A DNA stretch of 64,000 nt. It comes from Pseudomonadota bacterium. GTDB lineage: Bacteria > Desulfobacterota > Syntrophorhabdia > Syntrophorhabdales > Syntrophorhabdaceae. The DNA is taken from contig JAPLKC010000080.1 of assembly GCA_026388255.1 (NCBI GenBank), positions 1 to 64,000 on the forward strand, written 5' to 3'. The translations under genes and the position numbers were made by a program. The notes under the pieces are model-generated. The model was not told the DNA's origin, did no database searches, and worked only from the letters and a program-made list of their open reading frames with translations. Below, one piece after another: positions 1 through 64,000 of this stretch (position 1 is its first letter; every line of letters begins with the position of its first letter).

Positions 1-2
1 GT

Positions 3-128
3 GATGCTCTCTGCGAAGCCATTATGGAAGCAGGGGAACTGCTTACAAAACATTTTCCTGCCATTGCCGGAGATGTTGATGAATTACCCGATGATGTCAT
101 GTTTGATTCGGGAAGAGAAACAGAATAA
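3..128 (+). CDS. C-terminal end of an unidentified protein (partial)
   Basis: An open frame enters from the left edge and ends at TAA 126-128, giving the last 41 residues of a protein that begins outside the window. The stretch is acidic and looks like real protein (ALCEAIMEAGELL near its start, DVDELPDDVMFD near its end). I do not recognise the family. The neighbouring minus-strand gene converges on it with a 14-bp gap. Confidence 0.5.
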   Translation, partial: DALCEAIMEAGELLTKHFPAIAGDVDELPDDVMFDSGRETE

Positions 129-142
129 ACAATTGGTTTTAA

Positions 143-571
143 CTAAGGCAGTGGCTTCCAGTTAATGCGCGAAAGCATAAATCGGTTATATATAACCCCC
201 ACAAACACTTTACCCTCGAACCAGCATTCAATGTGCGTGTGCCACGGGTTGTAGGGTATCAGAAGGGACGTCCTGCCGTTCTCTTTTTTCAGAAATTTTG
301 CGGTGGTCTCCCAGAGACTCTTTTCTGTATACCATTTAGGAAAATCAGACGTTAGGTAGGCTATATCGGCTTCTTCCAGGTTTTTAATCTGTTTTATCAC
401 GAGAACGGCATCATAACTGCCTTTTACCTGTGGGCTTGTCCATGTGCCCCACCATTTACCTGTTTTCCCGAAAAATGATTTAATTTTTTCCGGGGTGTTT
501 ACAGGAGGGTATTCGATATGCATGTCATCGGGGATAGTTATGCAGGACGGGACCTGAGCTGGATCGAACAT
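143..571 (-). CDS. hypothetical protein, 142 aa
   Basis: Unrecognised protein of 142 residues, rich in Trp and aromatic residues (KWWGTWTS around residue 40, NPWHTHIECWF near 110), which suggests a compact globular or beta-rich domain. The ATG at 571 is the only usable start because an in-frame stop lies six codons upstream. There is no clear Shine-Dalgarno; instead a TATAAT-like hexamer lies about 10 bp before the ATG, so the transcript could be nearly leaderless or the gene could be the rest of a longer broken one. No signal peptide or membrane segment is seen. Function not assigned. Confidence 0.45.
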   Translation of the reverse strand: MFDPAQVPSCITIPDDMHIEYPPVNTPEKIKSFFGKTGKWWGTWTSPQVKGSYDAVLVIKQIKNLEEADIAYLTSDFPKWYTEKSLWETTAKFLKKENGRTSLLIPYNPWHTHIECWFEGKVFVGVIYNRFMLSRINWKPLP

Positions 572-885
572 ACGTGGCGTATTATATCAGGGCGCCAAGC
601 CAAAACTCAAGAGATTAAGAATCCGGGGTTTACTGAGTTTTCTCGTTCGATACGGCCGGAACATTGTTTTGCTCCATGCTCCCTGCGCGGTTTTTGCCCT
701 GGACACACCGTTACTTACTGGTAATCCCCGGAATTATTAATTCTTAAATGTTGTATATTTCTAATTGCAATTAACAGCCCTTGAGATATAATCAAATATA
801 AGGATAAGAGGAAAGAACAATATGATATCTAATCATGCCGGTGCAAGTATTAAGGAGACGTTGATTTATTAGAAAAGGATTGACG

Positions 886-3800
886 ATGAACATAAGACAC
901 ATACTTCTTGTTTTTACTTTCTTTATTGTTATGTGCGGTTTGCTCTTCACATCTTTTTATGAAAAAGCCAAGCAGGAATCAATCAAAAACCTGAATACCG
1001 AGCAGTTGCTTTATGCCAGACAGGCAACCCGGGGAATCGAAGATTTTTTTACAAGCTGGACAACAACCCTGACCGTACTCTCTGAAACGAGCCATATCAA
1101 AAATATGGATAAGACGGGCAAGGATAATATTGAAACCCTCTACAAGGCAAATAGTGAACTCATTAGAGCTATTACGAGGGTAGATGCAAGCGGCAGGATT
1201 ATTTACACGTTCCCTTATGACCGAAATGCCATCGGCAGGGACATCTCTTCCCAGAAGCATGTTCGCGAGATCCGGCATACCCATAAACCTGTCATCAGTG
1301 ATGTATTCTCTACAGTGCAAGGGTATAGTGCTATTGCTGTTCAGGTGCCTGTCTTTAAGGATAAGACCTATCAGGGCACAATCGGCATAAATGTGAATTT
1401 TCAATCAATGGCAAAACGATACCTCGAAGTCATAAGGATCGGTAAGACAGGATATGCCTGGGTAATAAGCAGGGATGGAACAGAACTCTTCTGTCCCATA
1501 CCCGGTCACGTAGGAAATTCGGTCTTCGAGAACTGCAAGGATTTTCCCTCCATCCTGGCTATGGCTCAGGATATGCTCAAAAGACATGAGGGCGCCACCG
1601 TATATACCTTTGATAAGATTCGAGGAGAGACGGTGGATATTGTAAAGAAACATGCCGTATACATGCCCATAACCATTGGTAATACTTTTTGGTCTATTGT
1701 TGTCGCCTCATCAGAAGATGAGGTTCTGTCTTCCCTGGATGGTTTCCGGAACAGGCTCATTATCATTATCGGATTTCTATTGCTGGGTGGTGTTCTGTTT
1801 TCTCACTATGGGTTAAAGGCCTGGTTCATCATACGGGAAGAGGAAAAGCGCCGTCGTGCGGAGGAGGCGCTCCGGGAGAGCGAAGCCAAGTTTCGCAAGG
1901 AACAGAGATTCAGCCAGTTACTTCTCGACACCTCACCTGCATTAATCGTGGCTATTGGCTTTGACGGGAAGACCCTGATGATGAACCAGGCGCTATTGGA
2001 TGCCCTCGAATATACTAAAGAGGAAGTTACAGGAGTCGACTACCTGAACACTTTTGTGCCAGAAGAAGACCGCGAAATGCTCGCCCTGGTCTTTCAGCAG
2101 ATTATTAATGAAGGCAAAGCAACAGTCAATGAAAACCGGATCAAAAGCAAATCCGGCAGGACATATCTTGTTGAATGGTATGGCCGGACCGTGGTTCGCA
2201 AAGAAGGTGATTTTGATTTTTTCGTGGGAGTAGGCATTGACATCACCGGACGCAAACGGGCAGAGTTAGAACTCCATATTAAAGACCGTGCCATTGCTTC
2301 ATCGTTCAATGCAGTTGTGATATCGGACCTCAATGGTAACATAACATATGTGAATGATGCTTTTTTGCGTATGTGGGGATACACAAATCAAGAAGCACTT
2401 AATATTAATGTTGCTGATCTCGACTCTGATAAAGACGAAATAATTCACATAATTGATGCTATCAAAGGAAAAGGCTTTAGTCTTGGCGAATCTGTTGCAA
2501 TACGAAATGATGGGTCTCTTTTTAACATCCAATATTCTGCCAGCCTTGTTACCGGTTCTTCGGGTGAACCGATTGCGATGTTATCTACTTTTGTTGATAT
2601 CACCGAACAAAAACAGGCCGAGAATGTGCTACGATGGAAAACGGCCTTACTCGAAGCGCAGGTGAACACATCTATCGATGGTATACTTGTGGTAGATGAG
2701 AATCAGAGAAGGATCGTTATTAACCGTCGAATCGCCGATTTGTGGAGTGTCCCACAGTATATTCTGGATGATGAGGATGACGCAGTTCTGCTTAAATATG
2801 TTGTAGGCCTGGTCAGGCATCCTGAGCAATTCATTGAGAAGGTCAAGCACCTTTACGAGCACCCATACGAGACCAGCCGTGACGAGATTGAATTTAAAAG
2901 CGGTATGGTTTTGGACCGATACTCGGCTCCTGTTCTGGGCGAGGACGGATACCACTATGGGAGGATATGGACGTTCCACGACATTACCGGGCGCAAGCAA
3001 GCCGAGGAGGAGCGGCAAAAGCTACGGGAGCGCTTGCAAAATGCAGATAAAATGGAGGCCATTGGCACCCTTGCCGGCGGAATCGCCCACGACTTCAACA
3101 ATCTGCTCATGGGGATTCAGGGCTATGCTTCTCTAACATTGCTGGACCTCGATCCCTCCCATCCCCATTATGAGAGACTCAAACGGATTGAGGAACAGGT
3201 GCAAAGCGGAGCAGATTTAACGAAGCAGTTGCTGGGGTTTGCCCGTGGGGGAAAATATGAGGTGAAACCCGCCGATATGAACGACATTCTTGAAAATACC
3301 TCTTCCATGTTCGGGAGAACCAAAAAGGAAATCTCCATCCATCGGAAATACGGGAAAAATCTCCGGACCGTGGAGGTTGACCGGGGACAAATGGAGCAGG
3401 TATTTATGAATCTGTATGTGAATGCCTGGCAGGCCATGCCCGGTGGCGGGGAAATATATCTGGAGACTGAGAATGTTCTCCTGGATGATGAACAGGCAAT
3501 TTACTATTCTGTCAAGCCTGGACAATATATCAAGATATCCATGACCGATACCGGTACAGGGATGGACGAGAAGACGAAGGAGCGGATTTTTGATCCCTTT
3601 TTCACGACAAAAGAAATGGGAAGAGGGACAGGCCTGGGACTGGCAACGGTCTATGGGATTATCAAGGGTCACGGGGGCATAATAAACGTCTACAGTAAAC
3701 CAGGGCACGGGGCTACATTCAATATCTATCTGCCCGTTTCGGAGAAGGAAGTAGTTAAGGAAAGGACAGCAACCGGGACAATCAAAAGAGGCACGGAAAC

Positions 3801-4155
3801 GATCCTTATGGTGGATGATGAAAATATGGTTCTGGAAGTTAGCCGGGCGCTTCTGGAGTCCTTGGGGTACCGGGTCTATACGGCCGTGAGCGGTAAGGAG
3901 GCGATTGCTGTTTACATGGAAAAGAGAAACGAAATTAACATGGTCCTTCTGGACATGATTATGCCGGGAATATCCGGAGGAGAAACCTTCGACCGTCTCA
4001 AGGAGATCAACCCTGATATAAAGGTTGTTCTTTCCAGTGGTTACAGCATCAACGATCAGGCCCAGGAAATTCTGGACCGCGGCTGCAACGGATTCCTCCA
4101 AAAACCCTTTCGTATTGAAATACTGTCCGACAAGATCAGGGAGATGCTGGACTGA
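886..4155 (+). CDS. membrane-bound hybrid sensor histidine kinase (dCache-PAS-PAS-PAS-HisKA-HATPase-REC)
   Basis: Large two-component sensor, 1089 aa. A TM helix (about residues 5-25) and a second near 290-310 bracket a periplasmic dCache-like ligand-binding domain. Three PAS domains follow (about 340-460, 465-585, 590-710). The HisKA H-box GGIAHDFNN holds the phospho-accepting His at residue 735. The HATPase carries N-box [10 protein letters not shown] and G-boxes DTGTGMD and GTGLGLA. A C-terminal receiver has its phospho-acceptor Asp at about 1023 (LLDMIMPG). The ATG at 886 is chosen over the TTG at 880 because AAGG (875-878) is correctly spaced only for 886. No separate response regulator is adjacent, so phosphotransfer probably goes through a distant partner. 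Ligand unknown. Confidence 0.93.
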
Positions 4156-4180
4156 AATGGAGTGATTTGTTTTAAGATGA

Positions 4181-4822
4181 TTATCTGCTGAAAGGAAGCG
4201 GTTGATTAACACGCTTGTTTTCGGACTCTTCGACGTTGTAGACCGTAACAATGTTAATCATATCTGTAATATTTGAACCATATCGCCGGGCAATGGACAG
4301 AGCAGCAGCCTTCTCTCTTTCACTTTTCACATAACCATTCAAAAGAATTCCATTATTTATCAATTCCGATGCCCACACGCTCAGACCGTATGAGTTGAAT
4401 TCACGGTTGAGCTTATCAAAATCAACTATCTGTGGCGGTTTTTTTGCTATTGTATTTGGAGCAATAGTCGTTACAGGCAATTTTGGTTTTCCGGGAAGCT
4501 CCTTCTTCTCTCTGACAATCTCTCTTTTATGCTCTTTTGTAATCTCTTTTTCATTGTCCTTTGTTTTTGTCTCTTCTTTAACCTCATACGCATCTTGCTT
4601 CAGTGTTTCAACGGGTTTTGTCGGCAGCAGTTCAGCGAGTTTTGGCGCTGGCAGCTCAACCTTCTTTTGCGGAGGTTTTGGAGGTCCAGGAACTTTTTTA
4701 TTGAAGAAAAATACAAAAAATACAACGAAAATAACGACAATTACAAGAGGGCCTGCAAGTAATTTCCAATTTCTCATCATAATAATATTATCGCAATTTT
4801 CAGCGTATACATTAACCCACAT
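4181..4822 (-). CDS. BON-domain protein with N-terminal membrane anchor
   Basis: Protein of up to 213 aa. An N-terminal hydrophobic helix (LLAGPLVIVVIFVVFFVFFF, about residues 21-40) is followed by a long Lys/Glu/Pro-rich linker (about 45-135) and a C-terminal BON domain (about 140-205; GILLNGYVKSEREKAAA and the VYNVE ending are typical). BON domains usually bind membranes or scaffold envelope proteins. The predicted topology puts the domain in the periplasm. The start is uncertain: an internal ATG pair at about 4777-4780 just before the TM helix is as plausible as 4822, and neither has a strong Shine-Dalgarno. It converges on the upstream hybrid kinase with a 25-bp gap. Confidence 0.75.
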   Translation of the reverse strand: MWVNVYAENCDNIIMMRNWKLLAGPLVIVVIFVVFFVFFFNKKVPGPPKPPQKKVELPAPKLAELLPTKPVETLKQDAYEVKEETKTKDNEKEITKEHKREIVREKKELPGKPKLPVTTIAPNTIAKKPPQIVDFDKLNREFNSYGLSVWASELINNGILLNGYVKSEREKAAALSIARRYGSNITDMINIVTVYNVEESENKRVNQPLPFSR

Positions 4823-4911
4823 TTTCCATTAGGATAAGTATCGGTCTCGGGCTGTCCCCGGCAAGTGTGACGATGAGTTAACGAAGTTATATGATTGAAG
4901 GCGAATTGATA

Positions 4912-5340
4912 TTATATGTTGTATACTTCTTTTCCGACGGTGTGAACCCAATTCTGTTTTAATACTTTCTGTGCTTCCTCTGTATTATCTACCCCGAGTA
5001 TCACGATTGCGCTGTTGCTTAGCCTTCCAAGATGGGGGTACAGGTAGTGGACATTTATACCTGCATTTTTTAACGGTTTAAGTACCGCATTCAATCCTCC
5101 TGCATGATCAGGGGTCTCAACAGCGAGGACATCCGTTTCCTTCGGGGAATACCCGTTAGCTTTTAAAATGTTCTTTGCTTTTGTCGGGTCATCAACAACA
5201 AAACGGACCGTGCTGATATCCGAAGTATCGGCAACGGATATGGCGCGGATATTCACACCTTCCCGACCAAGAATCTCGCTTACGGCTGACAATGCGCCAG
5301 GTGTATTTTCAAGGCTGATTGATATCTGTTTGATGACCAT
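4912..5340 (-). CDS. tandem ACT-domain protein
   Basis: 142 aa made of two ACT folds (about residues 1-68 and 70-140). The first opens with KQISISLENTPGALSAV and a second ligand-loop-like segment is DHAGGLNAVLKPL. ACT domains bind amino acids as regulatory ligands. This stand-alone form is commonly found behind 2-oxoacid:ferredoxin oxidoreductase or phenylacetate-CoA ligase genes, as here, where it is the last gene of the operon 63 bp after the gamma subunit. It probably senses a branched-chain or aromatic amino acid linked to the oxidoreductase substrate; that link is inference. The start ATG at 5340 follows an AGGAG-type site. Confidence 0.85.
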   Translation of the reverse strand: MVIKQISISLENTPGALSAVSEILGREGVNIRAISVADTSDISTVRFVVDDPTKAKNILKANGYSPKETDVLAVETPDHAGGLNAVLKPLKNAGINVHYLYPHLGRLSNSAIVILGVDNTEEAQKVLKQNWVHTVGKEVYNI

Positions 5341-5403
5341 TTTTCTACTCCTTTATATAGCCTGTCAGAAGCTAAGGCTTCCCCTGCCTCTTAAGCCGGG
5401 CAG

Positions 5404-5943
5404 TTACTCATTCACATAGTTAAAACCAAGATCGAGAGCTTCCTTGTTCATCTTTATCAGTTTTGACTTTCCCTCCCCAAGTATTTCGGAGAGATATTTT
5501 ATCACAAACTCAAAGGAAATAATATCACTTGCCCTTATAAATGCACCCAGCATAATCATATTGGCAACCTTTATTGTTCCGAGCTTTTCTGCAAGCTCAC
5601 TTGTCGGTATGTTTAAAACCTCAATATCTCTTCTGGCAGCCGATGTATCCACAATCGAAGAATTCGCGCAGAGAAGGCCGCCTGACTGAAGGATGCTCTG
5701 AAAACGCGCGAATGAAGGCTGGTTCATGGCAACAACAAAATCCGGTTCCGATGCAACCGGCGAGGCAATTTCTTCATCAGACACCACAACCGTACAATTC
5801 GCAGTCCCGCCTCGTACCTCTACGCCGTAGGAGGGCAGGTATGTAACATATTTGCCTTCAAACATCGCCGCGTTCGCAAGGGTAAAACCCATAGAGAGTA
5901 CGCCCTGGCCACCGAATCCCGAAAAAATCGTTCTTATCAGCAT
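5404..5943 (-). CDS. 2-oxoacid:ferredoxin oxidoreductase, gamma subunit
   Basis: 179 aa, usual size for the gamma domain of the pyruvate/2-oxoacid:ferredoxin oxidoreductase superfamily. It starts with the family signature GFGGQGVLSMGFTLANAA, then the conserved YLPSYGVEVRGGTANC segment and FVVAMNQPSFARF. The gamma subunit completes the CoA-binding part of the complex that oxidatively decarboxylates 2-oxoacids to acyl-CoA, CO2 and reduced ferredoxin. Its start overlaps the beta-subunit stop by 7 bp, so the genes are translationally coupled. Substrate cannot be fixed from sequence; the subunit order resembles 2-oxoisovalerate (VOR) or 2-oxoglutarate (KOR) enzymes. Confidence 0.93.
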   Translation of the reverse strand: MLIRTIFSGFGGQGVLSMGFTLANAAMFEGKYVTYLPSYGVEVRGGTANCTVVVSDEEIASPVASEPDFVVAMNQPSFARFQSILQSGGLLCANSSIVDTSAARRDIEVLNIPTSELAEKLGTIKVANMIMLGAFIRASDIISFEFVIKYLSEILGEGKSKLIKMNKEALDLGFNYVNE

Positions 5944-6677
5944 GGCACCTCTTTAATAACACCCAAGGGGAATTGCTTGCTCATTACTTCATCAATCCAC
6001 TTACAAGATTCAACAGGACTCATCTTCCAGTTTGTCGGACATGGGGAAAGTATTTCAACAAGCGAAAAGCCTGTACCCTTTAACTGATGCTGAAATGCCT
6101 TCGCAATGGCCTTTTTCGCTTTAATGATTGCCGAAGGCTTATTTACTGCTACACGTTCAAGATAAGACGTGCCTTCAAGAAGCGCAAAAACCTCACAGAT
6201 CTTTACCGGATGTCCTGCCAGACGTGAATCCCTCCCCAAAGGAGTTGTTGTTGTTACCTGTTTATGCAGGGTTGTCGGCGCCATCTGTCCTCCGGTCATA
6301 CCGTAAACGCCATTATTCACGAAAATCACCGTAATCAGCTCGCCCCTGTTCGCAGCATGAAAACCTTCAGCGGTTCCGATAGCAGCAAGATCGCCATCTC
6401 CCTGATATGAGAAAACGAGATTCTCAGGCCTTGTCCTTTTTATGCCGGTTGCAACGGCAGCGCCCCTGCCGTGAGCAGATTCAAGTGTATCTATATCAAA
6501 ATAATTATAGAGGAGCATGCCGCATCCGGCAGGCGCAACACATATGATTGTGTCCCTGAGTTCCATCTCATCCACTATCTCGGCAATAAGACGATTTATT
6601 ATGCCGTGACCACATCCGGGACAGTAGTGAAAATGGGCTTCTTTGAGAGATTTCGGGCGGGTGTAGACCGGTTTCAC
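5937..6677 (-). CDS. 2-oxoacid:ferredoxin oxidoreductase, TPP-binding beta subunit
   Basis: 246 aa thiamine-diphosphate subunit. The N-terminal HYCPGCGHG supplies cysteines for an iron-sulfur cluster and the substrate channel. GDGDLAAIGTAEGFHAANR, then NNGVYGMTGGQ, is the TPP/Mg-binding motif of the family. It catalyses the decarboxylation half-reaction, and electrons leave through the ferredoxin-type delta subunit encoded first in the operon. It abuts the alpha subunit by a single shared base position (6677) and overlaps the gamma subunit. The absence of a fused ferredoxin domain fits the archaeal-style four-subunit enzymes. Confidence 0.94.
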   Translation of the reverse strand: MKPVYTRPKSLKEAHFHYCPGCGHGIINRLIAEIVDEMELRDTIICVAPAGCGMLLYNYFDIDTLESAHGRGAAVATGIKRTRPENLVFSYQGDGDLAAIGTAEGFHAANRGELITVIFVNNGVYGMTGGQMAPTTLHKQVTTTTPLGRDSRLAGHPVKICEVFALLEGTSYLERVAVNKPSAIIKAKKAIAKAFQHQLKGTGFSLVEILSPCPTNWKMSPVESCKWIDEVMSKQFPLGVIKEVPC

Positions 6678-7747
6678 TATTTTTTCCTCCGGTGTGCTGC
6701 CTGATAACAGTGGCGTGATACGATGCGGGATAACTCAACAGGTGTGGGAATAACGCCGCCGGGCCTGCCGTAAAAGTGAATATGTCCTTTGCCGTTTAAA
6801 GCAAGCTTTACATCTTCTATCAATTGACCGGTGCTCATTTCAAAAACGAAAAAATCATTGACCTGTTGCGCTGCTTCCTGAATAACCTTCATTGGGAAGG
6901 GCCAGACCGTTATAGGGCGGATCATGCCGACCTTCAGGTTCTCCTGGCGGAGTCTCTTAATCGCTCCTTTTGCAATCCGCGCCGCAATACCATAAGCAAT
7001 AATTATCATCTCTGCATCATCAATGAGAAATGTTTCATACCGGACCTCGTTTTGCTCCATGCGCTGATATTTGCGGAAGAGCTTCCAGTTATGCTCTTCT
7101 TCTTCCTTTGTATCAAAAAGGAGTGAGCGGATCATCCTCGAAGGTCTTCCTTTCGCGCCTGTCAGGATATAATCCTTCGGATAATCCTTCTTCGGTTTGA
7201 TATTGTCAAAATTTACCGGTTCCATCATCTGACCGAGCATGCCGTCGCCTAGTATAATCACAGGGTTCCTGTATTCATCGGCAAGATCAAAAGCAACGGG
7301 AACTAAATCGGCAAGTTCCTGCACTGAAGCCGGTGCGAGAACAATTGTCTTATAATCTCCGTGACCGCCGCCGCGGGTAGCCTGTAAATAGTCTGATTGA
7401 GCCGGAGATATATTGCCCATGCCCGGGCCCCCTCTCACCATATTAACAATTACTGCCGGAAGTTCGTCTGCGGCAAGATAGGAGATGCCTTCCTGCTTTA
7501 GACTGATGCCGGGGCTGCTTGATGATGTCATTGCGCGCGCGCCTGCCACGCTTGCCCCCAGGACCATGTTGATTGCAGCAATCTCACTCTCGGATTGGAT
7601 AAAAACCCCGCCTGTTTCAGGAACTCTCTTTGCCATATGTTCTGTAAGTTCGTTCTGGGGGGTTATGGGATAACCGAAGTAACAGTTGCATCCCGCGAGT
7701 ACCGCTGCCTCTCCGAGTGCGGCATTGCCGCTCATCAGCTTTCTCAA
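6677..7747 (-). CDS. vorB: 2-oxoacid:ferredoxin oxidoreductase, alpha subunit (VorB-like)
   Basis: 356 aa, the pyrimidine-binding/transketolase-C subunit. It opens with SGNAALGEAAVLAGCNCYFGYPITPQ, the canonical start of this subunit, followed by IQSESEIAAINMVLGASVAGARAMTSSSSPG and the C-terminal domain VGMIRPITVWPFP. This sequence type is usually called VorB (3-methyl-2-oxobutanoate dehydrogenase), but 2-oxoglutarate and indolepyruvate relatives are close, so the substrate is inferred. The 4-bp overlap with the ferredoxin gene and tight coupling to beta mark one operon transcribed leftward from the promoter near 8014-8043. Confidence 0.92.
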   Translation of the reverse strand: MRKLMSGNAALGEAAVLAGCNCYFGYPITPQNELTEHMAKRVPETGGVFIQSESEIAAINMVLGASVAGARAMTSSSSPGISLKQEGISYLAADELPAVIVNMVRGGPGMGNISPAQSDYLQATRGGGHGDYKTIVLAPASVQELADLVPVAFDLADEYRNPVIILGDGMLGQMMEPVNFDNIKPKKDYPKDYILTGAKGRPSRMIRSLLFDTKEEEEHNWKLFRKYQRMEQNEVRYETFLIDDAEMIIIAYGIAARIAKGAIKRLRQENLKVGMIRPITVWPFPMKVIQEAAQQVNDFFVFEMSTGQLIEDVKLALNGKGHIHFYGRPGGVIPTPVELSRIVSRHCYQAAHRRKK

Positions 7748-7953
7748 CTTTTATACACCTCAATAGCCGTTTCCGGACACATGACCGCACAGGTAGCACA
7801 GCCCGTGCACTCCTTTATTGCCTCAAAAGAGGCAACAAAATATCCTTTAGCATTAAGTGTATTCGAGAGGATTATGGCCTGCTTGGGACAAAACTCCATA
7901 CAGAGCAAGCATCCCTTGCAGCGTTCCTGATCAATATTTATATAAGCCTTCAT
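7744..7953 (-). CDS. 2-oxoacid:ferredoxin oxidoreductase, delta subunit (2x[4Fe-4S] ferredoxin)
   Basis: 69 aa with two CxxCxxCxxxCP cluster motifs: CKGCLLCMEFCP (about residues 13-24) and CTGCATCAVMCP (about 50-61). As the delta subunit it passes electrons from the TPP centre to free ferredoxin. It is the first gene of the oxidoreductase operon, and the next gene starts inside its stop (ATGA-type overlap, 7744-7747). About 55 bp of leader separates its ATG from the predicted transcription start. Confidence 0.93.
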   Translation of the reverse strand: MKAYINIDQERCKGCLLCMEFCPKQAIILSNTLNAKGYFVASFEAIKECTGCATCAVMCPETAIEVYKS

Positions 7954-8013
7954 TTATAAGCAACTACCTTAAACATTTAAAGTTTTGTCGGACTCTTATC
8001 AGTTAAACGTTTT

Positions 8014-8043
8014 AGAATAGCCCACGAAGGCAGCGCTTGTCAA
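8014..8043 (-). promoter_or_regulatory. sigma70-like promoter of the 2-oxoacid oxidoreductase operon
   Basis: Read on the minus strand: TTGACA (8043-8038), an 18-bp spacer, then TATTCT (8019-8014), placed to start transcription about 55 bp before the ferredoxin ATG. The -35 and the next seven bases read TTGACAAGCGCTG, identical to the promoter in front of dsrA. Confidence 0.6.
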
Positions 8044-8095
8044 CTTTTTTAGAATTTCCTCATGGTTTTCTCTTTGCCGGTCAGCGGCATGTTCG

Positions 8096-8245
8096 GGAAT
8101 TCTGATCTGCGGCGGTCTGCTTCGCCTTGCGATCCTACGACGTACATACAGAATTGTTTTCAAAATTCAGGCTAACGAGATTCTCATTCTCGGGATCATT
8201 CATCGAAAAGATGTCTACGGAATTGTTGAGAAACATAGAAAATAA
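8096..8245 (+). pseudogene. remnant of a RelE/ParE-type toxin gene (C-terminal half)
   Basis: One frame reads ILRRTYRIVFKIQANEILI then LGIIHRKDVYGIVEKHRK before TAA 8243-8245. This is the usual end of ParE/RelE toxins (R-x-Y-R-I-V-x-K ... I-x-G-I-x-H-x-R-K-D). The upstream part is out of frame and no start or antitoxin gene is present, so I read it as a decayed fragment. It overlaps nothing coding and lies just upstream of the oxidoreductase promoter. Confidence 0.5.
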
Positions 8246-8715
8246 TATATCAGTTCCATATGCATGAACAATTCCAAAGTTGCAGACAAAAATTGCCTTG
8301 CATTTTTATGAAGTTTGGAGGAAAAGGTTTCTATTTGACGAAGGCAAACAATATGGAAAGAAAAAGGGGCAACACGATAGGAAGTATTTCTTTTTGGCGG
8401 GGGAAGGATATTTATTTTTTAAAGAACGTCTCCTTGGTTTTTCTAACAGTGCGAAAAATCAATAAGAAAATTAACTAAATCAATTGCATGTTATTGATTT
8501 TCGAGTGAAAATGCGGGTAACCACCGACACCGTAAGGATGGCACCGACTGTTTGTAAGTAAATGGCCTATAGCGAATTCATCAACATGCCGATATTCAAA
8601 TTTATATTACGTTGCTATAATTATCATAAAGGGAGCCTTTGCACAAAGGCCGCCTGGCAAGACATGATGAGGGGCATATACGACAATCCTGAGAAGGGCT
8701 CCTTATACGACACTT
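8246..8715. other. 470-bp intergenic stretch, no gene recognised
   Basis: AT-rich sequence between the toxin remnant and the enoyl-CoA hydratase-like gene. Short overlapping frames at 8260-8478 have no Shine-Dalgarno, compete with each other and show no recognisable motif, so they are not called. No clear terminator or operator is seen. Confidence 0.5.
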
Positions 8716-9495
8716 TTACTTCTTGCCCCGCTTCTTGAACGGGTTCTGGATCGGTTTCGAGCCGAGACAGAGTACCTGGTTCCTGTTTTCCAGGTAAAGC
8801 GCCGCCTCCAGACTGGCCGAGATATTCTGATTGATCGCCTCTTTGGTCATCTGTAAACCTAGGACCGATTTGGTGACCATCCTGTCCGCCAACTCCCGGG
8901 CTTTCTCCATGACCTGCCCCTCGGGCACAATATAATTCACCAGGCCGTAACGGTAGGCGGTGTCGGCATCCATCGTCTCACCGGTTAGAAGGTATTCGGC
9001 GGCGATTCCGAGAGGTACCTGACGAGGAAAGTGGAAACTGCTGCCCATATCAGCGGCTGTCAATCCGATATTTATATAGGCGGCAAGGAATTTGGCCGTC
9101 GGGTCGGCAACCCTGATGTCACATGCCAGCGCGAAGCTGAATCCTCCGCCTGCAGCCCATCCATGTATGGCACCGACAATCGGTTGCGGGGCGCGCCGCA
9201 TCATAAGGATTACCTCCGAGATCTGGTTCTGGAAGGTGTAGAGTTCCTCTACATTCTGTTTGTAGAATGGGCGGTACTCGTCATCCATCTCGTAGATATC
9301 CGAACCGGAGCAGAAGGCCTTTCCTTTACCGGTCATAATCACAACACGGCACTCGTCCTGATTATTTTGACGTTCGCGCCAAAAATGGAGCAGCTCCTGC
9401 CGCATTTTTTTCGTGTGGGCGTTCAGTTTTCCGGGAACGTCTAGCGTCAGTGTGCCGATTGTTCCGTCCAGGTCAAAATGAAGCGTATCGTACAT
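8716..9495 (-). CDS. enoyl-CoA hydratase/isomerase-fold protein lacking both hydratase glutamates
   Basis: 259 aa, full length for a crotonase-family enzyme. The oxyanion-hole segments are present: KAFCSGSDIYEM (about 59-70) and GWAAGGGFSFALACDI (112-127). Aligned without gaps to the rat mitochondrial hydratase motif GGGCEL...GQPE, the two catalytic Glu (144 and 164 there) correspond to Ser120 and Tyr140 here. So the CoA-binding fold looks intact, but ordinary water addition to a 2-enoyl-CoA is unlikely; another crotonase chemistry (isomerase, hydrolase, ring or halide chemistry) is possible. GGAGG 8 bp upstream supports the ATG at 9495. It stands alone, divergent from an IclR regulator that may control it. 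Confidence 0.85.
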   Translation of the reverse strand: MYDTLHFDLDGTIGTLTLDVPGKLNAHTKKMRQELLHFWRERQNNQDECRVVIMTGKGKAFCSGSDIYEMDDEYRPFYKQNVEELYTFQNQISEVILMMRRAPQPIVGAIHGWAAGGGFSFALACDIRVADPTAKFLAAYINIGLTAADMGSSFHFPRQVPLGIAAEYLLTGETMDADTAYRYGLVNYIVPEGQVMEKARELADRMVTKSVLGLQMTKEAINQNISASLEAALYLENRNQVLCLGSKPIQNPFKKRGKK

Positions 9496-9669
9496 TAGTG
9501 AGCCTCCTTCAATTAAGACATATTTCGTTCGTTAATCCTGCATCTGGGTCGGTAGTTAGCCGCAGATTCACCCATGTAAAAGCAATCTTTTTATTGGATT
9601 ATCACTTGTAGCCGTGCATTTCAAGAAAAATCTTGCTATACAATACCGCCCTTATAGCCTAAACTATTG

Positions 9670-9902
9670 AGTGGAAAGTGTCTCGTATATATTGGCACAG
9701 AGGGCAGAGCTTTACCGACAAGAAACAGTATATTTAAGAATAAGAAAAAAATAAGCTCTGCCATCTCCGAGGAGTTCAATAACAAGATCAAAGGATTAAA
9801 ACAAATGACTATGGGTATAAAGACATCGACTACTTCCGGTTGAAGATTCATCAGTATTGTAGGCTCTTAAACCCAGGATTGGGTACTATAAATGCAACTT
9901 AA
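9670..9902 (+). pseudogene. C-terminal remnant of an ISL3-like transposase, frameshifted
   Basis: One frame reads ISSAISEEFNNKIKGLKQMT. After a shift near 9810 a second frame continues YGYKDIDYFRLKIHQYCRLL to TAA 9900-9902. Together they match the typical transposase ending (E-x-N-N-K-I-K-x-x-K-R-x-x-Y-G-Y-R-D-x-x-Y-F-x-L-K-I) of ISL3-like elements. No start, catalytic domain or intact terminal repeats remain. The family name is from memory of the motif. Confidence 0.65.
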
Positions 9903-9971
9903 ATATGAAAGAACCGAAATTTTACAATACCTTCTTGTGTTAAGGTATTGAACGTAGTTTAATGAAGAGCA

Positions 9972-10772
9972 ATGGAAGAGCAATACAGTATAAAAGTTTT
10001 AGAGAAGGTGGTAAAAATACTTGACCTTTACACTTATAAGGAGGATGCATTCACACTCTCTGACATAGGCAAGAGGACAGGGATACCCAAGACTACAGTT
10101 TTTAAAATACTCAAGACCTTTGAGAGTGCCGGTTTCTTTAAGTATGATCCGGCACAGGAAAAATACAGTCTTGGTTTCCGTTTTCTCGAACTCGGGGGTA
10201 TCGTCTATTCGTCTATTTCTGTCCGTAAGGCAGCAGCGCCATATATGGACAGTCTTTCCAACAACCTCAAAGCCACAATCCTCCTTGGTGTAATAAAGGA
10301 TGACGAACTCCTTTACATCGACAAGAGGGAGATGGACAGCATTATCCGCGTTGCTTCTCACATAGGCCTCAAGAGACCGCCCTACCTCGGCATGCTTGGA
10401 ATGATTCTTCTTGCTTATATGGATAACAAGGAGAAAGAACGCCTTCTGAAGTTATATCCGCCGACCAAGATTCCGGGCGAGACAGTTACCGGCATCCGTC
10501 GGATCATGAAGAAACTTGATGAGGCAAAAAGGAAAGGTTACTACATGGAACAGGATGAGGTTGTGGAGGGATTGTTTGGTATCGGGGTGCCGATCATGGA
10601 TTTCTCCGGTAACGTCGTGGCAGCTCTCGGTGCTGCCCAGCCCGTGTTCCAGGTAAAAGAATATACCGTGGGAAACACCATTCAGCGACTGTTGGAGGCG
10701 TCTCGATCAATATCGAGAGAGCTTGGGTATATGCCCGACCTCTCAAAAGAACCAATACGTTATGAAGAATAG
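9972..10772 (+). CDS. IclR-family transcriptional regulator
   Basis: 266 aa. An N-terminal winged helix-turn-helix (about residues 8-62; FTLSDIGKRTGIPKTTVFKILKT is the recognition region) is followed by the IclR effector-binding domain (about 80-255; RPPYLGMLGMILLAYM and the closing region VEGLFGIGVPIMDFSGNVVAALG). IclR proteins bind small organic acids or aromatics and repress or activate adjacent catabolic genes. Here the candidates are the divergent crotonase-like gene and the convergent CoA-transferase gene, which has direct repeats at its start. Shine-Dalgarno is weak (GAAGAG). It ends at a strong bidirectional terminator. Confidence 0.93.
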   Translation: MEEQYSIKVLEKVVKILDLYTYKEDAFTLSDIGKRTGIPKTTVFKILKTFESAGFFKYDPAQEKYSLGFRFLELGGIVYSSISVRKAAAPYMDSLSNNLKATILLGVIKDDELLYIDKREMDSIIRVASHIGLKRPPYLGMLGMILLAYMDNKEKERLLKLYPPTKIPGETVTGIRRIMKKLDEAKRKGYYMEQDEVVEGLFGIGVPIMDFSGNVVAALGAAQPVFQVKEYTVGNTIQRLLEASRSISRELGYMPDLSKEPIRYEE

Positions 10773-10823
10773 GACTTGCCGTCGGAGAATGCGGGATGTC
10801 CCGCCTCCCCCGACGGCAAGTCC
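10772..10823. terminator. nested hairpin terminator between convergent genes
   Basis: A perfect 14-bp outer stem, GGACTTGCCGTCGG (10772-10785) with CCGACGGCAAGTCC (10810-10823), encloses a second hairpin GCGGG-ATGT-CCCGC (10791-10804). It lies between the iclR stop and the CoA-transferase stop, with T-rich sequence beyond it, as expected of a bidirectional terminator. Confidence 0.8.
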
Positions 10824-10834
10824 AAGTTCTTGAT

Positions 10835-12445
10835 CTAATGCTTTTTATGTTTTTTAGGAAAACCCTTGAAAATGTCCGGATTGTTCTTCAACATTTTTTC
10901 CGGCTTAAAGATAGCAGCATCCATAGTCTTCAAGTCATCAGCGACTACAGGGGCAAAATCCATTTGTGCAAGAACATCTTTCTGCAAATCTATGCCCGGA
11001 GCGATTTCCTTCAGAACCACCTTGCCATTCTCTAATTTGAAGACAGCCCGTTCGGTAACATAAACCACATTCTGATTTGTTTCAGTGGCGTATTTACCGC
11101 TGAAGGTGATCTGATCTACATTTTTCAAGAATTTTCTGCCCGCACCATCTTTGATGATGTTAAGTTTCCCGTCTTTCATCTCGATCTGTGGTTTGCCATT
11201 CATAAAGGGGGCGCAAAAGACCACGTTTTTCGCATTCTGTGAGATGTCAATGAAACCTCCGGTGCCGGTAATATCCGTGCCGAGCTTGCTCACATTGACG
11301 TTTCCATGTTCGTCCATTTGACCCATCCCGAGACATCCAAAATCCAAACCGCCGCCGTGATAGAAATCAAACTGGGAAGGCATGCTCATTATGCACTCAG
11401 GATTCCATGCTGCACCGAATTGTACGCCTTTGGTCGGTATTCCGCCGACAATGCCCATCTCGATACTGAAGATAAAATCATCGATAATTCCTTCTTCGCT
11501 TGCCACATTTCCGATACCATCTGCTATGCCGATTCCCAGATTTACAACCGCGCCTGCTTTTAGTTCCAGAGCAGCTCTCCGGGCAACTAATTTCCGAAGG
11601 CCGAAGTCAAGGGGGGCAATGGCGCTCACAGGAACTTTAATATGACCGCAGAGGCCCGGATCATACTCCGCATTATATGTCTGCCACTGATTGGGATCCT
11701 GAACCACTGCAGTAACCATATGCGCCGGTACTCGAACCATACGGGGATTCAGGGTGCCTCTTTTGGCGATGCGTTTTACCTGGGCAATGACGATTCCGCC
11801 GCTGTTGTATGTCGCCTGTGCTGCCGGCAACATGTGCAGGTCGAGCGCTTCCAGCTCAACGGAGATGTTCCCGTCTTCATCAGCCGTAGTACCACGGACA
11901 ATACAAACATTGATTGGGAAAGCCTTGTAAAGGAGCATCTCGCGGCCGTGTATAATGATCAGTTCGACAAGATCTTCTGACTGGGCCCTCTTGTTCAACT
12001 TTCCACCTTCAACTCGAGGATCCACACAGGTCCTCAGTCCTACAGGTGTGATGAGTCCAACCCGGTGTGCAGCAATCTCGCGCATCAGGAGCGACAGAAC
12101 ACCCTGTGGCAGGTTGTATGCTTCGATTTCCTCATCCAGTGCCAGTCTTCCCATTACTCTGGACCAGCGCCAATGGCCGCCGACAATCCTTTTGACCAGA
12201 CCTTTGTGGGCGAAGTAGCCCATGCCGGATTCGCGGCCCTCGCCATGTAAGAAATTCCGGCCGCCAACGCCTGTGATATGTACGAAAGTACAGTCTTTGG
12301 GCTCACCTGTTTCCAGGAACCTCTTTTCAAGAGCCGCATAAACCATATCGGCATCCTGAAAACCACCACCGGACGCCACAACGTTGATGGTGTCACCGTT
12401 CTTGATTAGACCTACTGCTTGTTCAGCTGACATGAGCTTGTCCAT
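10835..12445 (-). CDS. fused acyl-CoA:carboxylate CoA-transferase (family I, YdiF/Pct-like)
   Basis: 536 aa carrying both alpha and beta halves of a family I CoA-transferase in one chain. The active-site Glu that forms the gamma-glutamyl-CoA thioester is Glu329 in SIEMGIVGGIP. The N-terminal half has GDTINVVASGGGF and the second half begins near VVNLGIGIADGIGNVA, the usual glycine-rich loops. It moves CoA between short-chain acyl-CoA and a free acid such as acetate, propionate or butyrate; the exact pair is unknown. The ATG at 12445 is chosen because GGAGG (12454-12458 on the plus strand as CCTCC) is 8 bp before it; the upstream TTG lies inside that site. The C-terminus is lysine-rich (KGFPKKHKKH). 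Confidence 0.92.
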   Translation of the reverse strand: MDKLMSAEQAVGLIKNGDTINVVASGGGFQDADMVYAALEKRFLETGEPKDCTFVHITGVGGRNFLHGEGRESGMGYFAHKGLVKRIVGGHWRWSRVMGRLALDEEIEAYNLPQGVLSLLMREIAAHRVGLITPVGLRTCVDPRVEGGKLNKRAQSEDLVELIIIHGREMLLYKAFPINVCIVRGTTADEDGNISVELEALDLHMLPAAQATYNSGGIVIAQVKRIAKRGTLNPRMVRVPAHMVTAVVQDPNQWQTYNAEYDPGLCGHIKVPVSAIAPLDFGLRKLVARRAALELKAGAVVNLGIGIADGIGNVASEEGIIDDFIFSIEMGIVGGIPTKGVQFGAAWNPECIMSMPSQFDFYHGGGLDFGCLGMGQMDEHGNVNVSKLGTDITGTGGFIDISQNAKNVVFCAPFMNGKPQIEMKDGKLNIIKDGAGRKFLKNVDQITFSGKYATETNQNVVYVTERAVFKLENGKVVLKEIAPGIDLQKDVLAQMDFAPVVADDLKTMDAAIFKPEKMLKNNPDIFKGFPKKHKKH

Positions 12446-12458
12446 GGTTAAATCCTCC

Positions 12459-12519
12459 AAAAGTTATTGTAATAAATAAACAAAAGTTATTGCGATAAAC
12501 AGAAAGTTATTGTGATAAA
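12459..12519. repeat. three direct repeats upstream of the CoA-transferase start
   Basis: Three near-identical 18-mers, consensus (A/G)AAAGTTATTG(T/C)(A/G)ATAAA, at 12459-12476, 12482-12499 and 12502-12519. They start immediately before the Shine-Dalgarno of the CoA-transferase gene and have spacings of 23 and 20 bp. This is the layout of a multi-site operator; the IclR protein nearby is a candidate binder (inference). Confidence 0.6.
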
Positions 12520-12813
12520 CCGGATAACAACTTGCTCATTAGCGCGGAATATTTTACTACCAAATTCCGAATTTGTCTATAGGAAAAGGCAGATCATTAG
12601 CCCATTCGGGTAACACAAACCGTTAAGGAAAGGTGAATTCCACTTCAAAGTGGACCACTTAGAGCCTGACGAAACACCTCATGAGGCGTCTGGTAGTAGG
12701 CACTTCCTTGGTCTATTATTCAGCTTTTTAACTACCATTGCATCCTCTTTATTCAGATGAAAGTATGCCCGCGGCAAGGCGCGGGTTCATCTTCCCGGCG
12801 TAAGCCGGAGCAC
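12520..12813. other. 294-bp intergenic region with two short hairpins
   Basis: No gene is seen. Two GC-rich hairpins close to the NifS stop, CCCGCG-GCAAGG-CGCGGG (12769-12786) and CCGGC-GTAA-GCCGG (12798-12811), may terminate the leftward sulfur operon, although U-tracts are poor. The block around 12640-12700 with CACTTCAAAGTG resembles insertion-sequence end debris but I cannot assign it. Confidence 0.45.
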
Positions 12814-13974
12814 TCATCTTTTATAAAACGGCGATATCTCTCTCAGTCTGGCCACAACCCCCGGCATAATGGAAAGGACATAATCGACATCTTCCTCGGT
12901 GTTTTCCCTTCCAAGGCTCATCCTGATTGCGCTCTGACATATTTCGGGAGGTATGTTCATAGAAAGAAGCACATGGGACGGTTCTGTCGAGCCCGAGGAA
13001 CAGGCAGAGCCCGAGGAAACTGCAACACCGTTGAAATCAAGTGCAATAAGCAGCGATTCAGCCTCCACATACTCAATGCTTATATTAAGTGTATTGGGTA
13101 GCCTGTGTTCAGGGTGTCCATTCAGCCTCACATGATCGATACTATCCGTGATGCCTTCAAACAGCTTCTTTCTCAACACCTCAACCTTTCCGTTCTCTGT
13201 TGCCATCTCCTCCTGCATCAACTCGCAGGCCTTACCGAGGGCAGCAATACCGATCATGTTTTCTGTGCCCGCCCTTCTACCGGCTTCCTGATGGCCGCCA
13301 TGAATAAGATTGTCTATATCCAGCCCTTCCTTTATATATAACGCGCCAACACCCTTCGGCGCATATACCTTGTGGCCTGAAAAGCTTGCCAGATCTACAT
13401 TCAATGCATGCATGTCAATCTCTATCTTCCCTATGGCCTGAACCATATCGGAGTGAAAAATGATCCCTCTGTCATGTGCTATCTCACCGATCTCTTTGAT
13501 GGGCAACAATGTTCCTGTTTCATTATTTGCATACATGACAGAAATAAGGATAGTGTCATCCCGTATTGCCTTTTTTACATCTCCCGGCTCAAGCCTTCCA
13601 TGAATGTCAACAGGAAGGTACGTAACTTCATATCCCCTTGTTTCAAGATATTTACATGCATTCAAAACACCGGGGTGTTCAACCTTTGTCGTAATGATAT
13701 GCCGCCCCTGATCTTTTTTTACATAGGCCGTACCTTTGATAGCATGATTATCGCTTTCCGTTCCACAGCTTGTAAAAACAATCTCGCCGGGCTGGGCATT
13801 AATAAACCCTGCAACCTGCTCTTGCGCCCTGTCATAATATCCCCTGACTTCTCTGCCTGCCCAGTGAAGGCTCGAAGGGTTGCCGAATAACCCCTTCCAG
13901 AAAGGTTCCACAAATTCAGCTACTTCAGGATGTATAGGCGTCGTTGCATTATTGTCTAAATATATCCTCTTCAT
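12814..13974 (-). CDS. nifS: NifS/IscS-type cysteine desulfurase
   Basis: 386 aa PLP enzyme releasing sulfur from cysteine as a protein-bound persulfide for iron-sulfur cluster or other sulfur-transfer use. The PLP lysine is Lys202 in SFSGHKVYAPKG. The catalytic cysteine is Cys325 in the GSACSSGSTEPSHVL loop, typical of group I (NifS/IscS) enzymes. The start MKRIYLDNNATTP is canonical and follows AGAGGAAGG. It is the last gene of a cysE-UPF0280-NIL/ferredoxin-nifS run, 8 bp after the ferredoxin gene. No IscU or NifU scaffold follows, so sulfur delivery to cysteine/homocysteine or tRNA pathways is as likely as cluster assembly. Confidence 0.93.
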   Translation of the reverse strand: MKRIYLDNNATTPIHPEVAEFVEPFWKGLFGNPSSLHWAGREVRGYYDRAQEQVAGFINAQPGEIVFTSCGTESDNHAIKGTAYVKKDQGRHIITTKVEHPGVLNACKYLETRGYEVTYLPVDIHGRLEPGDVKKAIRDDTILISVMYANNETGTLLPIKEIGEIAHDRGIIFHSDMVQAIGKIEIDMHALNVDLASFSGHKVYAPKGVGALYIKEGLDIDNLIHGGHQEAGRRAGTENMIGIAALGKACELMQEEMATENGKVEVLRKKLFEGITDSIDHVRLNGHPEHRLPNTLNISIEYVEAESLLIALDFNGVAVSSGSACSSGSTEPSHVLLSMNIPPEICQSAIRMSLGRENTEEDVDYVLSIMPGVVARLREISPFYKR

Positions 13975-13982
13975 ACCTTCCT

Positions 13983-14390
13983 CTAATCAAAATATACATT
14001 CATTGCTCTTACCGGACAGGCCCTTACACATAATTCACAGGCAACACATTTTTCGTAATCAAATTCAACCTTCATGTCTTCTCTGTTTATAGACAATGCA
14101 TTCGGGGTGCATACGCTCGTGCATACACCACAGTGCACACACTTTGTCTCATCCCTTTTTATATCCTGTTCTATCGGCTCCATATCAAGATTCATGCTCG
14201 TCAGGTATTCCATGCCTTGATTAAAATTTTCATCTGTGCCTTCGATCTCCAGCACCATCATCGAATCAGCCCTGGGTGAGAGGTTTGCCCTGAGGATATT
14301 AAAAATTAAATCGTAATCCTTCGCCAGTCTGTATATGACGGGCTTATCGATGGCTTCCCTTTTAAACCTAATTATGAACCGCTTTTTCAT
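13983..14390 (-). CDS. NIL domain plus 2x[4Fe-4S] ferredoxin protein
   Basis: 135 aa. An N-terminal NIL domain (about 1-75; FKREAIDKPVIYRLAKDYDL is typical) is fused to a bacterial-type ferredoxin with CVHCGVCTSVCP-like (the last Cys is followed by T: CTPNAL) and CVACELCVRACP motifs. Relatives in methanogens (MA1822 type) act with a COG1900 protein to make homocysteine from aspartate semialdehyde and sulfide. That partner is not in this window. GAGG 6 bp before ATG 14390 fixes the start; the upstream GTG overlaps that site. The position between UPF0280 and NifS supports a sulfur-assimilation role (inference). Confidence 0.9.
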   Translation of the reverse strand: MKKRFIIRFKREAIDKPVIYRLAKDYDLIFNILRANLSPRADSMMVLEIEGTDENFNQGMEYLTSMNLDMEPIEQDIKRDETKCVHCGVCTSVCTPNALSINREDMKVEFDYEKCVACELCVRACPVRAMNVYFD

Positions 14391-14433
14391 AATAAACCTC
14401 ACATATTAAATTAATTACCCTCGGGTCTCATAA

Positions 14434-14452
14434 CCCGAAGCAGGCTTCGGGG
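14434..14452. repeat. CCCGAAGC...GCTTCGGGG hairpin (dispersed repeat, copy 1)
   Basis: Perfect short hairpin CCCGAAGC-AG-GCTTCGGGG in the gap between the UPF0280 and NIL-ferredoxin genes. A related hairpin core occurs twice upstream of dsrA, so this is a dispersed palindromic unit and may also attenuate the operon. Confidence 0.55.
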
Positions 14453-14486
14453 TGATTCATGCTGAATTTAGAAATCAGAAATTTCT

Positions 14487-15209
14487 CTATACCTTTATTA
14501 TCTCAATATCACCCCAGACACCAAGGTGATCACCGATGATAATCAATATACCGCTTATACCCGGATATGTCTTGCCTTTTTCTATGGCAACCTGTACATC
14601 ATCCCTTTTTTTTACAATATTTCCAACATAAGTTGCAAGTCCATCTGCAAAAAGGGAAGAATCTCCTACAATACATGCCGTATCAGCATTACCAAAGCTT
14701 AATGAGTGCCCTATTGTTCCCGAAGAGGTGCAGACTCCATAGGGCGCATCCCTTCCTTTCAGCTTGACTCCTATCTTCTCACTGTAAGGCGAATCTTTTG
14801 CATAAATGAGCACAACTCTCTCATGGTCTGTTTTAAGGCAAATATCCCCGCCGTTTTCAACAATATATTCGTCTGTCAATGCGGCGATATCCCTCCCCAC
14901 ATATTCTGCGATTGCTCCGGCAACACAAGCCATAGGCCCAACTCCTATGAGCTTCGATGCCTCGATCATCTCCCGCACAATCCCCGGGGCAAAGATATCG
15001 GTTTTAACAGGTGTCAGACTTTCCTTAAACTCAGGCCTGTATTTGATATATGTTTCAAGTTGATGCCGGTAAAAAATCACCCGTTCTTCTATGCAGGCCC
15101 TTAAATCAGTTTTTGTGCAGCAAAAGAGGTCCGTTTCCTTAAGTTTTACCTCGTAACTAAGCATGTCACGTGGCTTCGATATATTTCTGTAGAATCTTTC
15201 CTCGTACAT
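14487..15209 (-). CDS. UPF0280 (COG2122) ApbE-like protein, sulfide assimilation candidate
   Basis: 240 aa, usual family length. Recognisable blocks are IGVGPMACVAGAIAEYVG (about 90-107), ENGGDICL (about 118-125), GVCTSSGTIGHSLSFGNADTA (about 157-177) and the C-terminal GISGILIIIGDHLGVWGDIE. The fold is ApbE-like. In Methanosarcina the homologue MA1715 is reported to be needed for efficient sulfide assimilation (knowledge from the literature, not checked here). Its place between cysE and a NIL-ferredoxin gene fits that role. It probably handles sulfide or a persulfide carrier in the cytoplasm; no signal peptide is seen. Confidence 0.88.
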   Translation of the reverse strand: MYEERFYRNISKPRDMLSYEVKLKETDLFCCTKTDLRACIEERVIFYRHQLETYIKYRPEFKESLTPVKTDIFAPGIVREMIEASKLIGVGPMACVAGAIAEYVGRDIAALTDEYIVENGGDICLKTDHERVVLIYAKDSPYSEKIGVKLKGRDAPYGVCTSSGTIGHSLSFGNADTACIVGDSSLFADGLATYVGNIVKKRDDVQVAIEKGKTYPGISGILIIIGDHLGVWGDIEIIKV

Positions 15210-15289
15210 TATGACGCTCGTTTTTCACGTTCATGCGATAGATGGCTGTCCCGCCTTTGGCAAAAACGGATGGAAACTAACTATACCTC

Positions 15290-15952
15290 TTATCCTCCGT
15301 CCTTAGCCTTTTCCTCTCCGCTCAGCTTCTCTTCAAGCCGTTTTACCCTCTCAATAAGTGAACCGATGGCCCGTGCTTGAGGGTCGGGCATGAATGCGCT
15401 GTCCATCTGGATACGCATTTCCCCCTCAACCCTGAATACTACCTTGCCGGGGATACCCACCACAATCGAGTTGGGCGGTATTTCATTTACAACAACCGAA
15501 TTGGCGCCTATCTTTGAATTATCCCCTATACTAATAGGTCCCAGGACCTTTGCACCGGCGCCGATAACCACATTATTTCCTATGGTGGGGTGTCTCTTTA
15601 TCTTCTTCCATGTTGTCCCTCCAAGCGTAACACCGTGGTACAGTGTAACATTATCTCCTATTTCCGACGTCTCTCCGATAACCACCCCCATGCCATGGTC
15701 AATAAAAAACTTTCTGCCGATCTTTGCACCGGGATGTATCTCAATGCCTGTTAAGAATCTTCCTACATGGGAGATCAATCTTCCTGGCAAATACAGCTTA
15801 TGGACCCAAAACCAGTTACTGATTCTGTAAAACAGGATTGCATGAAAACCGGGATAGCATAAGACTATTTCAAGGATATTCCTCGCAGCAGGGTCACGCT
15901 CGAAAACCGATTGTATAGATTCACGTATCTTATCAAACATAAAAGGAAACAT
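15290..15952 (-). CDS. cysE: serine O-acetyltransferase
   Basis: 220 aa, the short (EpsC/CysE) form. A helical N-terminus is followed by a left-handed beta-helix built from hexapeptide repeats ([22 protein letters not shown] onward), with the active-site HGVTLGG loop. It acetylates serine from acetyl-CoA to give O-acetylserine, the acceptor for sulfide in cysteine synthesis. The ATG at 15952 has AGGGG just upstream; the frame extends 8 codons further without a better site. First gene of the sulfur cluster after the diguanylate cyclase, only 38 bp beyond the cyclase stop, so co-transcription is likely. A C-terminal coiled tail ([13 protein letters not shown]) follows the beta-helix. Confidence 0.93.
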
Positions 15953-15990
15953 ACAACCCCTGACTACATCTGTCAATTGTTGTAAATGTT

Positions 15991-18258
15991 TTAGTGATTT
16001 ATCGGGCCAATCCCCGTTCGTTGCAGATGCTTTTCTTTTTTTTCTTTATACATAAGAGCATCTGCCGTTGATATAAGCTCATCGATGGATTGCGGGTTTT
16101 CCGGGTTATAACATGCCACGCCGATGCTCAAAGATAGTTTGTATGGTTTACCTGCCTGTATGTTATAGTCATCAATATGCCTTTGAAGACGTTTTACAAG
16201 TAAAACTGTGCCCGCCATACTCGTACCGACTGCAAATACGGCAAATTCGTCTCCGCCGATGCGCCCCACTACATCCGCTTCCCGGAAGGTTTCCTTGAGT
16301 ATGGATGCAGTCATGACAAGCGCGTCATCGCCTTCTTTGTGGCCCAGGGTATCATTTATCCATTTCATGCCGTCAAGATCAATAAAAAAGCAGAGCATCT
16401 CCATTTTTGTACGATTCGCAATCTTTATTTGCTGCTCGGAAATGGTAAAAAAACCGCGGCGGTTATAAAGATTCGTCAGTTCATCCTTCATTGACATGGT
16501 CTGCAATTGTGTTTCCAGTTGTTTTTTTTCCGTTACATCAAGAAGTGTCCCAAGCTCTGCAGGCCTGCCGTTGTATATTGCGCGGGATCCATATACCTCA
16601 ATCCTCCGGACTGCCCCGTCTTTCCGTATTATGCTCACTTCAAGAAGCATACCGTCTGTTTCACCGTTTTTCCTCATACGGATGCTCTCTTCAGCTTTTT
16701 CACGGTCCTCGAGGACCAGAAAATCCATAGGCCCCCGCTTGCCGATCATTTCAACAGGCTCATAACCAAGAATATGGGCAAAGGCCGGATTCACATATCG
16801 GAAAATATTATCCTGAACCAGATACACGCCGACAAGGGATTTCTCGGTGAGAACGCGATATCGTTCTTCCGATTCCTTTAGAAGCAATTCTGTTTTATTA
16901 CGGTCTGTTACATCAATAAAATTTCCGAGAACTGCCTGTTTTCCTTTGTATTGTATGGACGTAACCGTTACAAGAATCCACCTGGTTTCTTCTGCTTTTG
17001 CGGAAACCCTGATTTCAAAAGCGGATAGCTGTTCACCCCGTAACATTTTCAAGGCATTATCTTTTACCGCTTTTTTGTCTTCATCTATCACAAGCGCAAG
17101 AGCATCCGCGCCCACTATCTCATCCTCACTGTACCCTGTAATTTGCTGAAAACAGGGGTTGACAAATTGAAACTTGTCGTCCTGCACAATATAAACACCG
17201 GCAGATGAACTGTTTGCCAGGGTTCTGAACAATTCTTCCGCCATTTTCCGCTCGGTCACATCACGGATAATCGCCTGGATAAAAGCCTCACCACCAAACA
17301 TAATCAGGTTGAGGCTCACTTCTGCATCAAATGTAGTCCCATCATAACGACAGTGCTTCCATTCGAAATGCTGTGGCTCACCATTCAGGGCATCCTTTAT
17401 CTTTTCAATGGCTTTTTCTCTTGAATTTTCCCCGGCTGGCTGAAAGAGCGGCGAAAATCGGTATGGAGGCTGTCCGACGATCTGCTCATATGTACATCCG
17501 AATGTCTCCAGCGTTTTTGTGTTGCAATCAACAAAAGCATCCCCTTTCATAAGCAATATGGGGTCATTGGCATGTTCAAAAAGTGTCTTGTACTTTGATT
17601 CGCTCTCACCTATCGCCTCCATCATCTGCTTTCTCGACAGGGCATAGGCAAAGATTTCCCCTACAATTTTAAGGAGTGAAATTGTATCTTCGGGCCATCT
17701 CTTTTTTGAGCAGACACTGTCAAATCCGAGGAAACCCACGATTGAGTAGCCTGACACAATCGGCACAGCAACAATGGACTGGATATCCTCCCGCATAAAC
17801 TCCTTCTTCTCTGCTATGGCTTCAAGCGGAAGTTCCTTAACGTCAGGGATATGAATCACTTCAAAACCTTTTATCTTCTCACAAAACCAGGGGAGGTTGT
17901 TTACCGATACACGCTGAAGATCCTGTATTTTATGAGCAATCCCCTCTGCACACCACTCGTGGGTATTGCTCATTTCAAGTCCGTCTTTATCAAATTGAAA
18001 AACATAGCTCCTGTCAACCTTGGCAAAACTGCCTATTGCCTTCAACACATCGTTTATACCATCGTCTATATCGTCCGGAGAAAGGATGATAAAATTTGTC
18101 GAAAGGGTAAGGATCAATCTCAGCAGTTCTTCCGAGCCTTGGAGTGCCTTGTCTACAAGCTTGTGCTCGGCAATTTTTTTCTCAAGTACAGCAATGCGTG
18201 CCTGCATCTCTTCCAGCTCTTGCACCGACACTTCTTTTGCCTTGTCTTTATTGTTCAA
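15991..18258 (-). CDS. GAF-PAS-PAS-PAS-GGDEF diguanylate cyclase
   Basis: 755 aa cytoplasmic signalling protein. An N-terminal coiled coil (about 8-45) leads to a GAF domain (about 50-205), three PAS domains (about 215-335, 338-455, 458-575) and a GGDEF domain (about 590-745). The catalytic motif is intact ([15 protein letters not shown] at 668-672), so it should make cyclic di-GMP from two GTP. I see no RxxD inhibitory site immediately before it. There is no membrane segment or EAL domain. Translation starts at TTG 18258, 7 bp after AAAAGG; no ATG is available nearby. It precedes cysE with a tiny gap. Confidence 0.93.
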
Positions 18259-18449
18259 TCTTATGCCTTTTTAAAAAGGATATTATACACAAATATTATC
18301 GTGTTATTATAATGTGTTACAGAAGACTCATAATATTAACCCTTTTACTTTAAACAATATTTTGATAGTATACACCATTAAAAAGCTGTATTAAAAGTAA
18401 TATTGTAATGTTGAAAATAAATTATTTGTATTCAAGGGGATTGTAGCAG

Positions 18450-18926
18450 ATGAAAATAGATGATACCGAAAAGCAAATAAACATTGACGATGATTTCTTT
18501 AAAATGGCTGAAGAGCAGTGGAAGCCAAAAGAAAAAGTTGGAGAGAATAGCGCTGTTGCAAAAATAAAGCATCTTTTGCCTGTGTTCCTACCCATAACCT
18601 TTATTCTGATAATTATAATCGGAGCTGCAACTGCTTTTATGCGGACGAAAATAATTGACATGGACGAAAGTTTAATATACTTACATAAGATAGTAAGCAG
18701 CATAGACACTGCAGCCCTTCGGTCGGAGATGACAGCAATGGAGGCAAAAATTGAACGTATTAATAAAGAAAATGATAAATTAAAGTCTGATCTGGCTCAA
18801 CTGAATAATGAAATGGAGATCATCAAAGCAAGAAAAGAAAAAGCCGATATGCCTGTCCAGAAGCAGCCTGCTGCCAAGAAAAAAGTTGTCAGCAAAAATC
18901 CTGGCAAAAATCCGAAAATACGATAG
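18450..18926 (+). CDS. single-pass membrane protein with coiled-coil tail, hypothetical
   Basis: 158 aa. An acidic N-terminus is followed by one TM helix (LLPVFLPITFILIIIIGAAT, about 42-62), a heptad-rich region (about 70-132; EAKIERINKENDKLKSDLAQL) and a Lys-rich tail (AAKKKVVSKNPGKNPK). I do not recognise a family. The plan resembles small trimeric or dimeric scaffold proteins, with no catalytic motif. AGGGGA lies 10 bp before the ATG. It is divergent from the diguanylate cyclase and followed 36 bp later by the thiamine-binding-like gene, so those two may share a transcript. Confidence 0.7.
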   Translation: MKIDDTEKQINIDDDFFKMAEEQWKPKEKVGENSAVAKIKHLLPVFLPITFILIIIIGAATAFMRTKIIDMDESLIYLHKIVSSIDTAALRSEMTAMEAKIERINKENDKLKSDLAQLNNEMEIIKARKEKADMPVQKQPAAKKKVVSKNPGKNPKIR

Positions 18927-18962
18927 GTGTTCATGAATACGCCATAAAATTAAGGAGGCATG

Positions 18963-19316
18963 ATGTCTGTCCTGGTCGAGTTTGCCATGTTCCCCACAGA
19001 TAAGGGGGATAGTATAAGCGAATATGTGAGCAGAATCATCAGAATGATGGACGGGAACAATACCCCGTACGAACTGACATCCATGGGCACTATATTCGAG
19101 GTGGAAACACTTGAAGAGGCATTCAATATCATAAACGGGGCGTATAAGCGACTTGAATCCGACTGCAACAGGGTTTACTCAACCATAAAGCTTGACGTCA
19201 GGAAAGGGAAAAGCGGGAGAATCATACAGAAGGTTGAGTCAGTTGAGAGAAAGTTGGGTAAGAAATTGAACCTCCCCGCAGCAGAACTGCCAGGTATCAG
19301 AGGAATGGGAACATAA
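18963..19316 (+). CDS. MTH1187/YkoF-like thiamine-binding protein (DUF77)
   Basis: 117 aa ferredoxin-like-fold protein of the COG0011 family. The diagnostic segments are VEFAMFPTDKGDSISEYVSRII (start), the central YELTSMGTIFEVETLEEAF and RVYSTIKLDVRKGK. Homologues bind thiamine or its pyrimidine moiety and often act as small cytoplasmic carriers or sensors; the ligand here is inferred. Two ATGs are adjacent (18960 and 18963). AAGGAGG (18952-18958) is too close to the first, so 18963 is preferred. Confidence 0.87.
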   Translation: MSVLVEFAMFPTDKGDSISEYVSRIIRMMDGNNTPYELTSMGTIFEVETLEEAFNIINGAYKRLESDCNRVYSTIKLDVRKGKSGRIIQKVESVERKLGKKLNLPAAELPGIRGMGT

Positions 19317-19368
19317 TTATTCCCCCTCACCCTGCTCTCTCCCACAAGGGGCGAGGGAATGTGGCTGC

Positions 19369-19566
19369 CCCGAAGCAGAGCTTCGAGGAATCTATTGATT
19401 GAATTCATAAATACACATGGTTTGTACCTGCCTTTATAATCCTAACAAAATTCCAAAAATCCCGTCATGCCGGTGAAAACCGGTATCCAGAAGTTAATGA
19501 ACTACCCGAAGCAGAGCTTCGAGGAATCTATTGATTGAGTTTACTGGATTTCGGCTTTTGCCGGTA
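19369..19566. repeat. cluster of dispersed palindromic repeats upstream of dsrA
   Basis: Two identical 34-bp units (19369-19402 and 19505-19538) begin with the hairpin CCCGAAGCAGAGCTTCG and end ATCTATTGATTGA. The second lies between inverted arms of another repeat type, CGTCATGCCGGTGAAAACCG near 19463 and CTGGATTTCGGCTTTTGCCG near 19543. The whole block fills the 540-bp gap before dsrA. Nothing coding is seen. Confidence 0.65.
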
Positions 19567-19707
19567 GAGCGAAGCAGGCAGTAACTCCGTGCAGACAGGA
19601 CAATACAGAAAAGAGTGATCAGGGTGCTTTTGCAAAGGTCTCAAAATATGTTTCACAGGAATAGCTTCAACTTTTTTAGAAACCATCAAAAGATATGTAC
19701 TATAAAA

Positions 19708-19735
19708 TTGACAAGCGCTGTTATTGTGCTACTAT
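19708..19735 (+). promoter_or_regulatory. sigma70-like promoter of the dsr operon
   Basis: TTGACA (19708-19713), a 16-bp spacer and TACTAT (19730-19735), giving a leader of about 120 nt before the dsrA ATG. The first 13 bases TTGACAAGCGCTG are shared exactly with the 2-oxoacid oxidoreductase promoter. Confidence 0.6.
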
Positions 19736-19859
19736 TAAAAAATGGGATTTTACAGGGTTCAAATACAAAAGTTCATAAAAACATATTTCGCTGAAGGCAT
19801 ACAGACAACATTGCTCAGAAGGAGGTGCGAAAAGCAACAATATCTTAGGAGGTGTAACA

Positions 19860-21023
19860 ATGGCGGATGAAACACAATTGTTGGACGAGTTGGAAAAAGG
19901 CCCCTGGCCGAGTTATGTAAAAGAAATCAAGCGCATGGCAAAAAAGAATGCAGCAGCCAAAGACCTGCTCGGCATTCAGGAACTATCATACGAAGAAAGG
20001 GTTACCCATTGGAAACATGGCGGGATAGTGGGTGTCACCGGCTATGGAAGTGGCGTTATAGGGAGATACAGCGACGTACCGGAAAAGTTCCCTAATGCGG
20101 CAGCCTTCCATACCATGCGCATAAACCATCCTGCCGGCTGGTTTTATACAACAAAAAGCCTGCGGAAAATATGTGACATCTGGGAAAAACATGGGAGCGG
20201 AATGACAAATTTTCATGGTTCCACAGGAGATATTATTCTCCTCGGCACCACTACGGAACATTTACAACCCTGCTTTGATACGTTGATTGAAGCCGGTTTC
20301 GATCTTGGCGGCTCAGGTTCAGCACTCCGTACTATTGCCGGTTGCGTCGGCAAGGCACGATGTGAGTGGTCCAATATCGATACCCTCGACCTTGTCTACG
20401 ATCTTACCATGGAATTCCAGGATGAGATTCACAGACCGAGATGGCCCTATAAATTCAAGATCAAGGCTTCCGGATGCCCTAATGACTGTGTTGCTGCAAT
20501 TGCACGGGCAGATTTTACCATTATTGGTACATGGAGAGACAGCCTGCGCATTGACCAGAACGCTGTAAAGGTATACGCAGATAATGGATTTGATGTAAGA
20601 GGACTTATTGTTGATAAATGCCCATCGGAAGCCCTTATGTGGGATGCGGAAACAAAAGAACTGAAGCTTAACGCAGAGGATTGTGTCAGGTGCATGCACT
20701 GTATCAATAAGATGCCAAAAGCAATCAGGCCGGGGCTTGATACGGGTGCGACAATACTGATCGGCGGAAAAGCGCCCATCATAAAGGGGGCGTACCTTTC
20801 CTGGGTATTAGTGCCATTCATGAAACTTGAGCCTCCCTATGATGAGATGAAAGACCTGCTCCGTAAAATTTGGGACTGGTGGGACGAGCACGGAAAGACC
20901 AGGGAAAGGCTTGCGGAACTCATCGAAAGGAAGGGGCTTAAAACATTTCTGAACGACCTCGGTATAAAACCTGTGCCGCAGATGGTGTATAAGCCCAGGG
21001 CCAACCCGTACGTGTATTTTTAA
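19860..21023 (+). CDS. dsrA: dissimilatory sulfite reductase, alpha subunit
   Basis: 387 aa, slightly short of the usual 400-440. The siroheme/[4Fe-4S] ligand motifs are present: [10 protein letters not shown] (CxxxxxC) and GCPNDC (CxxxC). An inserted ferredoxin domain follows with CPSEALM...[28 protein letters not shown] is a typical DsrA segment. With DsrB it forms the A2B2 enzyme that reduces sulfite in the cytoplasm and hands sulfur to DsrC as a trisulfide. AGGAGGTG 5 bp before the ATG fixes the start. First gene of a seven-gene run. The reductive direction is inferred from the presence of dsrD and absence of dsrEFH. Confidence 0.97.
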
Positions 21024-21037
21024 TAAGGAGGGATCAC

Positions 21038-22102
21038 ATGGGAAGAACAGACATTGGACCACCCGATTTTCGGGAGATGCTGCCGGATGTTATAAAGATG
21101 AATTACGGAAAATGGAAATACCATGAAACGCCCCGTCCCGGTGTCCTCAGGCACGTGTCGGAAACCGGCGATGAGATGTTCACGGTAAGGGTAGGATCAC
21201 CGAGGCTGGTTAGTATAGACTTTATCCGCGATATCTGCAACATAGCGGATAAATACTGCGACGGCCATTTGAGATTCACGAGCCGCTCCAACATCGAGTT
21301 TCTTACAGATACCAGGGAAAAAACGGACGGGGTTATCGAAGAGGCTGCGAAGCTCGGCCTTCCTGTCGGCGGTACCGGCGCCTGTATCTCGAATATTATC
21401 CACACCCAGGGATGGATACACTGCCACAGCGCTGCAACAGATGCTTCAGGCCTTGTGAAGAGCGTTATGGACGAGCTTTATGAATATTTTACCAGTATGA
21501 AACTGCCGGCATTTCTGAGGATTGCCGTTGCGTGCTGCATTAACATGTGCGGGGCTGTACACTGTTCAGACCTGGCAATTGTGGGAATCCACAGAAAGCC
21601 CCCGAAGGTCGACAATGAAAAGGTGCTGGCGCAATGCGAGATCCCGACAACTATACAATCCTGTCCGACAGGGGCAATACGCCGTCATGCAGACCCGAAT
21701 ATAAAAAGCGTCACGGTACGGGAAGACCTCTGCATGTACTGCGCAAATTGCTTTACCGTATGCCCTGCTATGCCTCTGGCCGATGCAGATGGCGACGGCG
21801 TGGCAATATATGCCGGTGGCAAGGTATCAAACGCCAGAAAACCGCCCATGTTTTCACGGATGATTGTTCCCTATCTGCCGAATAACCCGCCCCGCTGGCC
21901 CGAGGTTGTAGATGTGATAAAGAAGGTGGTGGAGATATATGCAAGTGGCGCAAAGAAGTACGAGAGGATGGGCGAGTGGATTGAGAGAATAGGATGGGAA
22001 AAATTCTTCAAATTGACTGAGATACCCTTTACAGAACAACACATAGATGACTTTACTCATGCAGTGGAAACTTACAGGACAACAACACAGTTCAAATGGT
22101 AA
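21038..22102 (+). CDS. dsrB: dissimilatory sulfite reductase, beta subunit
   Basis: 354 aa, normal length. Siroheme/[4Fe-4S] ligands are in [14 protein letters not shown] and [13 protein letters not shown]. The inserted ferredoxin domain has CPTGAI then [32 protein letters not shown] is a strong DsrB signature. It carries the catalytic siroheme in known enzymes. It lies 14 bp after dsrA with AAGGAGGG before its ATG. Both halves of the enzyme look intact, with no stop or frame break. Confidence 0.97.
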
Positions 22103-22121
22103 GAGAAAGGAGGTAGTCGTT

Positions 22122-22337
22122 TTGGCAGACGTGATAGACAGTGAATTAAAACAAAAGGTAATTGATTACCTGAAAACAGTAAGCAAGGCAAAAAACAGGG
22201 ATGTGGCGCGTGAGATAGGGATTGACAAACACCTTGTGGATAAAGCAATCACAGAATTGAGTAAGGAAGGCAAAATAGAATATATATACCTTGGTGCATC
22301 GTTCATAAAACTCAAAGACGAAGAGGCGGGGGCTTAA
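22122..22337 (+). CDS. dsrD: DsrD winged-helix protein
   Basis: 71 aa, close to the usual 78. DVIDSELKQKVIDYLKTV, then RDVAREIGIDKHLVDKAITEL and IEYIYLGASFIKL form the winged-helix fold. DsrD has been shown to act as an allosteric activator of DsrAB in sulfate reducers rather than as a DNA-binding protein. Its presence is a common marker of reductive DsrAB. Translation starts at TTG 22122, 8 bp after AGGAGG (22108-22113); the in-frame ATGs further upstream lie inside dsrB. Confidence 0.93.
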   Translation: MADVIDSELKQKVIDYLKTVSKAKNRDVAREIGIDKHLVDKAITELSKEGKIEYIYLGASFIKLKDEEAGA

Positions 22338-22368
22338 TGGCAAAACCCGGTACGCAGGAGACTTTTGA

Positions 22369-23874
22369 GTGAAAGATAAGTTATTACCCAGGTTTATGGT
22401 GGCTGCGCCTTCAGGCCGTTCCGGCAAGACTGTTATAAGCATAGGTCTTGCAAGCGTATTGACAAAACAGGGCTATACAGTACAGCCTTTTAAGAAAGGT
22501 CCTGATTATATTGATCCATCATGGTTGTCTGCCGCATCCGGCAATATGTGCCGCAACCTTGATGCCTTTCTTATGAAGAAAAACGTATTGCTGAAAAGCT
22601 TTGAACAGGCATCAGCCGATGCCAATATCGCCCTTATTGAAGGAAATATGGGATTATATGACGGTATTGACAGGAATGGAAACGGCAGTTCTGCCTATCT
22701 GGCAAGGCTGCTTCAAGTGCCCATTCTGCTCGTAATTGATACTGCCCGTATGACCAGAAGCGTAGCGGCATTGATTATGGGCTATCAGAGCTTTGAGCCC
22801 GACACCAGGATAGCGGGCATTATCCTCAACAACGTGTCGGGGTCAAGGCATGCAGGGAAACTCATCGATGCAGTTGAACAATACTGTAAAATACCGGTTT
22901 TGGGGACTATTCCGAGAGACATTGGCCTGAATATTTCAGAGAGACATCTGGGTCTTATACCCTTTCATGAAAATGCATCCAGCGCTTCAGCAATAGAATA
23001 CATCTCGCGGAAAGCAGAAAAACACCTTGATATTGCCGGCATCCTGAAAATTGCGGCAGGCACAGGGGAAGGCTATCTCAATCATGGAAGGCAAAGTAAA
23101 GGCGTAAGCCCAGGGCCTTACGGGGTATGGGCGGCCTCTGAATCCCCTGTCCGGATCGGGGTGTTTCTTGACCGGGTTTTCAGCTTCTATTATCCGGAAA
23201 ATCTTGAAGCCCTGACAAAGGGCGGAGCCAGGCTTGTCTTCATTGACTCCTTAAGAGACAGTACCCTGCCGGGAATTGACGCCCTTTACATCGGAGGAGG
23301 TTTCCCGGAATTCTACCTTGAGGAACTGGCGGCTAACAACGCTTTAATGGCAGAGATCGCACTCTCCATAGAAAGAGGGCTCCCTGTTTACGCAGAGTGC
23401 GCCGGTCTCATGTATCTGTGCAAAGGGATTCGTTCAAACAACAGACTTTATCCTATGGCCGGCCTTATCCCTTCCGTAATAGAGATATGCAAAAAACCTC
23501 AGGGACACGGTTATGTTGAAATTGAAGTCGTACAGGAAAACCAGTTTTTTCCGGTGGGAAAGGTTTTGCGCGGCCATGAGTTCCACCATTCAATGCTGAC
23601 CGATACAGATGCGCTTGAATGCGCCTTTCATGTAAGAAGAGGCACCGGGATAGACGGCCTTAAGGATGGCATTATATATAAAAACCTCTTCGCGTCGTAT
23701 ACCCATCTCCATGCCCTTGGTACACCGGAATGGGCAGGTGCTTTTGTATCTTCCGCATTGCAATATAAGAATCGTACCCGGAATAGACATCCTGCCACAA
23801 ACATCGGGGCATATATGTCAGAGACGGAAAAACCTTCGCGGCAAGCCGCAGGTTATTGGACCCAACAAGAATAG
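22369..23874 (+). CDS. dsrN: DsrN, cobyrinate a,c-diamide synthase-like siroheme amidase
   Basis: 501 aa CbiA/CobB-family glutamine amidotransferase. The N-terminal dethiobiotin-synthetase-like P-loop is SGRSGKTVISIGLAS (about 15-29). The C-terminal class I amidotransferase domain has its Cys nucleophile in YAECAGLMYLCKG (about 344-356) and GHEFHHS as the His region. In dsr operons this protein is thought to amidate siroheme to the siro-amide of DsrAB. Start is GTG 22369 with AGGAG upstream. The last 25 residues (after YKNRTRNRHP) are not conserved-looking. Confidence 0.92.
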   Translation: MKDKLLPRFMVAAPSGRSGKTVISIGLASVLTKQGYTVQPFKKGPDYIDPSWLSAASGNMCRNLDAFLMKKNVLLKSFEQASADANIALIEGNMGLYDGIDRNGNGSSAYLARLLQVPILLVIDTARMTRSVAALIMGYQSFEPDTRIAGIILNNVSGSRHAGKLIDAVEQYCKIPVLGTIPRDIGLNISERHLGLIPFHENASSASAIEYISRKAEKHLDIAGILKIAAGTGEGYLNHGRQSKGVSPGPYGVWAASESPVRIGVFLDRVFSFYYPENLEALTKGGARLVFIDSLRDSTLPGIDALYIGGGFPEFYLEELAANNALMAEIALSIERGLPVYAECAGLMYLCKGIRSNNRLYPMAGLIPSVIEICKKPQGHGYVEIEVVQENQFFPVGKVLRGHEFHHSMLTDTDALECAFHVRRGTGIDGLKDGIIYKNLFASYTHLHALGTPEWAGAFVSSALQYKNRTRNRHPATNIGAYMSETEKPSRQAAGYWTQQE

Positions 23875-23889
23875 AACAGGAGGAATTAT

Positions 23890-24207
23890 ATGGCAAAGAT
23901 TACGCTTGGCGGAGTAGAAGTCGAGACCGATGAAGATGGTTTTATCCAGGAACCGGACAAATGGAACGAGGATATAGCACAGGACATCGCAAAGATAGAG
24001 AATGCATATCCAATGACCGAGGAGCATTGGAAGGTTGTCAATTACCTGAGAGATTACTTCATAAAATATGAGATTGCCCCGCCTGTACGGATGCTGGTAA
24101 AGCAGACAGGCATAGATTTGAAGAAGATATATCAGCTTTTTCCGGGTGGACCGGCAAAGGGGGCATGCAAGATAGCAGGGCTTCCAAAACCCACAGGATG
24201 CGTGTGA
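23890..24207 (+). CDS. dsrC: DsrC sulfur-carrier protein
   Basis: 105 aa TusE/DsrC/DsvC family. The C-terminal arm keeps both redox cysteines, the penultimate Cys and another 11 residues earlier (GACKIAGLPKPTGCV), which defines functional DsrC as opposed to TusE-like single-Cys paralogues. DsrC accepts the sulfite-derived sulfur from DsrAB as a trisulfide and is recycled by the DsrMK module. GGEEN-type context is seen: AGGAGG precedes ATG 23890. Placing dsrC inside the operon directly before dsrM is informative, since in Desulfovibrio it is unlinked. Confidence 0.96.
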   Translation: MAKITLGGVEVETDEDGFIQEPDKWNEDIAQDIAKIENAYPMTEEHWKVVNYLRDYFIKYEIAPPVRMLVKQTGIDLKKIYQLFPGGPAKGACKIAGLPKPTGCV

Positions 24208-25113
24208 TTGAATATCTTCTTGGCCACCCTTACGTACTTTGCCTATATTTTCATCATTGGCATGTATACCATCAAGGCCGTGAAATATATCAGGATGCCT
24301 ACACATCTCCGTTGGGAGCTATACCCTGTAGTGCATGAAGAACAATATCGTTATACCGGCTCATGTTTCGAGCACACGGATCGGCAAAAAGATATCCGCC
24401 GGAAGCATACATTGCGGCGCGTGCTGTTCCTGTTAAAAGAATACTTCACCCTCAGTGAATATTATAAAAGACATGCAAGTTATTGGTTTTTTTTGTACCT
24501 CTGGCACATCGGTTTCATGTTAATCATTACATTCCATATATTTTGTTTTTTTGGCGCAGTCTCTATGCTCTCCGGCATGACAATATCTCCCAATTCTTCA
24601 AATATTCCCGGCATTGTTTTCTACTACGCAATATTGTTCACCGGAGTTATAAGCTTCATTACCGGCACTTTGGGGAGCACGGGCTTATTCGTTAAAAGGA
24701 TTATTGATAAAAACCTCAGTCTTTATGCCTCCCCTCTCAATTACTTTTCTTATGCCTTCACCCTAGTCATTTTTTTAAGCGGTATATATGCCTGGTTTTT
24801 TGTTGACCCCATGTTGTCCGAATACCGGGAATTCTGGAAGGGACTTATTACTTTGAATTTTATCAATGTGAAGCCGGGCGCAGCAGTGCATATCGTGCTT
24901 TTTAACCTGTTTTTGATATACCTCCCTTTTACCCGATCCATGCATTATATTACACGGTTCTTTGCCTTTTTCTTAATCAGATGGGATGATGAGCCAAACG
25001 TGCGGGGCAGCGTACTTGAGAAAAAACTGCAAGAACTTTTTGATCAAAAGATAACATGGTCGGCGCCACACATCGAATCCGGCAAGACATGGAAGGAAGC
25101 AACAAAACAATGA
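24208..25113 (+). CDS. dsrM: DsrM-like NarI-type membrane cytochrome b subunit
   Basis: 301 aa with about five membrane helices: FLATLTYFAYIFIIGMYTIK (start), WFFLYLWHIGFMLIITFHIF, GIVFYYAILFTGVISFITG, YFSYAFTLVIFLSGIYAWF and VHIVLFNLFLIYLPF. Histidines in LWHIGFMLIITFHIF and in VHIVLF...SMHYI are candidate heme b ligands. It would oxidise menaquinol and pass electrons to DsrK. Start is TTG 24208, immediately after the dsrC stop and in the same frame. A cytoplasmic N-terminal loop of about 75 residues separates helix 1 from helix 2, as in DsrM. Confidence 0.9.
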   Translation: MNIFLATLTYFAYIFIIGMYTIKAVKYIRMPTHLRWELYPVVHEEQYRYTGSCFEHTDRQKDIRRKHTLRRVLFLLKEYFTLSEYYKRHASYWFFLYLWHIGFMLIITFHIFCFFGAVSMLSGMTISPNSSNIPGIVFYYAILFTGVISFITGTLGSTGLFVKRIIDKNLSLYASPLNYFSYAFTLVIFLSGIYAWFFVDPMLSEYREFWKGLITLNFINVKPGAAVHIVLFNLFLIYLPFTRSMHYITRFFAFFLIRWDDEPNVRGSVLEKKLQELFDQKITWSAPHIESGKTWKEATKQ

Positions 25114-26705
25114 AGATAGAGGATATCGGCAAGCAAAGCAACCGGATGGTCAATATAAGTCCCGAAGACCTAATGCCCCTGCCCTACCCTTACAATAAAC
25201 CAGATGATGAACCACCTTTCAAAGAACTCACGGGAGAGCAAAAGGACCGGTATGACACATCGCTTGACGGATTCCTCGCAATAGGCATACCGAAGCCGAC
25301 AACCAAAGAGGAAGAGGATGCACTTGTCAAAAAATTCCTTTCAGGTCTTGAAAAACTCCTTTCAAAAGAAAATAACTGGACTTTCCTCCAGCCGCTTTTT
25401 CATTCCCTTGAATACTGTGTGAAATGCCAGATATGCAACGATTCCTGCCCGGCCTATATTGCAAGCGGGAAGAAGGAGATATACAGGCCTACCTATCGTC
25501 CGGAGGTACTAAGGCGGATTATAGAAAAATACATCAAAAAGAAGGGTAAATTCTTATCCTTCATAACAGGCAGCGATATTGAACTGAACTGGACACTTTT
25601 ATCAAGGTTGGCTGAGCTTGCTTACAGATGTACCCTGTGCAGGAAATGCGCACAGGTATGCCCCCTCGGCGTGGATAACGGACTGATAAGCCGTGAGATC
25701 AGAAAGCTCTTCAGTCAGGAACTCGGTATTGCCCCAAGGGAGCTTCATGAACTCGGCACAATCCAGCAATTAAAAACCGGTTCTTCTACCGGCATCACCC
25801 CGAAGGCATTAAGCAATCTAATCAGTTTTATGGAAGACGAAATTGAAGAAATAGCCGGAAAGAGGATAAAAATCCCGGTTGATAAAAAAGGGGCGGAAAT
25901 ACTTCTTTTGCATAATGCAGGTGAGTTCATTGCATGGCCTGAAAATACAGAGGCATTTGCAATCATTTTTGATGCAGCGGGCATTGACTGGACACTCTCC
26001 AGTGAGGTCATGGGATATGATGCAGTCAATTACGGCGTCTGGTATGATGATATTCAGCTTGCACGTATTGCAATCCGACATGCTGAAGTTGCGAAAAGCC
26101 TGAAGGTTAAAAAGATTAATGTGGGGGAATGCGGCCATGCCCATAAGGCGATGATTGTAATTGCTGACAGGGTGCTGACAGGCGATCTCAACATCCCGAG
26201 GGAAAGCGCGCTGCCGCTCCTGGAAGAGATTGTGTGCAACGGAAAGTTAAGACTGGATCCGGCCAGGAATGATTTTCCCGTGACCCTTCATGACCCATGT
26301 AACATGGTAAGATTAATGGGGATTATGGAACCTCAGAGAAATATATTAAGGAAAATCTGCCCGCAGTTCAGGGAGATGGAGCCCCACGGTGTGGATAATT
26401 ACTGTTGCGGGGGCGGAAGCGGATTTGCCATCATGCAGTCCATGAATTTCCCTGACTGGCGCAGTGCAGTCTCAGGCCGGATGAAGCTGAAACAGATTTT
26501 AGAGACATTTCAAGATGTTATTTCACCGGACGATAAAAAATATGTATGTGCCCCTTGCTCAAACTGCAAAGGACAGATACGAGAACTGTTCAACTATTAT
26601 GATGTCAACGGGAAATGCGGCATTTTCTACGGCGGTCTGGTTGAATTAATAGTCAATGCCATGACTGATATCGAAAAACCGTTTATTGAATGGGCATGGC
26701 ATTAA
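25110..26705 (+). CDS. dsrK: DsrK-like iron-sulfur protein, HdrD family
   Basis: 531 aa. Two ferredoxin-type clusters, CVKCQICNDSCP (about 102-113) and CTLCRKCAQVCP (about 173-184), precede two CCG-type segments. Of these, HDPCNMVRLMG and YCCGGGSGF are complete, and a further CAPCSNCKG lies near 481. This is the DsrK/HdrD plan in which a noncubane [4Fe-4S] centre reduces the DsrC trisulfide. ATG 25110 overlaps the dsrM stop (ATGA), supporting it over an upstream in-frame ATG at 25056. dsrJ, dsrO and dsrP do not follow; the next 250 bp are non-coding. Confidence 0.92.
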   Translation: MKIEDIGKQSNRMVNISPEDLMPLPYPYNKPDDEPPFKELTGEQKDRYDTSLDGFLAIGIPKPTTKEEEDALVKKFLSGLEKLLSKENNWTFLQPLFHSLEYCVKCQICNDSCPAYIASGKKEIYRPTYRPEVLRRIIEKYIKKKGKFLSFITGSDIELNWTLLSRLAELAYRCTLCRKCAQVCPLGVDNGLISREIRKLFSQELGIAPRELHELGTIQQLKTGSSTGITPKALSNLISFMEDEIEEIAGKRIKIPVDKKGAEILLLHNAGEFIAWPENTEAFAIIFDAAGIDWTLSSEVMGYDAVNYGVWYDDIQLARIAIRHAEVAKSLKVKKINVGECGHAHKAMIVIADRVLTGDLNIPRESALPLLEEIVCNGKLRLDPARNDFPVTLHDPCNMVRLMGIMEPQRNILRKICPQFREMEPHGVDNYCCGGGSGFAIMQSMNFPDWRSAVSGRMKLKQILETFQDVISPDDKKYVCAPCSNCKGQIRELFNYYDVNGKCGIFYGGLVELIVNAMTDIEKPFIEWAWH

Positions 26706-26957
26706 AGCATTAACATTCTGGAAGTCAGGCTGCACGGTTTCTGCCAGTAAGCCAAACATCCTTTCTGAAACAAACAAAGACTGAGTTTTCTATATCGTAG
26801 TTGCTTTCAAATGGTAACAAACGATAAACACAAATAAAGACCTTTGCTTAATTCAAGGTTATTTTTTGCATAATTGTTACTGTTTTTTTGTTACTTATTA
26901 TTAGAAAATGATGCTATTATAATTAAAGTTCAAATATCTCCTTAAAAGGAGTGTTAT

Positions 26958-27317
26958 ATGAAGAAAAATCGCCTGAGTTTAACTATATTCTTTATTGTAA
27001 CTCTAAGTGTATTTATGGTTTTCATGCACTCCCAAGCAAATGCACAGGGAAAATCCCAATCAAAAGCAGAAAACATATTTGTGGACTTAATATTGACTAG
27101 ACCGTTGGGAATTGTAGCTTGCGCCTTTGGTACAGCCGGCACCATAATATCCTTGCCTTTTTTGGCTTTTAATCCAGACTTGGCGGCTCCGGTTGTGGAC
27201 AATATGCTGACAAAACCGGGTGATTACACATTTATCAGACCCGTTGGGAATCTGGATAACAACTGGGACCGTAAATATATCAAAGTGCCCAATCCCATCA
27301 TTCCTGAAAAGGAATAA
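26958..27317 (+). CDS. small exported protein, unknown function
   Basis: 119 aa with a clear signal peptide (MKKNRLSLTIFFIVTLSVFM, cleavage probably after ...SQANAQG near residue 32). The mature part holds one further hydrophobic segment (PLGIVACAFGTAGTIISLPF) and ends PVVDNMLTKPGDYTFIRPVG. This small envelope protein type recurs in proteobacteria, often labelled only hypothetical. AAAGGAG 7 bp before the ATG and a TATAAT hexamer at 26918-26923 suggest an independent, well-expressed unit. Confidence 0.75.
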   Translation: MKKNRLSLTIFFIVTLSVFMVFMHSQANAQGKSQSKAENIFVDLILTRPLGIVACAFGTAGTIISLPFLAFNPDLAAPVVDNMLTKPGDYTFIRPVGNLDNNWDRKYIKVPNPIIPEKE

Positions 27318-27969
27318 ACCCCTTAATACTCTTTTTTTAGTGTTTGATCTCACGTTATTTACTGTGCAGAGTTGTCCCTCTGCTGTTTTTACTTCAGTCC
27401 CAGCGAGTCTTTATGGATAATATTACTACATAAAGGGCATAAAAAAGGGGATGTTGAGACGTTATTTTTTTTCATTGCGATACGGCCCATACAGCGTACA
27501 TTTCTTTCTATAATACTCGATCAAAGTTAAAAAGCCATATACTTGATAAATAGGTGAACGTGTTACATATAGGTATTTGTGATCAAAGAGCTCAACAGCA
27601 ATTTTCTCCACCATCACAGTAAAAACTCCCCCGCTCTCCATCACTGGAAAAACGGGAGTTCTATATCAAATCCTGTCTCTGCTTGCACAGCATCAACAAG
27701 ACCAAGGTCTATTTTGCACCAAGCTGCCCATTAGATTTTAAAATATCCTGCTCCTCTCCCTTTTCTCTTATCGGAAGTGGGGCGCCCCCATCTTTATATA
27801 TGAGAAGCAGGACATGGAGCAAGCGGGGCCGATTCATTTCTCCTGCATGGATCAACGGCTGTCTCGGTAGAAGCAACACACCAAAATAAAGAAGCCCCTT
27901 TCTTTGGCCATCGGGATTTCTGCCGTATTAATTTAGTTTTCCCCATTTTTATATGATTATCTTTGATGA
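27318..27969. other. 650-bp non-coding stretch with a possible decayed small ORF
   Basis: No confident gene. On the minus strand an ORF starting MNRPRLLHVLLLIYKDGGAP with AGGAG before it (ATG at 27837) stops after 42 residues. A shifted frame continues DLGLVDAVQAETGFDIELPF to a stop near 27650, which looks like one frameshifted small gene. A separate minus-strand frame at 27462-27644 (60 aa) lacks a Shine-Dalgarno. A hairpin with arms ACTCCC and GGGAGT lies near 27628-27662. Confidence 0.35.
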
Positions 27970-28090
27970 ACTCGTAAAAAGTCGTATTTCTGTCGTTTTG
28001 TCATTCCCACGAAAGTGGGAATCCAGTGATTTCGATGTGTTCTGGACTCCAGTTTTCACGGGAGTGACGGTTTTTTGACTTTTTACGAGT
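27970..28090. repeat. MITE-like element with 14-bp terminal inverted repeats
   Basis: ACTCGTAAAAAGTC (27970-27983) and its exact complement GACTTTTTACGAGT (28077-28090) bound a 121-bp segment. Inside are imperfect inverted arms GTCATTCCCACGAAAGTGGG and CCAGTTTTCACGGGAGTGAC, the common REP-like pattern. No coding capacity, so any mobility would depend on another transposase. Confidence 0.75.
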
Positions 28091-28262
28091 GTATCATCTT
28101 TACAAAGGGAAACAACTTTTTCAGGATACACCGGACAGAAACTGAAATTGGGTATTCATACCAACCACACGGCAAACGATTGGGAATAAAGAACTATTGA
28201 ATCCCTGCATAACTTTATGCCTCTTATGGGCTACAGTGTAGTTCAATAAGAGGTAACCACAT

Positions 28263-28526
28263 ATGGCTACAAACTCAGTTGTCCGTGTGCGTATCGATAA
28301 GCATATTAAAGCCCAAGCCAAAGCGGTGCTTGCTTCTATCGGGCTTATCGTTTCTGATGCTTTCCGTATGATGATGATTCGCATTGCGAACGAAAAGACC
28401 TTGCCTTTTGACCCCCTCGATCCCAATGACAAAATCATTGAAGCCATGAAGGCCGCCCGTCGCGGCGAGCTTGTTACGGCCGGAACCCCTGATCGCCTGT
28501 TCGAGAAACTCAATGCGGGAGATTAG
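28263..28526 (+). CDS. RelB/DinJ-family antitoxin
   Basis: 87 aa. The N-terminal ribbon-helix-helix (SVVRVRIDKHIKAQAKAVLA, then GLIVSDAFRMMMIRIA) is the DinJ DNA-binding part, and the C-terminal tail GELVTAGTPDRLFEKLNAGD would wrap the toxin. The reading frame is intact. It overlaps the start of the following YafQ-type toxin gene by 14 bp, the normal arrangement, but that toxin gene is broken, leaving this antitoxin an orphan. Alternative roles are autoregulation or neutralising a related toxin elsewhere. Confidence 0.88.
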   Translation: MATNSVVRVRIDKHIKAQAKAVLASIGLIVSDAFRMMMIRIANEKTLPFDPLDPNDKIIEAMKAARRGELVTAGTPDRLFEKLNAGD

Positions 28527-28756
28527 GTATGCCACACGCTTTAAGCGTGATTATAAGCGGGAAAAATCAGGGCGGCACAGTAAAATCATTGATGCCTTCT
28601 TGATGGAAGTTGTAAATTTGCTTGCCCCTGCCCCGCACCAACGTTGATCATCCGCTTCTTGGTGAATGGGCCGATCTAATCCTGATTTACCGCAAACCCG
28701 ACGATGAGCATCTTGATTTGGTCCGTCCCGGTTCGCACAGCCAGCTTGGTTTGTGA
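28513..28756 (+). pseudogene. broken YafQ-type mRNA interferase toxin gene
   Basis: The first frame gives REIRYATRFKRDYKREKSGR and on to a TGA at 28645-28647. In the +1 frame from 28646 the protein resumes as DHPLLGEWAD followed directly by LILIYRKPDDEHLDLVRPGS and ends at TGA 28754-28756. Compared with YafQ (WADYRDCHIKPDLVLIYRKPDDE...) about nine residues carrying the catalytic His/Asp region are deleted. Frameshift plus deletion make it non-functional. Confidence 0.82.
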
Positions 28757-28823
28757 TGTTTCATGTCCGACAGGCCTGACTTTTTTGTGTTGACTTTAAT
28801 CGAATACTAAACAATATTAATGC

Positions 28824-29345
28824 ATGGATATGCTCATCCTCATTGACTCTGAAGACAACATCGCTGGTTATGATGAAAAAGAAAAATGCCATCTTATACC
28901 CACAAAGCTTCATCGCGCATTTTCCATATTTATTATCAATTCAAAAGGCGAAATGCTCATCCATAAAAGAAGCGGATTAAAGGATACATGGCCCGGATTC
29001 TGGACAAATTCTTGCTGCTCCCATCCAAGAAAGGGGGAAGACCTGGAGAATGCTACGCAAAGAAGGCTCATGGAAGAGATGGGGTTTATATGCCCACTGA
29101 AATATCTTTTTAAATTCCAGTATAAATTGGATTACGACAAAAAATATGGAGAAAATGAAGTTGATCACGTTTTTATCGGTTTTTATGATGGCCCATTAAA
29201 ACCGGACAAAGATGAGATAGAGGAATGGAAATTCATCGGCATAGACTCATTGCTGGAAGATGTGGATAATCATCCTGCAAACTATACCCCATGGTTTATG
29301 AAAGCGCTTCCTGAAGTAATTAAGTCATATCCGATAAAGCATTAA
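28824..29345 (+). CDS. idi: isopentenyl-diphosphate delta-isomerase, type 1
   Basis: 173 aa Nudix-fold enzyme that interconverts isopentenyl and dimethylallyl diphosphate. The catalytic Cys is in WTNSCCSHPR and the catalytic Glu in ENEVDHVFIGF. The Nudix-like helix is RRLMEEMGF. Metal-binding His are present in LHRAFSIF and SHPR. Length is normal for the bacterial enzyme. It is followed by an RsbRD-domain gene after 8 bp, suggesting a transcript of three genes. No other isoprenoid gene is near. Confidence 0.93.
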   Translation: MDMLILIDSEDNIAGYDEKEKCHLIPTKLHRAFSIFIINSKGEMLIHKRSGLKDTWPGFWTNSCCSHPRKGEDLENATQRRLMEEMGFICPLKYLFKFQYKLDYDKKYGENEVDHVFIGFYDGPLKPDKDEIEEWKFIGIDSLLEDVDNHPANYTPWFMKALPEVIKSYPIKH

Positions 29346-29353
29346 AGATAAAA

Positions 29354-29863
29354 ATGGTTATCGAAGAACTTCTATCAAGCAAAAAAAATCATATCATCAA
29401 AAGATGTTTAAGCCTGATTATGGAAACTTATCCGCCTGGATCATCAGGGGTTTTTGAAAATTCTGAGGACAGGTTTCAAAATCCTGTAGGTTTCACAATT
29501 CGTAATGAAATGGAGCATGTCTACAACGAACTTGCTGGAAAAATGGATATGAACAGGCTCAACAATGCCCTGGAAAATATTATCAAAATCAGGGCTGTTC
29601 AGGACTTCGCACCATCTGAGGCAATATCATTTGTTTTCCTTTTAAAAAAGGCGATAATGGAAGAAATAACAAAGGACGGATTTGAAGGGACAAGCAGCAT
29701 GAAACCGGGGGGCGGAAACAAAGAGACGGAAACCCTGGAGGGGTTGCTTCAATTAGAAGAAAGAATAGACAGGATTGCCCTTCTATCTTTCGATATTTAC
29801 ATGAAATGCCGGGAAAAGGTTCACGAAATAAGACTGAAAGAGATAAAACGCACAATACGCTAA
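29354..29863 (+). CDS. RsbRD N-terminal domain-like protein
   Basis: 169 aa, helical, resembling the stand-alone RsbRD N-terminal (globin-like sensor) domain: IIKRCLSLIMETYPPGSSGV, DRFQNPVGFTIRNEMEHVYN and APSEAISFVFLLKKAI. Such proteins are often encoded next to dsrMK in sulfate-reducing bacteria (from memory), and here dsrMK lies about 2.6 kb upstream. A heme or small-molecule sensing role is possible but no ligand residue can be named. Gly-rich loop KPGGGNKETETLEG around residue 120 separates two helical parts. Confidence 0.75.
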   Translation: MVIEELLSSKKNHIIKRCLSLIMETYPPGSSGVFENSEDRFQNPVGFTIRNEMEHVYNELAGKMDMNRLNNALENIIKIRAVQDFAPSEAISFVFLLKKAIMEEITKDGFEGTSSMKPGGGNKETETLEGLLQLEERIDRIALLSFDIYMKCREKVHEIRLKEIKRTIR

Positions 29864-29880
29864 TATTATAGGGTATTTAT

Positions 29881-30732
29881 ATGGTTGAAAATAATTCAAC
29901 ACTCAATGCTCAAAACTCAAAACTGGTTCTCGGTCTTGTCGGTTCACCCAGGAGACTGGGAAACTGCGAGGTATTTATAAAGGAAATTTCAAACCAATTG
30001 AACGTCAATCACAGGCTTAAGCTTATCAGACTGCCGGCACTCAATATTCTGCCCTGCAATGCCTGTTATGGATGTATTATGGACAAGCCGTGCCCCAATG
30101 AAGACGATATGGCGTTCCTTTTATCACAGATAGTTGAAGCTGACGCAATAATTATGGCTTCACCCATATATTACCTCGGTGCGCACAGCATCTTCAAAAG
30201 GATACTGGACCGGGGCTTCCTTTTCTTTACCGTGCTTGAAAAAACATACGGCAAACCATGCATACTGATAAATACTTACGGGATTGAGGGGCGTATAGGC
30301 GCTGCCCCACACGCCCTTATGACGTTTGCAGCCTTCCTTGGACTGGACATCAAGGCAAGTATAAACATCAGGGCAGCCCTGCCGGGAGAGATTCTGATGT
30401 CGGAGGAAGGAAGACAAAAAGCGGGAATGCTTGCGGAAGTTCTTTCTTCAGATAAAAGAATGAAAAATGAAGACGGCTGCCCCTTCTGCGGCTGTGAGAT
30501 TGTGAGGATGGAACAGGGAAAATTCATCTGCGCCCTCTGCCATGGTTACTTTGTTATAGATAATCAAGGTAAGACAATAAAAATAAAAGACGGCGGTGTT
30601 CTCGGGACAGTGGAACACATGCTCAAGCACAAAGAATGGCTTCGAGGTATGAAGGACAGATTTCTCCAGAATAAAAAAGAAATTGTCAAGACGATTGCCG
30701 GTTATAAGGATATCGGGGAGTGGATCAAGTAG
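29881..30732 (+). CDS. NADPH-dependent FMN reductase-like flavoprotein with C-terminal zinc ribbon
   Basis: 283 aa. A flavodoxin-like domain starts LVLGLVGSPRRLGNCEVFI and includes the FMN loop ASPIYYLGAHSIFKR. The segment NILPCNACYGCIMDKPCPNEDD resembles the cysteine motif of iron-sulfur flavoproteins, which bind a [4Fe-4S] cluster. The C-terminus adds CPFCGCEI...CALCHGYF, a zinc-ribbon-like pair. It may shuttle electrons between ferredoxin-type donors and an unknown acceptor. It follows the RsbRD-like gene by 17 bp. Shine-Dalgarno is weak. Confidence 0.83.
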   Translation: MVENNSTLNAQNSKLVLGLVGSPRRLGNCEVFIKEISNQLNVNHRLKLIRLPALNILPCNACYGCIMDKPCPNEDDMAFLLSQIVEADAIIMASPIYYLGAHSIFKRILDRGFLFFTVLEKTYGKPCILINTYGIEGRIGAAPHALMTFAAFLGLDIKASINIRAALPGEILMSEEGRQKAGMLAEVLSSDKRMKNEDGCPFCGCEIVRMEQGKFICALCHGYFVIDNQGKTIKIKDGGVLGTVEHMLKHKEWLRGMKDRFLQNKKEIVKTIAGYKDIGEWIK

Positions 30733-30806
30733 CAAATGACCATTTTTACCGGATACAGTTCTTGACATTGACTTTTGTTCATTGTTGTGATAAAAAAACA
30801 AGATGT

Positions 30807-30883
30807 GGTGGGTGTAGCTCAACGGTTAGAGCATCAGGCTGTGGTCCTGGGGGTTGAGGGTTCGAGACCCTTCATCCACCCCA
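30807..30883 (+). tRNA. tRNA-His (anticodon GTG)
   Basis: Full cloverleaf: acceptor GTGGGTG (30808-30814) pairs with CATCCAC (30873-30879), the His-specific G-1 (30807) opposes discriminator C 30880, and CCA is encoded (30881-30883). The anticodon GTG is at 30841-30843 in loop CTGTGGT. The T-arm GAGGG-TTCGAGA-CCCTT is normal. Confidence 0.96.
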
Positions 30884-30990
30884 ATAATCTCCTATAAAAT
30901 TCATATTTTCTTGTGTACCACCTTGTAAAATTAACAAGGATTATTCTTAATAGGGGATTGAGATTTTTTGTATAAAGTCTTCAGGAATTT

Positions 30991-31665
30991 ATGGTACATT
31001 TTCCCGGAAAAAATGCAAATAAATCACCAAAACTACTACCAATAGCGGATATAACAATGATATTACTTATACGGCATGGAGAAACAACAGGCAATCGTAA
31101 AGATGTGATCCTCGGTCAAAAAGATTACCCCCTTACGGAAAAAGGGATAAATTCATCAGAAAGGCTTGCCGGACTTGTATCACAATACAATAACGGGATT
31201 ATCCTTACTTCACCGCTTGGGCGCGCGCAGGCTACCGCAACCATCTTTTCAAATAGAACAGGCTGGCCGATATTTATAGTTGAGGGGATGATAGAACTCT
31301 CATGCGGTGAATGGGAAGGCATGTCACGCAAAGATGTTGCCCCTGAGAGGCTTTTTCTACGCACCACATGGACCGACACACCGCCTGGAGGCGAATGCTA
31401 CAAGGAAGCCGAAACCCGTGTAGGCTCGGTCATTAATGCAATAAGGGAGATCAAAGAATACGAGACATTCGCCGTTATCGGTCATGCATCCGTCAACAGG
31501 GTCTTTCTTAAGCTCTGGCTTGGGTTTGAACCTTCACAGGCCATGACCGTGGGACAGCATCATGAAACCATCTATTTGCTTGGCAATAATGGTAAAACTG
31601 ATTGGATTAACATTCGAGGGGAACGCGGCGTTGAACATTTCGACGGCAATATGCTCCCCCCGTGA
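30991..31665 (+). CDS. histidine phosphatase family protein (phosphoglycerate mutase-like)
   Basis: 224 aa. The RHG motif LLIRHGETTGNR supplies the phospho-His. The partner LTSPLGRAQATA Arg, the Glu in ELSCGEWEGM and the second His in VIGHASVNRVFL complete the active site. Members hydrolyse diverse phosphomonoesters, including alpha-ribazole phosphate, and the substrate cannot be read from sequence. ATG 30991 has AGGA upstream, but the conserved domain starts only at residue 23 (ATG 31057), so a shorter 202-aa form is possible. Confidence 0.88.
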   Translation: MVHFPGKNANKSPKLLPIADITMILLIRHGETTGNRKDVILGQKDYPLTEKGINSSERLAGLVSQYNNGIILTSPLGRAQATATIFSNRTGWPIFIVEGMIELSCGEWEGMSRKDVAPERLFLRTTWTDTPPGGECYKEAETRVGSVINAIREIKEYETFAVIGHASVNRVFLKLWLGFEPSQAMTVGQHHETIYLLGNNGKTDWINIRGERGVEHFDGNMLPP

Positions 31666-31706
31666 AAAAGTACAATAACCGCATGGGCGAACCAGTGAAC
31701 TTTTGC

Positions 31707-32582
31707 CTAACTCATCCTTGCGAGGACATCATCAAGAGAACCCCGGAATGGGCCCGGAGTCTCCATCTTTATTGAGGCAAGGGCTACGGCAAATCTTAAC
31801 GATTCATGTACATCGTGATCTATTCTCCAGGCCAGATAGGCTCCCATCGTTGTATCACCGCGACCGGTTCTGCCGTGAGCGCTTTTGTTTGAATATTTTT
31901 CAAAATATGTTTGTCCCCTGTAACGGACAAACACACCGTCCGAGCGGGTTATCATCGTCTCAGCGCTTCCCCAGCCTTCAACTATAGCGGCTGCCTCATG
32001 CAGATCATCTGTCCCCGTCAGTATTTCTGCTTCAACAACATCGAGCTTGACTGCATCGACAAGGCTTGTCATTTCTTTCTTTACAGGTGCATCTTTGAAA
32101 TGGATCACCCCTGTTGTCCTATCGACCTGGCGCACGATATTCTGCATATCCATTGACAGTCGAGGTGTACGACTCCTCAACTGTCGTATGAATTCCAGAG
32201 TAAATTCCTGGTCGGTCAAGGCGCCAAGGTGCATCAGCCGGGATTCTATTGAAGGCATCTGTTCAATCTCAAAGAATCCCGCGTTTTTGGTCTGATAAAT
32301 CAGCCTTTCGTCCATATTATCGGTCTGGTGGACAACACGCATATGCGTGGTCTCAGGAGTATTCAGGAGAAAAACGTCTACACCTGCCGCCTTCAATTGT
32401 GTCAGTATATACTCATCCTGTCCGGACATTTTCGTGATTACGGCGATTTTCTTTTTCGTCGGCGCTGCTGCAAGGGCTCCGAAGAATGGCGCGCCCCCGG
32501 GTACTCCGGAAGAAGACCCCTCTGCGGCTTCAATGTCATCGATTGTTACATGGCCAACAAACACCAGATCGTAGTTGTTCAT
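31707..32582 (-). CDS. PfkB-family sugar/nucleoside kinase
   Basis: 291 aa. It starts with YDLVFVGHVTIDDI and the glycine-rich VPGGAPFFGALAAA. The C-terminal PfkB signature GRTGRGDTTMGAYLAWR has the catalytic Asp in GRGD. Family members phosphorylate a hydroxymethyl group of sugars, nucleosides or aldonic acids with ATP; the substrate is not assignable. The strong AGGAGG (about 11 bp before ATG 32582) is preferred over the ATG at 32624, which has no site. Stands alone, convergent with the phosphatase gene. Confidence 0.88.
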   Translation of the reverse strand: MNNYDLVFVGHVTIDDIEAAEGSSSGVPGGAPFFGALAAAPTKKKIAVITKMSGQDEYILTQLKAAGVDVFLLNTPETTHMRVVHQTDNMDERLIYQTKNAGFFEIEQMPSIESRLMHLGALTDQEFTLEFIRQLRSRTPRLSMDMQNIVRQVDRTTGVIHFKDAPVKKEMTSLVDAVKLDVVEAEILTGTDDLHEAAAIVEGWGSAETMITRSDGVFVRYRGQTYFEKYSNKSAHGRTGRGDTTMGAYLAWRIDHDVHESLRFAVALASIKMETPGPFRGSLDDVLARMS

Positions 32583-32832
32583 TTCAGATTTTACCTCCTG
32601 AGACAATTCAGTATTCTTCAACATGTTCTATCAGAATATCTTTTTTTACATTTTTACACAGGCTCAGCAATTTTGCAAGCCGGCACTGCAATCTTTCCCT
32701 AAAACAAACAAATGACCTTATAAACAAAGCTATAAAATCGTTTGCTTATAACAAACCGACTCTGATATGATTAAAAAAGGTAAAAATGTTGCATTGCCGG
32801 TGATATACGGTTTCAAATTAAGGAGGTAGGCC

Positions 32833-33645
32833 ATGGAGAGCAAGATTGCAGATACCCTTAAGCTCAAGTTTAACCCGGTAGCGATTATATGGACCGATGA
32901 AAAACCTGAAAAGGCAATTCAGTTCAAAAAAGGGAAGGTTTCCTGTGTAATGTATCTTTTTTCCGCTGCTGCAAAAGGCAAGACTGCCGTTGTAGATAGT
33001 GAGACCTTTGGTTGTTTCGGGGGTGGTACAGGCCTTGGTTTTTCAAACCAGTATGTCAATTTTCCGGGCGGTCTTGAATGCTTTTACCATTTCCTTTCAA
33101 CAGGAAACGAAAAATTCGAGAAAGGGAAAGGGGTTGCAAGGGAGATTGGAAAGTTTTTAAAAAAAGAGTTTCTGGAAGACTTCCTCCAGGGAGAACGTTA
33201 TCAGAAATCGCCGGAGTTGGTAAAGAAATTCGTTGACCTCCTCCCTATGATGCAAATCCCCAAAAAATACGTGTTGTTTAAGCCCCTCAAGGACGTTGAT
33301 CCTGCCAAGGAAGAGCCTGTTACCGTTGTGTTCACGGCAAATCCGGATCAGCTCTCCGCCCTTGTTGTGCTTGCAAATTTTAACAGGGAAAGCAACGAGA
33401 GTGTCATAGTCCCCTTTGGCGCCGGTTGTCAGGTCATAGGCATATACCCTTACAGGGAGGCAAAGTCTGAGAACCCGAGGGCGGTAATCGGACTTATTGA
33501 TATCTCAACACGGAAAAATCTCAAAAGGATGGGAAGAGACCTCTTTACCTTTGCCATGCCCCTCAAGATGTTTGAAGAGATGGAAGAGAGCGTGGAAGAC
33601 AGCTTTTTGCAGAGGACTACCTGGAAATCCCTTACAGAAATTTAA
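32833..33645 (+). CDS. DUF169 family protein
   Basis: 270 aa DUF169 protein. Typical segments are LKLKFNPVAIIWTDEKPE (start), CVMYLFSAAAKGKTAVVD, CFGGGTGLGF and FGAGCQVIGIYPYREA. The family is widespread in anaerobes with no settled function; conserved Cys residues (C38, C61, C199 regions) suggest a metal or redox ligand. AAGGAGG precedes the ATG. It overlaps convergently by 14 bp with the DUF2752 gene, so no terminator fits between them. Confidence 0.85.
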   Translation: MESKIADTLKLKFNPVAIIWTDEKPEKAIQFKKGKVSCVMYLFSAAAKGKTAVVDSETFGCFGGGTGLGFSNQYVNFPGGLECFYHFLSTGNEKFEKGKGVAREIGKFLKKEFLEDFLQGERYQKSPELVKKFVDLLPMMQIPKKYVLFKPLKDVDPAKEEPVTVVFTANPDQLSALVVLANFNRESNESVIVPFGAGCQVIGIYPYREAKSENPRAVIGLIDISTRKNLKRMGRDLFTFAMPLKMFEEMEESVEDSFLQRTTWKSLTEI

Positions 33646-34033
33646 AAACTTTGAACACCAACCAGTAAGAAAGAGCTAAGGACAGGACGATAATAAAGAA
33701 TGATTTCATGAGGTTTATAGCGCGCGACGGCTGTCTTTTTATGTATGCATCGGGGAAAAGGCTTATGACAAGGATGAAGATAAGAAAAAAAGAGAAGGGG
33801 TTAAAACACGCTGCATCCCATATATCGCCCTGAATTATCGAGAGGAGTGAGTGCGTCATACCGCAGCCGGGGCAGGGAATACCCGTTATCAGTCTGAACG
33901 GGCAGGCAGCAAACCCCAGGATACTGATAATTTTCCCGGCTGGGACAATTGAGGCGTAGTGAAAGAAAAGGAGGGCGACCAAGCCTGACAGAGCCAGGAA
34001 TGAGATGTTCCTTGGTATCAAGTATGGTTTCAT
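33632..34033 (-). CDS. DUF2752 membrane protein
   Basis: 133 aa with three to four hydrophobic helices and the family signature CPFRLITGIPCPGCGMTHSL near residues 44-63. Function of the family is unknown; the CPGCG motif could bind metal at the membrane. It overlaps the preceding DUF4234 gene by 4 bp, so they are co-translated, and this pairing is common in Gram-negative genomes (from memory). Confidence 0.85.
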   Translation of the reverse strand: MKPYLIPRNISFLALSGLVALLFFHYASIVPAGKIISILGFAACPFRLITGIPCPGCGMTHSLLSIIQGDIWDAACFNPFSFFLIFILVISLFPDAYIKRQPSRAINLMKSFFIIVLSLALSYWLVFKVFKFL

Positions 34034-34413
34034 TTTTTCCCGAAAAGCCTGTTGATCTCATCCTGCTGAACCGCATCGGCTACTATGTTTAATCCGAAAA
34101 TAGCAAGAACAACACTCAATATATGGAGATTGTTCGAAATTGGCCTACCGAGCCTCTTTTGCACTTCCATGATTGACTGTGCAAGAATATACTCATAATA
34201 AATATGATAAATACCGCAAGTAATAATGGTTAAGAGAAACCATTTCCAGAAATTGTATTTCGCCTCTTCAAGGAGATAGTTTACAGCCCTCATCTCCCGT
34301 GCCTGCCAGAAAAGGTAGTAGATGCCGCATGTTATGATCGACAGGATGATATCTTTTACAATACTTGATGAATATTGCTCTGCCGCTGCCTGAAAATCTA
34401 AACGGTTTTCCAT
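34030..34413 (-). CDS. DUF4234 membrane protein
   Basis: 127 aa with two duplicated motifs, SIITCGIYYLFWQAREM and TIITCGIYHIYYEYILA, the defining repeat of DUF4234, each at the end of a membrane helix. A third helix (ILSVVLAIFGLNIVADAV) follows. Function unknown. First gene of a two-gene unit with the DUF2752 gene; GGAGG lies 6 bp before its ATG. Confidence 0.85.
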   Translation of the reverse strand: MENRLDFQAAAEQYSSSIVKDIILSIITCGIYYLFWQAREMRAVNYLLEEAKYNFWKWFLLTIITCGIYHIYYEYILAQSIMEVQKRLGRPISNNLHILSVVLAIFGLNIVADAVQQDEINRLFGKK

Positions 34414-34544
34414 GTGAAATCCTCCTGTTTTTTTATTTCTACACCTGACATAATAAGGTTACGTTCCCTTCAGTTTTTTGTCAATCATATTGGGGGATAC
34501 CCTCTCCTGTTAAAAGATAACAGCGAAGAAAGGATGTATACGAG

Positions 34545-35291
34545 CTATGCCTGCATTCTTGAAAACAAATAAGCCCCGATCACCATAATCACTGTTGCGA
34601 TCACCATAAGAACGGTGAAATCGGTAACCATCCCGAAGTGCGCTCCATTTATCAAGACCCCTCGAAGGCCGTCTACGCCATAAGAAAGAGGGTTGATGGA
34701 GGAGATAACTGCCACTGTTTTCGGCAGGCTTTGCATGGGGAATAACGCCCCGGAGAGAAAGAAGATGGGCATAATCAGGAAACTCATGATCAGTTGAAAA
34801 CCTTGCGTATCGTCGATAAGTGAGGCAATGGCCGTTCCAAGGGCTGTAAATATTATGGCTATCAATCCCATATATACGAGGGCAAGAGGCAGCAGGACGA
34901 GGTCTGTCGGTCTAAAACCGAAGATGAGAGACATAAAGAATACGATTACCCCTTGAATGACTGCAACGGTAGCACTACCGAGGGTTTTTCCGATCATGAT
35001 ATGGAGCCTTGATACAGGTGCAACCAGGATTTCTTTCAAAAACCCGAATTGTCTGTCCCACAGCACCTCAATACCCGAGAACGTTGCGGTAAAAAGGATA
35101 CTCATGGCAATGATGCCCGGCGCAAGAAATTGGATATAATTTCCTCCTCCTGCCTTGGCATATATCGGTCCGAAGCCGAATCCAAGGGCAACAAGAAAAA
35201 GGAGGGGTTGCCCGAGAGATCCTATAATCCTCGTTTTTGAACGGAAATACCGCTTTAGCTGTCTTATCCAGAGCACGTAGATTGCATTCAT
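34545..35291 (-). CDS. ABC-2 type exporter permease
   Basis: 248 aa integral membrane protein with about six helices and the ABC-2 signature region (FLKEILVAPVSRLHIMIGKTLG, about 90-110). ALFPMQSLPKTVAVISSINPLSYGVDGLR is the conserved C-terminal loop of DrrB-type permeases. With the adjacent ATPase it would export a lipid, polysaccharide or drug-like molecule. Its start overlaps the ATPase stop by 4 bp. Confidence 0.93.
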   Translation of the reverse strand: MNAIYVLWIRQLKRYFRSKTRIIGSLGQPLLFLVALGFGFGPIYAKAGGGNYIQFLAPGIIAMSILFTATFSGIEVLWDRQFGFLKEILVAPVSRLHIMIGKTLGSATVAVIQGVIVFFMSLIFGFRPTDLVLLPLALVYMGLIAIIFTALGTAIASLIDDTQGFQLIMSFLIMPIFFLSGALFPMQSLPKTVAVISSINPLSYGVDGLRGVLINGAHFGMVTDFTVLMVIATVIMVIGAYLFSRMQA

Positions 35292-36103
35292 CGGCCGTGC
35301 CCTCTGAAAAACTTCATATGCCTTCTCATTCTATCCATGTCGCTCGATTCTTCTTCCCGGATATCACGGCCTGTAAGGGCGATGAAGGCATCTTCGAGGG
35401 AAGCGGTATTTGTGTTTTTCTTTAACTCATCGAGCGTTCCCTGGACGACAATCCGGCCGTGGTCTATAATGGCTATACGCTGGGCTACCCGTTCCGCTTC
35501 CTCCATATAATGGGTGGTAAAAAAGACAGTTACCCCTTTTGCCCGGTTCAGTTCCCTGATATAATTCCAGATAAGGTTTCTTGTCTGCGGGTCGAGGCCA
35601 AGGGTGGGCTCGTCAAGGAATAAAATGTTCGGGTGATGGAGAAGACCCCTTGCAATCTCAAGCCTCCTTTTCATACCTCCTGAAAAACGTTTTACAAAGT
35701 CATCCTTCCGGTCCCACAGCTCGACAATGTTGAGGAGTTCTTTTATTCTCTGCCTTCTTGTGTCTTTCGATACCTTATAGAGTATGCCGTGGTATTCCAT
35801 ATTCTCATATGCGGTGAGATCTTCATCAAGACTCGGGTCCTGAAAAACAATGCCAAAGGTCTGGCGAACCTTATGGGGCGATGCAATAGGATTGTGCCCG
35901 TTCATGGAAATTTCCCCGCCTGTCGGGCGAAGCAGTGTGGTGAGCATCTTGATTGTGGTAGATTTGCCTGCACCGTTCGGACCAAGAAAGGCAAATATCT
36001 CCCCGGATTTCACGGTAAAAGAGATATTGTTAACTGCAAAAAACCCGTCGAAGGCCTTTGACAGATTGCTCACGGATATAATATCGTTATTATCTGTTTT
36101 CAT
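35288..36103 (-). CDS. ABC transporter ATP-binding protein (DrrA-like)
   Basis: 271 aa. Walker A GPNGAGKST, Q-loop FQDPSLDEDL, signature FSGGMKRRLEIARG, Walker B ILFLDEPTLGLD and the H-loop in TVFFTTHYMEEAE are all intact. The family powers ABC-2 exporters. ATG 36103 is preferred because AGAGG is 7 bp upstream; the frame extends six codons further without a better site. Upstream is a 330-bp AT-rich gap shared with the divergent hybrid kinase. Confidence 0.94.
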   Translation of the reverse strand: MKTDNNDIISVSNLSKAFDGFFAVNNISFTVKSGEIFAFLGPNGAGKSTTIKMLTTLLRPTGGEISMNGHNPIASPHKVRQTFGIVFQDPSLDEDLTAYENMEYHGILYKVSKDTRRQRIKELLNIVELWDRKDDFVKRFSGGMKRRLEIARGLLHHPNILFLDEPTLGLDPQTRNLIWNYIRELNRAKGVTVFFTTHYMEEAERVAQRIAIIDHGRIVVQGTLDELKKNTNTASLEDAFIALTGRDIREEESSDMDRMRRHMKFFRGHGR

Positions 36104-36432
36104 GTTGGTTCCTCTGCCCATATGTTTTAATACGTTTTACCGGATTTTCACAACGGGAAAATACAATTAATATAAATTTGGTGGACTTGCAAAAAGATTG
36201 CAAAACTGCCCTGTTCTTGCCGATCCGGTTAAATCAATGTGTCAGCAACAGCATGGTTTTTTGAAAATGATTGTACTTACAGGTAGTTCCCTGGCTGTAT
36301 GTTTTCATATATGTGCATTTTTTTCTTTACTTTTTCGATAATAATGTACATTATTTATCTTCACAAAAAAATATTGCCCGAACATGAACCGAGAGGGAGA
36401 AGACACTGGTAGGTAAACTGAAAAGGTATATT
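36104..36432. other. 329-bp divergent intergenic region
   Basis: AT-rich gap between the ABC exporter operon (leftward) and the hybrid kinase (rightward). It should hold both promoters. I do not see a convincing -35/-10 pair or repeat to name. Confidence 0.4.
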
Positions 36433-39400
36433 TTGCCCTGGTTTACGCCTAAAACGCTGTTGAAGGCCCTGTTTTTTGGCACAGGTGCACTGCTTATCAT
36501 GGTCTTTGAAATACATCTACCCATTTCCGGAACAAGGCTCGTTACTGATCCGAGGGAGATACTGGTTACTCTGGGTGCTGCATTCACAGGACCCATCGGG
36601 GGCATCATTATTGGCATCATGTCCGGATTAATACAGCCGGTAACGGCCTTTTCCCCTGTTTCTATGTTCTACCATGCTCTCGGCGGCTTTTTTATAGGGA
36701 TCTGCTACAGGCCCTTATACCGTCTCACGACTATGCCACGTCTTCTTGGGTGGTGGGTATTGCTTGTAACATTTTATTATTTTGCCTTAATAATACCCTT
36801 CTCCGTTATTGGAACATCATTCAACCCTGAACTTTTGCAACAGATGTTCGGAACCTATACAGGTTTTACAGACCTGTACATAAGGGTCCTTGCACCTTCC
36901 GTCATCCCGGAATGGATAGCTACCATTATTATTACAATAGTGGTAATGGCATCTTTACCGGAGAAATTTCGCAGGCCTGCAGGCTATATTGAAAAAGACC
37001 CTTTAAGAAGCTCCCGGGGGACACTCTCGGCGAGACTTACCGCCTGGTTTTTTCTCCTTTCGATGATACCGTTGGGTGTAATGGCAGCCCTCATGAGTCA
37101 TAAATCAACGCAAGGGGTACAGGCAATATGGAACGAGCGGTATTTGCTTCCTGTTGCAGGCAGTCTTTTGATAGTTGCACTGATTGCCGGTGTTGTAATC
37201 TGGGTTCTGGTTGAGCGCCCCTTAAGACAATTGACCCGTGCTGCCGAAAAGATGGGTCGGGGGGATTTCAATATTGAGTTGAAGCATGAATACCTTATCG
37301 ATGAGCTTGGAACGCTCGGTGGTGTTTTTAATAATATGACACAACAACTCGGAGGCCTTGTTGCTGACCTTACACAGCAGGTTCAGGAACTTACAACAGC
37401 ACAAAAGGCTTTGCGCCTGTCTGAAGAAAAATATCGGAATATATATGAAAATGCCGTTTTGGGAATTTTCCGCAGCACTCCCAAGGGCCGGTTTATTGAT
37501 GTGAACCCTGCGCTGGCAAAAATCCACGGATATGCATCCCCCGAGGAAATGATGATGGAAATCAAAAATATCGGCCAGCAGCTTTACGAAAACCCTGAAG
37601 ACCTTAAACGATATATCAATTTACTGGAAAAACAGGATGTTGTAAGGGGCTTTAAGGCGCATCTTTTTCGTAAGGATAAAAGCATAGCATGGATCTCAAT
37701 GGATGTGAGAGCTTATCGAAATGAAAATGACAGGATACTTTACTATGAAGGCATTGTGCAGGATATAACCGAACGGGAAAAGGCAGAAAAAGACCTCTAT
37801 AATGAGAAGCAAAGGTCTCTCACCTTGTCGGAGAATGCCCCTTTCGGTATGGTCATGATCGATAAGATCGGAAATTATACCTATATCAATCCAAAATATC
37901 AGGAATTATTCGGTTATAGCCTGAATGAAATCCCCGATGGACGGACATGGTTCCGGAAGACATTACCTGATCCTCAAGACAGGCATAAAGTTATTTCATT
38001 ATGGACAGAGGATTTTAAAGATGCAAAAACAGGAGAAAATATCACGAGGGACTTTGCTGTTACCTGTAAGGACGGGACCGAAAAGATCATCAATTTCAAG
38101 TCTTCCCTGTTAGCCACAGGAGAAATATTGATAAGTTGTGAAGATATTACGGAGAGCAAATTATCAGAAGAAAGGCTTATTGAATATCAGCAATTTTTGG
38201 GGGCCATGCTTTCGGCATCACCAGTTGCGGTCTGCAGAGTAAGGGATAGAAAGCTTGTATGGGCAAGCGATTCCCTGTCCCGTTTAACGGGATATTCTTT
38301 AGATGAGCTGCTCAATGTAAGTACCAGACTGCTATACGACAGTGATGAAGCATATGAAGAGGAAGGGAAAACACTCTACGAGAAAGGCTGGTATGAAACA
38401 TGGCATGTTGTAAAGAAGGATGGCACAAAAATCAATGCCTTTATCCGTCTTGTACCAATGGACAGCCGCTCTTTTATCATGACTTTTTCGGATATAACGG
38501 ATATAAAAGAGATGCAGGAAGAGAAAGAAAAGTTGCAGCAACAATTAAACCATGCCCAGAAGATGGAAGCTATCGGTACTCTTGCAGGGGGTATCGCCCA
38601 TGACTTCAACAATATTCTCACCGCATTAATAGGTTATGGAAGCCTCCTGCAAATGCGAATGGACAAGGACAGCCCGCTGCGAAGGTATGTTGAGCAGATA
38701 CTTTCCACATCCAAGAAGGCGTCCGGCCTTACACAGAGCCTCCTCGCCTTCAGCAGAAAACAGCCTGCGAAACTTAGCCCCATAAAGTTAAACAATATTA
38801 TCCGGGGAACGGAGAAACTCCTTGAAAGACTCCTTACCGAAGACATCGAATTACAGATTCGCCTGGCCCAACAGGATATGACTATTATGGCAGACGTGAC
38901 ACAGATAGACCAGATCTTATTCAATCTTGCCACTAATGCACGGGATGCCATGCCTAACGGGGGTGTATTAAGCATAGAAACAAAGAGTATTTTTTTTACC
39001 AGTGAATTTAAAAAAATACATGGTTATGGCCAGCCTGGCATGTATGCCCTTTTTTCTGTATCTGATACAGGCATCGGCATGGATGAATCGACAAAAGAAA
39101 AAATATTCGATCCTTTTTTTACTACAAAAGAGATAGGCAAGGGAACGGGGCTGGGTCTCTCCACTGTCTATGGCATTGTAAAACAGCATGACGGATGTGT
39201 AGACGTGTATAGCGAGCCTGGCGCAGGAACAGTTTTCAGGATATATTTTCCCGTTATAAAAACAATGGCGGATGAAGCAGAACCTGTTACCGTTTGTTTT
39301 AGAAAGGGAACTGAAACTATCCTTGTCGCTGAGGACAACACAGAGGTAAGGGTTTTAATTAAAGATTTTCTTCAAGAATATGGGTACAATATCATAGAGG

Positions 39401-39702
39401 CAGTAGACGGAAAGGACGCAATAGATAAATTCAAGGAGCATAAAGGGGTTAATCATAACGGGATTGATCTTATTATCATAGACTCTGTCATGCCGAAGAA
39501 AAACGGCAGGGAAGCCTATGATGAAATACGAAAGCTTAGCCCGGACATAAGGGTGCTTTTTACCAGTGGTTATACCAGAGATATTGTGCTTGACAAAGGT
39601 ATTGAGGAGAAAGAATTCGATTTTATTTCAAAACCTCTGTCTCCTGATGAGCTGTTGCAAAAGGTGGAAGAAATCCTCGAACGTCCATCCGTTATAAAGT
39701 AA
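36433..39702 (+). CDS. hybrid sensor histidine kinase (5TM-HAMP-PAS-PAS-PAS-HisKA-HATPase-REC)
   Basis: 1089 aa. The N-terminal block has about five to seven helices. [20 protein letters not shown] and [20 protein letters not shown] resemble the 5TMR-LYT receptor type. A HAMP linker (about 255-310) follows, then three PAS domains (about 335-455, 460-575, 580-700). HisKA has His723 in [11 protein letters not shown], and the HATPase has DTGIGMD and GTGLGLS. The terminal receiver has Asp1017 in IIIDSVMP. Start is TTG 36433, 6 bp after AAAAGG; an in-frame stop lies 16 codons upstream. It shares its catalytic half plan with the first hybrid kinase but differs wholly in the sensor. Confidence 0.92.
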
Positions 39703-39706
39703 ATTT

Positions 39707-40813
39707 ATGAAAATCGGTCTGGCTATATATAATTTTGACCCCAAGAAAGGCGGGGCAGAGAGGTATGCCTATGACCTTGCTACACGGTTAGTGCAGCGGG
39801 GACACGAGATATGCGTATTCTGCGGACAGGGGATGAAAACGGAAGGTATAAAACTTATAAGACTCAATGCAATGCCTTTCCCCAGATGGCTCAGAACACT
39901 CTCCTTTGCGCTTAAACACAGAGCGCATATGAGGACTTCCCCCCCGGATGTCATGCTGGGCTTCGGGAATACCTTTGAGGCCGACGTATACCAGAGCCAC
40001 GGCGGGGTGCAGCGTATCTGGATGGAAAGGGAGATTGCAAGCTATGAAGACCCTAAAGAACGCAGTTATAAGGCATTCCTTCTTAGGAACAGCATCAACC
40101 AGCGGATACAGGAATGGATTGCAGAATACCCTATCAGGACAAAACGTTGTTCGAGGATTATAGCTATATCCGATATGCTGAAAACCCATATTGCAGGCCA
40201 TTTCAGTATCAAGCCGGACAGCATTGATGTCGTTTATAACGGGGTAGACACACAACAATTCGCTCCAGCAAGCTCCCGGGCTGACGGGCCGCTCAGGATA
40301 CTTTTTTCCGCCGGTAATTTCAGGCTCAAAGGGCTTTTGCCTCTTCTACTTGCCGCAGGCGAGGTCTCAAAAGAAAGAAGGGATTTTCGGGTGCGCATCA
40401 TGGGCAGAGGAAGAAGGGAAAGGTACGAACAGGTTATCAGGGCATTGAGTATCGGAGATTGTGTAACTTTTCTCGGGGAGCAGGCTTATCCTGAAACCGT
40501 CTATAGGGACGCTCAAATCCTTGCACATCCCACATTCTATGACGCCTGCTCGCTCACAACCATGGAGGCAATGGCGTCAGGGCTACCTGTCATTACAACA
40601 CGATGGAACGGTGCATCTTCCCTGATATCGGAACAGGAAGGCTATGTGATCGATGAACCCTTCGATATTGTCGGCATGGTTACAGCCATAAAGGCGCTCT
40701 TCAACCAGGATTTCAGAGATAGCATGGGGAAGAACGCACGCATAAAGCTTGAGTCATACACAATGGACCAAAACGCCGCAGCGATGGAGAAAATACTGCT
40801 TGAGGCCAGATAG
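39707..40813 (+). CDS. family 4 glycosyltransferase
   Basis: 368 aa GT-B enzyme. It starts MKIGLAIYNFDPKKGGAERY with the glycine-rich acceptor loop. The donor-site EX7E-like region is HPTFYDACSLTTMEAMASGL (about 283-302), where the usual first Glu is Asp. VYNGVDTQQFAP is the inter-domain hinge. It resembles LPS core heptosyl/glucosyl transferases (WaaG-like) acting at the inner membrane; donor and acceptor are unknown. It lies 4 bp after the kinase stop, so it may be co-transcribed with it. Confidence 0.9.
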   Translation: MKIGLAIYNFDPKKGGAERYAYDLATRLVQRGHEICVFCGQGMKTEGIKLIRLNAMPFPRWLRTLSFALKHRAHMRTSPPDVMLGFGNTFEADVYQSHGGVQRIWMEREIASYEDPKERSYKAFLLRNSINQRIQEWIAEYPIRTKRCSRIIAISDMLKTHIAGHFSIKPDSIDVVYNGVDTQQFAPASSRADGPLRILFSAGNFRLKGLLPLLLAAGEVSKERRDFRVRIMGRGRRERYEQVIRALSIGDCVTFLGEQAYPETVYRDAQILAHPTFYDACSLTTMEAMASGLPVITTRWNGASSLISEQEGYVIDEPFDIVGMVTAIKALFNQDFRDSMGKNARIKLESYTMDQNAAAMEKILLEAR

Positions 40814-41031
40814 GTTTATCACATAAAACGTGTGAAGGCAGGACATGATAATCATCTAAGCAACCCGGCCAATTAAAGTAAAAAATTGGCAGAACTTCAG
40901 AAAAATAAAAAGGTTTTGCAAACTATAAATCTTTATCTTGACTTATACATATGGGAAAATGATATGTAATAATCGTGCATGTTTTATATTAAATAATCAG
41001 TACTGTAAAATATTCCGAGAAAGGAGTTGTC
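40814..41031. other. 218-bp region before the hisF-like gene
   Basis: No gene. A TTGACT hexamer (40938-40943) followed by TATGTAAT about 19 bp downstream is a weak promoter candidate for the hisF-like/aminopeptidase pair. Confidence 0.35.
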
Positions 41032-41796
41032 ATGAAAACAATAAAGATTATGCCTTGTCTTGATATGAAGAACGGAAGGGTTGTAAAGGGAGTCCATTTT
41101 GTAGACATAAAAGATGCCGGCGATCCTGTGGAAAACGCCGCATTTTATGAAAAAGAGGGCGCTGACGAGCTTGCCATGCTCGATATTGCAGCAACTCTTG
41201 AGAACCGCAAAACCCGTCTCGACTGGGTAAACCAGGTGTCGTCGGTAATAACCATTCCGTTGACCGTAGGAGGCGGGATAGGCAGCCTTGAAGACATTGA
41301 GCTTATCTTAAAGGCAGGGGCATCGAAGGTGTCTATTAACAGCGCTGCCGTTGAAAATCCTGAGCTTATAAGAGAAGCAGCGAAAAAGTTCGGCTCAAAA
41401 ATGATCACCGTTGCCATTGATGCGAGAAGGAATAAGACAATGCCGTCAGGTTTTGAGCTTGTCATCTCCGGCGGAACTAAACCTGTGGGTAAGGACGCGA
41501 TCCAGTGGGCGAAACAATGCGAGGAATTGGGCGCAGGGGTTGTCCTGCCGACAAGCATGGACGGCGACGGAACCCTTGCAGGATACGACCTTGAATTTAC
41601 AAAGGCCGTAGCGGATGTTGTGACTGTTCCTGTAGTTGCTTCAGGTGGAGCCGGGGCATTGGAACACTTTTACGAAGGCGCAACAAAAGGCGGCGCCGAG
41701 GTATTGCTTGCCGCGTCTGTTTTCCACTTTAGAACATTCAGCATCCGGCAGGTAAAGGAATATCTGAAGAGCAAGGGGTTGGCAGTAATACTGTAG
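41032..41796 (+). CDS. hisF: HisF-like imidazole glycerol phosphate synthase cyclase
   Basis: 254 aa TIM barrel. Both catalytic Asp are kept: Asp11 in CLDMKNGRVVKG and Asp130 in VAIDARRN. Of the residues that form the ammonia gate in the Thermotoga enzyme (Arg5, Glu46, Lys99, Glu167), Glu46 and Lys99 remain. Arg5 is Lys5, and the Glu167 position is Val170 (GAGVVLPTSMDGDG, where GEILLTSxDRDG is usual). No hisH, hisA or other his gene is adjacent. It may be a paralogue that uses free ammonia or a different substrate; equally it could be a divergent true HisF. GAAAGGAG precedes the ATG. Confidence 0.85.
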   Translation: MKTIKIMPCLDMKNGRVVKGVHFVDIKDAGDPVENAAFYEKEGADELAMLDIAATLENRKTRLDWVNQVSSVITIPLTVGGGIGSLEDIELILKAGASKVSINSAAVENPELIREAAKKFGSKMITVAIDARRNKTMPSGFELVISGGTKPVGKDAIQWAKQCEELGAGVVLPTSMDGDGTLAGYDLEFTKAVADVVTVPVVASGGAGALEHFYEGATKGGAEVLLAASVFHFRTFSIRQVKEYLKSKGLAVIL

Positions 41797-41832
41797 TACT
41801 TAATTTGTTGCCGTATTAACGAGGAGAATACA

Positions 41833-43032
41833 GTGCTTACAGATGAGCAACTTAATAAATACGCAGACGTACTTCTCTGGGGGTTGAAAACCGCACGGAA
41901 GGGCAAATTCAAAAAGGGCGATGTGATCCTTATTCAGTATGACCATCCGGCCCTCAGGCTTGCAGAAATACTATACGGGAAAATACTCGATATGGGGATG
42001 AATCCGGTTCAGCGGATGATCGGAACATATGTAATTGAGCAGGCATTCTATCAAAAGGGAAGCGACAAACAACTTGTTTTTATGGCGCCCGGTGATAAAG
42101 AGCTGTATGAAAACCTCCACGGAAGGATTTTTCTGCGTGCCCCTGAGTCGCTCACGCACCTCAGGGATATTGATCCTGCGAGAATCGGCAAGGTCCTTGT
42201 ATCGAGAAAACCGCTCAGGGAAATCCTCGACAGGCGGGAGGAACAAGGAATGCATGGATGGACGCTGTGTACCTTTCCCACAGACGAACTTGCAAGGCAG
42301 GCAAATACAACGCCTGAAAAATACACATCTCAGATTTTAAAAGCATGTTATCTCGATAACGACAACCCGATTCGTTCATGGGAGTCTATTTATGAAGATG
42401 TTACAGACATAAAAAAGTGGCTTAACAATCTGAAGGTCAAATATTTCCATATAGAATCAAAAAATATAGATCTGAAGATAACACCCGGGGAACAAAGGCG
42501 ATGGAAAGGCATTTCAGGGCATAATATTCCGAGTTATGAGGTCTTTCTCTCCCCTGACTGGAGGGGCACCGAAGGGGTGTATTATGCCAATCTGCCTTCC
42601 TTCAGAAGCGGCAACTATGTGGAGGAGGTACGGCTTTTCTTTGAAAAAGGCTCTGTAAAGAAGGTTGAGGCAAAAACCGGCGAAGATTTTGCCGTAAAAC
42701 AGATTGCCATGGATAAAGGGGCGTCGAAGGTCGGCGAATTTTCTCTCACAGACAAACGGTTTTCACGAATCGACCGTTTCATGGCCGACACCCTATTTGA
42801 TGAGAATTTTGGTGGGGAATACGGCAATTCACATATTGCCGTCGGTGCCTCGTATACCGATACATACGAAGGAAATCCTGCAGATATGACGAAGGAAATG
42901 AAGAAAAAGCTTGGCTTTAACGATTCCGCACTTCACTGGGACCTCGTGAACACAGAAAACAAAACAGTAACGGCACATCTGGTCTCAGGGAAAAAGCTGG
43001 TAATATATGAGAAGGGCATGTTCAGATATTGA
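41833..43032 (+). CDS. M29-family metallo-aminopeptidase
   Basis: 399 aa, normal for the AmpS/AmpT thermophilic aminopeptidase family. The co-catalytic metal ligands appear in order: Glu in NIPSYEVFLSP, Glu in VGEFSLTD, His and Tyr in GNSHIAVGASY, and His/Asp in ALHWDLV. It removes N-terminal residues from peptides in the cytoplasm. A short insertion (FGGEYG) precedes the third motif. Start is GTG 41833 after GAGGAG; the gene follows the hisF-like gene by 36 bp and ends at a strong hairpin. Confidence 0.92.
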   Translation: MLTDEQLNKYADVLLWGLKTARKGKFKKGDVILIQYDHPALRLAEILYGKILDMGMNPVQRMIGTYVIEQAFYQKGSDKQLVFMAPGDKELYENLHGRIFLRAPESLTHLRDIDPARIGKVLVSRKPLREILDRREEQGMHGWTLCTFPTDELARQANTTPEKYTSQILKACYLDNDNPIRSWESIYEDVTDIKKWLNNLKVKYFHIESKNIDLKITPGEQRRWKGISGHNIPSYEVFLSPDWRGTEGVYYANLPSFRSGNYVEEVRLFFEKGSVKKVEAKTGEDFAVKQIAMDKGASKVGEFSLTDKRFSRIDRFMADTLFDENFGGEYGNSHIAVGASYTDTYEGNPADMTKEMKKKLGFNDSALHWDLVNTENKTVTAHLVSGKKLVIYEKGMFRY

Positions 43033-43051
43033 TATACAGAAACGCTCCAGG

Positions 43052-43091
43052 GCAAATAACTCCCTGCAGTATACTACAGGGAGTTATTTGC
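43052..43091. terminator. bidirectional terminator hairpin
   Basis: Perfect 15-bp stem GCAAATAACTCCCTG (43052-43066) with CAGGGAGTTATTTGC (43077-43091) and a 10-nt loop, sitting between the convergent aminopeptidase and YdcF-like genes. The A/T-rich outer part of the stem supplies short U-tracts in both directions. Confidence 0.85.
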
Positions 43092-43766
43092 TTATATGAC
43101 CTTCACCAGGTAATAGATTCTTTTTAAGATTTCCCCAAAAATCGTACTTAATCCGGCATCCGATTTCCACCAGTTGTCTTTTCTCAGACTCTCTTCAAAA
43201 GGTTTACAATAAACTGCGACACCTTTTTGTTTACCTGCTTTAGTATAGGCATCGCAGCTTCTCCGGCTGTGATGCCAGGGTGAAACGAGGATCATTGAAC
43301 GATGGCCCTGCGCTGTAACGGCTTCAATAACAGTAACAGCCGTATTCCATGTAACGGGATCTCTTTTCAAAACAGGGATCATTTTTATCTTTCCGAAATC
43401 ATACCCTTCGCTCTTGAAAAAAAGAGACAGGATTTCATGATAGTATGGTTGGGGTACTGTGTCGGATAAGGTGTTTGAACTTGAAAAAGGGTACTCTGTG
43501 AGAAAGATGAACTTGCCCATGCCCCCTGAAAGCAATTGCATGGATGCTCTGATGCTCGCCATTGAAGGGTATTGCCAGTTCTCGATAACTATTACCTCGG
43601 CCGGCGCTGTTGTGTCATTTGCTGAAATAAATGAAGTCGCATAATCCAGCAAGAGATTACGGCTTCCATATACAAGGAAGATTAATAACAGGCCTACAAG
43701 GAGTTTCCCGAGCCATGTGGTTTTCAGAACAGTTTTTTGTTGTAAAAAGTAACGGCGTGTTTCCAT
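43092..43766 (-). CDS. YdcF/DUF218-like membrane-anchored protein
   Basis: 224 aa. One N-terminal TM helix (LLVGLLLIFLVYGSRNLLL, about 23-41) and an extracytoplasmic domain with AEVIVIENWQYPS, RDPVTWNTAVTVIEA and ILVSPWHHSRRS, matching the DUF218 (ElyC/SanA/YdcF) layout. The ending NWWKSDAGLSTIFGEILKRI is also typical. DUF218 proteins have been linked to envelope polysaccharide or lipid-carrier metabolism; the role here is not known. It abuts the adenosine-kinase-like gene at one base, so they are co-translated. Confidence 0.75.
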   Translation of the reverse strand: METRRYFLQQKTVLKTTWLGKLLVGLLLIFLVYGSRNLLLDYATSFISANDTTAPAEVIVIENWQYPSMASIRASMQLLSGGMGKFIFLTEYPFSSSNTLSDTVPQPYYHEILSLFFKSEGYDFGKIKMIPVLKRDPVTWNTAVTVIEAVTAQGHRSMILVSPWHHSRRSCDAYTKAGKQKGVAVYCKPFEESLRKDNWWKSDAGLSTIFGEILKRIYYLVKVI

Positions 43767-44248
43767 TATAGTTTATACCCGAATTTCCGGAGAAGTTCCC
43801 TGCGCGCCTTCTTGTCTTCCTCGTCCTCTATGCCCTTGGGTTTTGAGCCGTCGATAACGCCCATGATGCCCCGGCCATGATCTTCCTCTGCGACTACGAC
43901 CTGCAAAGGGTTTGCCGTTGCGCATATGATATGACATACTTCCTGGCAAGCCTTTATAGCATTGAGGACATTGATGGGAAAACCATCCTTCAGAAAAATC
44001 ACAAATGTGTGTCCGCAGGATAGGGAAAAAGATGTTTCGTAAGCCAGTTTCATAAGTGTTTCCTCATTGCCTTCATACCGCACAAGGCACGGCCCGCTTG
44101 CCTCTGAAAAGGCGATCCCGAACTTAAGAGACGGCGCAGACCCGATAAGGATTTCATACATGTCCTCCACGGTCTTTACAAAATGCGATTGGCCAATGAT
44201 GATGTTCATCCCTTCAGGGATATCGATTTTAACGGTCTTTAATTCCAT
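43766..44248 (-). CDS. adenosine-specific kinase-like protein (DUF355)
   Basis: 160 aa. Conserved blocks are PEGMNIIIGQSHFVKTVEDMYE, FGIAFSEASGPCLVRYEGN, GHTFVIFLKDGFPINVLNAIK and VAEEDHGRGIMGVIDGSKPKGIED. These define the DUF355 family, whose archaeal members were named adenosine-specific kinases from structural work. It lacks ribokinase/P-loop motifs, so the activity remains tentative. GGAGG lies before the ATG. Confidence 0.87.
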   Translation of the reverse strand: MELKTVKIDIPEGMNIIIGQSHFVKTVEDMYEILIGSAPSLKFGIAFSEASGPCLVRYEGNEETLMKLAYETSFSLSCGHTFVIFLKDGFPINVLNAIKACQEVCHIICATANPLQVVVAEEDHGRGIMGVIDGSKPKGIEDEEDKKARRELLRKFGYKL

Positions 44249-44338
44249 AACTTAACCTCCTTTTACACAGGCCACCAAAGCCTTCGTTTATAAATTCATT
44301 GTTTTGCTTGGAAATAACTATATATATCTTTCTGTTTT

Positions 44339-45268
44339 TCATTGCTGAAACGGCTTATCTTTTTCAAAGTCCGGTACAAAAAGCGGTGCGCTTTCGAGCT
44401 TCTGGATAAAGACGTTTTTAAAGCCTTCCTTTACCAACAGGTCTGTCAGCTTTTCGTATTCTTCATATCTTATCTTCCTGTTTATTACAGGATATTCACC
44501 GGCTTTATGCACAGGGTAATACTGCGCCATGAGACTTATAAAAGTATCTGTTCCAAGATTATCCCGTATCCACCCGATAATCTTCTCCGTGCCTGCAAGG
44601 CCTCCAGGAAGGACAAGATGCCTTATCAGCATCCCTTTTATTGCAATGCCGTTTTTTGTCGTCAAGTCCCCGACCTGTCTTTTCATCTCAAGGATCGCTG
44701 CTGCGGCATATTCAGGGTAGCTTTTATCGACGGGCACATCGGATAGTTTATTTGCAATCCCTGCGCTCCAGTATTTGAAGTCAGGAAGGTATATGTCTAT
44801 AAGACCATCAAGTATTTTCAATGTTTCTACATTCTCATAAGCGTTCGTATTATAGACAAAAGGAATTTTAATGCCTTTTTCCTTCGCATGTTTTATGGCT
44901 GCAACAATAAAGGGAACGTAAGGGGTCGGACTGACAAGATTAATATTGTGACAACCCTGTTTTTCAAGCAGGATGAATATATTGGCAAGCTCTTCAATAG
45001 TATAAGATTCGCCTGTCCTGTAATGACTTATCTGATAATTCTGGCAGAACATACACCTTAGGTTGCAGGAGGAAAAAAAGATTGTGCCCGAACCGTTCGT
45101 ACCGGAGATAGGCGGTTCTTCACCGTAATGCAGCCCGTAATGGGCGATGATGATCTCGTTTGCTATGCCACAGTATCCCTTTTCACCCCTGAGCCTTGCT
45201 GCCCTGCATCTTCGCGGGCAGAGTTCACACTTCTCAATAAGGGACAATACCAATTCATCTTCAATCAT
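44339..45268 (-). CDS. radical SAM protein, PflX/COG1313-like activating enzyme
   Basis: 309 aa. An N-terminal cysteine cluster (CELCPRRCRAARLRGEKGYC) precedes the radical SAM motif CNLRCMFCQ (CxxxCxxC, about residues 71-78). SPTPYVPFIVAAIKHAKEKG and GIAIKGMLIRHLVLPGG are typical of this pyruvate formate-lyase-activase-like group. The target of the radical chemistry is unknown; no glycyl-radical enzyme gene is adjacent. The 137-bp gap to the arn genes contains two hairpins. Confidence 0.9.
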   Translation of the reverse strand: MIEDELVLSLIEKCELCPRRCRAARLRGEKGYCGIANEIIIAHYGLHYGEEPPISGTNGSGTIFFSSCNLRCMFCQNYQISHYRTGESYTIEELANIFILLEKQGCHNINLVSPTPYVPFIVAAIKHAKEKGIKIPFVYNTNAYENVETLKILDGLIDIYLPDFKYWSAGIANKLSDVPVDKSYPEYAAAAILEMKRQVGDLTTKNGIAIKGMLIRHLVLPGGLAGTEKIIGWIRDNLGTDTFISLMAQYYPVHKAGEYPVINRKIRYEEYEKLTDLLVKEGFKNVFIQKLESAPLFVPDFEKDKPFQQ

Positions 45269-45312
45269 ATAACTTTGTTGAATTCGTCGTCACACTCCGC
45301 TATTTTCGGAAT

Positions 45313-45348
45313 ACCCGCTTGCGGGTGTTGCCCGGGTACCCTCCGGGC
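45313..45348. terminator. paired hairpins downstream of the arn operon
   Basis: Two adjacent perfect stems, ACCCGC-TT-GCGGGT (45313-45326) and GCCCGG-GTACCCT-CCGGGC (45330-45348), lie just after the arnA decarboxylase stop. U-tracts are poor, so they may be attenuator or REP-like rather than a strong terminator. Confidence 0.45.
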
Positions 45349-45405
45349 GCTATCTATGAATCCGAATTGGTATGCGCCGCCTTCCACGAACATTATCTTG
45401 GCCTA

Positions 45406-46440
45406 TCACCCCATCTTCAGGCTTGCTTCAAGATAATATTCAAGAGTCTTTTTCAAAGCAGTATCAAGGTCAACTTTGGGTTCCCAGCCGATAAGCGTCC
45501 TTGCCTTTTTGATTGAAGGCATCCTGAAGTCAATATCCTGGTAACCTTCACCGTAGTAATCCTTGGAAAATGTCTCAACAATTTCAGAATGTTTTGTAAT
45601 GTTTTTTGTTGAAGGATGATTTACAAACAGCTCTTTCAGTTTATAGGCAAGGTCTTTGATCGTGGCTTCGTTGTTCGGATTTCCGATATTAAATATTTCA
45701 CCGTTAAATTTCCCGTCTTTGTTTTCAATGATTTTCATAAGACAATCTATGCCGTCGTCTATATATGTGAAGCACCTGCGCTGCATGCCGCCATCTACAA
45801 GCTTAATGGGTTCGCCAAGAAAAAGGTTGCTTATAAACTGGGTAACAACCCTTGAACTTCCCTCTTTCTCAGAGTCAGTGATAAGTTCATCAAGCTTTGG
45901 TCCTATCCAATTGAAGGGCCGAAACAGGGTAAACTTCAGACCATGCTGGAATCCGTATGCCCATATAACCCTGTCAAGGAGTTGTTTGGATGAGCTGTAA
46001 ATCCACCGCTGCATCCTTATAGGGCCAAGCATAAGGACACTTTCATCTTCGTTGAATTCCTTGTCCGTACACATGCCGTATACTTCTGATGTGGATGGAA
46101 AAAGAAGTTTTTTTCCGTACTTAACGCATAATCTCACGACATTCAGATTCTCCTCAAAATCAAGACGAAAGACCTTGAGGGGATCTTTTACGTATGTTGC
46201 AGGCGTTGCTATTGCAACAAGGGGCAGAACTATATCGCATTTCTTTACATGGTATTCTATCCATTCCTTGTTGATTGATATATCGCCTTCCACAAAATGG
46301 AAGCGTTTGTCCCCAAGGCAGGTATCGAGCTTATCGTCTCTTATATCCATTCCGTATACTTCCCAATCTTTTTCTTTAAGTATCTGCGACGCAAGGCTGT
46401 TGCCGATAAATCCGTTCACGCCAAGTATCAGTATCTTCAA
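45406..46440 (-). CDS. arnA: UDP-glucuronate oxidative decarboxylase (ArnA C-terminal type)
   Basis: 344 aa short-chain dehydrogenase. NAD-binding GVNGFIGNSLA (about 7-17) is followed by the ArnA-specific active-site region PSTSEVYGMCTDKEF and the YSSSK catalytic pair (RWIYSSSKQLLDRVIWAYG). It converts UDP-glucuronate to UDP-4-keto-pentose for 4-amino-4-deoxy-L-arabinose (Ara4N) synthesis. In enterobacteria this is the second half of a bifunctional protein; here it is a separate gene overlapping the formyltransferase gene by 4 bp. Ser/Glu/Arg positions typical of ArnA appear kept (TSEVYG, FRPFNW). Confidence 0.92.
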   Translation of the reverse strand: MKILILGVNGFIGNSLASQILKEKDWEVYGMDIRDDKLDTCLGDKRFHFVEGDISINKEWIEYHVKKCDIVLPLVAIATPATYVKDPLKVFRLDFEENLNVVRLCVKYGKKLLFPSTSEVYGMCTDKEFNEDESVLMLGPIRMQRWIYSSSKQLLDRVIWAYGFQHGLKFTLFRPFNWIGPKLDELITDSEKEGSSRVVTQFISNLFLGEPIKLVDGGMQRRCFTYIDDGIDCLMKIIENKDGKFNGEIFNIGNPNNEATIKDLAYKLKELFVNHPSTKNITKHSEIVETFSKDYYGEGYQDIDFRMPSIKKARTLIGWEPKVDLDTALKKTLEYYLEASLKMG

Positions 46441-47360
46441 AGGCTACCTCCAAGAATTTTATTTTCCAGATCATGTTCACGGATGAACTGTTCGCTGTCC
46501 ATTTCTCCTTCTCCTTCCATCTGCACCCTCAGTAATTTCAAGATACCATTGCCGGTATTGACCATAAGAGGTCTTTCAGAGATGATTTTGCCTGGTTGTG
46601 CATGCCCCTCCTGTGTTGCCTCCGGATGCGCTTTCCATATGTAGAGCTTTTTGCCGTCGAGGTATGTAAATGCACCGGGATAGGGGTGTGTTACGGCGCG
46701 CGTAAGATTATAGATGGATAGAGAGTCTTTATCCCACAAAATCATACCATCTTCCGGTCTCCTCCCGCCGAAATAAGAAGATGGGCCAACCTGCGGGATG
46801 CTTTTAAAGGTTCCGTCCCTGAACTGCGGCAGGACTTCTCTCATGAGCAACCTTGCCGCATCCGCCATCTTTTTAAATACCGTGTATGCAGTATCGTCGA
46901 ACGTTATATCACATGCCCTCTGTGCTACCATATCTCCGGCATCCGGCTTTTCCAGCATATGATGGAGGGTAACACCGGTTTCCCTCTCCCCTGCTATCAG
47001 CACCCAGTTCACAGGACATCTTCCCCTGAATTTGGGAAGCAATGACCCATGGAGGTTAAAAGCCCCGACTTTCGGGATATCGAGGATATCTTTGCGTATC
47101 ATGTTTCTGTAGTAAAAGGAAAAGATAATGTCCGGTGAGAGAGATTTTATAAGTTCAACCCATGCATTGTCTTTCAGTGTCTCGGGTGTATATACGGGGA
47201 TATTATTTCCCTCTGCTATAGCTGCCGGTTTTCTGAACCATATTTCCTCTTCCTGTGCATCCTTGTGGGTAAAGAGGCAGAGAATTTCGGCGCCGAATTT
47301 CACGAGTTCTTCAAGGCATACATAGCCTATCTCGTGGTATCCGAATACCACAACCTTCAT
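46437..47360 (-). CDS. arnA: UDP-Ara4N formyltransferase (ArnA N-terminal type)
   Basis: 307 aa formyltransferase. Catalytic Asn and His in FNLHGSLLPKFRGRCPVNW and Asp in KPDAGDMVAQ are intact, followed by the C-terminal FMT-like domain (GAFTYLDGKKLYIWKAHPE). It uses 10-formyl-tetrahydrofolate to formylate UDP-Ara4N. Together with the next gene it equals one split ArnA. It overlaps arnC and the decarboxylase gene by 4 bp on each side, so the stoichiometric expression of a fusion is approximated by coupling. Confidence 0.92.
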   Translation of the reverse strand: MKVVVFGYHEIGYVCLEELVKFGAEILCLFTHKDAQEEEIWFRKPAAIAEGNNIPVYTPETLKDNAWVELIKSLSPDIIFSFYYRNMIRKDILDIPKVGAFNLHGSLLPKFRGRCPVNWVLIAGERETGVTLHHMLEKPDAGDMVAQRACDITFDDTAYTVFKKMADAARLLMREVLPQFRDGTFKSIPQVGPSSYFGGRRPEDGMILWDKDSLSIYNLTRAVTHPYPGAFTYLDGKKLYIWKAHPEATQEGHAQPGKIISERPLMVNTGNGILKLLRVQMEGEGEMDSEQFIREHDLENKILGGSL

Positions 47361-48286
47361 AATAACTCGCTTTTGATGATAAACCTTGGCCTTCTTCTGA
47401 CCTCCTGGTAAATCCTTCCGATATACTCTCCTATGATGCCCATAGCAAATATCTGGATCCCTATGAAAAAGAATAATATCCCGAAAAGTGTGAATGTGCC
47501 CTCCACTTCAGGGCCTACAATGAATCTTCTCGCAATGAGGAATAGGGCGAAGGCAAGCCCCAGAAACGCTATGATAACCCCGAGTACGCCTATAAATTGA
47601 ATCGGCAGCAATGAAAAGCTTGTCATAAGGTCAAAATTCAAGCGAAGAAGCCGGAAAAGACTGTACTTTGTCGTTCCTTTTTTCCTTTCCTCATGTTCGA
47701 CTTCTATTTCAACAATTTTTTTGGCAAATGTATTTGCGAGGGCAGGTATGAAGCTTGATGATTCCGGACACATGTTAATATTGTCAATAATGCTGCGCTG
47801 GTATGCCCTTAACATACATCCATAATCCCTCAGTTTAACTCCGACAAGCTTTGAAGTAATCTTGTTTACGATAATTGATGCAAGCCTTCTGAAAAGCGAA
47901 TCCTTCCGTTGTTTTCTGTATGTGCCGACAACTTCGTAGCCTTCCTCGACCTTTTGGACAAGTTTCGGAATCTCCTCGGGTGGATTCTGTAAATCCGCAT
48001 CAATTGTGACAATAATATCGCCTTTTGCATAGCCGAAACCCGCAAAAATGGCCATGTGCTGACCATAGTTTCTGTTGAACTCGATAACTTTAACGGCAGG
48101 ACAGCGGTCATGGAACTCTTCCAAAATATTCTGTGTGCCGTCGATGCTCCCATCGTTGGTGTAGATAATTTCATAAGGTTTCTTGATGCTGTCGAGTGTT
48201 TTTTGCAGTCTCTCCTGCAACTCATGAAGGGATTCCTCCTCGTTTAAAACAGGTATCAGCACAGAGATATAGGGCTTATCTTCCAT
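47357..48286 (-). CDS. arnC: undecaprenyl-phosphate Ara4FN transferase (ArnC-like GT2)
   Basis: 309 aa family 2 glycosyltransferase. Nucleotide-sugar site VLIPVLNEEESLHEL, catalytic DADLQNPPEEI, and two C-terminal TM helices (QFIGVLGVIIAFLGLAFALFL and LFGILFFFIGIQIFAMGIIG) with the closing RPRFIIKSELL. It moves formyl-Ara4N onto undecaprenyl phosphate at the inner membrane. Close relatives include other polyprenyl-phosphate sugar synthases, but the arn context decides the name. It overlaps arnT by 11 bp. Confidence 0.88.
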   Translation of the reverse strand: MEDKPYISVLIPVLNEEESLHELQERLQKTLDSIKKPYEIIYTNDGSIDGTQNILEEFHDRCPAVKVIEFNRNYGQHMAIFAGFGYAKGDIIVTIDADLQNPPEEIPKLVQKVEEGYEVVGTYRKQRKDSLFRRLASIIVNKITSKLVGVKLRDYGCMLRAYQRSIIDNINMCPESSSFIPALANTFAKKIVEIEVEHEERKKGTTKYSLFRLLRLNFDLMTSFSLLPIQFIGVLGVIIAFLGLAFALFLIARRFIVGPEVEGTFTLFGILFFFIGIQIFAMGIIGEYIGRIYQEVRRRPRFIIKSELL

Positions 48287-49853
48287 CTTTCCTCACATAA
48301 ATCGTATAGTGTTCTTTTTCGTAATGAGCCTTCCGTACCGGCAAAAATAACAAATTCAGGTCTTTATCCATATGTTGCGATTGTTCGTCTTCAACTATGA
48401 GAAGTATATCATTTTTTTTGTCTTTTAGCTCGTCTAAGTTCTTGAATATCTGAATGGGTTTGCCTATGTAGAATATTATCCCTGCGGAAGAAAAACCGTA
48501 TGTATGGATGTCTTTGCCTTCTTTCAGATTGCCTATTCTGTCAGTTATCAGTCTCGGAGATTTAAAGTTTTTATCCATCACAGGCATGTATAAGTTGTGA
48601 TAAAAATAACCGGTAAACACAAAATAAAAGAATAGTACAGAAAGGGTCAGGGTATGTGATTTTTTCTTTACAGCATAGAAGAAGGCGCCACCTGTGAGAA
48701 TAAGTACGGTTATATAAAAATAAAGGGTAACGGACTCTTGCTTAAAAACATTTACCACAGGGGAGTTCAGGAGATTGAGTACAAAAATGGCAGCAAGGGG
48801 TATAATTAATAGAAGAAAGGCAAAAGACCTGACCAAAATATTTGTTATCGGGTTTTCCAGAAGCCATGGCCACTTATCCTTTATATAGATACCACATAAC
48901 AATGCACATGCAGGATAACAGGACAGTAGGTATATGGCTCTCTTGCTCGTTGAAAACTCGAAAAAGAGAAAGATAACAATAAACCATATAAGGGGAAACC
49001 AGATTTTTCTTTTAAAGGCATGGTAGACTGCAAAGGGGAGCAGGATACTCCAGGGGAGAAAATTAAAAAACAGCTTATGAAAATAATAGTATAAGGTTTC
49101 TATATGATCGAAGGCGTTTGTGTAACGCGTTACATTCTGCCTCAAAATAAATTCCTTTATATACTCCTGACCTGCAAGAAAAAACCATATTGAAGAGAGT
49201 GCGGCAGATATTATGCACCCTGCTATAAGAGGAAGCATGAATCTTTTCAACTCCTTCCTGCTGATCAGGTAAAAAAAGGTTACCAGGGCGGGCAGTACAA
49301 GCCCTGCAGGCCCTTTTGTGAGTATCCCCAGGGCGGCAGGGATAAAGGACAGCATGAAATAAAGCCTCTTTCCTTTAGAAATATAGATATAATTAAGAAA
49401 TACGGTAAGCCCGATAAGACATGCAAAGGTCATATCCATCACAGATTCGCGTGCATTGGAGAGAAACTGGTAATTTGTAGCAAGGATAAAGGCGGAAAGA
49501 AACCCTGTCAGCGGATTTACCAGAGAGCAGCCAAGATAATATGTAATAATCACAAGTAATGTAGCCGACAATGCAGCCGGCAGTCTTGATGAGAATTCAC
49601 TGACTGTGCCCTTGAGTTTTGATGCAGCAATAATCATCCATGGATATAAAGGCGGTTTTTCAAGATACGGTTTTCCGTTTAAATAAGGATGTATATAATC
49701 TTTTCTATCCATCATCTCTTTTGCCATGATCGCCTGTCTCGGTTCATCGGGATCCCAGAGCGCAACCCCACCGAGGTTCTGAATAAATAAGACATAACAT
49801 GTGAGAATAATGACTATTACTTTCATAAATAGAAAATTGTAAGTTTTATACAC
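48276..49853 (-). CDS. arnT: lipid A Ara4N transferase (ArnT-like GT39)
   Basis: 525 aa with about 12 membrane helices. The periplasmic catalytic motif WDPDEPRQAIMAKEM is near residue 34, and KPYLEKPPLYPWM near 62. It transfers Ara4N from undecaprenyl phosphate to lipid A phosphates, lowering the negative charge of the outer membrane and polymyxin binding. GTG 49853 or ATG 49826 could start it; neither has a strong Shine-Dalgarno. First gene of the arn unit, driven by a promoter whose -35 lies inside the attachment repeat. arnB and arnD are absent from the window. Confidence 0.87.
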   Translation of the reverse strand: MYKTYNFLFMKVIVIILTCYVLFIQNLGGVALWDPDEPRQAIMAKEMMDRKDYIHPYLNGKPYLEKPPLYPWMIIAASKLKGTVSEFSSRLPAALSATLLVIITYYLGCSLVNPLTGFLSAFILATNYQFLSNARESVMDMTFACLIGLTVFLNYIYISKGKRLYFMLSFIPAALGILTKGPAGLVLPALVTFFYLISRKELKRFMLPLIAGCIISAALSSIWFFLAGQEYIKEFILRQNVTRYTNAFDHIETLYYYFHKLFFNFLPWSILLPFAVYHAFKRKIWFPLIWFIVIFLFFEFSTSKRAIYLLSCYPACALLCGIYIKDKWPWLLENPITNILVRSFAFLLLIIPLAAIFVLNLLNSPVVNVFKQESVTLYFYITVLILTGGAFFYAVKKKSHTLTLSVLFFYFVFTGYFYHNLYMPVMDKNFKSPRLITDRIGNLKEGKDIHTYGFSSAGIIFYIGKPIQIFKNLDELKDKKNDILLIVEDEQSQHMDKDLNLLFLPVRKAHYEKEHYTIYVRKDGR

Positions 49854-49926
49854 TTCAGGTTAAAGCCTATAACATGCAATAAGAAAGTCTGTAAATATAT
49901 TTCAAACAATCGTCGGGTAATCAGAT

Positions 49927-49955
49927 TTTATATTCTAATATTTGACATTTTTCAA
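49927..49955 (-). promoter_or_regulatory. promoter of the arn operon, partly inside attL
   Basis: On the minus strand TTGAAA (49955-49950), exactly 17 bp, then TATAAA (49932-49927), about 75 bp before arnT. The -35 lies inside the 29-bp direct repeat and the -10 lies outside the mobile element. Confidence 0.6.
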
Positions 49956-49963
49956 TAATTTTT
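49935..49963. repeat. attL: left 29-bp direct repeat of the integrated element
   Basis: Begins CTAATATTTGACA and ends CAATAATTTTT; identical over all 29 bases to 58083-58111. The bases outside differ at both ends. It lies 130 bp from the integrase stop. Confidence 0.88.
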
Positions 49964-50065
49964 TTCAATAATTCTTTGCTTTGTCAAATAATTGTTGTCA
50001 ATTTTGTCAATCATTTCAACATAGTGCAAATTCATCACAAACTCTCTGTTTCTTTAAAAAGGGTA

Positions 50066-50099
50066 TTTTCTAACGGTTTTCTAACGGAATTTCTAACGG
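50066..50099. repeat. left arm-type repeats, three TTTCTAACGG copies
   Basis: TTTTCTAACGG at 50066-50076 and 50077-50087, then TTTCTAACGG at 50090-50099, 102 bp inside attL and running into the integrase stop codon. Matching copies lie near the right end. This is the layout of arm-type integrase binding sites. Confidence 0.65.
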
Positions 50100-51154
50100 C
50101 CATAAAATGTATTCTCCAATTTTGCAACCTGCGACTTGGAAAAATCTGCATCATTAAAGAGGTGTCCATATAGGTCATAGGTGATCTTGATACTTGAATG
50201 TCCTAACTGTTGAGAAAGGTATTTTGGATTTTGTTCGCTTCTGATCCTAACACTGGCATTTGTGTGCCTTACACTGTGCCATTTAACCTTTGTTGCCTCT
50301 GCTTTTTGTAATGCCGGATTGAAATAACACTTAACGAAATTGCTATGGATTACAGGCTTTCCACGTTTTGAAGGAAAAACAAGATTTAGCTTATTAACAG
50401 GGCATTGCAGTTTCCACTTTTTCAATTCCAGTGCAAGAGAATTTGAAATATCAATTCTCCTTTTGCTCGTTTCTGTTTTGGGTTCGTAAAGTTTGCCTTT
50501 CCAAAGAGAATACCTTACATGGATCGTTCCGGTATTTAAATCTATATCATCCCATGTAAGCCCCCATAACTCATTAGCCCTAAGTCCTGTAAGGATCGCT
50601 GTTAAAACTGCAACATGATAATGAGGGTGCATTTTCTCTAAGAATTTGTATGCTTCATTGATGTCCAATATAGTCACTTCTTTCTTGGATATACGGGGGT
50701 TTTTTATAAACTCTCCCGGATTTCTATTAGTATATCCCCATTGATAAGCGTGTTTAAGCATCTCCTTTAAAATAACAACGTCTCGTTGTGTTGTAGAAGG
50801 TTCTACTTCATTTAACCTTTTAACTATAAAGGTTTGTATGTGTGCCCCTGTTATGTTCTGCAATAGAGCATTGCCAAAATGTTTTGTAAACCTCCCTACA
50901 ACGTATTTATATTCTCCTTGTGCCGTTTCTTTGATATTGGTTGCAACATAACTGTCAATCCATATCTTTCCAAATTCTGCGAATGTTGTCTTTTTAATAT
51001 CCCGGAATGTTCCGTTTTGTGCCGATGGTAAGTTTTCGTTTAGTACCCTTTCAGCATCTTTCCTTGTGTCACCGCCCTTTATCCATTTGCGCTTACTTCC
51101 AATGGCAATGACAGCATAATAAACACTTCCTTTTTTTACTATGCTTCCTCTCAT
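50093..51154 (-). CDS. int: tyrosine-type site-specific integrase
   Basis: 353 aa. An N-terminal arm-binding segment (about 1-55, RGSIVKKGSVYYAVIAIG) and SAM-like core-binding domain (about 56-150) precede the catalytic domain. Catalytic residues are Arg192 (TGLRANELWGL), Lys226 (EPKTETSKRR), His293 and Arg296 (HSVRHTNAS), His319 (LGHSSIKITYD) and Tyr329 (DLYGH). All are intact, so it should be active. It integrates the element at the 29-bp core. Its ATG overlaps the stop of the upstream HTH gene (ATGA). Its stop lies inside the third arm-type repeat. Confidence 0.95.
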   Translation of the reverse strand: MRGSIVKKGSVYYAVIAIGSKRKWIKGGDTRKDAERVLNENLPSAQNGTFRDIKKTTFAEFGKIWIDSYVATNIKETAQGEYKYVVGRFTKHFGNALLQNITGAHIQTFIVKRLNEVEPSTTQRDVVILKEMLKHAYQWGYTNRNPGEFIKNPRISKKEVTILDINEAYKFLEKMHPHYHVAVLTAILTGLRANELWGLTWDDIDLNTGTIHVRYSLWKGKLYEPKTETSKRRIDISNSLALELKKWKLQCPVNKLNLVFPSKRGKPVIHSNFVKCYFNPALQKAEATKVKWHSVRHTNASVRIRSEQNPKYLSQQLGHSSIKITYDLYGHLFNDADFSKSQVAKLENTFYGR

Positions 51155-51393
51155 GTCTCCTCCGTTTTCCTTTTCGTTTTTGGTGTAACCCTTTCACCTC
51201 CTTTGTCTTTATTCGAAAAAAACTCTCTCAAATCTTCCTCTGTGATCATCCAGTTCTTTCCCACTTTCTTTCCCTTGAGTTTCCCTGTGGTAAACCATGA
51301 ACGAATGATCCGGGGATTCATTTCAAGTGCCTTTGCAATATCTTCAACATCATAAAGAGTAATACTGCCAATTGATTTTACCATATCGTTCAC
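51151..51393 (-). CDS. excisionase-like helix-turn-helix protein
   Basis: 80 aa. A MerR/Xis-type winged helix (about 12-60; LYDVEDIAKALEMNPRIIRSWFTTGKLKGKKVGKNWMITEEDL region) and a basic tail (TPKTKRKTEET). The gene is translationally coupled to the integrase, as recombination directionality factors often are, so an excisionase role is likely though not proven. The start ATG 51393 has a GAGGTG-type site. Confidence 0.82.
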   Translation of the reverse strand: MNDMVKSIGSITLYDVEDIAKALEMNPRIIRSWFTTGKLKGKKVGKNWMITEEDLREFFSNKDKGGERVTPKTKRKTEET

Positions 51394-51405
51394 CTCAATA
51401 GTGTT

Positions 51406-51514
51406 ATGATATGTATATATAATGTATTAAAAATGATATGTCAAGTATATTATATGAATATATGATATTTTGCAATATACATAATCGAATAATGATATTA
51501 CATTGTTATGATAT
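51406..51514. repeat. five ATGATAT repeats between two HTH genes
   Basis: Copies at 51406-51412, 51433-51439, 51462-51468, 51492-51498 and 51508-51514 (spacings 27, 29, 30 and 16 bp) in a very AT-rich 136-bp gap. They could be operators of the HTH proteins or origin iterons. CTTCTAACGG (51516-51525) follows directly. Confidence 0.55.
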
Positions 51515-51529
51515 ACTTCTAACGGCTTT

Positions 51530-51811
51530 CTAACCATTTCCATGTTGTTTCATCCACTGCAAGATTGCATTTTTCGAGAACCTCAAAGACTTGCCTGCTT
51601 TCATATAGGGAAAATCAAAAAGGCCATGTTGTGAGTTATTCACCCATTGATACACTTGCCCTTTGCTTTTATTCAAAATCCTTGCAACACCTTCCACTGA
51701 GATAAGTTCATCTTGTCTGGTGTCCTGTTGCCCGGACAGCATGGGTTTGATAAGTTCAGCAACCTTTTCTGCTATGGCCTGAATGTCTGAGGATTCAAGT
51801 TCAATCTTCAT
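51530..51811 (-). CDS. helix-turn-helix regulator (AlpA/MerR-like)
   Basis: 93 aa. An N-terminal helical region (ELESSDIQAIAEKVAELIKP) resembles a dimerisation coil. A HTH_17-type DNA-binding domain follows (ISVEGVARILNKSKGQVYQW, then MKAGKSLRFSKNAILQWMKQ). Proteins of this type control excision or replication genes in integrative elements. It is separated from the second HTH gene by the ATGATAT repeats, which may be its target (inference). Its stop overlaps a TTTCTAACC half-match of the arm repeat. Confidence 0.78.
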   Translation of the reverse strand: MKIELESSDIQAIAEKVAELIKPMLSGQQDTRQDELISVEGVARILNKSKGQVYQWVNNSQHGLFDFPYMKAGKSLRFSKNAILQWMKQHGNG

Positions 51812-52224
51812 TCATTCGCCTTGCCATAAGAATGAGGGTACCCTGTGAGATAGGCATGGGGAGGGGGAGATTCCCCTCTTTTCCTATATAACTCATAATA
51901 CCCCTTTAGAAGTGCGCAATATTTTCATAAAAACCATGTAATTATGCACTAAAATAGCCTTAAAATACTGTAAAAGTTGAACAAAAATGCAATTATTGAA
52001 AACTATCAAAGTTCTAATGATATTCATGATGTATATAACGATATAAGATAATAAAAGTAAAAAAAACTAAACTTAATATCCTATTTAGCTTAACCTTTCC
52101 CGTTAACAGTGAACAAAATTTGAAGCGTATCCCTTGGGGATATGTTGTCATAAATTATCCTTCCTTCTCATAACAATGATTTTCCTCTTAAAAAAGTTCA
52201 TTAGGTTGACATTAAGGTAATCGG
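51812..52224. other. 413-bp AT-rich non-coding region of the element
   Basis: No ORF with a plausible start. The stretch 51900-52110 is strongly AT-rich with poly-A runs, suitable for promoters or a replication origin, but no defined repeat is seen apart from scattered TGATAT-like words. Confidence 0.4.
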
Positions 52225-52500
52225 TCATGCCCCTTCCCTTATAATGCTCATAGCCTCTGTAGAAGCTTCACCAGAAGATAAAACGGGGGGTTCAACGGTC
52301 TTATATGGCATGAAATTGAAGAGGCTGCATTCAGGAATTTCACATGAGTAAATCCCGTCATTAAATCCGCCCATGCAGTCATAACATTTTGCTTTAATGG
52401 CTTGGTTCCGGGTCAATCTTTCACCTTTTAGGTGCCGGATAAGTTCGCCCCGGCCTTGCGCCCTTTTGCCAAATTGCTGAATAGTTTTTATGCTGTCCAT
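52225..52500 (-). CDS. small zinc-finger-like mobile-element protein
   Basis: 91 aa. The core QAIKAKCYDCMGGFNDG then YSCEIPECSLFNFMPY places four cysteines as CxxC...CxxxxC, suggesting a bound metal. Proteins with this AIKAKCYDCMGG...PYMPY pattern recur in phages and integrative elements without known function. The end is not conserved-looking. AGGAGG lies before the ATG, 10 bp after the preceding gene. Confidence 0.7.
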   Translation of the reverse strand: MDSIKTIQQFGKRAQGRGELIRHLKGERLTRNQAIKAKCYDCMGGFNDGIYSCEIPECSLFNFMPYKTVEPPVLSSGEASTEAMSIIREGA

Positions 52501-52510
52501 ATTAAGCCTC

Positions 52511-52750
52511 CTAAAATAAATTCCCCTGGTTTACCTTTTTGGGTATCAGTGGCAGTACTTCTTTCTTGTTAAATATTGCTTCAGCATATCTGGTATACTC
52601 ATCCAGAATATCCCTCGTTTCATGCCTGTTCAAATTCCTTGCATATCCCCGGTCAATCGAAGCTTGTTCATTTTGTGTTCTGAACATCTCGCCCGGTTGA
52701 AGTATCTCGCCATTAACTTTTAGAGGTCGGATAACTTTCAATATTGCCAT
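52511..52750 (-). CDS. hypothetical mobile-element protein, 79 aa
   Basis: Unrecognised. The N-terminus AILKVIRPLKVNGEILQPGEMF looks like a small beta-barrel, followed by a helical region rich in Arg/Glu and the tail PLIPKKVNQGNLF. It overlaps the helicase stop by 13 bp, so it is in the replication transcript. Confidence 0.6.
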   Translation of the reverse strand: MAILKVIRPLKVNGEILQPGEMFRTQNEQASIDRGYARNLNRHETRDILDEYTRYAEAIFNKKEVLPLIPKKVNQGNLF

Positions 52751-54402
52751 CTTTCGCCCTCTACTTCGGGAATGTCATCTTCTTCAATAATAAACCCGTC
52801 AATTGTCTCTGTCCTCTCTGTCTTTCTGTCCTCTGGACAATCGGACAATATACTACTATCAACAGTTTGCATCTTGTTTCTTTCGCTTATTGTCCTTTCT
52901 TCGGTGGACAAAGAGACAATACTTTCTCTCTGTTCGTTACTGTCTGGACAATTAGAAATATGGCCCTCTGTAGAACGTTGATATTCTTTAATTGTCTTGC
53001 TGTCCTTATATATATATGGAGGGACAATCGGACAATAACGAATTGCCCTGCCTTTTCCTTCATCCTTTTTTGCTTCCCAATATTTACCCGTCCCTTTGTT
53101 GAGTAGTTTTATTAATTTACCCTTTGAATGAATTCCTAACTTTGTTTTGACAAGTTCGAACACTTCACCCTGTTTTAATGGTTCCGGTGCTTCTTTGAGA
53201 AGTTCGTATATTTCTTCAAGTTCGTTAGTGTCCGGGTCTTCAGCAAGCATAAACCCTCGTTCATTGTTGAATTCAATAAAAATATGAAAAGGTTCATATC
53301 TTGTCTTGCTCTTTGTTCCAAAACGATAATAAGGGGTCTCGCTGTCTTCATCGTCTGTTTCTTCAAGAGTCCCTTTTCTCACTTTATGAAGGGAAAGGAC
53401 ATGATCTGCAAGGTCGAGGATTGCCGTTGATCCTTTATATGTCTGCTCATTACCTTTAGGTGTATGGTGCAGGAGAAGAATAGTAAAACCCATGTCCCTG
53501 AGTTCCTTTAATCTGGACATAACAAAAGCCATCTGCCTTGAATCGTTCTCGTCTTTTGTCTGTGAAGCTCTGAGGGTATCGTATATGATAAGACCAACGG
53601 GAAGTTTCTTGTATAAATCCCATTCCTGAGAGTCTATTTTTGGGGGTTTTACCTCATTTGTATTGTGCCAAAAGAGAACATCACCGGCCTGTAACTTCTT
53701 GACCCTTTCAACGAGGACAGGGAAAGAATTCTCAAAGTCAACAAAGACAACGGGTGATTGAACGGTACCTTGTCCCATAAACGGTATGCCCTTTGAAACA
53801 GCATCGGCAACAATAAGGGTCAACCATGTTTTTCCAATACCACCCCGGCCATGTAAAAGGATAATACTCTCTTTTGGAATCAGTTTATCAATTACCCATT
53901 CAACATGAATATCGAGGTTAAGCAATTCTGACCCTCTTTTGAGGACAGAATAAGGGTCAAAAACATCTTCTTTATTGTCCGGACATTGACCAACTTGACA
54001 CTCTGTAAACCCTTGATAGTCCTTATTGTCCTTTTGTCCACTACTATATATAGGTAGACAATGAGACAAAGACATAAATTGAGCAAGGGAATCGGTTCCT
54101 GAAATTATCTTTCTTGCATCTTCCCATTTTTTCCCCTGACAAGAATTGTGAAAGCATTGATATAAAAGTTTCCCGTCCGGTAATTGAATTATGCTTGATT
54201 CGCCCTGTGTGTGATCAGGGTCAAATAGACATTCATCGAGGGCATATATGGTGCTTTTTCCATTCTGCTTAACTTTATATCTCATCCCGTAATGATTCAA
54301 ATACGCTTCAACGTCCACTTTCCCGTTATTGGTCGGGGTTTGTGTCGTGGTATCTTTTTTGAATTTATCCCTTAATTGTTCAACCTGTTCATTCGTTATC
54401 AT
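52738..54402 (-). CDS. RepA-like AAA helicase with N-terminal primase-type zinc domain
   Basis: 554 aa. The N-terminal region (about 30-100) has YLNHYGMRYKVKQNGKSTIY and LLYQCFHNSCQGKKW, resembling a CHC2-like domain. An AAA_25/RepA ATPase follows, with Walker A HGRGGIGKTWLTL (about 182-194), VVFVDFEN and Walker B GLIIYDTLRA. A long Ser/Thr-rich tail ends in EDDIPEVEGE. It would unwind the element's origin. ATG 54402 lies inside the end of the primase gene (14-bp overlap); the frame is open further upstream but that part overlaps coding sequence of the primase. Confidence 0.85.
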   Translation of the reverse strand: MITNEQVEQLRDKFKKDTTTQTPTNNGKVDVEAYLNHYGMRYKVKQNGKSTIYALDECLFDPDHTQGESSIIQLPDGKLLYQCFHNSCQGKKWEDARKIISGTDSLAQFMSLSHCLPIYSSGQKDNKDYQGFTECQVGQCPDNKEDVFDPYSVLKRGSELLNLDIHVEWVIDKLIPKESIILLHGRGGIGKTWLTLIVADAVSKGIPFMGQGTVQSPVVFVDFENSFPVLVERVKKLQAGDVLFWHNTNEVKPPKIDSQEWDLYKKLPVGLIIYDTLRASQTKDENDSRQMAFVMSRLKELRDMGFTILLLHHTPKGNEQTYKGSTAILDLADHVLSLHKVRKGTLEETDDEDSETPYYRFGTKSKTRYEPFHIFIEFNNERGFMLAEDPDTNELEEIYELLKEAPEPLKQGEVFELVKTKLGIHSKGKLIKLLNKGTGKYWEAKKDEGKGRAIRYCPIVPPYIYKDSKTIKEYQRSTEGHISNCPDSNEQRESIVSLSTEERTISERNKMQTVDSSILSDCPEDRKTERTETIDGFIIEEDDIPEVEGERWQY

Positions 54403-55129
54403 CGGCAACCCCCAAATCTTCAATGTATGATGTTCTATGCGGTCTCGCTTCTCTGTACTGATTCGCCGGTACTTCGTCACCTTTGCCAGTTCGGGTTCCA
54501 TATAGCTTCCAAATTCTGGCAGGGTTAAAAACGGCGGTATCAATGCTCACCTTTGAAGTGCTGAATTGTTCATCAATATTTTCGAGTATAGACTTGATAA
54601 ACTGCTTGTTCTGCTCGTTCGCTTCGAGGTCGGGTAGTTTGTAAAGTAAGTGATAGCCGTTTCCGGACATAGCTTTTACAGGGTTTGTAAAATTGAGGTT
54701 TTCGGCTATCCATACAATAACCCTCTCTCGCATTTCATAAGCCTGTTCAAGTTCACTATCACTTGAAGATATTCCCGCCGGTCTCACAGGGCCAAGGTCA
54801 ATCGGTAACCATCTATAAGCAATGACATTAGGGTCACTTGTGCCCAGTATTCCCGGTTTCATTCTGTTAAATGCCCTTGCGAGTAAACGAGGGTCAATTA
54901 CTTGAAGGGTAAAATAAATTCCTGTATGTTCACATTGTTCAAGGGTCTTTACCGCTTCACAGAATTTTGAATTGTCATCAAAATATCCTGATAGTGTGCC
55001 TTTATGATATTCACCGGCCATCCTTCCCTTAAGGTAAATAACCCGGATTTCAACAACTTCACCTTCATGGACAAAGACAGAAAAAGCGTGAGGATTATAG
55101 AGGGTAGGGTTATCTGTTGTAGTTTCCAT
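54389..55129 (-). CDS. AEP-superfamily primase-like protein with altered catalytic motif
   Basis: 246 aa. The layout matches small mobile-element primases: WLPIDLGPVRPAGISSSDSE (107-126), then AMSGNGYHLLYKLP and RIWKLYGTRTGKGDE. The first motif normally reads DxD (D-L-D-P-V-R); here it is Asp111-Leu-Gly113. Loss of the second metal-binding Asp could abolish primer synthesis while DNA binding remains. Otherwise the protein looks complete. It overlaps the downstream helicase gene and the upstream DUF5659-like gene, so all three are co-translated. Confidence 0.82.
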   Translation of the reverse strand: METTTDNPTLYNPHAFSVFVHEGEVVEIRVIYLKGRMAGEYHKGTLSGYFDDNSKFCEAVKTLEQCEHTGIYFTLQVIDPRLLARAFNRMKPGILGTSDPNVIAYRWLPIDLGPVRPAGISSSDSELEQAYEMRERVIVWIAENLNFTNPVKAMSGNGYHLLYKLPDLEANEQNKQFIKSILENIDEQFSTSKVSIDTAVFNPARIWKLYGTRTGKGDEVPANQYREARPHRTSYIEDLGVADDNE

Positions 55130-55391
55130 TTCTTACTCCGTTATCGTTTACGTCTCCCCCGTCTCTGAGGGTAAGCATTTGCCCCCTTATCTTGCGTAGA
55201 CACCCCACGAAGTCCAAAAGGTTAACCCTCGGATTTTCGTTATACTCGCCTAAAAACCTGTAGGTTTCCGGTGTTGAAGGAACAAGAAAAACAACCCTCG
55301 TTCCTCGTTTCTCAAATTCAACAGGAATATTGTTCAGGCTTAAATATGCGACTTCGTGAATTTCATAAAGCGGGATTTTTTGACTTGCCAT
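55110..55391 (-). CDS. DUF5659-like small protein
   Basis: 93 aa. LYEIHEVAYLSLNNIPVEFE and RVNLLDFVGCLRKIRGQML match the pattern of DUF5659, a short family of primase-adjacent proteins in mobile elements; function unknown. TAAGGAGG lies 8 bp before the ATG. A 16-bp palindrome (55418-55433) lies just upstream. Overlaps the primase start by 20 bp. Confidence 0.65.
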   Translation of the reverse strand: MASQKIPLYEIHEVAYLSLNNIPVEFEKRGTRVVFLVPSTPETYRFLGEYNENPRVNLLDFVGCLRKIRGQMLTLRDGGDVNDNGVRNGNYNR

Positions 55392-55417
55392 TATCGTGCC
55401 TCCTTAGCAATTACCTT

Positions 55418-55433
55418 TATACTAAGGAGTATA
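55418..55433. promoter_or_regulatory. palindromic operator candidate upstream of the replication genes
   Basis: TATACT-AAGG-AGTATA, a perfect 6-bp inverted repeat with 4-bp centre, 27 bp upstream of the DUF5659-like start and overlapping the likely promoter area. It may be the site for an element-encoded regulator. Confidence 0.4.
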
Positions 55434-55493
55434 ACACACTGATATTATTAGTCAAACGTGAGAAATTAGAATTACTTAGAAAATTCTAAAAAA

Positions 55494-55859
55494 TTATATT
55501 TGCTTCGAGGTTTTGTACTTTTGCCTTACAAGGTCAGGGTCGGGATCAGTATAAACATTGGGGTAAAAAATATTCAATATTGCCCCTGTTCTTATAAATG
55601 CTTTTCTTTCGGTATAGTCTATGCGTTTCAGTTCATTCACGATACCCACAACAGCCTCAGTCCACATACCATGAGACGATTGCTTCAAAGATATTTTTGA
55701 AGTTATCTTGCCTTTATTTTTACTATCATAAAAAGCCTTTCTCAGTTTTGGATTTTTTTCCAAATATTGCATTTTTTTAAATTCTTCAAACCATTCATCA
55801 TCATTTACATATTCATAATTCTTTACGGGTAGAGCATCCAGATAAATAGTATTCAGTTC
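55494..55859 (-). CDS. second half of an amber-interrupted mobile-element gene
   Basis: The frame that ends at 55494 is open right up to the TAG stop (55862-55860) of the gene before it, with no ATG/GTG/TTG for 30 codons. The first ATG is at 55772, giving 92 aa. The intervening residues (ELNTIYLDALPVKNYEYVND, then EWFEEFKKMQYLEKNPKLRK) look like real protein. I therefore read this as the C-terminal part of one gene of about 250 codons interrupted by a single amber codon. If translated alone, the 92-aa product from 55772 is basic and of unknown function (KISLKQSSHGMWTEAVVGIV). Confidence 0.5.
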   Translation of the reverse strand, partial: ELNTIYLDALPVKNYEYVNDDEWFEEFKKMQYLEKNPKLRKAFYDSKNKGKITSKISLKQSSHGMWTEAVVGIVNELKRIDYTERKAFIRTGAILNIFYPNVYTDPDPDLVRQKYKTSKQI

Positions 55860-56252
55860 CTAGAATTCTTTAATAGCCTTCTGCATTTTAAGCAGTCCCG
55901 GATTGACTTCAGGATGCGAACCGGTAAAAAGGCCAGCTGAAAGCGGAGAAAGTTCGAGCAGTGTTCTCATGGCATTTGAAATAACTTTTCTTTTCTTTGT
56001 TTTTTCTGCTCTTTTCTTTTCGACTTTCTCAAAGTCAATTTCAAAATCATCTGTGCCTGTCTTTTCTTTCCATTTATCATATATCGAAAAAACAGCAGCA
56101 AGAATAACCCCAATTTCACACCCCTCTTTCCGCAGTTCAAAAAGAGTCTCGAATTCTTTGCTTTTCGGAAGTTCTATTTCATTGTTGAATGCTTTCTCAA
56201 CAATATTTACGATGACTAACAAATAGTCTGGTATTTGCGTTTTCGTTTCCAT
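55860..56252 (-). CDS. hypothetical mobile-element protein, first half before an amber stop
   Basis: 130 aa, helical. A first part VIVNIVEKAFNNEIELPKSK is followed by a charged central helix (FEIDFEKVEKKRAEKTKKRK) and LLELSPLSAGLFTGSHPEVN. ATG 56252 has AAGGA 7 bp upstream; the TTG five codons earlier overlaps that site. It ends in TAG 55862-55860, and the same frame continues open for another 121 codons. No family recognised. Confidence 0.6.
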   Translation of the reverse strand: METKTQIPDYLLVIVNIVEKAFNNEIELPKSKEFETLFELRKEGCEIGVILAAVFSIYDKWKEKTGTDDFEIDFEKVEKKRAEKTKKRKVISNAMRTLLELSPLSAGLFTGSHPEVNPGLLKMQKAIKEF

Positions 56253-56351
56253 TTTAATTTCCTTCAACGTGGTTCCCTGAAAGATTTAGTAGCAAGCGGC
56301 TGGAGAAAGTGCTTTTCGGCAGTTACCCTATCCCTGTATGCAAAAAAATTG

Positions 56352-57722
56352 TCAGAATTTCTTTTCAGAAGCCTTAGAACATCTTCCAAAAGATGGACCC
56401 CCACCATCATCATAGGTTGCGGTAATCTGTCCGGTATACCTATCAATTGCCATCCGAAGGTCGGATTGATTCCAATCTATTCGGCTTTCAGTAATATTTG
56501 CAGAAAAACCATTAACAGTTTTTTTTTTTATTTTCACGATAAACAACTTCTCGAAACCAAGTATAGAACATGTAAGCTTCAGTATGTTTTCTTTCTGATG
56601 GGCTTGCCGGTCTAAAATGTCTTGTGAATATTTATCTCCCAGTCTTGCCGCTACCTTATAGTCTTCAACTGCCTGAGCTTCTTTACCCAAAGCTATATAT
56701 GCATCCCCACGACCTCTATACACAAAAGGGTCACCAGGGTTTATCTCGATAGCCTTGTTATAGTCCTCTATAGCTCGCTGGTGCTGACCAAGGATCCCGT
56801 ATGTTGACCCCCGGAAGACGTAGGCCAAAGCATAATCAGGCTTGATACGGATAACCTTGTTGAAATCCTCAATTGTCCGCTGGTACTGACCGAGCATACT
56901 GTATGCTAACCCGCGGTTCTTGTGTGCATCAACATCATCCGGTTTCAGGCGTATAGCTTCATTGAAATCCGCGATTGCCTGCTGGTGATTACCCAACATG
57001 CTATATGCATAACCGCGGAAGAAGTATGATAAACCGAGAAAAGCGGAATCCTTAGGGAGCCCTTTATCTATAAGCTCTATATCTATAATTTTGCTATAGT
57101 CGTCAATAGCCTTTTGATAGTCACCGAGAGCAGAATAAGCATGGGCACGACCAGCATAGCAATGAATACGAGTACCATTAGTGGCGAGGAGAAGAAAACC
57201 TTCCGTGAATTCGGATACTATCTCAAGCGCTTTATCGTAGTCCTGAATTGCACGTTTATAGTCTTCTAAGGATGCATATGCATCTCCGCGACTTGAGTAA
57301 TTGTGATAATTATTAGGATCCATAGCAAGAGCTTGATTATAATCTTGAATAGCCTGAATATTATTACCCAAATCAGCATATTCTTTGCCTCGTAAACTGT
57401 AATAGCTTGCTTCCTTTGGGTTTATTTTGATAGCTTTGTTGTAGTCCTCGATAGCTCGTTGATGATTTCCTAACTTTGAAAACGAGAATGCTCGGAAGTT
57501 ATAGGCCTGGTCATTACCGGGTTCTTTCTTGATAATCTTGTCAAGCTTCTTTATTGCTTCGCTATACTTGCCTTGCGAGATAAAGGGTGATGTGACTTGT
57601 TCAAATAAATCGATCTTAGTGCCAGCGCGGACATAGACGGGAAACAACACTACAATAAGAAAATAAAGTACAGCCATGCAGGATATTTTGAAAATAGGTA
57701 TTTTTTCCTTTTTCATTTCCAT
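56352..57722 (-). CDS. exported tetratricopeptide-repeat protein (cargo)
   Basis: 456 aa. An N-terminal signal or anchor helix (ISCMAVLYFLIVVLFPVYVRAG) precedes about nine TPR units of 34 residues (for example AFSFSKLGNHQRAIEDYNKA and GLAYSMLGQYQRTIEDFNKV), spanning about 45-375. A C-terminal beta-rich domain follows: FSANITESRIDWNQ then IDRYTGQITATYDDGGG and a lone Cys in FGRCSKASEKKF. Such a protein would act in the envelope as a scaffold. It has no obvious recombination or replication role, so it is probably cargo of the mobile element. Its own promoter must lie in the 360-bp gap toward attR. Confidence 0.88.
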   Translation of the reverse strand: MEMKKEKIPIFKISCMAVLYFLIVVLFPVYVRAGTKIDLFEQVTSPFISQGKYSEAIKKLDKIIKKEPGNDQAYNFRAFSFSKLGNHQRAIEDYNKAIKINPKEASYYSLRGKEYADLGNNIQAIQDYNQALAMDPNNYHNYSSRGDAYASLEDYKRAIQDYDKALEIVSEFTEGFLLLATNGTRIHCYAGRAHAYSALGDYQKAIDDYSKIIDIELIDKGLPKDSAFLGLSYFFRGYAYSMLGNHQQAIADFNEAIRLKPDDVDAHKNRGLAYSMLGQYQRTIEDFNKVIRIKPDYALAYVFRGSTYGILGQHQRAIEDYNKAIEINPGDPFVYRGRGDAYIALGKEAQAVEDYKVAARLGDKYSQDILDRQAHQKENILKLTCSILGFEKLFIVKIKKKTVNGFSANITESRIDWNQSDLRMAIDRYTGQITATYDDGGGPSFGRCSKASEKKF

Positions 57723-58082
57723 AATATATGCCCCTATACCTCAATTTTAGCAAAAATAAGGAATTAGTCAAACAAATAAACAAGATAGATGATTTAAACT
57801 GCTATACCAATGAGTTTACTTACACATTAAAAAGAAGGAACAGCAGAAACGGAGGAAAAAACAAGACCCCACCTATTTCTAAGCGGAGTCTTGTGTGTTG
57901 GTGCTAACATGCTTTCGAGCGCTAAATCCCCGTTAAAAACGTTTCAATTTCTTCTAACAGATTTCTAACGGAACAACATAAAACAGCCAAAAACAACTTG
58001 AAATACAAATATGCTCTTAATTCTGCGCACATTGAAATGATTGACGTTATTTCAGATCGCTTGAGACTGATAATGTAACTAA
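57723..58082. other. right-end non-coding region of the element
   Basis: 360 bp without a gene. It contains a hairpin CAAGAC...GTCTTG (57862-57893) with GC-rich inner pairing, and two arm-type repeats: CTTCTAACAG (57951-57960) and TTTCTAACGG (57962-57971), 111 bp inside attR. Confidence 0.55.
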
Positions 58083-58111
58083 CTAATATTTGACATTTTT
58101 CAATAATTTTT
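58083..58111. repeat. attR: right 29-bp direct repeat of the integrated element
   Basis: Exact second copy of the 49935-49963 repeat, directly upstream of the ilv operon. The distance between copies is 8148 bp. Confidence 0.88.
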
Positions 58112-58118
58112 ATACCAT
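58090..58118 (+). promoter_or_regulatory. putative promoter of the ilv operon, -35 inside attR
   Basis: TTGACA (58090-58095), 17 bp, then TACCAT (58113-58118). The -35 and almost the whole spacer lie in the attachment repeat; the -10 lies in host DNA. The -10 is imperfect (4 of 6). Confidence 0.45.
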
Positions 58119-58134
58119 ATCACTTTGCACTTTA

Positions 58135-58281
58135 ATGAAAGAAGGCGAAACAAAAGAAGATATATACAAAAGAGCGAAAGACCAGCACACAATGCTCGAC
58201 AGAAGGCTGCTGATGCTGCTCAGTTACCTTAAAGATGTTATGGAAAAAATAAAAGAAGAAATGAGTAAAGGGGAAACGTAA
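58135..58281 (+). CDS. 48-aa coiled-coil protein preceding ilvB
   Basis: Small charged protein: EGETKEDIYKRAKDQHTMLD followed by LLMLLSYLKDVMEKIKEEM. The pattern DxHxxLDRR...L...EEM is reminiscent of DUF465/YdcH-type small helical proteins but shorter, so the family is tentative. No Shine-Dalgarno precedes ATG 58135, and the predicted transcription start is only about 10 nt upstream, so initiation may be leaderless-like. Its stop abuts the ilvB TTG, and AAAGGGGA inside its end serves ilvB, implying coupling. Confidence 0.6.
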   Translation: MKEGETKEDIYKRAKDQHTMLDRRLLMLLSYLKDVMEKIKEEMSKGET

Positions 58282-59976
58282 TTGAAAAAGACCGGTTCAC
58301 AAATATTGGTAGAATCCCTTAGGATTGAAGGAGTGGATAATATCTTCTGTTATCCTGGCGGCGCAACCCTGTATATTACCGATGAGCTTTACCACGCTTC
58401 TGACATAAAGCAAATTATCGTAAGGCACGAACAAGGAGCGGTCCATGCATCAGATGGCTATGCAAGGGCGTCAGGTAAGGTCGGTGTATCTCTTGTAACA
58501 TCAGGTCCCGGCGCAACTAATACTGTCACCGGCATTGCTACCGCCTATATGGATTCGATTCCGCTCGTGATTTTTTCGTGTCAGGTCAACACGATGCTCA
58601 TTGGAAACGATGCCTTCCAAGAGGCCGACATTATTGGGATTACAAGGCCCTGCACAAAGCATAGTTATCTGGTAAGAGATGTCAATGACCTTGCAAGGAT
58701 TATTAAGGAGGCTTTTTACATCGCAAAATCGGGAAGGCCTGGACCGGTGCTTGTTGATATACCGAAAGATGTTTCTGCAAATATAACGGAATTCAAATAC
58801 CCTGACAAGGTGGCAATCCGCAGCTATCAACCCACATACGTCGGACATATAGGCCAGATAAAAAAAGCAATAAAGCTTATAGCCTCTTCAAAACGTCCGG
58901 TCCTTTACACGGGCGGTGGCATTATTTCGTCCGGGGCATCTACCGAACTCCTGAAATTTGCTGAAAAACTTTCCATACCGGTAACAAATACCCTTATGGG
59001 ACTTGGCGGTTTTCCCGGCAACAACCCCTTGTTTCTCGGTATGCTCGGCATGCACGGGACGTATGCAGCAAATATGGCTATAACGGATTCTGATTTGATA
59101 ATCGCTATCGGTGCAAGATTTGACGACAGGGCAACGGGCAAGGTTGATGAGTTTGCTTCACATGCAAAGATTATCCATGTTGATATTGATCCGACTTCAA
59201 TCAGTAAGAACATTAAGGTGGATATACCCATAGTAGGTGACTCAAGGCATGTGCTCAAAAAAATGCTGGACTTTATTGAGGAAGACAAGGAGGGTCTCAA
59301 AGATTACCCGGCAACCATTTCCGAATGGACCAAACAGATACAAAAATGGCAGAAAGGATATCCCCTCACTTATGTAAGGGACGGCTCACTGAAACCGCAA
59401 TATGTCATTGAGAAGATATACGAACTTACAAAAGGCAAAGCAATAATCGCAACCGAAGTGGGACAGAACCAGATGTGGACAGCCCAGTTTTATAAATTTA
59501 TTAAGCCGAGAAGCATTTTAACATCAGGCGGTCTTGGTACCATGGGTTATGGGTTTCCGGCAGGCATAGGAGCACAGGTAGCCTTTCCCGGGGCGCTCGT
59601 TATTGACATTGCAGGTGACGGAAGCATTCAAATGAATATTCAGGAACTTGCAACAGCAGTTCAGTTCAATCTGCCGGTTAAGGTTGTCATATTGAACAAC
59701 AGATACCTCGGGATGGTAAGACAATGGCAGGAGCTTTTTTATGAGAAGAGATACGCCTGGACACAGATGGACCATGCCCCTGATTTTGTAAAGCTTGCAG
59801 AGGCTTACGGAGCAGCCGGATACAGGATAGAAAACGAGGACGAGGTGGAAACGGTTTTAAGGGAAGCCTTTAAAAACGGCAGACCGACATTGATTGATGT
59901 TCGGGTGAACCCGGATGAATGCGTCTACCCTATGGTACCTGCCGGCGCACCGTTAAGTGAGATGCTTCTCGTTTAG
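58282..59976 (+). CDS. ilvB: acetolactate synthase, large subunit
   Basis: 564 aa TPP enzyme. The N-terminal YCYPGGA-like segment ([16 protein letters not shown]) is followed by the catalytic Glu in [20 protein letters not shown] domain segments ([21 protein letters not shown]) and TPP motif [16 protein letters not shown]...[12 protein letters not shown]. It condenses two pyruvates, or pyruvate and 2-ketobutyrate, in branched-chain amino acid synthesis. Start TTG 58282 with AAAGGGGA 7 bp upstream. First enzyme of a five-gene operon. Confidence 0.96.
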
Positions 59977-59986
59977 GAGGAAGGTT

Positions 59987-60523
59987 TTGAGACATACAAT
60001 ATCCGTACTTGTTGAAAATGAGTTTGGTGTACTTTCGAGAATTGCAGGTTTATTCAGTGGGCGGGGTTTTAATATTGAAAGCCTTTGCGTGGCTGAGACC
60101 CTAGACCCTACTATTTCTACCATGACCATTGTTACAAACGGGAACGATGCAATTCTTGAGCAGATATTAAAGCAGTTGAACAAATTGATCAATGTTATCA
60201 AGGTAATAGATTTTAAAGACTTGGATTATGTTTCCCGTGAGATGGTGCTTGTCAAGGTAAATGCCGATGAAAAGACAAGGGAAGAGCTATTAAGGATAGC
60301 AGAAATATTCAGAGGAAAGATCATCGATGTTTCCCTGAAGACATATACAATCATGATTACCGGGGATGAAGAAAAGCTGAAGGCATTTTTGAACCTTGTA
60401 AGACCGCTTGGCATTAAGGAACTTGTAAGAACAGGTCCGATTGCTATGATAAGAGGGGATAAGACTATAAAAGCAAGAGAAAAATACTCAAAAGGAGGAG
60501 AAGATGGCCAAAATGTATTATGA
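59987..60523 (+). CDS. ilvN: acetolactate synthase, regulatory small subunit
   Basis: 178 aa. An N-terminal ACT domain ([29 protein letters not shown]) followed by the ALS small-subunit C-terminal domain ([39 protein letters not shown]). It binds valine or leucine and controls IlvB. TTG 59987 is preferred because AGGAGG (59975-59980) is 6 bp upstream; the earlier in-frame ATG lies inside ilvB. Its end overlaps ilvC by 20 bp. Confidence 0.95.
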
Positions 60524-61502
60524 TAAAGACGCAGACCTTGGGGTTTTAAAAGGCTCTAAAGTGGCGATTATCGGGTATGGAAGTCAGGGACATGCCCAGG
60601 CGCAGAACCTGAGGGACAGCGGTGTTGATGTTATTGTTGCAGAACTTGAGGGTACCCCGAACTATAAAATTGCAAAAAATCATGGTTTCAAGCCGGTAAG
60701 TGCAACACAAGCATCAAAAGAAGCAAATATCATCCAAATACTTGCCCAGGACAATCTCCAGGCAACACTGTATAAAGGTGAGATAGAAAAGAACATGAAA
60801 AAAGGGAAAACCCTTGTGTTTTCACATGGATTCAATATTCATTATAATCAGATTGTACCCCCGGCCGATGTTGATGTAATTATGGTAGCACCCAAGGGCC
60901 CGGGACATCTTGTAAGAAGGGAATTTGAGAGGGGCGCAGGCGTTCCTTCATTAATAGCGATTTATCAGGATGCTTCAGGGAAGGCAAAGAAAAAGGCCCT
61001 TGCATATGCAAAAGGCATCGGCGCAACAAGGGCCGGTGTTATCGAAACCACCTTTGCGGAAGAGACTGAGACAGACCTCTTCGGGGAGCAGGCAGTGCTC
61101 TGCGGTGGAGCATCAGAACTTGTGAAAGCAGGGTTTGATACCCTTGTGGAAGCCGGTTATCAGCCTGAGATTGCCTACTTCGAATGCCTCCATGAGCTGA
61201 AACTTATCGTGGACTTGATGTATGAAGGCGGCATATCCAACATGCGGTATTCTATCAGCGATACGGCGGAATACGGCGACATTACGAGGGGCAAAAGGAT
61301 AATATCCGAGGAAACACGGGAAGAGATGAGAGTAATTCTTGACGAGATTCAGAGCGGGGATTTTGCCAGAGAATGGATTCTTGAAAATATGGCAGGAAGA
61401 CCTGTATATAGCTCCCTGAAAAGGATCGAAAACGAACATCTTATAGAAAAGGTAGGAAAACAATTACGGTCAATGATGGGGTGGATCGGGAGAAAAGATT
61501 GA
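60504..61502 (+). CDS. ilvC: ketol-acid reductoisomerase
   Basis: 332 aa, class I (short) form. The N-terminal Rossmann domain has [17 protein letters not shown]. The C-terminal knotted domain carries metal-binding Asp/Glu in [17 protein letters not shown] and the [14 protein letters not shown] helix. It converts acetolactate to dihydroxyisovalerate with NAD(P)H; ilvD is not adjacent. AAAGGAGG precedes the ATG within the end of ilvN. Confidence 0.96.
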
Positions 61503-61507
61503 GGCAA

Positions 61508-62143
61508 ATGCCTGTTGCGAGGGAGGGGTTGACTCTAATAGCCCTTTCCCTCGTTCTTACAATACTGTTTTTTCTGCTCGATTTTAAGATTCTTGCCTTT
61601 GCCGTATGCTTTTTCTTTTTGTTCTGTCTATTTTTTTTCAGAAATCCGAAAAGGCATCATTCAGTCAACCAAAACGAGTTGATTTCCCCTGCCGACGGGA
61701 AGGTTATGGAGGTCAGGGAAATAGAAGAAGGCGAATTTTTGGGGAGGGTCTCAAAAAGGGTCAGCATATTCATGTCCCTGGCCGATGTACATGTTAACAG
61801 GGCTCCCTGCGAAGGAAAAGTTGTGAAAATAGAGCACAGGAGGGGAGACTTTGCTCTTGCCTTTAAGAAGGACATAGACAAAGAGAATGAAAGAAACTAT
61901 ATCCTTATGGAACACGGGGATGAAAGGATTCTCCTTGTACAGGTAGCAGGCTTTCTTGCAAGGCGTATCACCTCTTATGTAAAGGAAGGGGATGTTGTGA
62001 AAAAAGGCGACCCTGTGGGCATTATTGCCTTTGGTTCACGGGTGGACATTTATGTTCCTAAAGGATATGATATTATGGTATCATCAGGAAATAAAGTTAA
62101 AGCCGGGATAACTGCTCTGGCTAAAAAACAGGGGTGTGCATGA
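61508..62143 (+). CDS. psd: phosphatidylserine decarboxylase, short archaeal-like type
   Basis: 211 aa proenzyme. Two N-terminal TM segments (LTLIALSLVLTILFFLLDFK and ILAFAVCFFFLFCLFFF) lead to the ISPADGKVMEV and MSLADVHVNRAPCEGKV motifs. The self-cleavage site is FGSRVDIYVP, where Ser becomes the pyruvoyl group. It makes phosphatidylethanolamine at the membrane. ATG 61508 follows the ilvC stop by 5 bp; a GTG inside ilvC at 61481 is the alternative. Pairing with pssA next door is logical. Confidence 0.92.
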   Translation: MPVAREGLTLIALSLVLTILFFLLDFKILAFAVCFFFLFCLFFFRNPKRHHSVNQNELISPADGKVMEVREIEEGEFLGRVSKRVSIFMSLADVHVNRAPCEGKVVKIEHRRGDFALAFKKDIDKENERNYILMEHGDERILLVQVAGFLARRITSYVKEGDVVKKGDPVGIIAFGSRVDIYVPKGYDIMVSSGNKVKAGITALAKKQGCA

Positions 62144-62916
62144 GGCGAAGAAAAGGTAAAGGTAAAGGAATATACATATTGCCGAATCTTTTAACATCAG
62201 CAAGCCTTTTTGCAGGTTTTTATTCTATTGTTGCAACTATTGACAAAAAGTTCGCCTATGCTGCTATTGCCATATTTGTATCAAGCATTTTCGATATGCT
62301 GGACGGTCGCGTAGCCCGTATGACAGGCTCGAGCAGCCGTTTCGGCGTCGAATATGATTCTTTATCCGACCTGGTAGCCTTCGGAGTAGCCCCTGGGCTC
62401 CTCGTATATATATGGGCGCTTAAAGGTTACGGAAGATTTGGCTGGCTGGCTGCATTCCTCTATGTGGCATGCGGTGCATTGAGGCTTGCGCGATTCAACA
62501 TACAATCCGACGGGATGCAGAAAAATCAGTTTCTGGGGCTACCCATACCTGCAGCGGCCACAACTATTGCAGGTTGCGTGCTTTTCAGTTCATGGCTGGG
62601 CCACTGGGGTATGGATCTAAAGACAATACTTATGCCTATTTTGATATACATTCTTGCATTCCTCATGGTAAGCGACGTCCGGTATGCAAGTTTCAAAGAG
62701 GTAGCATTTTTCAAGGGAAGGCCGTTCCGTTCCACTGTGGCTGCTATTTTGCTTCTTGTGGTAATATTTATAGAACCGGAAGTAACGCTTTTCGGACTAA
62801 CGTTTATGTACCTTCTGTCGGGTCCGATATATACCCTTCTCAGGAGAAAGAAGATTATTCTTGAGAATGCTAATCACTCAAAAGATACGCTAATAGATCA
62901 AGGTGATCATCTATAA
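62140..62916 (+). CDS. pssA: CDP-diacylglycerol-serine O-phosphatidyltransferase
   Basis: 258 aa with about eight membrane helices. The CDP-alcohol phosphotransferase motif DG(x)2AR(x)8G(x)3D(x)3D is complete in DGRVARMTGSSSRFGVEYDS followed by LSD. It makes phosphatidylserine, the substrate of the adjacent decarboxylase. ATG 62140 overlaps the psd stop (ATGA). Its 3' end overlaps the convergent HAD gene by 47 bp. Confidence 0.94.
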   Translation: MRRRKGKGKGIYILPNLLTSASLFAGFYSIVATIDKKFAYAAIAIFVSSIFDMLDGRVARMTGSSSRFGVEYDSLSDLVAFGVAPGLLVYIWALKGYGRFGWLAAFLYVACGALRLARFNIQSDGMQKNQFLGLPIPAAATTIAGCVLFSSWLGHWGMDLKTILMPILIYILAFLMVSDVRYASFKEVAFFKGRPFRSTVAAILLLVVIFIEPEVTLFGLTFMYLLSGPIYTLLRRKKIILENANHSKDTLIDQGDHL

Positions 62917-63595
62917 AACCGTCTGCCGCCATTTCGCTATTTTTATATGCGATAAATTTGACGCCTGAAGAAGCGGAAATTTTTTGATCAACCTCGGAGT
63001 CTCCGATATAAAGAACTCTCGCCTTGTCTACGTTTAATTCCCTCAATATTTTTTCGACAGACTCAGGGTCAGGTTTTGGTTTTACATCCAGCGCAGTAAC
63101 CACCATATCAAAATAAGGCGTAAGATTGAATTGCACCATGATTTGTTTCATTGTTGTTGTCCTGTTTGTGCTGATAGCCCGCAGTATACCTCTCTCCTTC
63201 AATATAGTTAATGTCTCAATGAGATTGCACTCCATTTTTAGGTACATGAGAAACTCATTCAGGTCAATATCGTTCTTCCAGAAATTCAGGGCCTTCTTTT
63301 CCAATTCACCATCATTTTGGAAAAGAAGATGAATGGATTCAAAAACAGTATGGGTATGGCAGTATTGCAGTTCATCTTTTGAGAGCGGGGATCTCCCCAT
63401 AGATATTGCTATATGGCTGTATAGTCTATCATTAGTTTCAAGGGAGTCAAAAAGCACCCCGTCACAGTCGTATATAACGCAATCAATTTGCCATTGGGCC
63501 TTCTTCGGGGCAATGTCGGGTATTAGGTTTTGGGTTTCGGGTTGGTTTGTTTTCATGCGCAAGAGTTTAATACTATTTGAGATAAAATCAAGCAA
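62870..63595 (-). CDS. HAD-family phosphatase (phosphoglycolate phosphatase-like)
   Basis: 241 aa. Motif I is YDCDGVLFDS, motif II Ser/Thr in RAISTNRTT, motif III Lys in VKPKPDPE and motif IV in VLYIGDSEVDQKIS. All are intact, with a helical cap between motifs I and II. Substrate unknown. The start is uncertain: TTG 63595 opens the frame but neither it nor ATG 63556 has a Shine-Dalgarno, and the domain begins only near residue 37. It overlaps pssA convergently. Confidence 0.85.
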   Translation of the reverse strand: MLDFISNSIKLLRMKTNQPETQNLIPDIAPKKAQWQIDCVIYDCDGVLFDSLETNDRLYSHIAISMGRSPLSKDELQYCHTHTVFESIHLLFQNDGELEKKALNFWKNDIDLNEFLMYLKMECNLIETLTILKERGILRAISTNRTTTMKQIMVQFNLTPYFDMVVTALDVKPKPDPESVEKILRELNVDKARVLYIGDSEVDQKISASSGVKFIAYKNSEMAADGFIDDHLDLLAYLLSD

Positions 63596-63756
63596 AAAGA
63601 GGCTGGGGGCTTGTAAGCCCCGATAGCCGCTGTTGATTTAAACGTCATCCTCCAACAAAATCCTTAATGGGCGTGGCAAGAATATGAAAAATTATAGTTT
63701 TTTAACTGCTCAATTATGTTACAATAATTTGCTGATAAAAATTCGGAGGTGAAAGA
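63596..63756. other. divergent intergenic gap
   Basis: 161 bp between the two HAD-family genes, holding promoters for both directions. No repeat or operator seen. Confidence 0.35.
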
Positions 63757-64000
63757 ATGATAAGTGTTTCCATTCCTGGATGGGGTGACCTTGACATAGA
63801 ATATCTTGTTATTGATTACAACGGGACCTGTGCTACTGACGGGAAGCTTAAAGAAGGTGTGAAAGAATTACTCGAAAAGGTTTCGAGATATATAAAAATA
63901 TTTATAATAACGGCCGATTCTTACGAAAGTGTGGATAGCGAGATTAATATAATAGGATTTAAAGTCCTAAAGGTAAAAAAGGAAGGAAGCGGCATCGAAA
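63757..64000 (+). CDS. HAD-like soluble P-type-ATPase-related protein (partial, cut by window end)
   Basis: First 81 codons only. ISVSIPGWGDLDIEYLVIDY then NGTCATDGKLKEGVKELLEK matches the COG4087-type small HAD proteins. In these, motif I is DxNGT rather than DxDGT, so the second Asp is Asn. CGGAGGTG 7 bp before ATG 63757 gives the start. The rest lies outside the window. Confidence 0.75.
   Translation, partial: MISVSIPGWGDLDIEYLVIDYNGTCATDGKLKEGVKELLEKVSRYIKIFIITADSYESVDSEINIIGFKVLKVKKEGSGIE

Follow-up and report, generated by a model that had tools for sequence, protein, structure and literature searches.

As a rule, integrative elements occupy tRNA genes or the ends of genes, since the segment duplicated on insertion rebuilds the gene. 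Prophage HK022 (40-kb) is located at torS-torT in E. coli, where the native torS promoters are removed or displaced and a phage promoter is supplied (PMC6814406). In Enterococcus faecalis, EfCIV583 (pp7) is described, in the accessible text of its report, as attached in the promoter of one permease, for which modulation was proposed (PMC3675006). TnGBS, ISLre2 and ISKra4 possess DDE transposases and insert 15-17 bp upstream of many different sigma-A promoters (PMC3942029). Bacterial bidirectional promoters are characterized as pseudo-symmetrical, divergent and sharing DNA (PMC12825309). The DNA analysed here (the window; 64,000 nucleotides) contains an 8.1-kb element between an arnT-like gene and ilvB. 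At a probability of roughly 0.88, we read it as an integrative element with one specific attachment site, namely the stretch in which the -35 regions of a conserved bidirectional arnT/ilvB promoter overlap, such that the hosts' -10 hexamers would each keep a -35, and with an integrase whose clade is of tRNA-targeting descent.

Element ends and host flanks

The element is bounded by two exact copies of the 29-bp sequence CTAATATTTGACATTTTTCAATAATTTTT (Table 1). No further copy is present in the 3.8-Mb genome, even with three mismatches allowed, and the reversed control also gave none. A direct repeat at both ends with int adjoining one of them is the arrangement of a tyrosine-recombinase integrative element. 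The initial annotation took all 29 bp as the core; the exact repeat stands, but the core is shorter, since TAATATTTGACATTTTTCAATA (22 bp) is what the related att sites have in common. The additional length in the window is partly due to a 13-bp tandem duplication carried by attL. On the left flank, the product labelled ArnT does match the ArnT model, though below the curated cut-off, and the gene is best called arnT-like. To speak of an essential operon was an overstatement, ilvBNC being biosynthetic.

Table 1. Positions of host, attachment-site, predicted promoter and element features in the window
Feature	Position	Strand	Evidence or remark
Host arnT-like glycosyltransferase, left flank	48276..49853	-	Profile match
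-10 TATAAA, predicted arnT-facing promoter, host DNA	49927..49932	-	In 12/12 shared sites and 17/19 arnT-side copies
attL, left 29-bp core copy	49935..49963		Exact repeat; holds both -35 hexamers; attL of 4 genera share the core
22-bp core TAATATTTGACATTTTTCAATA	49936..49957; second copy 58084-58105		Shared by attL and attR in the three intact elements
13-bp tandem duplication TTTTTCAATAATT	49948..49973		Element edge of attL; private to window copy
-35 TTGAAA, predicted arnT-facing promoter	49950..49955	-	Retained by 19/19 arnT-side copies from old splits
Candidate arm site GTCAATCATTTCAA	50006..50019		Inverse of 58032-58045; other attL carry degenerate copies
Candidate arm-type sites, tandem TTTCTAACGG	50068..50098		Sequence; repeats also beside tRNA-Cys integrases
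Tyrosine integrase, 353 aa	50093..51154	-	Phage_integrase 1.2e-20; SAM-like N-terminal domain; PHROG integrase 1.4e-66
HTH_17 protein, probable excisionase	51151..51393	-	Overlaps int by 4 bp; G002 and G021 have homologues with 77% identity
Second HTH_17 DNA-binding protein	51530..51811	-	Profile matches
AAA_25 (RepA-like) helicase, replication module	52738..54543	-	Profile matches
Probable primase part of replication module	54389..55129	-	Weak PHROG replicative-helicase match
TPR-repeat protein, apparent signal peptide, cargo slot adjoining attR	56352..57722	-	Profile match
Candidate arm-type sites TTCTAACAGATTTCTAACGGAA	57952..57973		Element right end
Candidate arm site TTGAAATGATTGAC	58032..58045		Conserved in attR of G021 and G002
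attR, right 29-bp core copy	58083..58111		Exact repeat; aligns with attR from 3 other genera
-35 TTGACA, predicted ilvB-facing promoter	58090..58095	+	First five bases invariant in 25 intact sites
-10 TACCAT within TATACCAT, predicted ilvB-facing promoter, host DNA	58113..58118	+	Sequence; conservation
Host small leader ORF, first gene of ilv operon	58135..58281	+	DUF465 family in relatives
Host ilvB, acetolactate synthase large subunit, right flank	58282..59976	+	Profile match

Gene content

The integrase appears intact, its catalytic domain and the motifs TGLRANEL, HSVRHTN, LGHSS and YDLYGH being conserved in the alignment. The related elements of G021 and G002 carry one larger primase/helicase ORF in place of the probable primase ORF of the window, and the slot beside attR holds different cargo in G021. 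A PADLOC search for defence cargo gave only weak TPR and incidental matches. Three element classes were considered and rejected: an integrative conjugative or mobilizable element, as a scan of the 11 larger element ORFs found no relaxase or type IV secretion family; a prophage, as the PHROGs scan returned nothing beyond integrase, excisionase, HTH and replication functions, with no capsid, packaging or tail genes; and a promoter-targeting element of the TnGBS type, which needs a DDE transposase where this one has a tyrosine integrase. In gene content (Int, regulator and primase/replication, without structural genes) the element would suit a PICI-like phage satellite, a class that also depends on a phage for its transfer.

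Empty sites and recurrence

Distribution was studied by whole-genome searches. A genome of the same genus (G001; L004/L010) contains the empty site, a single core between a divergent arnT-like gene and ilvB. The expectation that empty sites would hold one core between the arn and ilv genes was put to the relatives and survived, a single core flanked by both -10 hexamers being present between divergent arnT and ilvB in 12 genomes. All 12 shared sites keep TTTATA (the leftward -10 on the forward strand), TTGACA and TACCAT, and their leftward -35 is either TTGAAA or TTGCAA.

Related elements occupy the same core in G021 and G002, which represent two further genera, and their integrases are 74-78% identical. 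In G021 arnT lies to the left and ilvB to the right of the element on one contig; in G002 and G023 (MAG contigs) the two junctions are on different contigs. Relics with element arms occur in at least three more genera (that of G025, that of G023, and g4), the arm matches of the g4 members G016 and G017 not being significant (p 0.33 and 0.06). With the integrase as query, the genome contigs yielded one fragmentary relative only and the viral contigs none. A search of 395 genomes of the phylum at E<=1e-70, a sample drawn evenly and omitting most of the window's own family, returned the window and G002 only.

In several genomes arnT and ilvB are separated with no recognisable element, and the old splits of g3, g6, g10 and g11, where no element arm was recognised, could therefore be ordinary rearrangements. 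The same might be supposed of the whole arrangement: a composite of old host rearrangements and an unrelated phage-like insertion, its 29-bp repeats not being a recombination site. That supposition is scarcely credible, however, for in three genera int directly adjoins attL on its inner side, the repeats bound all three intact elements, the empty site of the same genus has a single core, and element arms are found next to the core on either side.

A conserved, probable bidirectional promoter

At the left repeat the minus strand carries TTGAAA and TATAAA separated by 17 bp, and at the right repeat the plus strand carries TTGACA and TACCAT, also separated by 17 bp; upon rechecking, these hexamers and spacings were as the initial annotation gave them. 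Simple promoter matches are not enriched in the region (24 found vs 26.6 expected from shuffles), and taken by themselves, therefore, the hexamers would be no proof. The arrangement of all four relative to one another in the empty site, as joined, was absent from 40 Markov shuffles of the 453-bp site; when the whole window was Markov-shuffled five times, the matches numbered 0, 0, 1, 0 and 1. The composite site occurs at most once per genome, upstream of ilvB.

It is conservation, not hexamer matching, which constitutes the real evidence for the predicted composite. Over 25 intact sites, approximately 37 bp are conserved, with a background level upstream. The hexamers and their 17-bp spacings are maintained across most genera of the family, whereas the flanks are not, and the leftward -10 co-occurs with an adjacent divergent arnT. 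At the level of sequence, two predicted divergent sigma70-type promoters share DNA and are conserved together with gene order, as in a bidirectional promoter. The view of the core as a conserved overlapping divergent promoter across the bacterial family, TTGACA-N17-TACCAT facing ilvB and TTGAAA-N17-TATAAA facing arnT, is largely right, and its hexamers presumably act as promoters in the cell.

Complementary decay in old splits

Nineteen older split sites were compared; these are not independent, about half coming from one genus. Their arnT-side copies retain TTGAAA (19/19) and TTTATA (17/19) and have almost lost TTGACA (1/19). The ilvB-side copies retain TTGACA/T (18/18) and TACCAT (14/18), with the leftward TTGAAA in 2/18 and the leftward -10 in 0/18. 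Scored per genome, the direction of hexamer retention is 18:0 and 14:1. Each copy has kept only its outward predicted promoter. The proposal that both operons keep a -35 is supported by these 19 splits and by the three intact elements, in which both predicted outward promoters are intact.

Were the target merely conserved, AT-rich intergenic DNA that happens to look promoter-like, with chance hexamers and transcription starting elsewhere, the shuffle counts and the AT-rich composition would be as observed. We regard this as very improbable given the conservation of hexamers and spacings but not flanks, the association of the leftward -10 with arnT, and the retention of outward hexamers only, which a mere recombination site cannot explain. 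It is likewise highly unlikely that outward promoters of the element itself replace those of the host, the preserved host hexamers being incidental. HK022 does act in this manner in a short divergent intergenic region (PMC6814406), and transcription of int, which runs toward arnT, could continue past the gene; against this, no junction of the three intact elements has lost a host -10/-35 pair, and the relics preferentially retain these pairs.

Integrase relationships and proposed mechanism

In the tree, the promoter-site integrases form one clade (100/100), which among tRNA-site integrases groups with a tRNA-Cys-site pair (100/99). The sister integrases, 41-48% identical, are located at tRNA genes. 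The remark that attachment away from a tRNA gene or gene end is unusual agrees with this placement, the nearest integrases beyond the clade using tRNA genes (relatives at tRNA-Cys and tRNA-Met). Identity to the tRNA-Cys relatives amounts to 65% in the arm domain, 33% in the core-binding domain and 51% in the catalytic domain. A conserved arm-binding domain with a diverged core-binding domain suggests, from three promoter-site and four tRNA-site integrases, that this clade switched its target from tRNA to promoter. For the two tRNA-Cys elements, no far end (attR) could be located on the contigs concerned.

We propose that the integrase recombines attP with the core, which would leave 22-29 bp of identity at both junctions. 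Since both -35 hexamers fall inside the 22 bp common to all related attachment sites and both -10 hexamers outside, insertion would regenerate two outward promoters: each host -10 would retain a -35 at 17 bp, with no inward -10 on the element side. The formerly coupled operons would then lie 8 kb apart. The clade would descend from tRNA-targeting ancestors, its target having changed via the core-binding domain while the arm-type sites were kept. Where exactly crossover takes place, what the arm sites do and that the element remains mobile are inferences from sequence. It seems fairly probable, in broader terms, that a tyrosine-integrase lineage moved from tRNA genes to a bidirectional sigma70 promoter, where insertions duplicate the -35 region and uncouple the operons without silencing them, the copies then specialising, and that this was repeated across the family.

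Comparison with known systems

If true, a mobile element repeatedly duplicates a promoter and uncouples operons across a bacterial family. The logic of gene rebuilding would here be applied to a promoter, with overlapping -35s in the att core and the -10s outside. The locus would also offer a natural experiment on bidirectional promoters, in that a shared site must serve two genes while a split copy can shed the half it does not use, as the split copies have done, as well as a traceable case of integrase target switching with a likely responsible domain.

Like HK022, this is a tyrosine-integrase element in a short intergenic region of divergent genes, affecting host regulatory DNA; it differs in its size (8 kb), in that no capsid genes were detected, and in a core that holds both -35s, from which both host promoters are predicted to be regenerated. 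EfCIV583, as far as the accessible text of its report goes, is likewise a small satellite-like island in a promoter region, and that text reports neither a shared divergent core nor duplicated promoter parts (PMC3675006). TnGBS, ISLre2 and ISKra4 also target promoters, whereas the window element uses a tyrosine integrase, at one site per genome, inside the -35. Compared with the bidirectional promoters described (PMC12825309), the window site has overlapping -35 regions and additionally serves as an attachment site. The tRNA-Cys and tRNA-Met relatives belong to the same integrase superclade, TTTCTAACGG arm-type repeats lie beside the tRNA-Cys members, and in their case too the duplicated segment restores a conserved host sequence that forms the core; the window clade, in contrast, targets a promoter and not the 3' end of a tRNA.

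The element and its empty site

The ~8.1-kb element between arnT and ilvB is bounded by exact copies of a 29-bp sequence, CTAATATTTGACATTTTTCAATAATTTTT, and no further copy was found in the rest of the 3.83-Mb genome, allowing three mismatches. No relaxase, secretion, capsid or packaging families were found among the element ORFs scanned. G001, the sole other available genome of the genus (IlvB 92% identical), lacks the element; its site, ATTTTATATTCTAATATTTGACATTTTTCAATATTTTTTATACCATATC, consists of one core with a divergent arnT orthologue (88% identical to the window arnT over the aligned part) on one side and the ilv operon on the other. The initial annotation had proposed insertion into a single core between the arn and ilv genes, and had named empty sites lacking that core as evidence against it; the single core of G001 therefore leaves the proposal standing. 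Its description of the promoter hexamers and their 17-bp spacings at both repeats (TTGACA/TACCAT toward ilvB; TTGAAA/TATAAA on the minus strand, toward arnT) also agrees with the sequence.

Features of the window in and around the element
Feature	Position	Strand	Remarks
29-bp repeat, left (attL)	49935-49963		arnT side
Tyrosine integrase	50093-51154	minus	immediately inside left repeat
Small HTH_17 protein, probable excisionase			overlaps integrase gene
Second HTH_17 protein			between repeats
AAA_25 helicase and adjacent probable primase			between repeats
Small unknown ORFs and TPR protein			between repeats
29-bp repeat, right (attR)	58083-58111		ilvB side
arn-like cluster: formyltransferase, ArnC-like, ArnT-like		all minus	left of element
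Small ORF	58135-58281	plus	right of element, before ilvB
ilvB, ilvN, ilvC		all plus	right of element
Exact direct repeat CCCGAAGCAGAGCTTCGAGGAATCTATTGATTGA	19369-19402 and 19505-19538		136 bp apart; unrelated to the element finding

A conserved probable promoter shared by arnT and ilvB

Counted on their own, promoter-like matches do not exceed their frequency in shuffled DNA, so relatives had to be compared. Thirty aligned family members have the block TTGACATTTTTCAATATTTTTTATACCATAT ahead of ilvB, usually at a distance of 219-221 bp. At 25 element-free sites the information content is high from -5 to +31, numbered from TTGACA, and at background level upstream. The leftward -10, TTTATA on the plus strand, lies 17 bp from TTGAAA or TTGCAA and marks genomes with an adjacent, divergent arnT orthologue (16/2/2/15 in an automated count). 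Two of the four off-diagonal genomes (G006, G008) were misparsed, the pattern having matched an arnT-side relic; in G015 and G029 arnT is 261-267 bp distant, with an arnT-side relic between. The composite promoter pattern occurs at most once per genome, and its reversed control never.

In relatives, the small ORF that precedes ilvB, downstream of the promoter, encodes a 68-residue DUF465-family protein. The window copy has lost ~20 residues in frame, including the conserved centre, and the promoter-to-ilvB distance is 161 bp versus ~220 bp in relatives. In G021, a genome of another genus, this ORF starts only ~5 nt past the -10 hexamer (TATACCATATCGCATGG); the mRNA may therefore have little or no leader.

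Occupation of the site in other genera

Within the family, the two integrases nearest to that of the window element, those of G002 (78%) and G021 (74%), are located at the same arnT/ilvB site. G021 carries both junctions on one contig, with arnT left, ilvB right and an 8.0-kb element; its integrase/HTH end is homologous to that of the window element (75% at the DNA level), and the replication and cargo parts differ. The G002 junctions fall on two separate contigs. At attL and attR alike, the three elements share the core TAATATTTGACATTTTTCAATA, which includes both -35 hexamers whole, with both -10s outside it in host DNA; an inward -10 at the correct distance is absent at both junctions.

Other genomes carry remnants. 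In G025 two element arms flank a 1.5-kb remnant with a CheX gene, and in G023 the left arm adjoins arnT and a right-arm fragment adjoins the ilvB promoter. Nine genomes of genus g4 carry arnT away from the ilvB core. Most of them show a left-arm trace, ATTTCTTTGC...; the permutation p is 0.00-0.02 for seven of the nine, and 0.06 and 0.33 for the remaining two. A further g4 genome, G014, has an intact single site. Genera g1, g4, g8 and g9 each contain occupied or relic sites alongside intact single sites, and the IlvB tree shows no fewer than four to five changes between the split and single states.

G014 (contig C25), the sole g4 genome with an intact single site, nests among split genomes; either its site was precisely restored, or the locus arrived by gene transfer, or the splits arose several times independently. 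In several g4 genomes ~1.1 kb separates the arnT-side and ilvB-side copies; in G006 the interval holds a DUF3313 gene (L095:2089-2835), which may be cargo left behind when an element decayed. In G030 (contig C235) two-component-regulator-like genes and two diverged ArnT-like genes, with no recognisable element, lie between the core copies, and a GT2 gene now directly follows the arn-side promoter.

Complementary decay of the split copies

Shared single sites retain every promoter part, and the three intact elements still have both -35s in both core copies. Nineteen older splits were located by one pattern applied equally to all positions. Their arnT-side copies keep the outward TTGAAA (19/19) and TTTATA (17/19), and the inward TTGACA survives in one of 19, its position being occupied by GGGACA, TCAAAA, TGGATA, TCGATT and others. 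The ilvB-side copies keep TTGACA in 14 of 18 (TTGACT in the remainder) and TACCAT in 14 of 18; of the inward hexamers, TTGAAA is found in 2/18 and the -10 in 0/18. Scored genome by genome, the outward hexamer is the better preserved one in 18 cases versus 0 on the arnT side and in 14 versus 1 on the ilvB side, counts that are not independent, the genomes being related and about half belonging to g4. Decay runs the same way in almost every one of the seven genera. In g3, g6, g10 and g11 arnT and ilvB are apart with no recognisable arm; these splits may have other causes, and whatever their cause they still test the promoter reading. In g5 (G018, G019) an arnT-side copy was looked for and not found; a close ilvB orthologue is also missing. 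Complementary decay is the strongest evidence for working hexamers, which presumably drive transcription in the cell.

Most probably, the integrase recombines the element core with the single chromosomal core. After insertion the arnT side would retain the leftward -10 and a -35, and the ilvB side a -35 and the rightward -10; each would keep a complete promoter because the duplicated identity spans both overlapping -35 boxes. The shared site would become a pair of one-way promoters that face outward, separated by 8 kb; neither operon would be silenced, and the two would no longer have to share polymerase at a single place. A conserved, once-per-genome promoter would be to this element what tRNA genes are to others. 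The analysis directly shows the sequence features, their recurrence and conservation, the asymmetric decay and the integrase tree; transcription, the exact crossover point, the arm sites and present mobility of the element we infer.

Integrase relatives and comparison with known systems

The next-closest integrases sit at tRNA genes: tRNA-Cys (G034, G026; 48%) and tRNA-Met (G031, G042; 41%), the G031 element having an 84-bp repeat. On contig C89 of G042, 7 kb separates two related integrases, one of which adjoins tRNA-Met; these may represent a tandem pair of elements. In the integrase tree the three promoter-site proteins fall in a single clade (100/100), which groups with the tRNA-Cys pair (100/99). 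Identity to that pair is ~65% in the arm-binding, 33% in the core-binding and 51% in the catalytic region; within the promoter-site clade it is even along the protein (70-82%). Tandem TTTCTAACGG repeats beside int are also present in the tRNA-Cys elements. This is as expected of a target switch, from tRNA genes to the promoter, in which the lineage kept its recognition of the arms and rebuilt that of the core, a change with a known parallel in the lambda/HK022 integrase pair.

Bidirectional promoters have come to be recognised as a class (PMC12825309). Promoters are also targeted by TnGBS-type DDE elements, which insert 15-17 bp upstream of them (PMC3942029), and EfCIV583 attaches in a promoter region belonging to a single gene (PMC3675006). 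A search of the open-licence literature gave no description of an att core made of two promoters' shared -35. Phage HK022, at torS-torT, also occupies a divergent regulatory region, but it replaces the host promoter (PMC6814406), unlike the window element.
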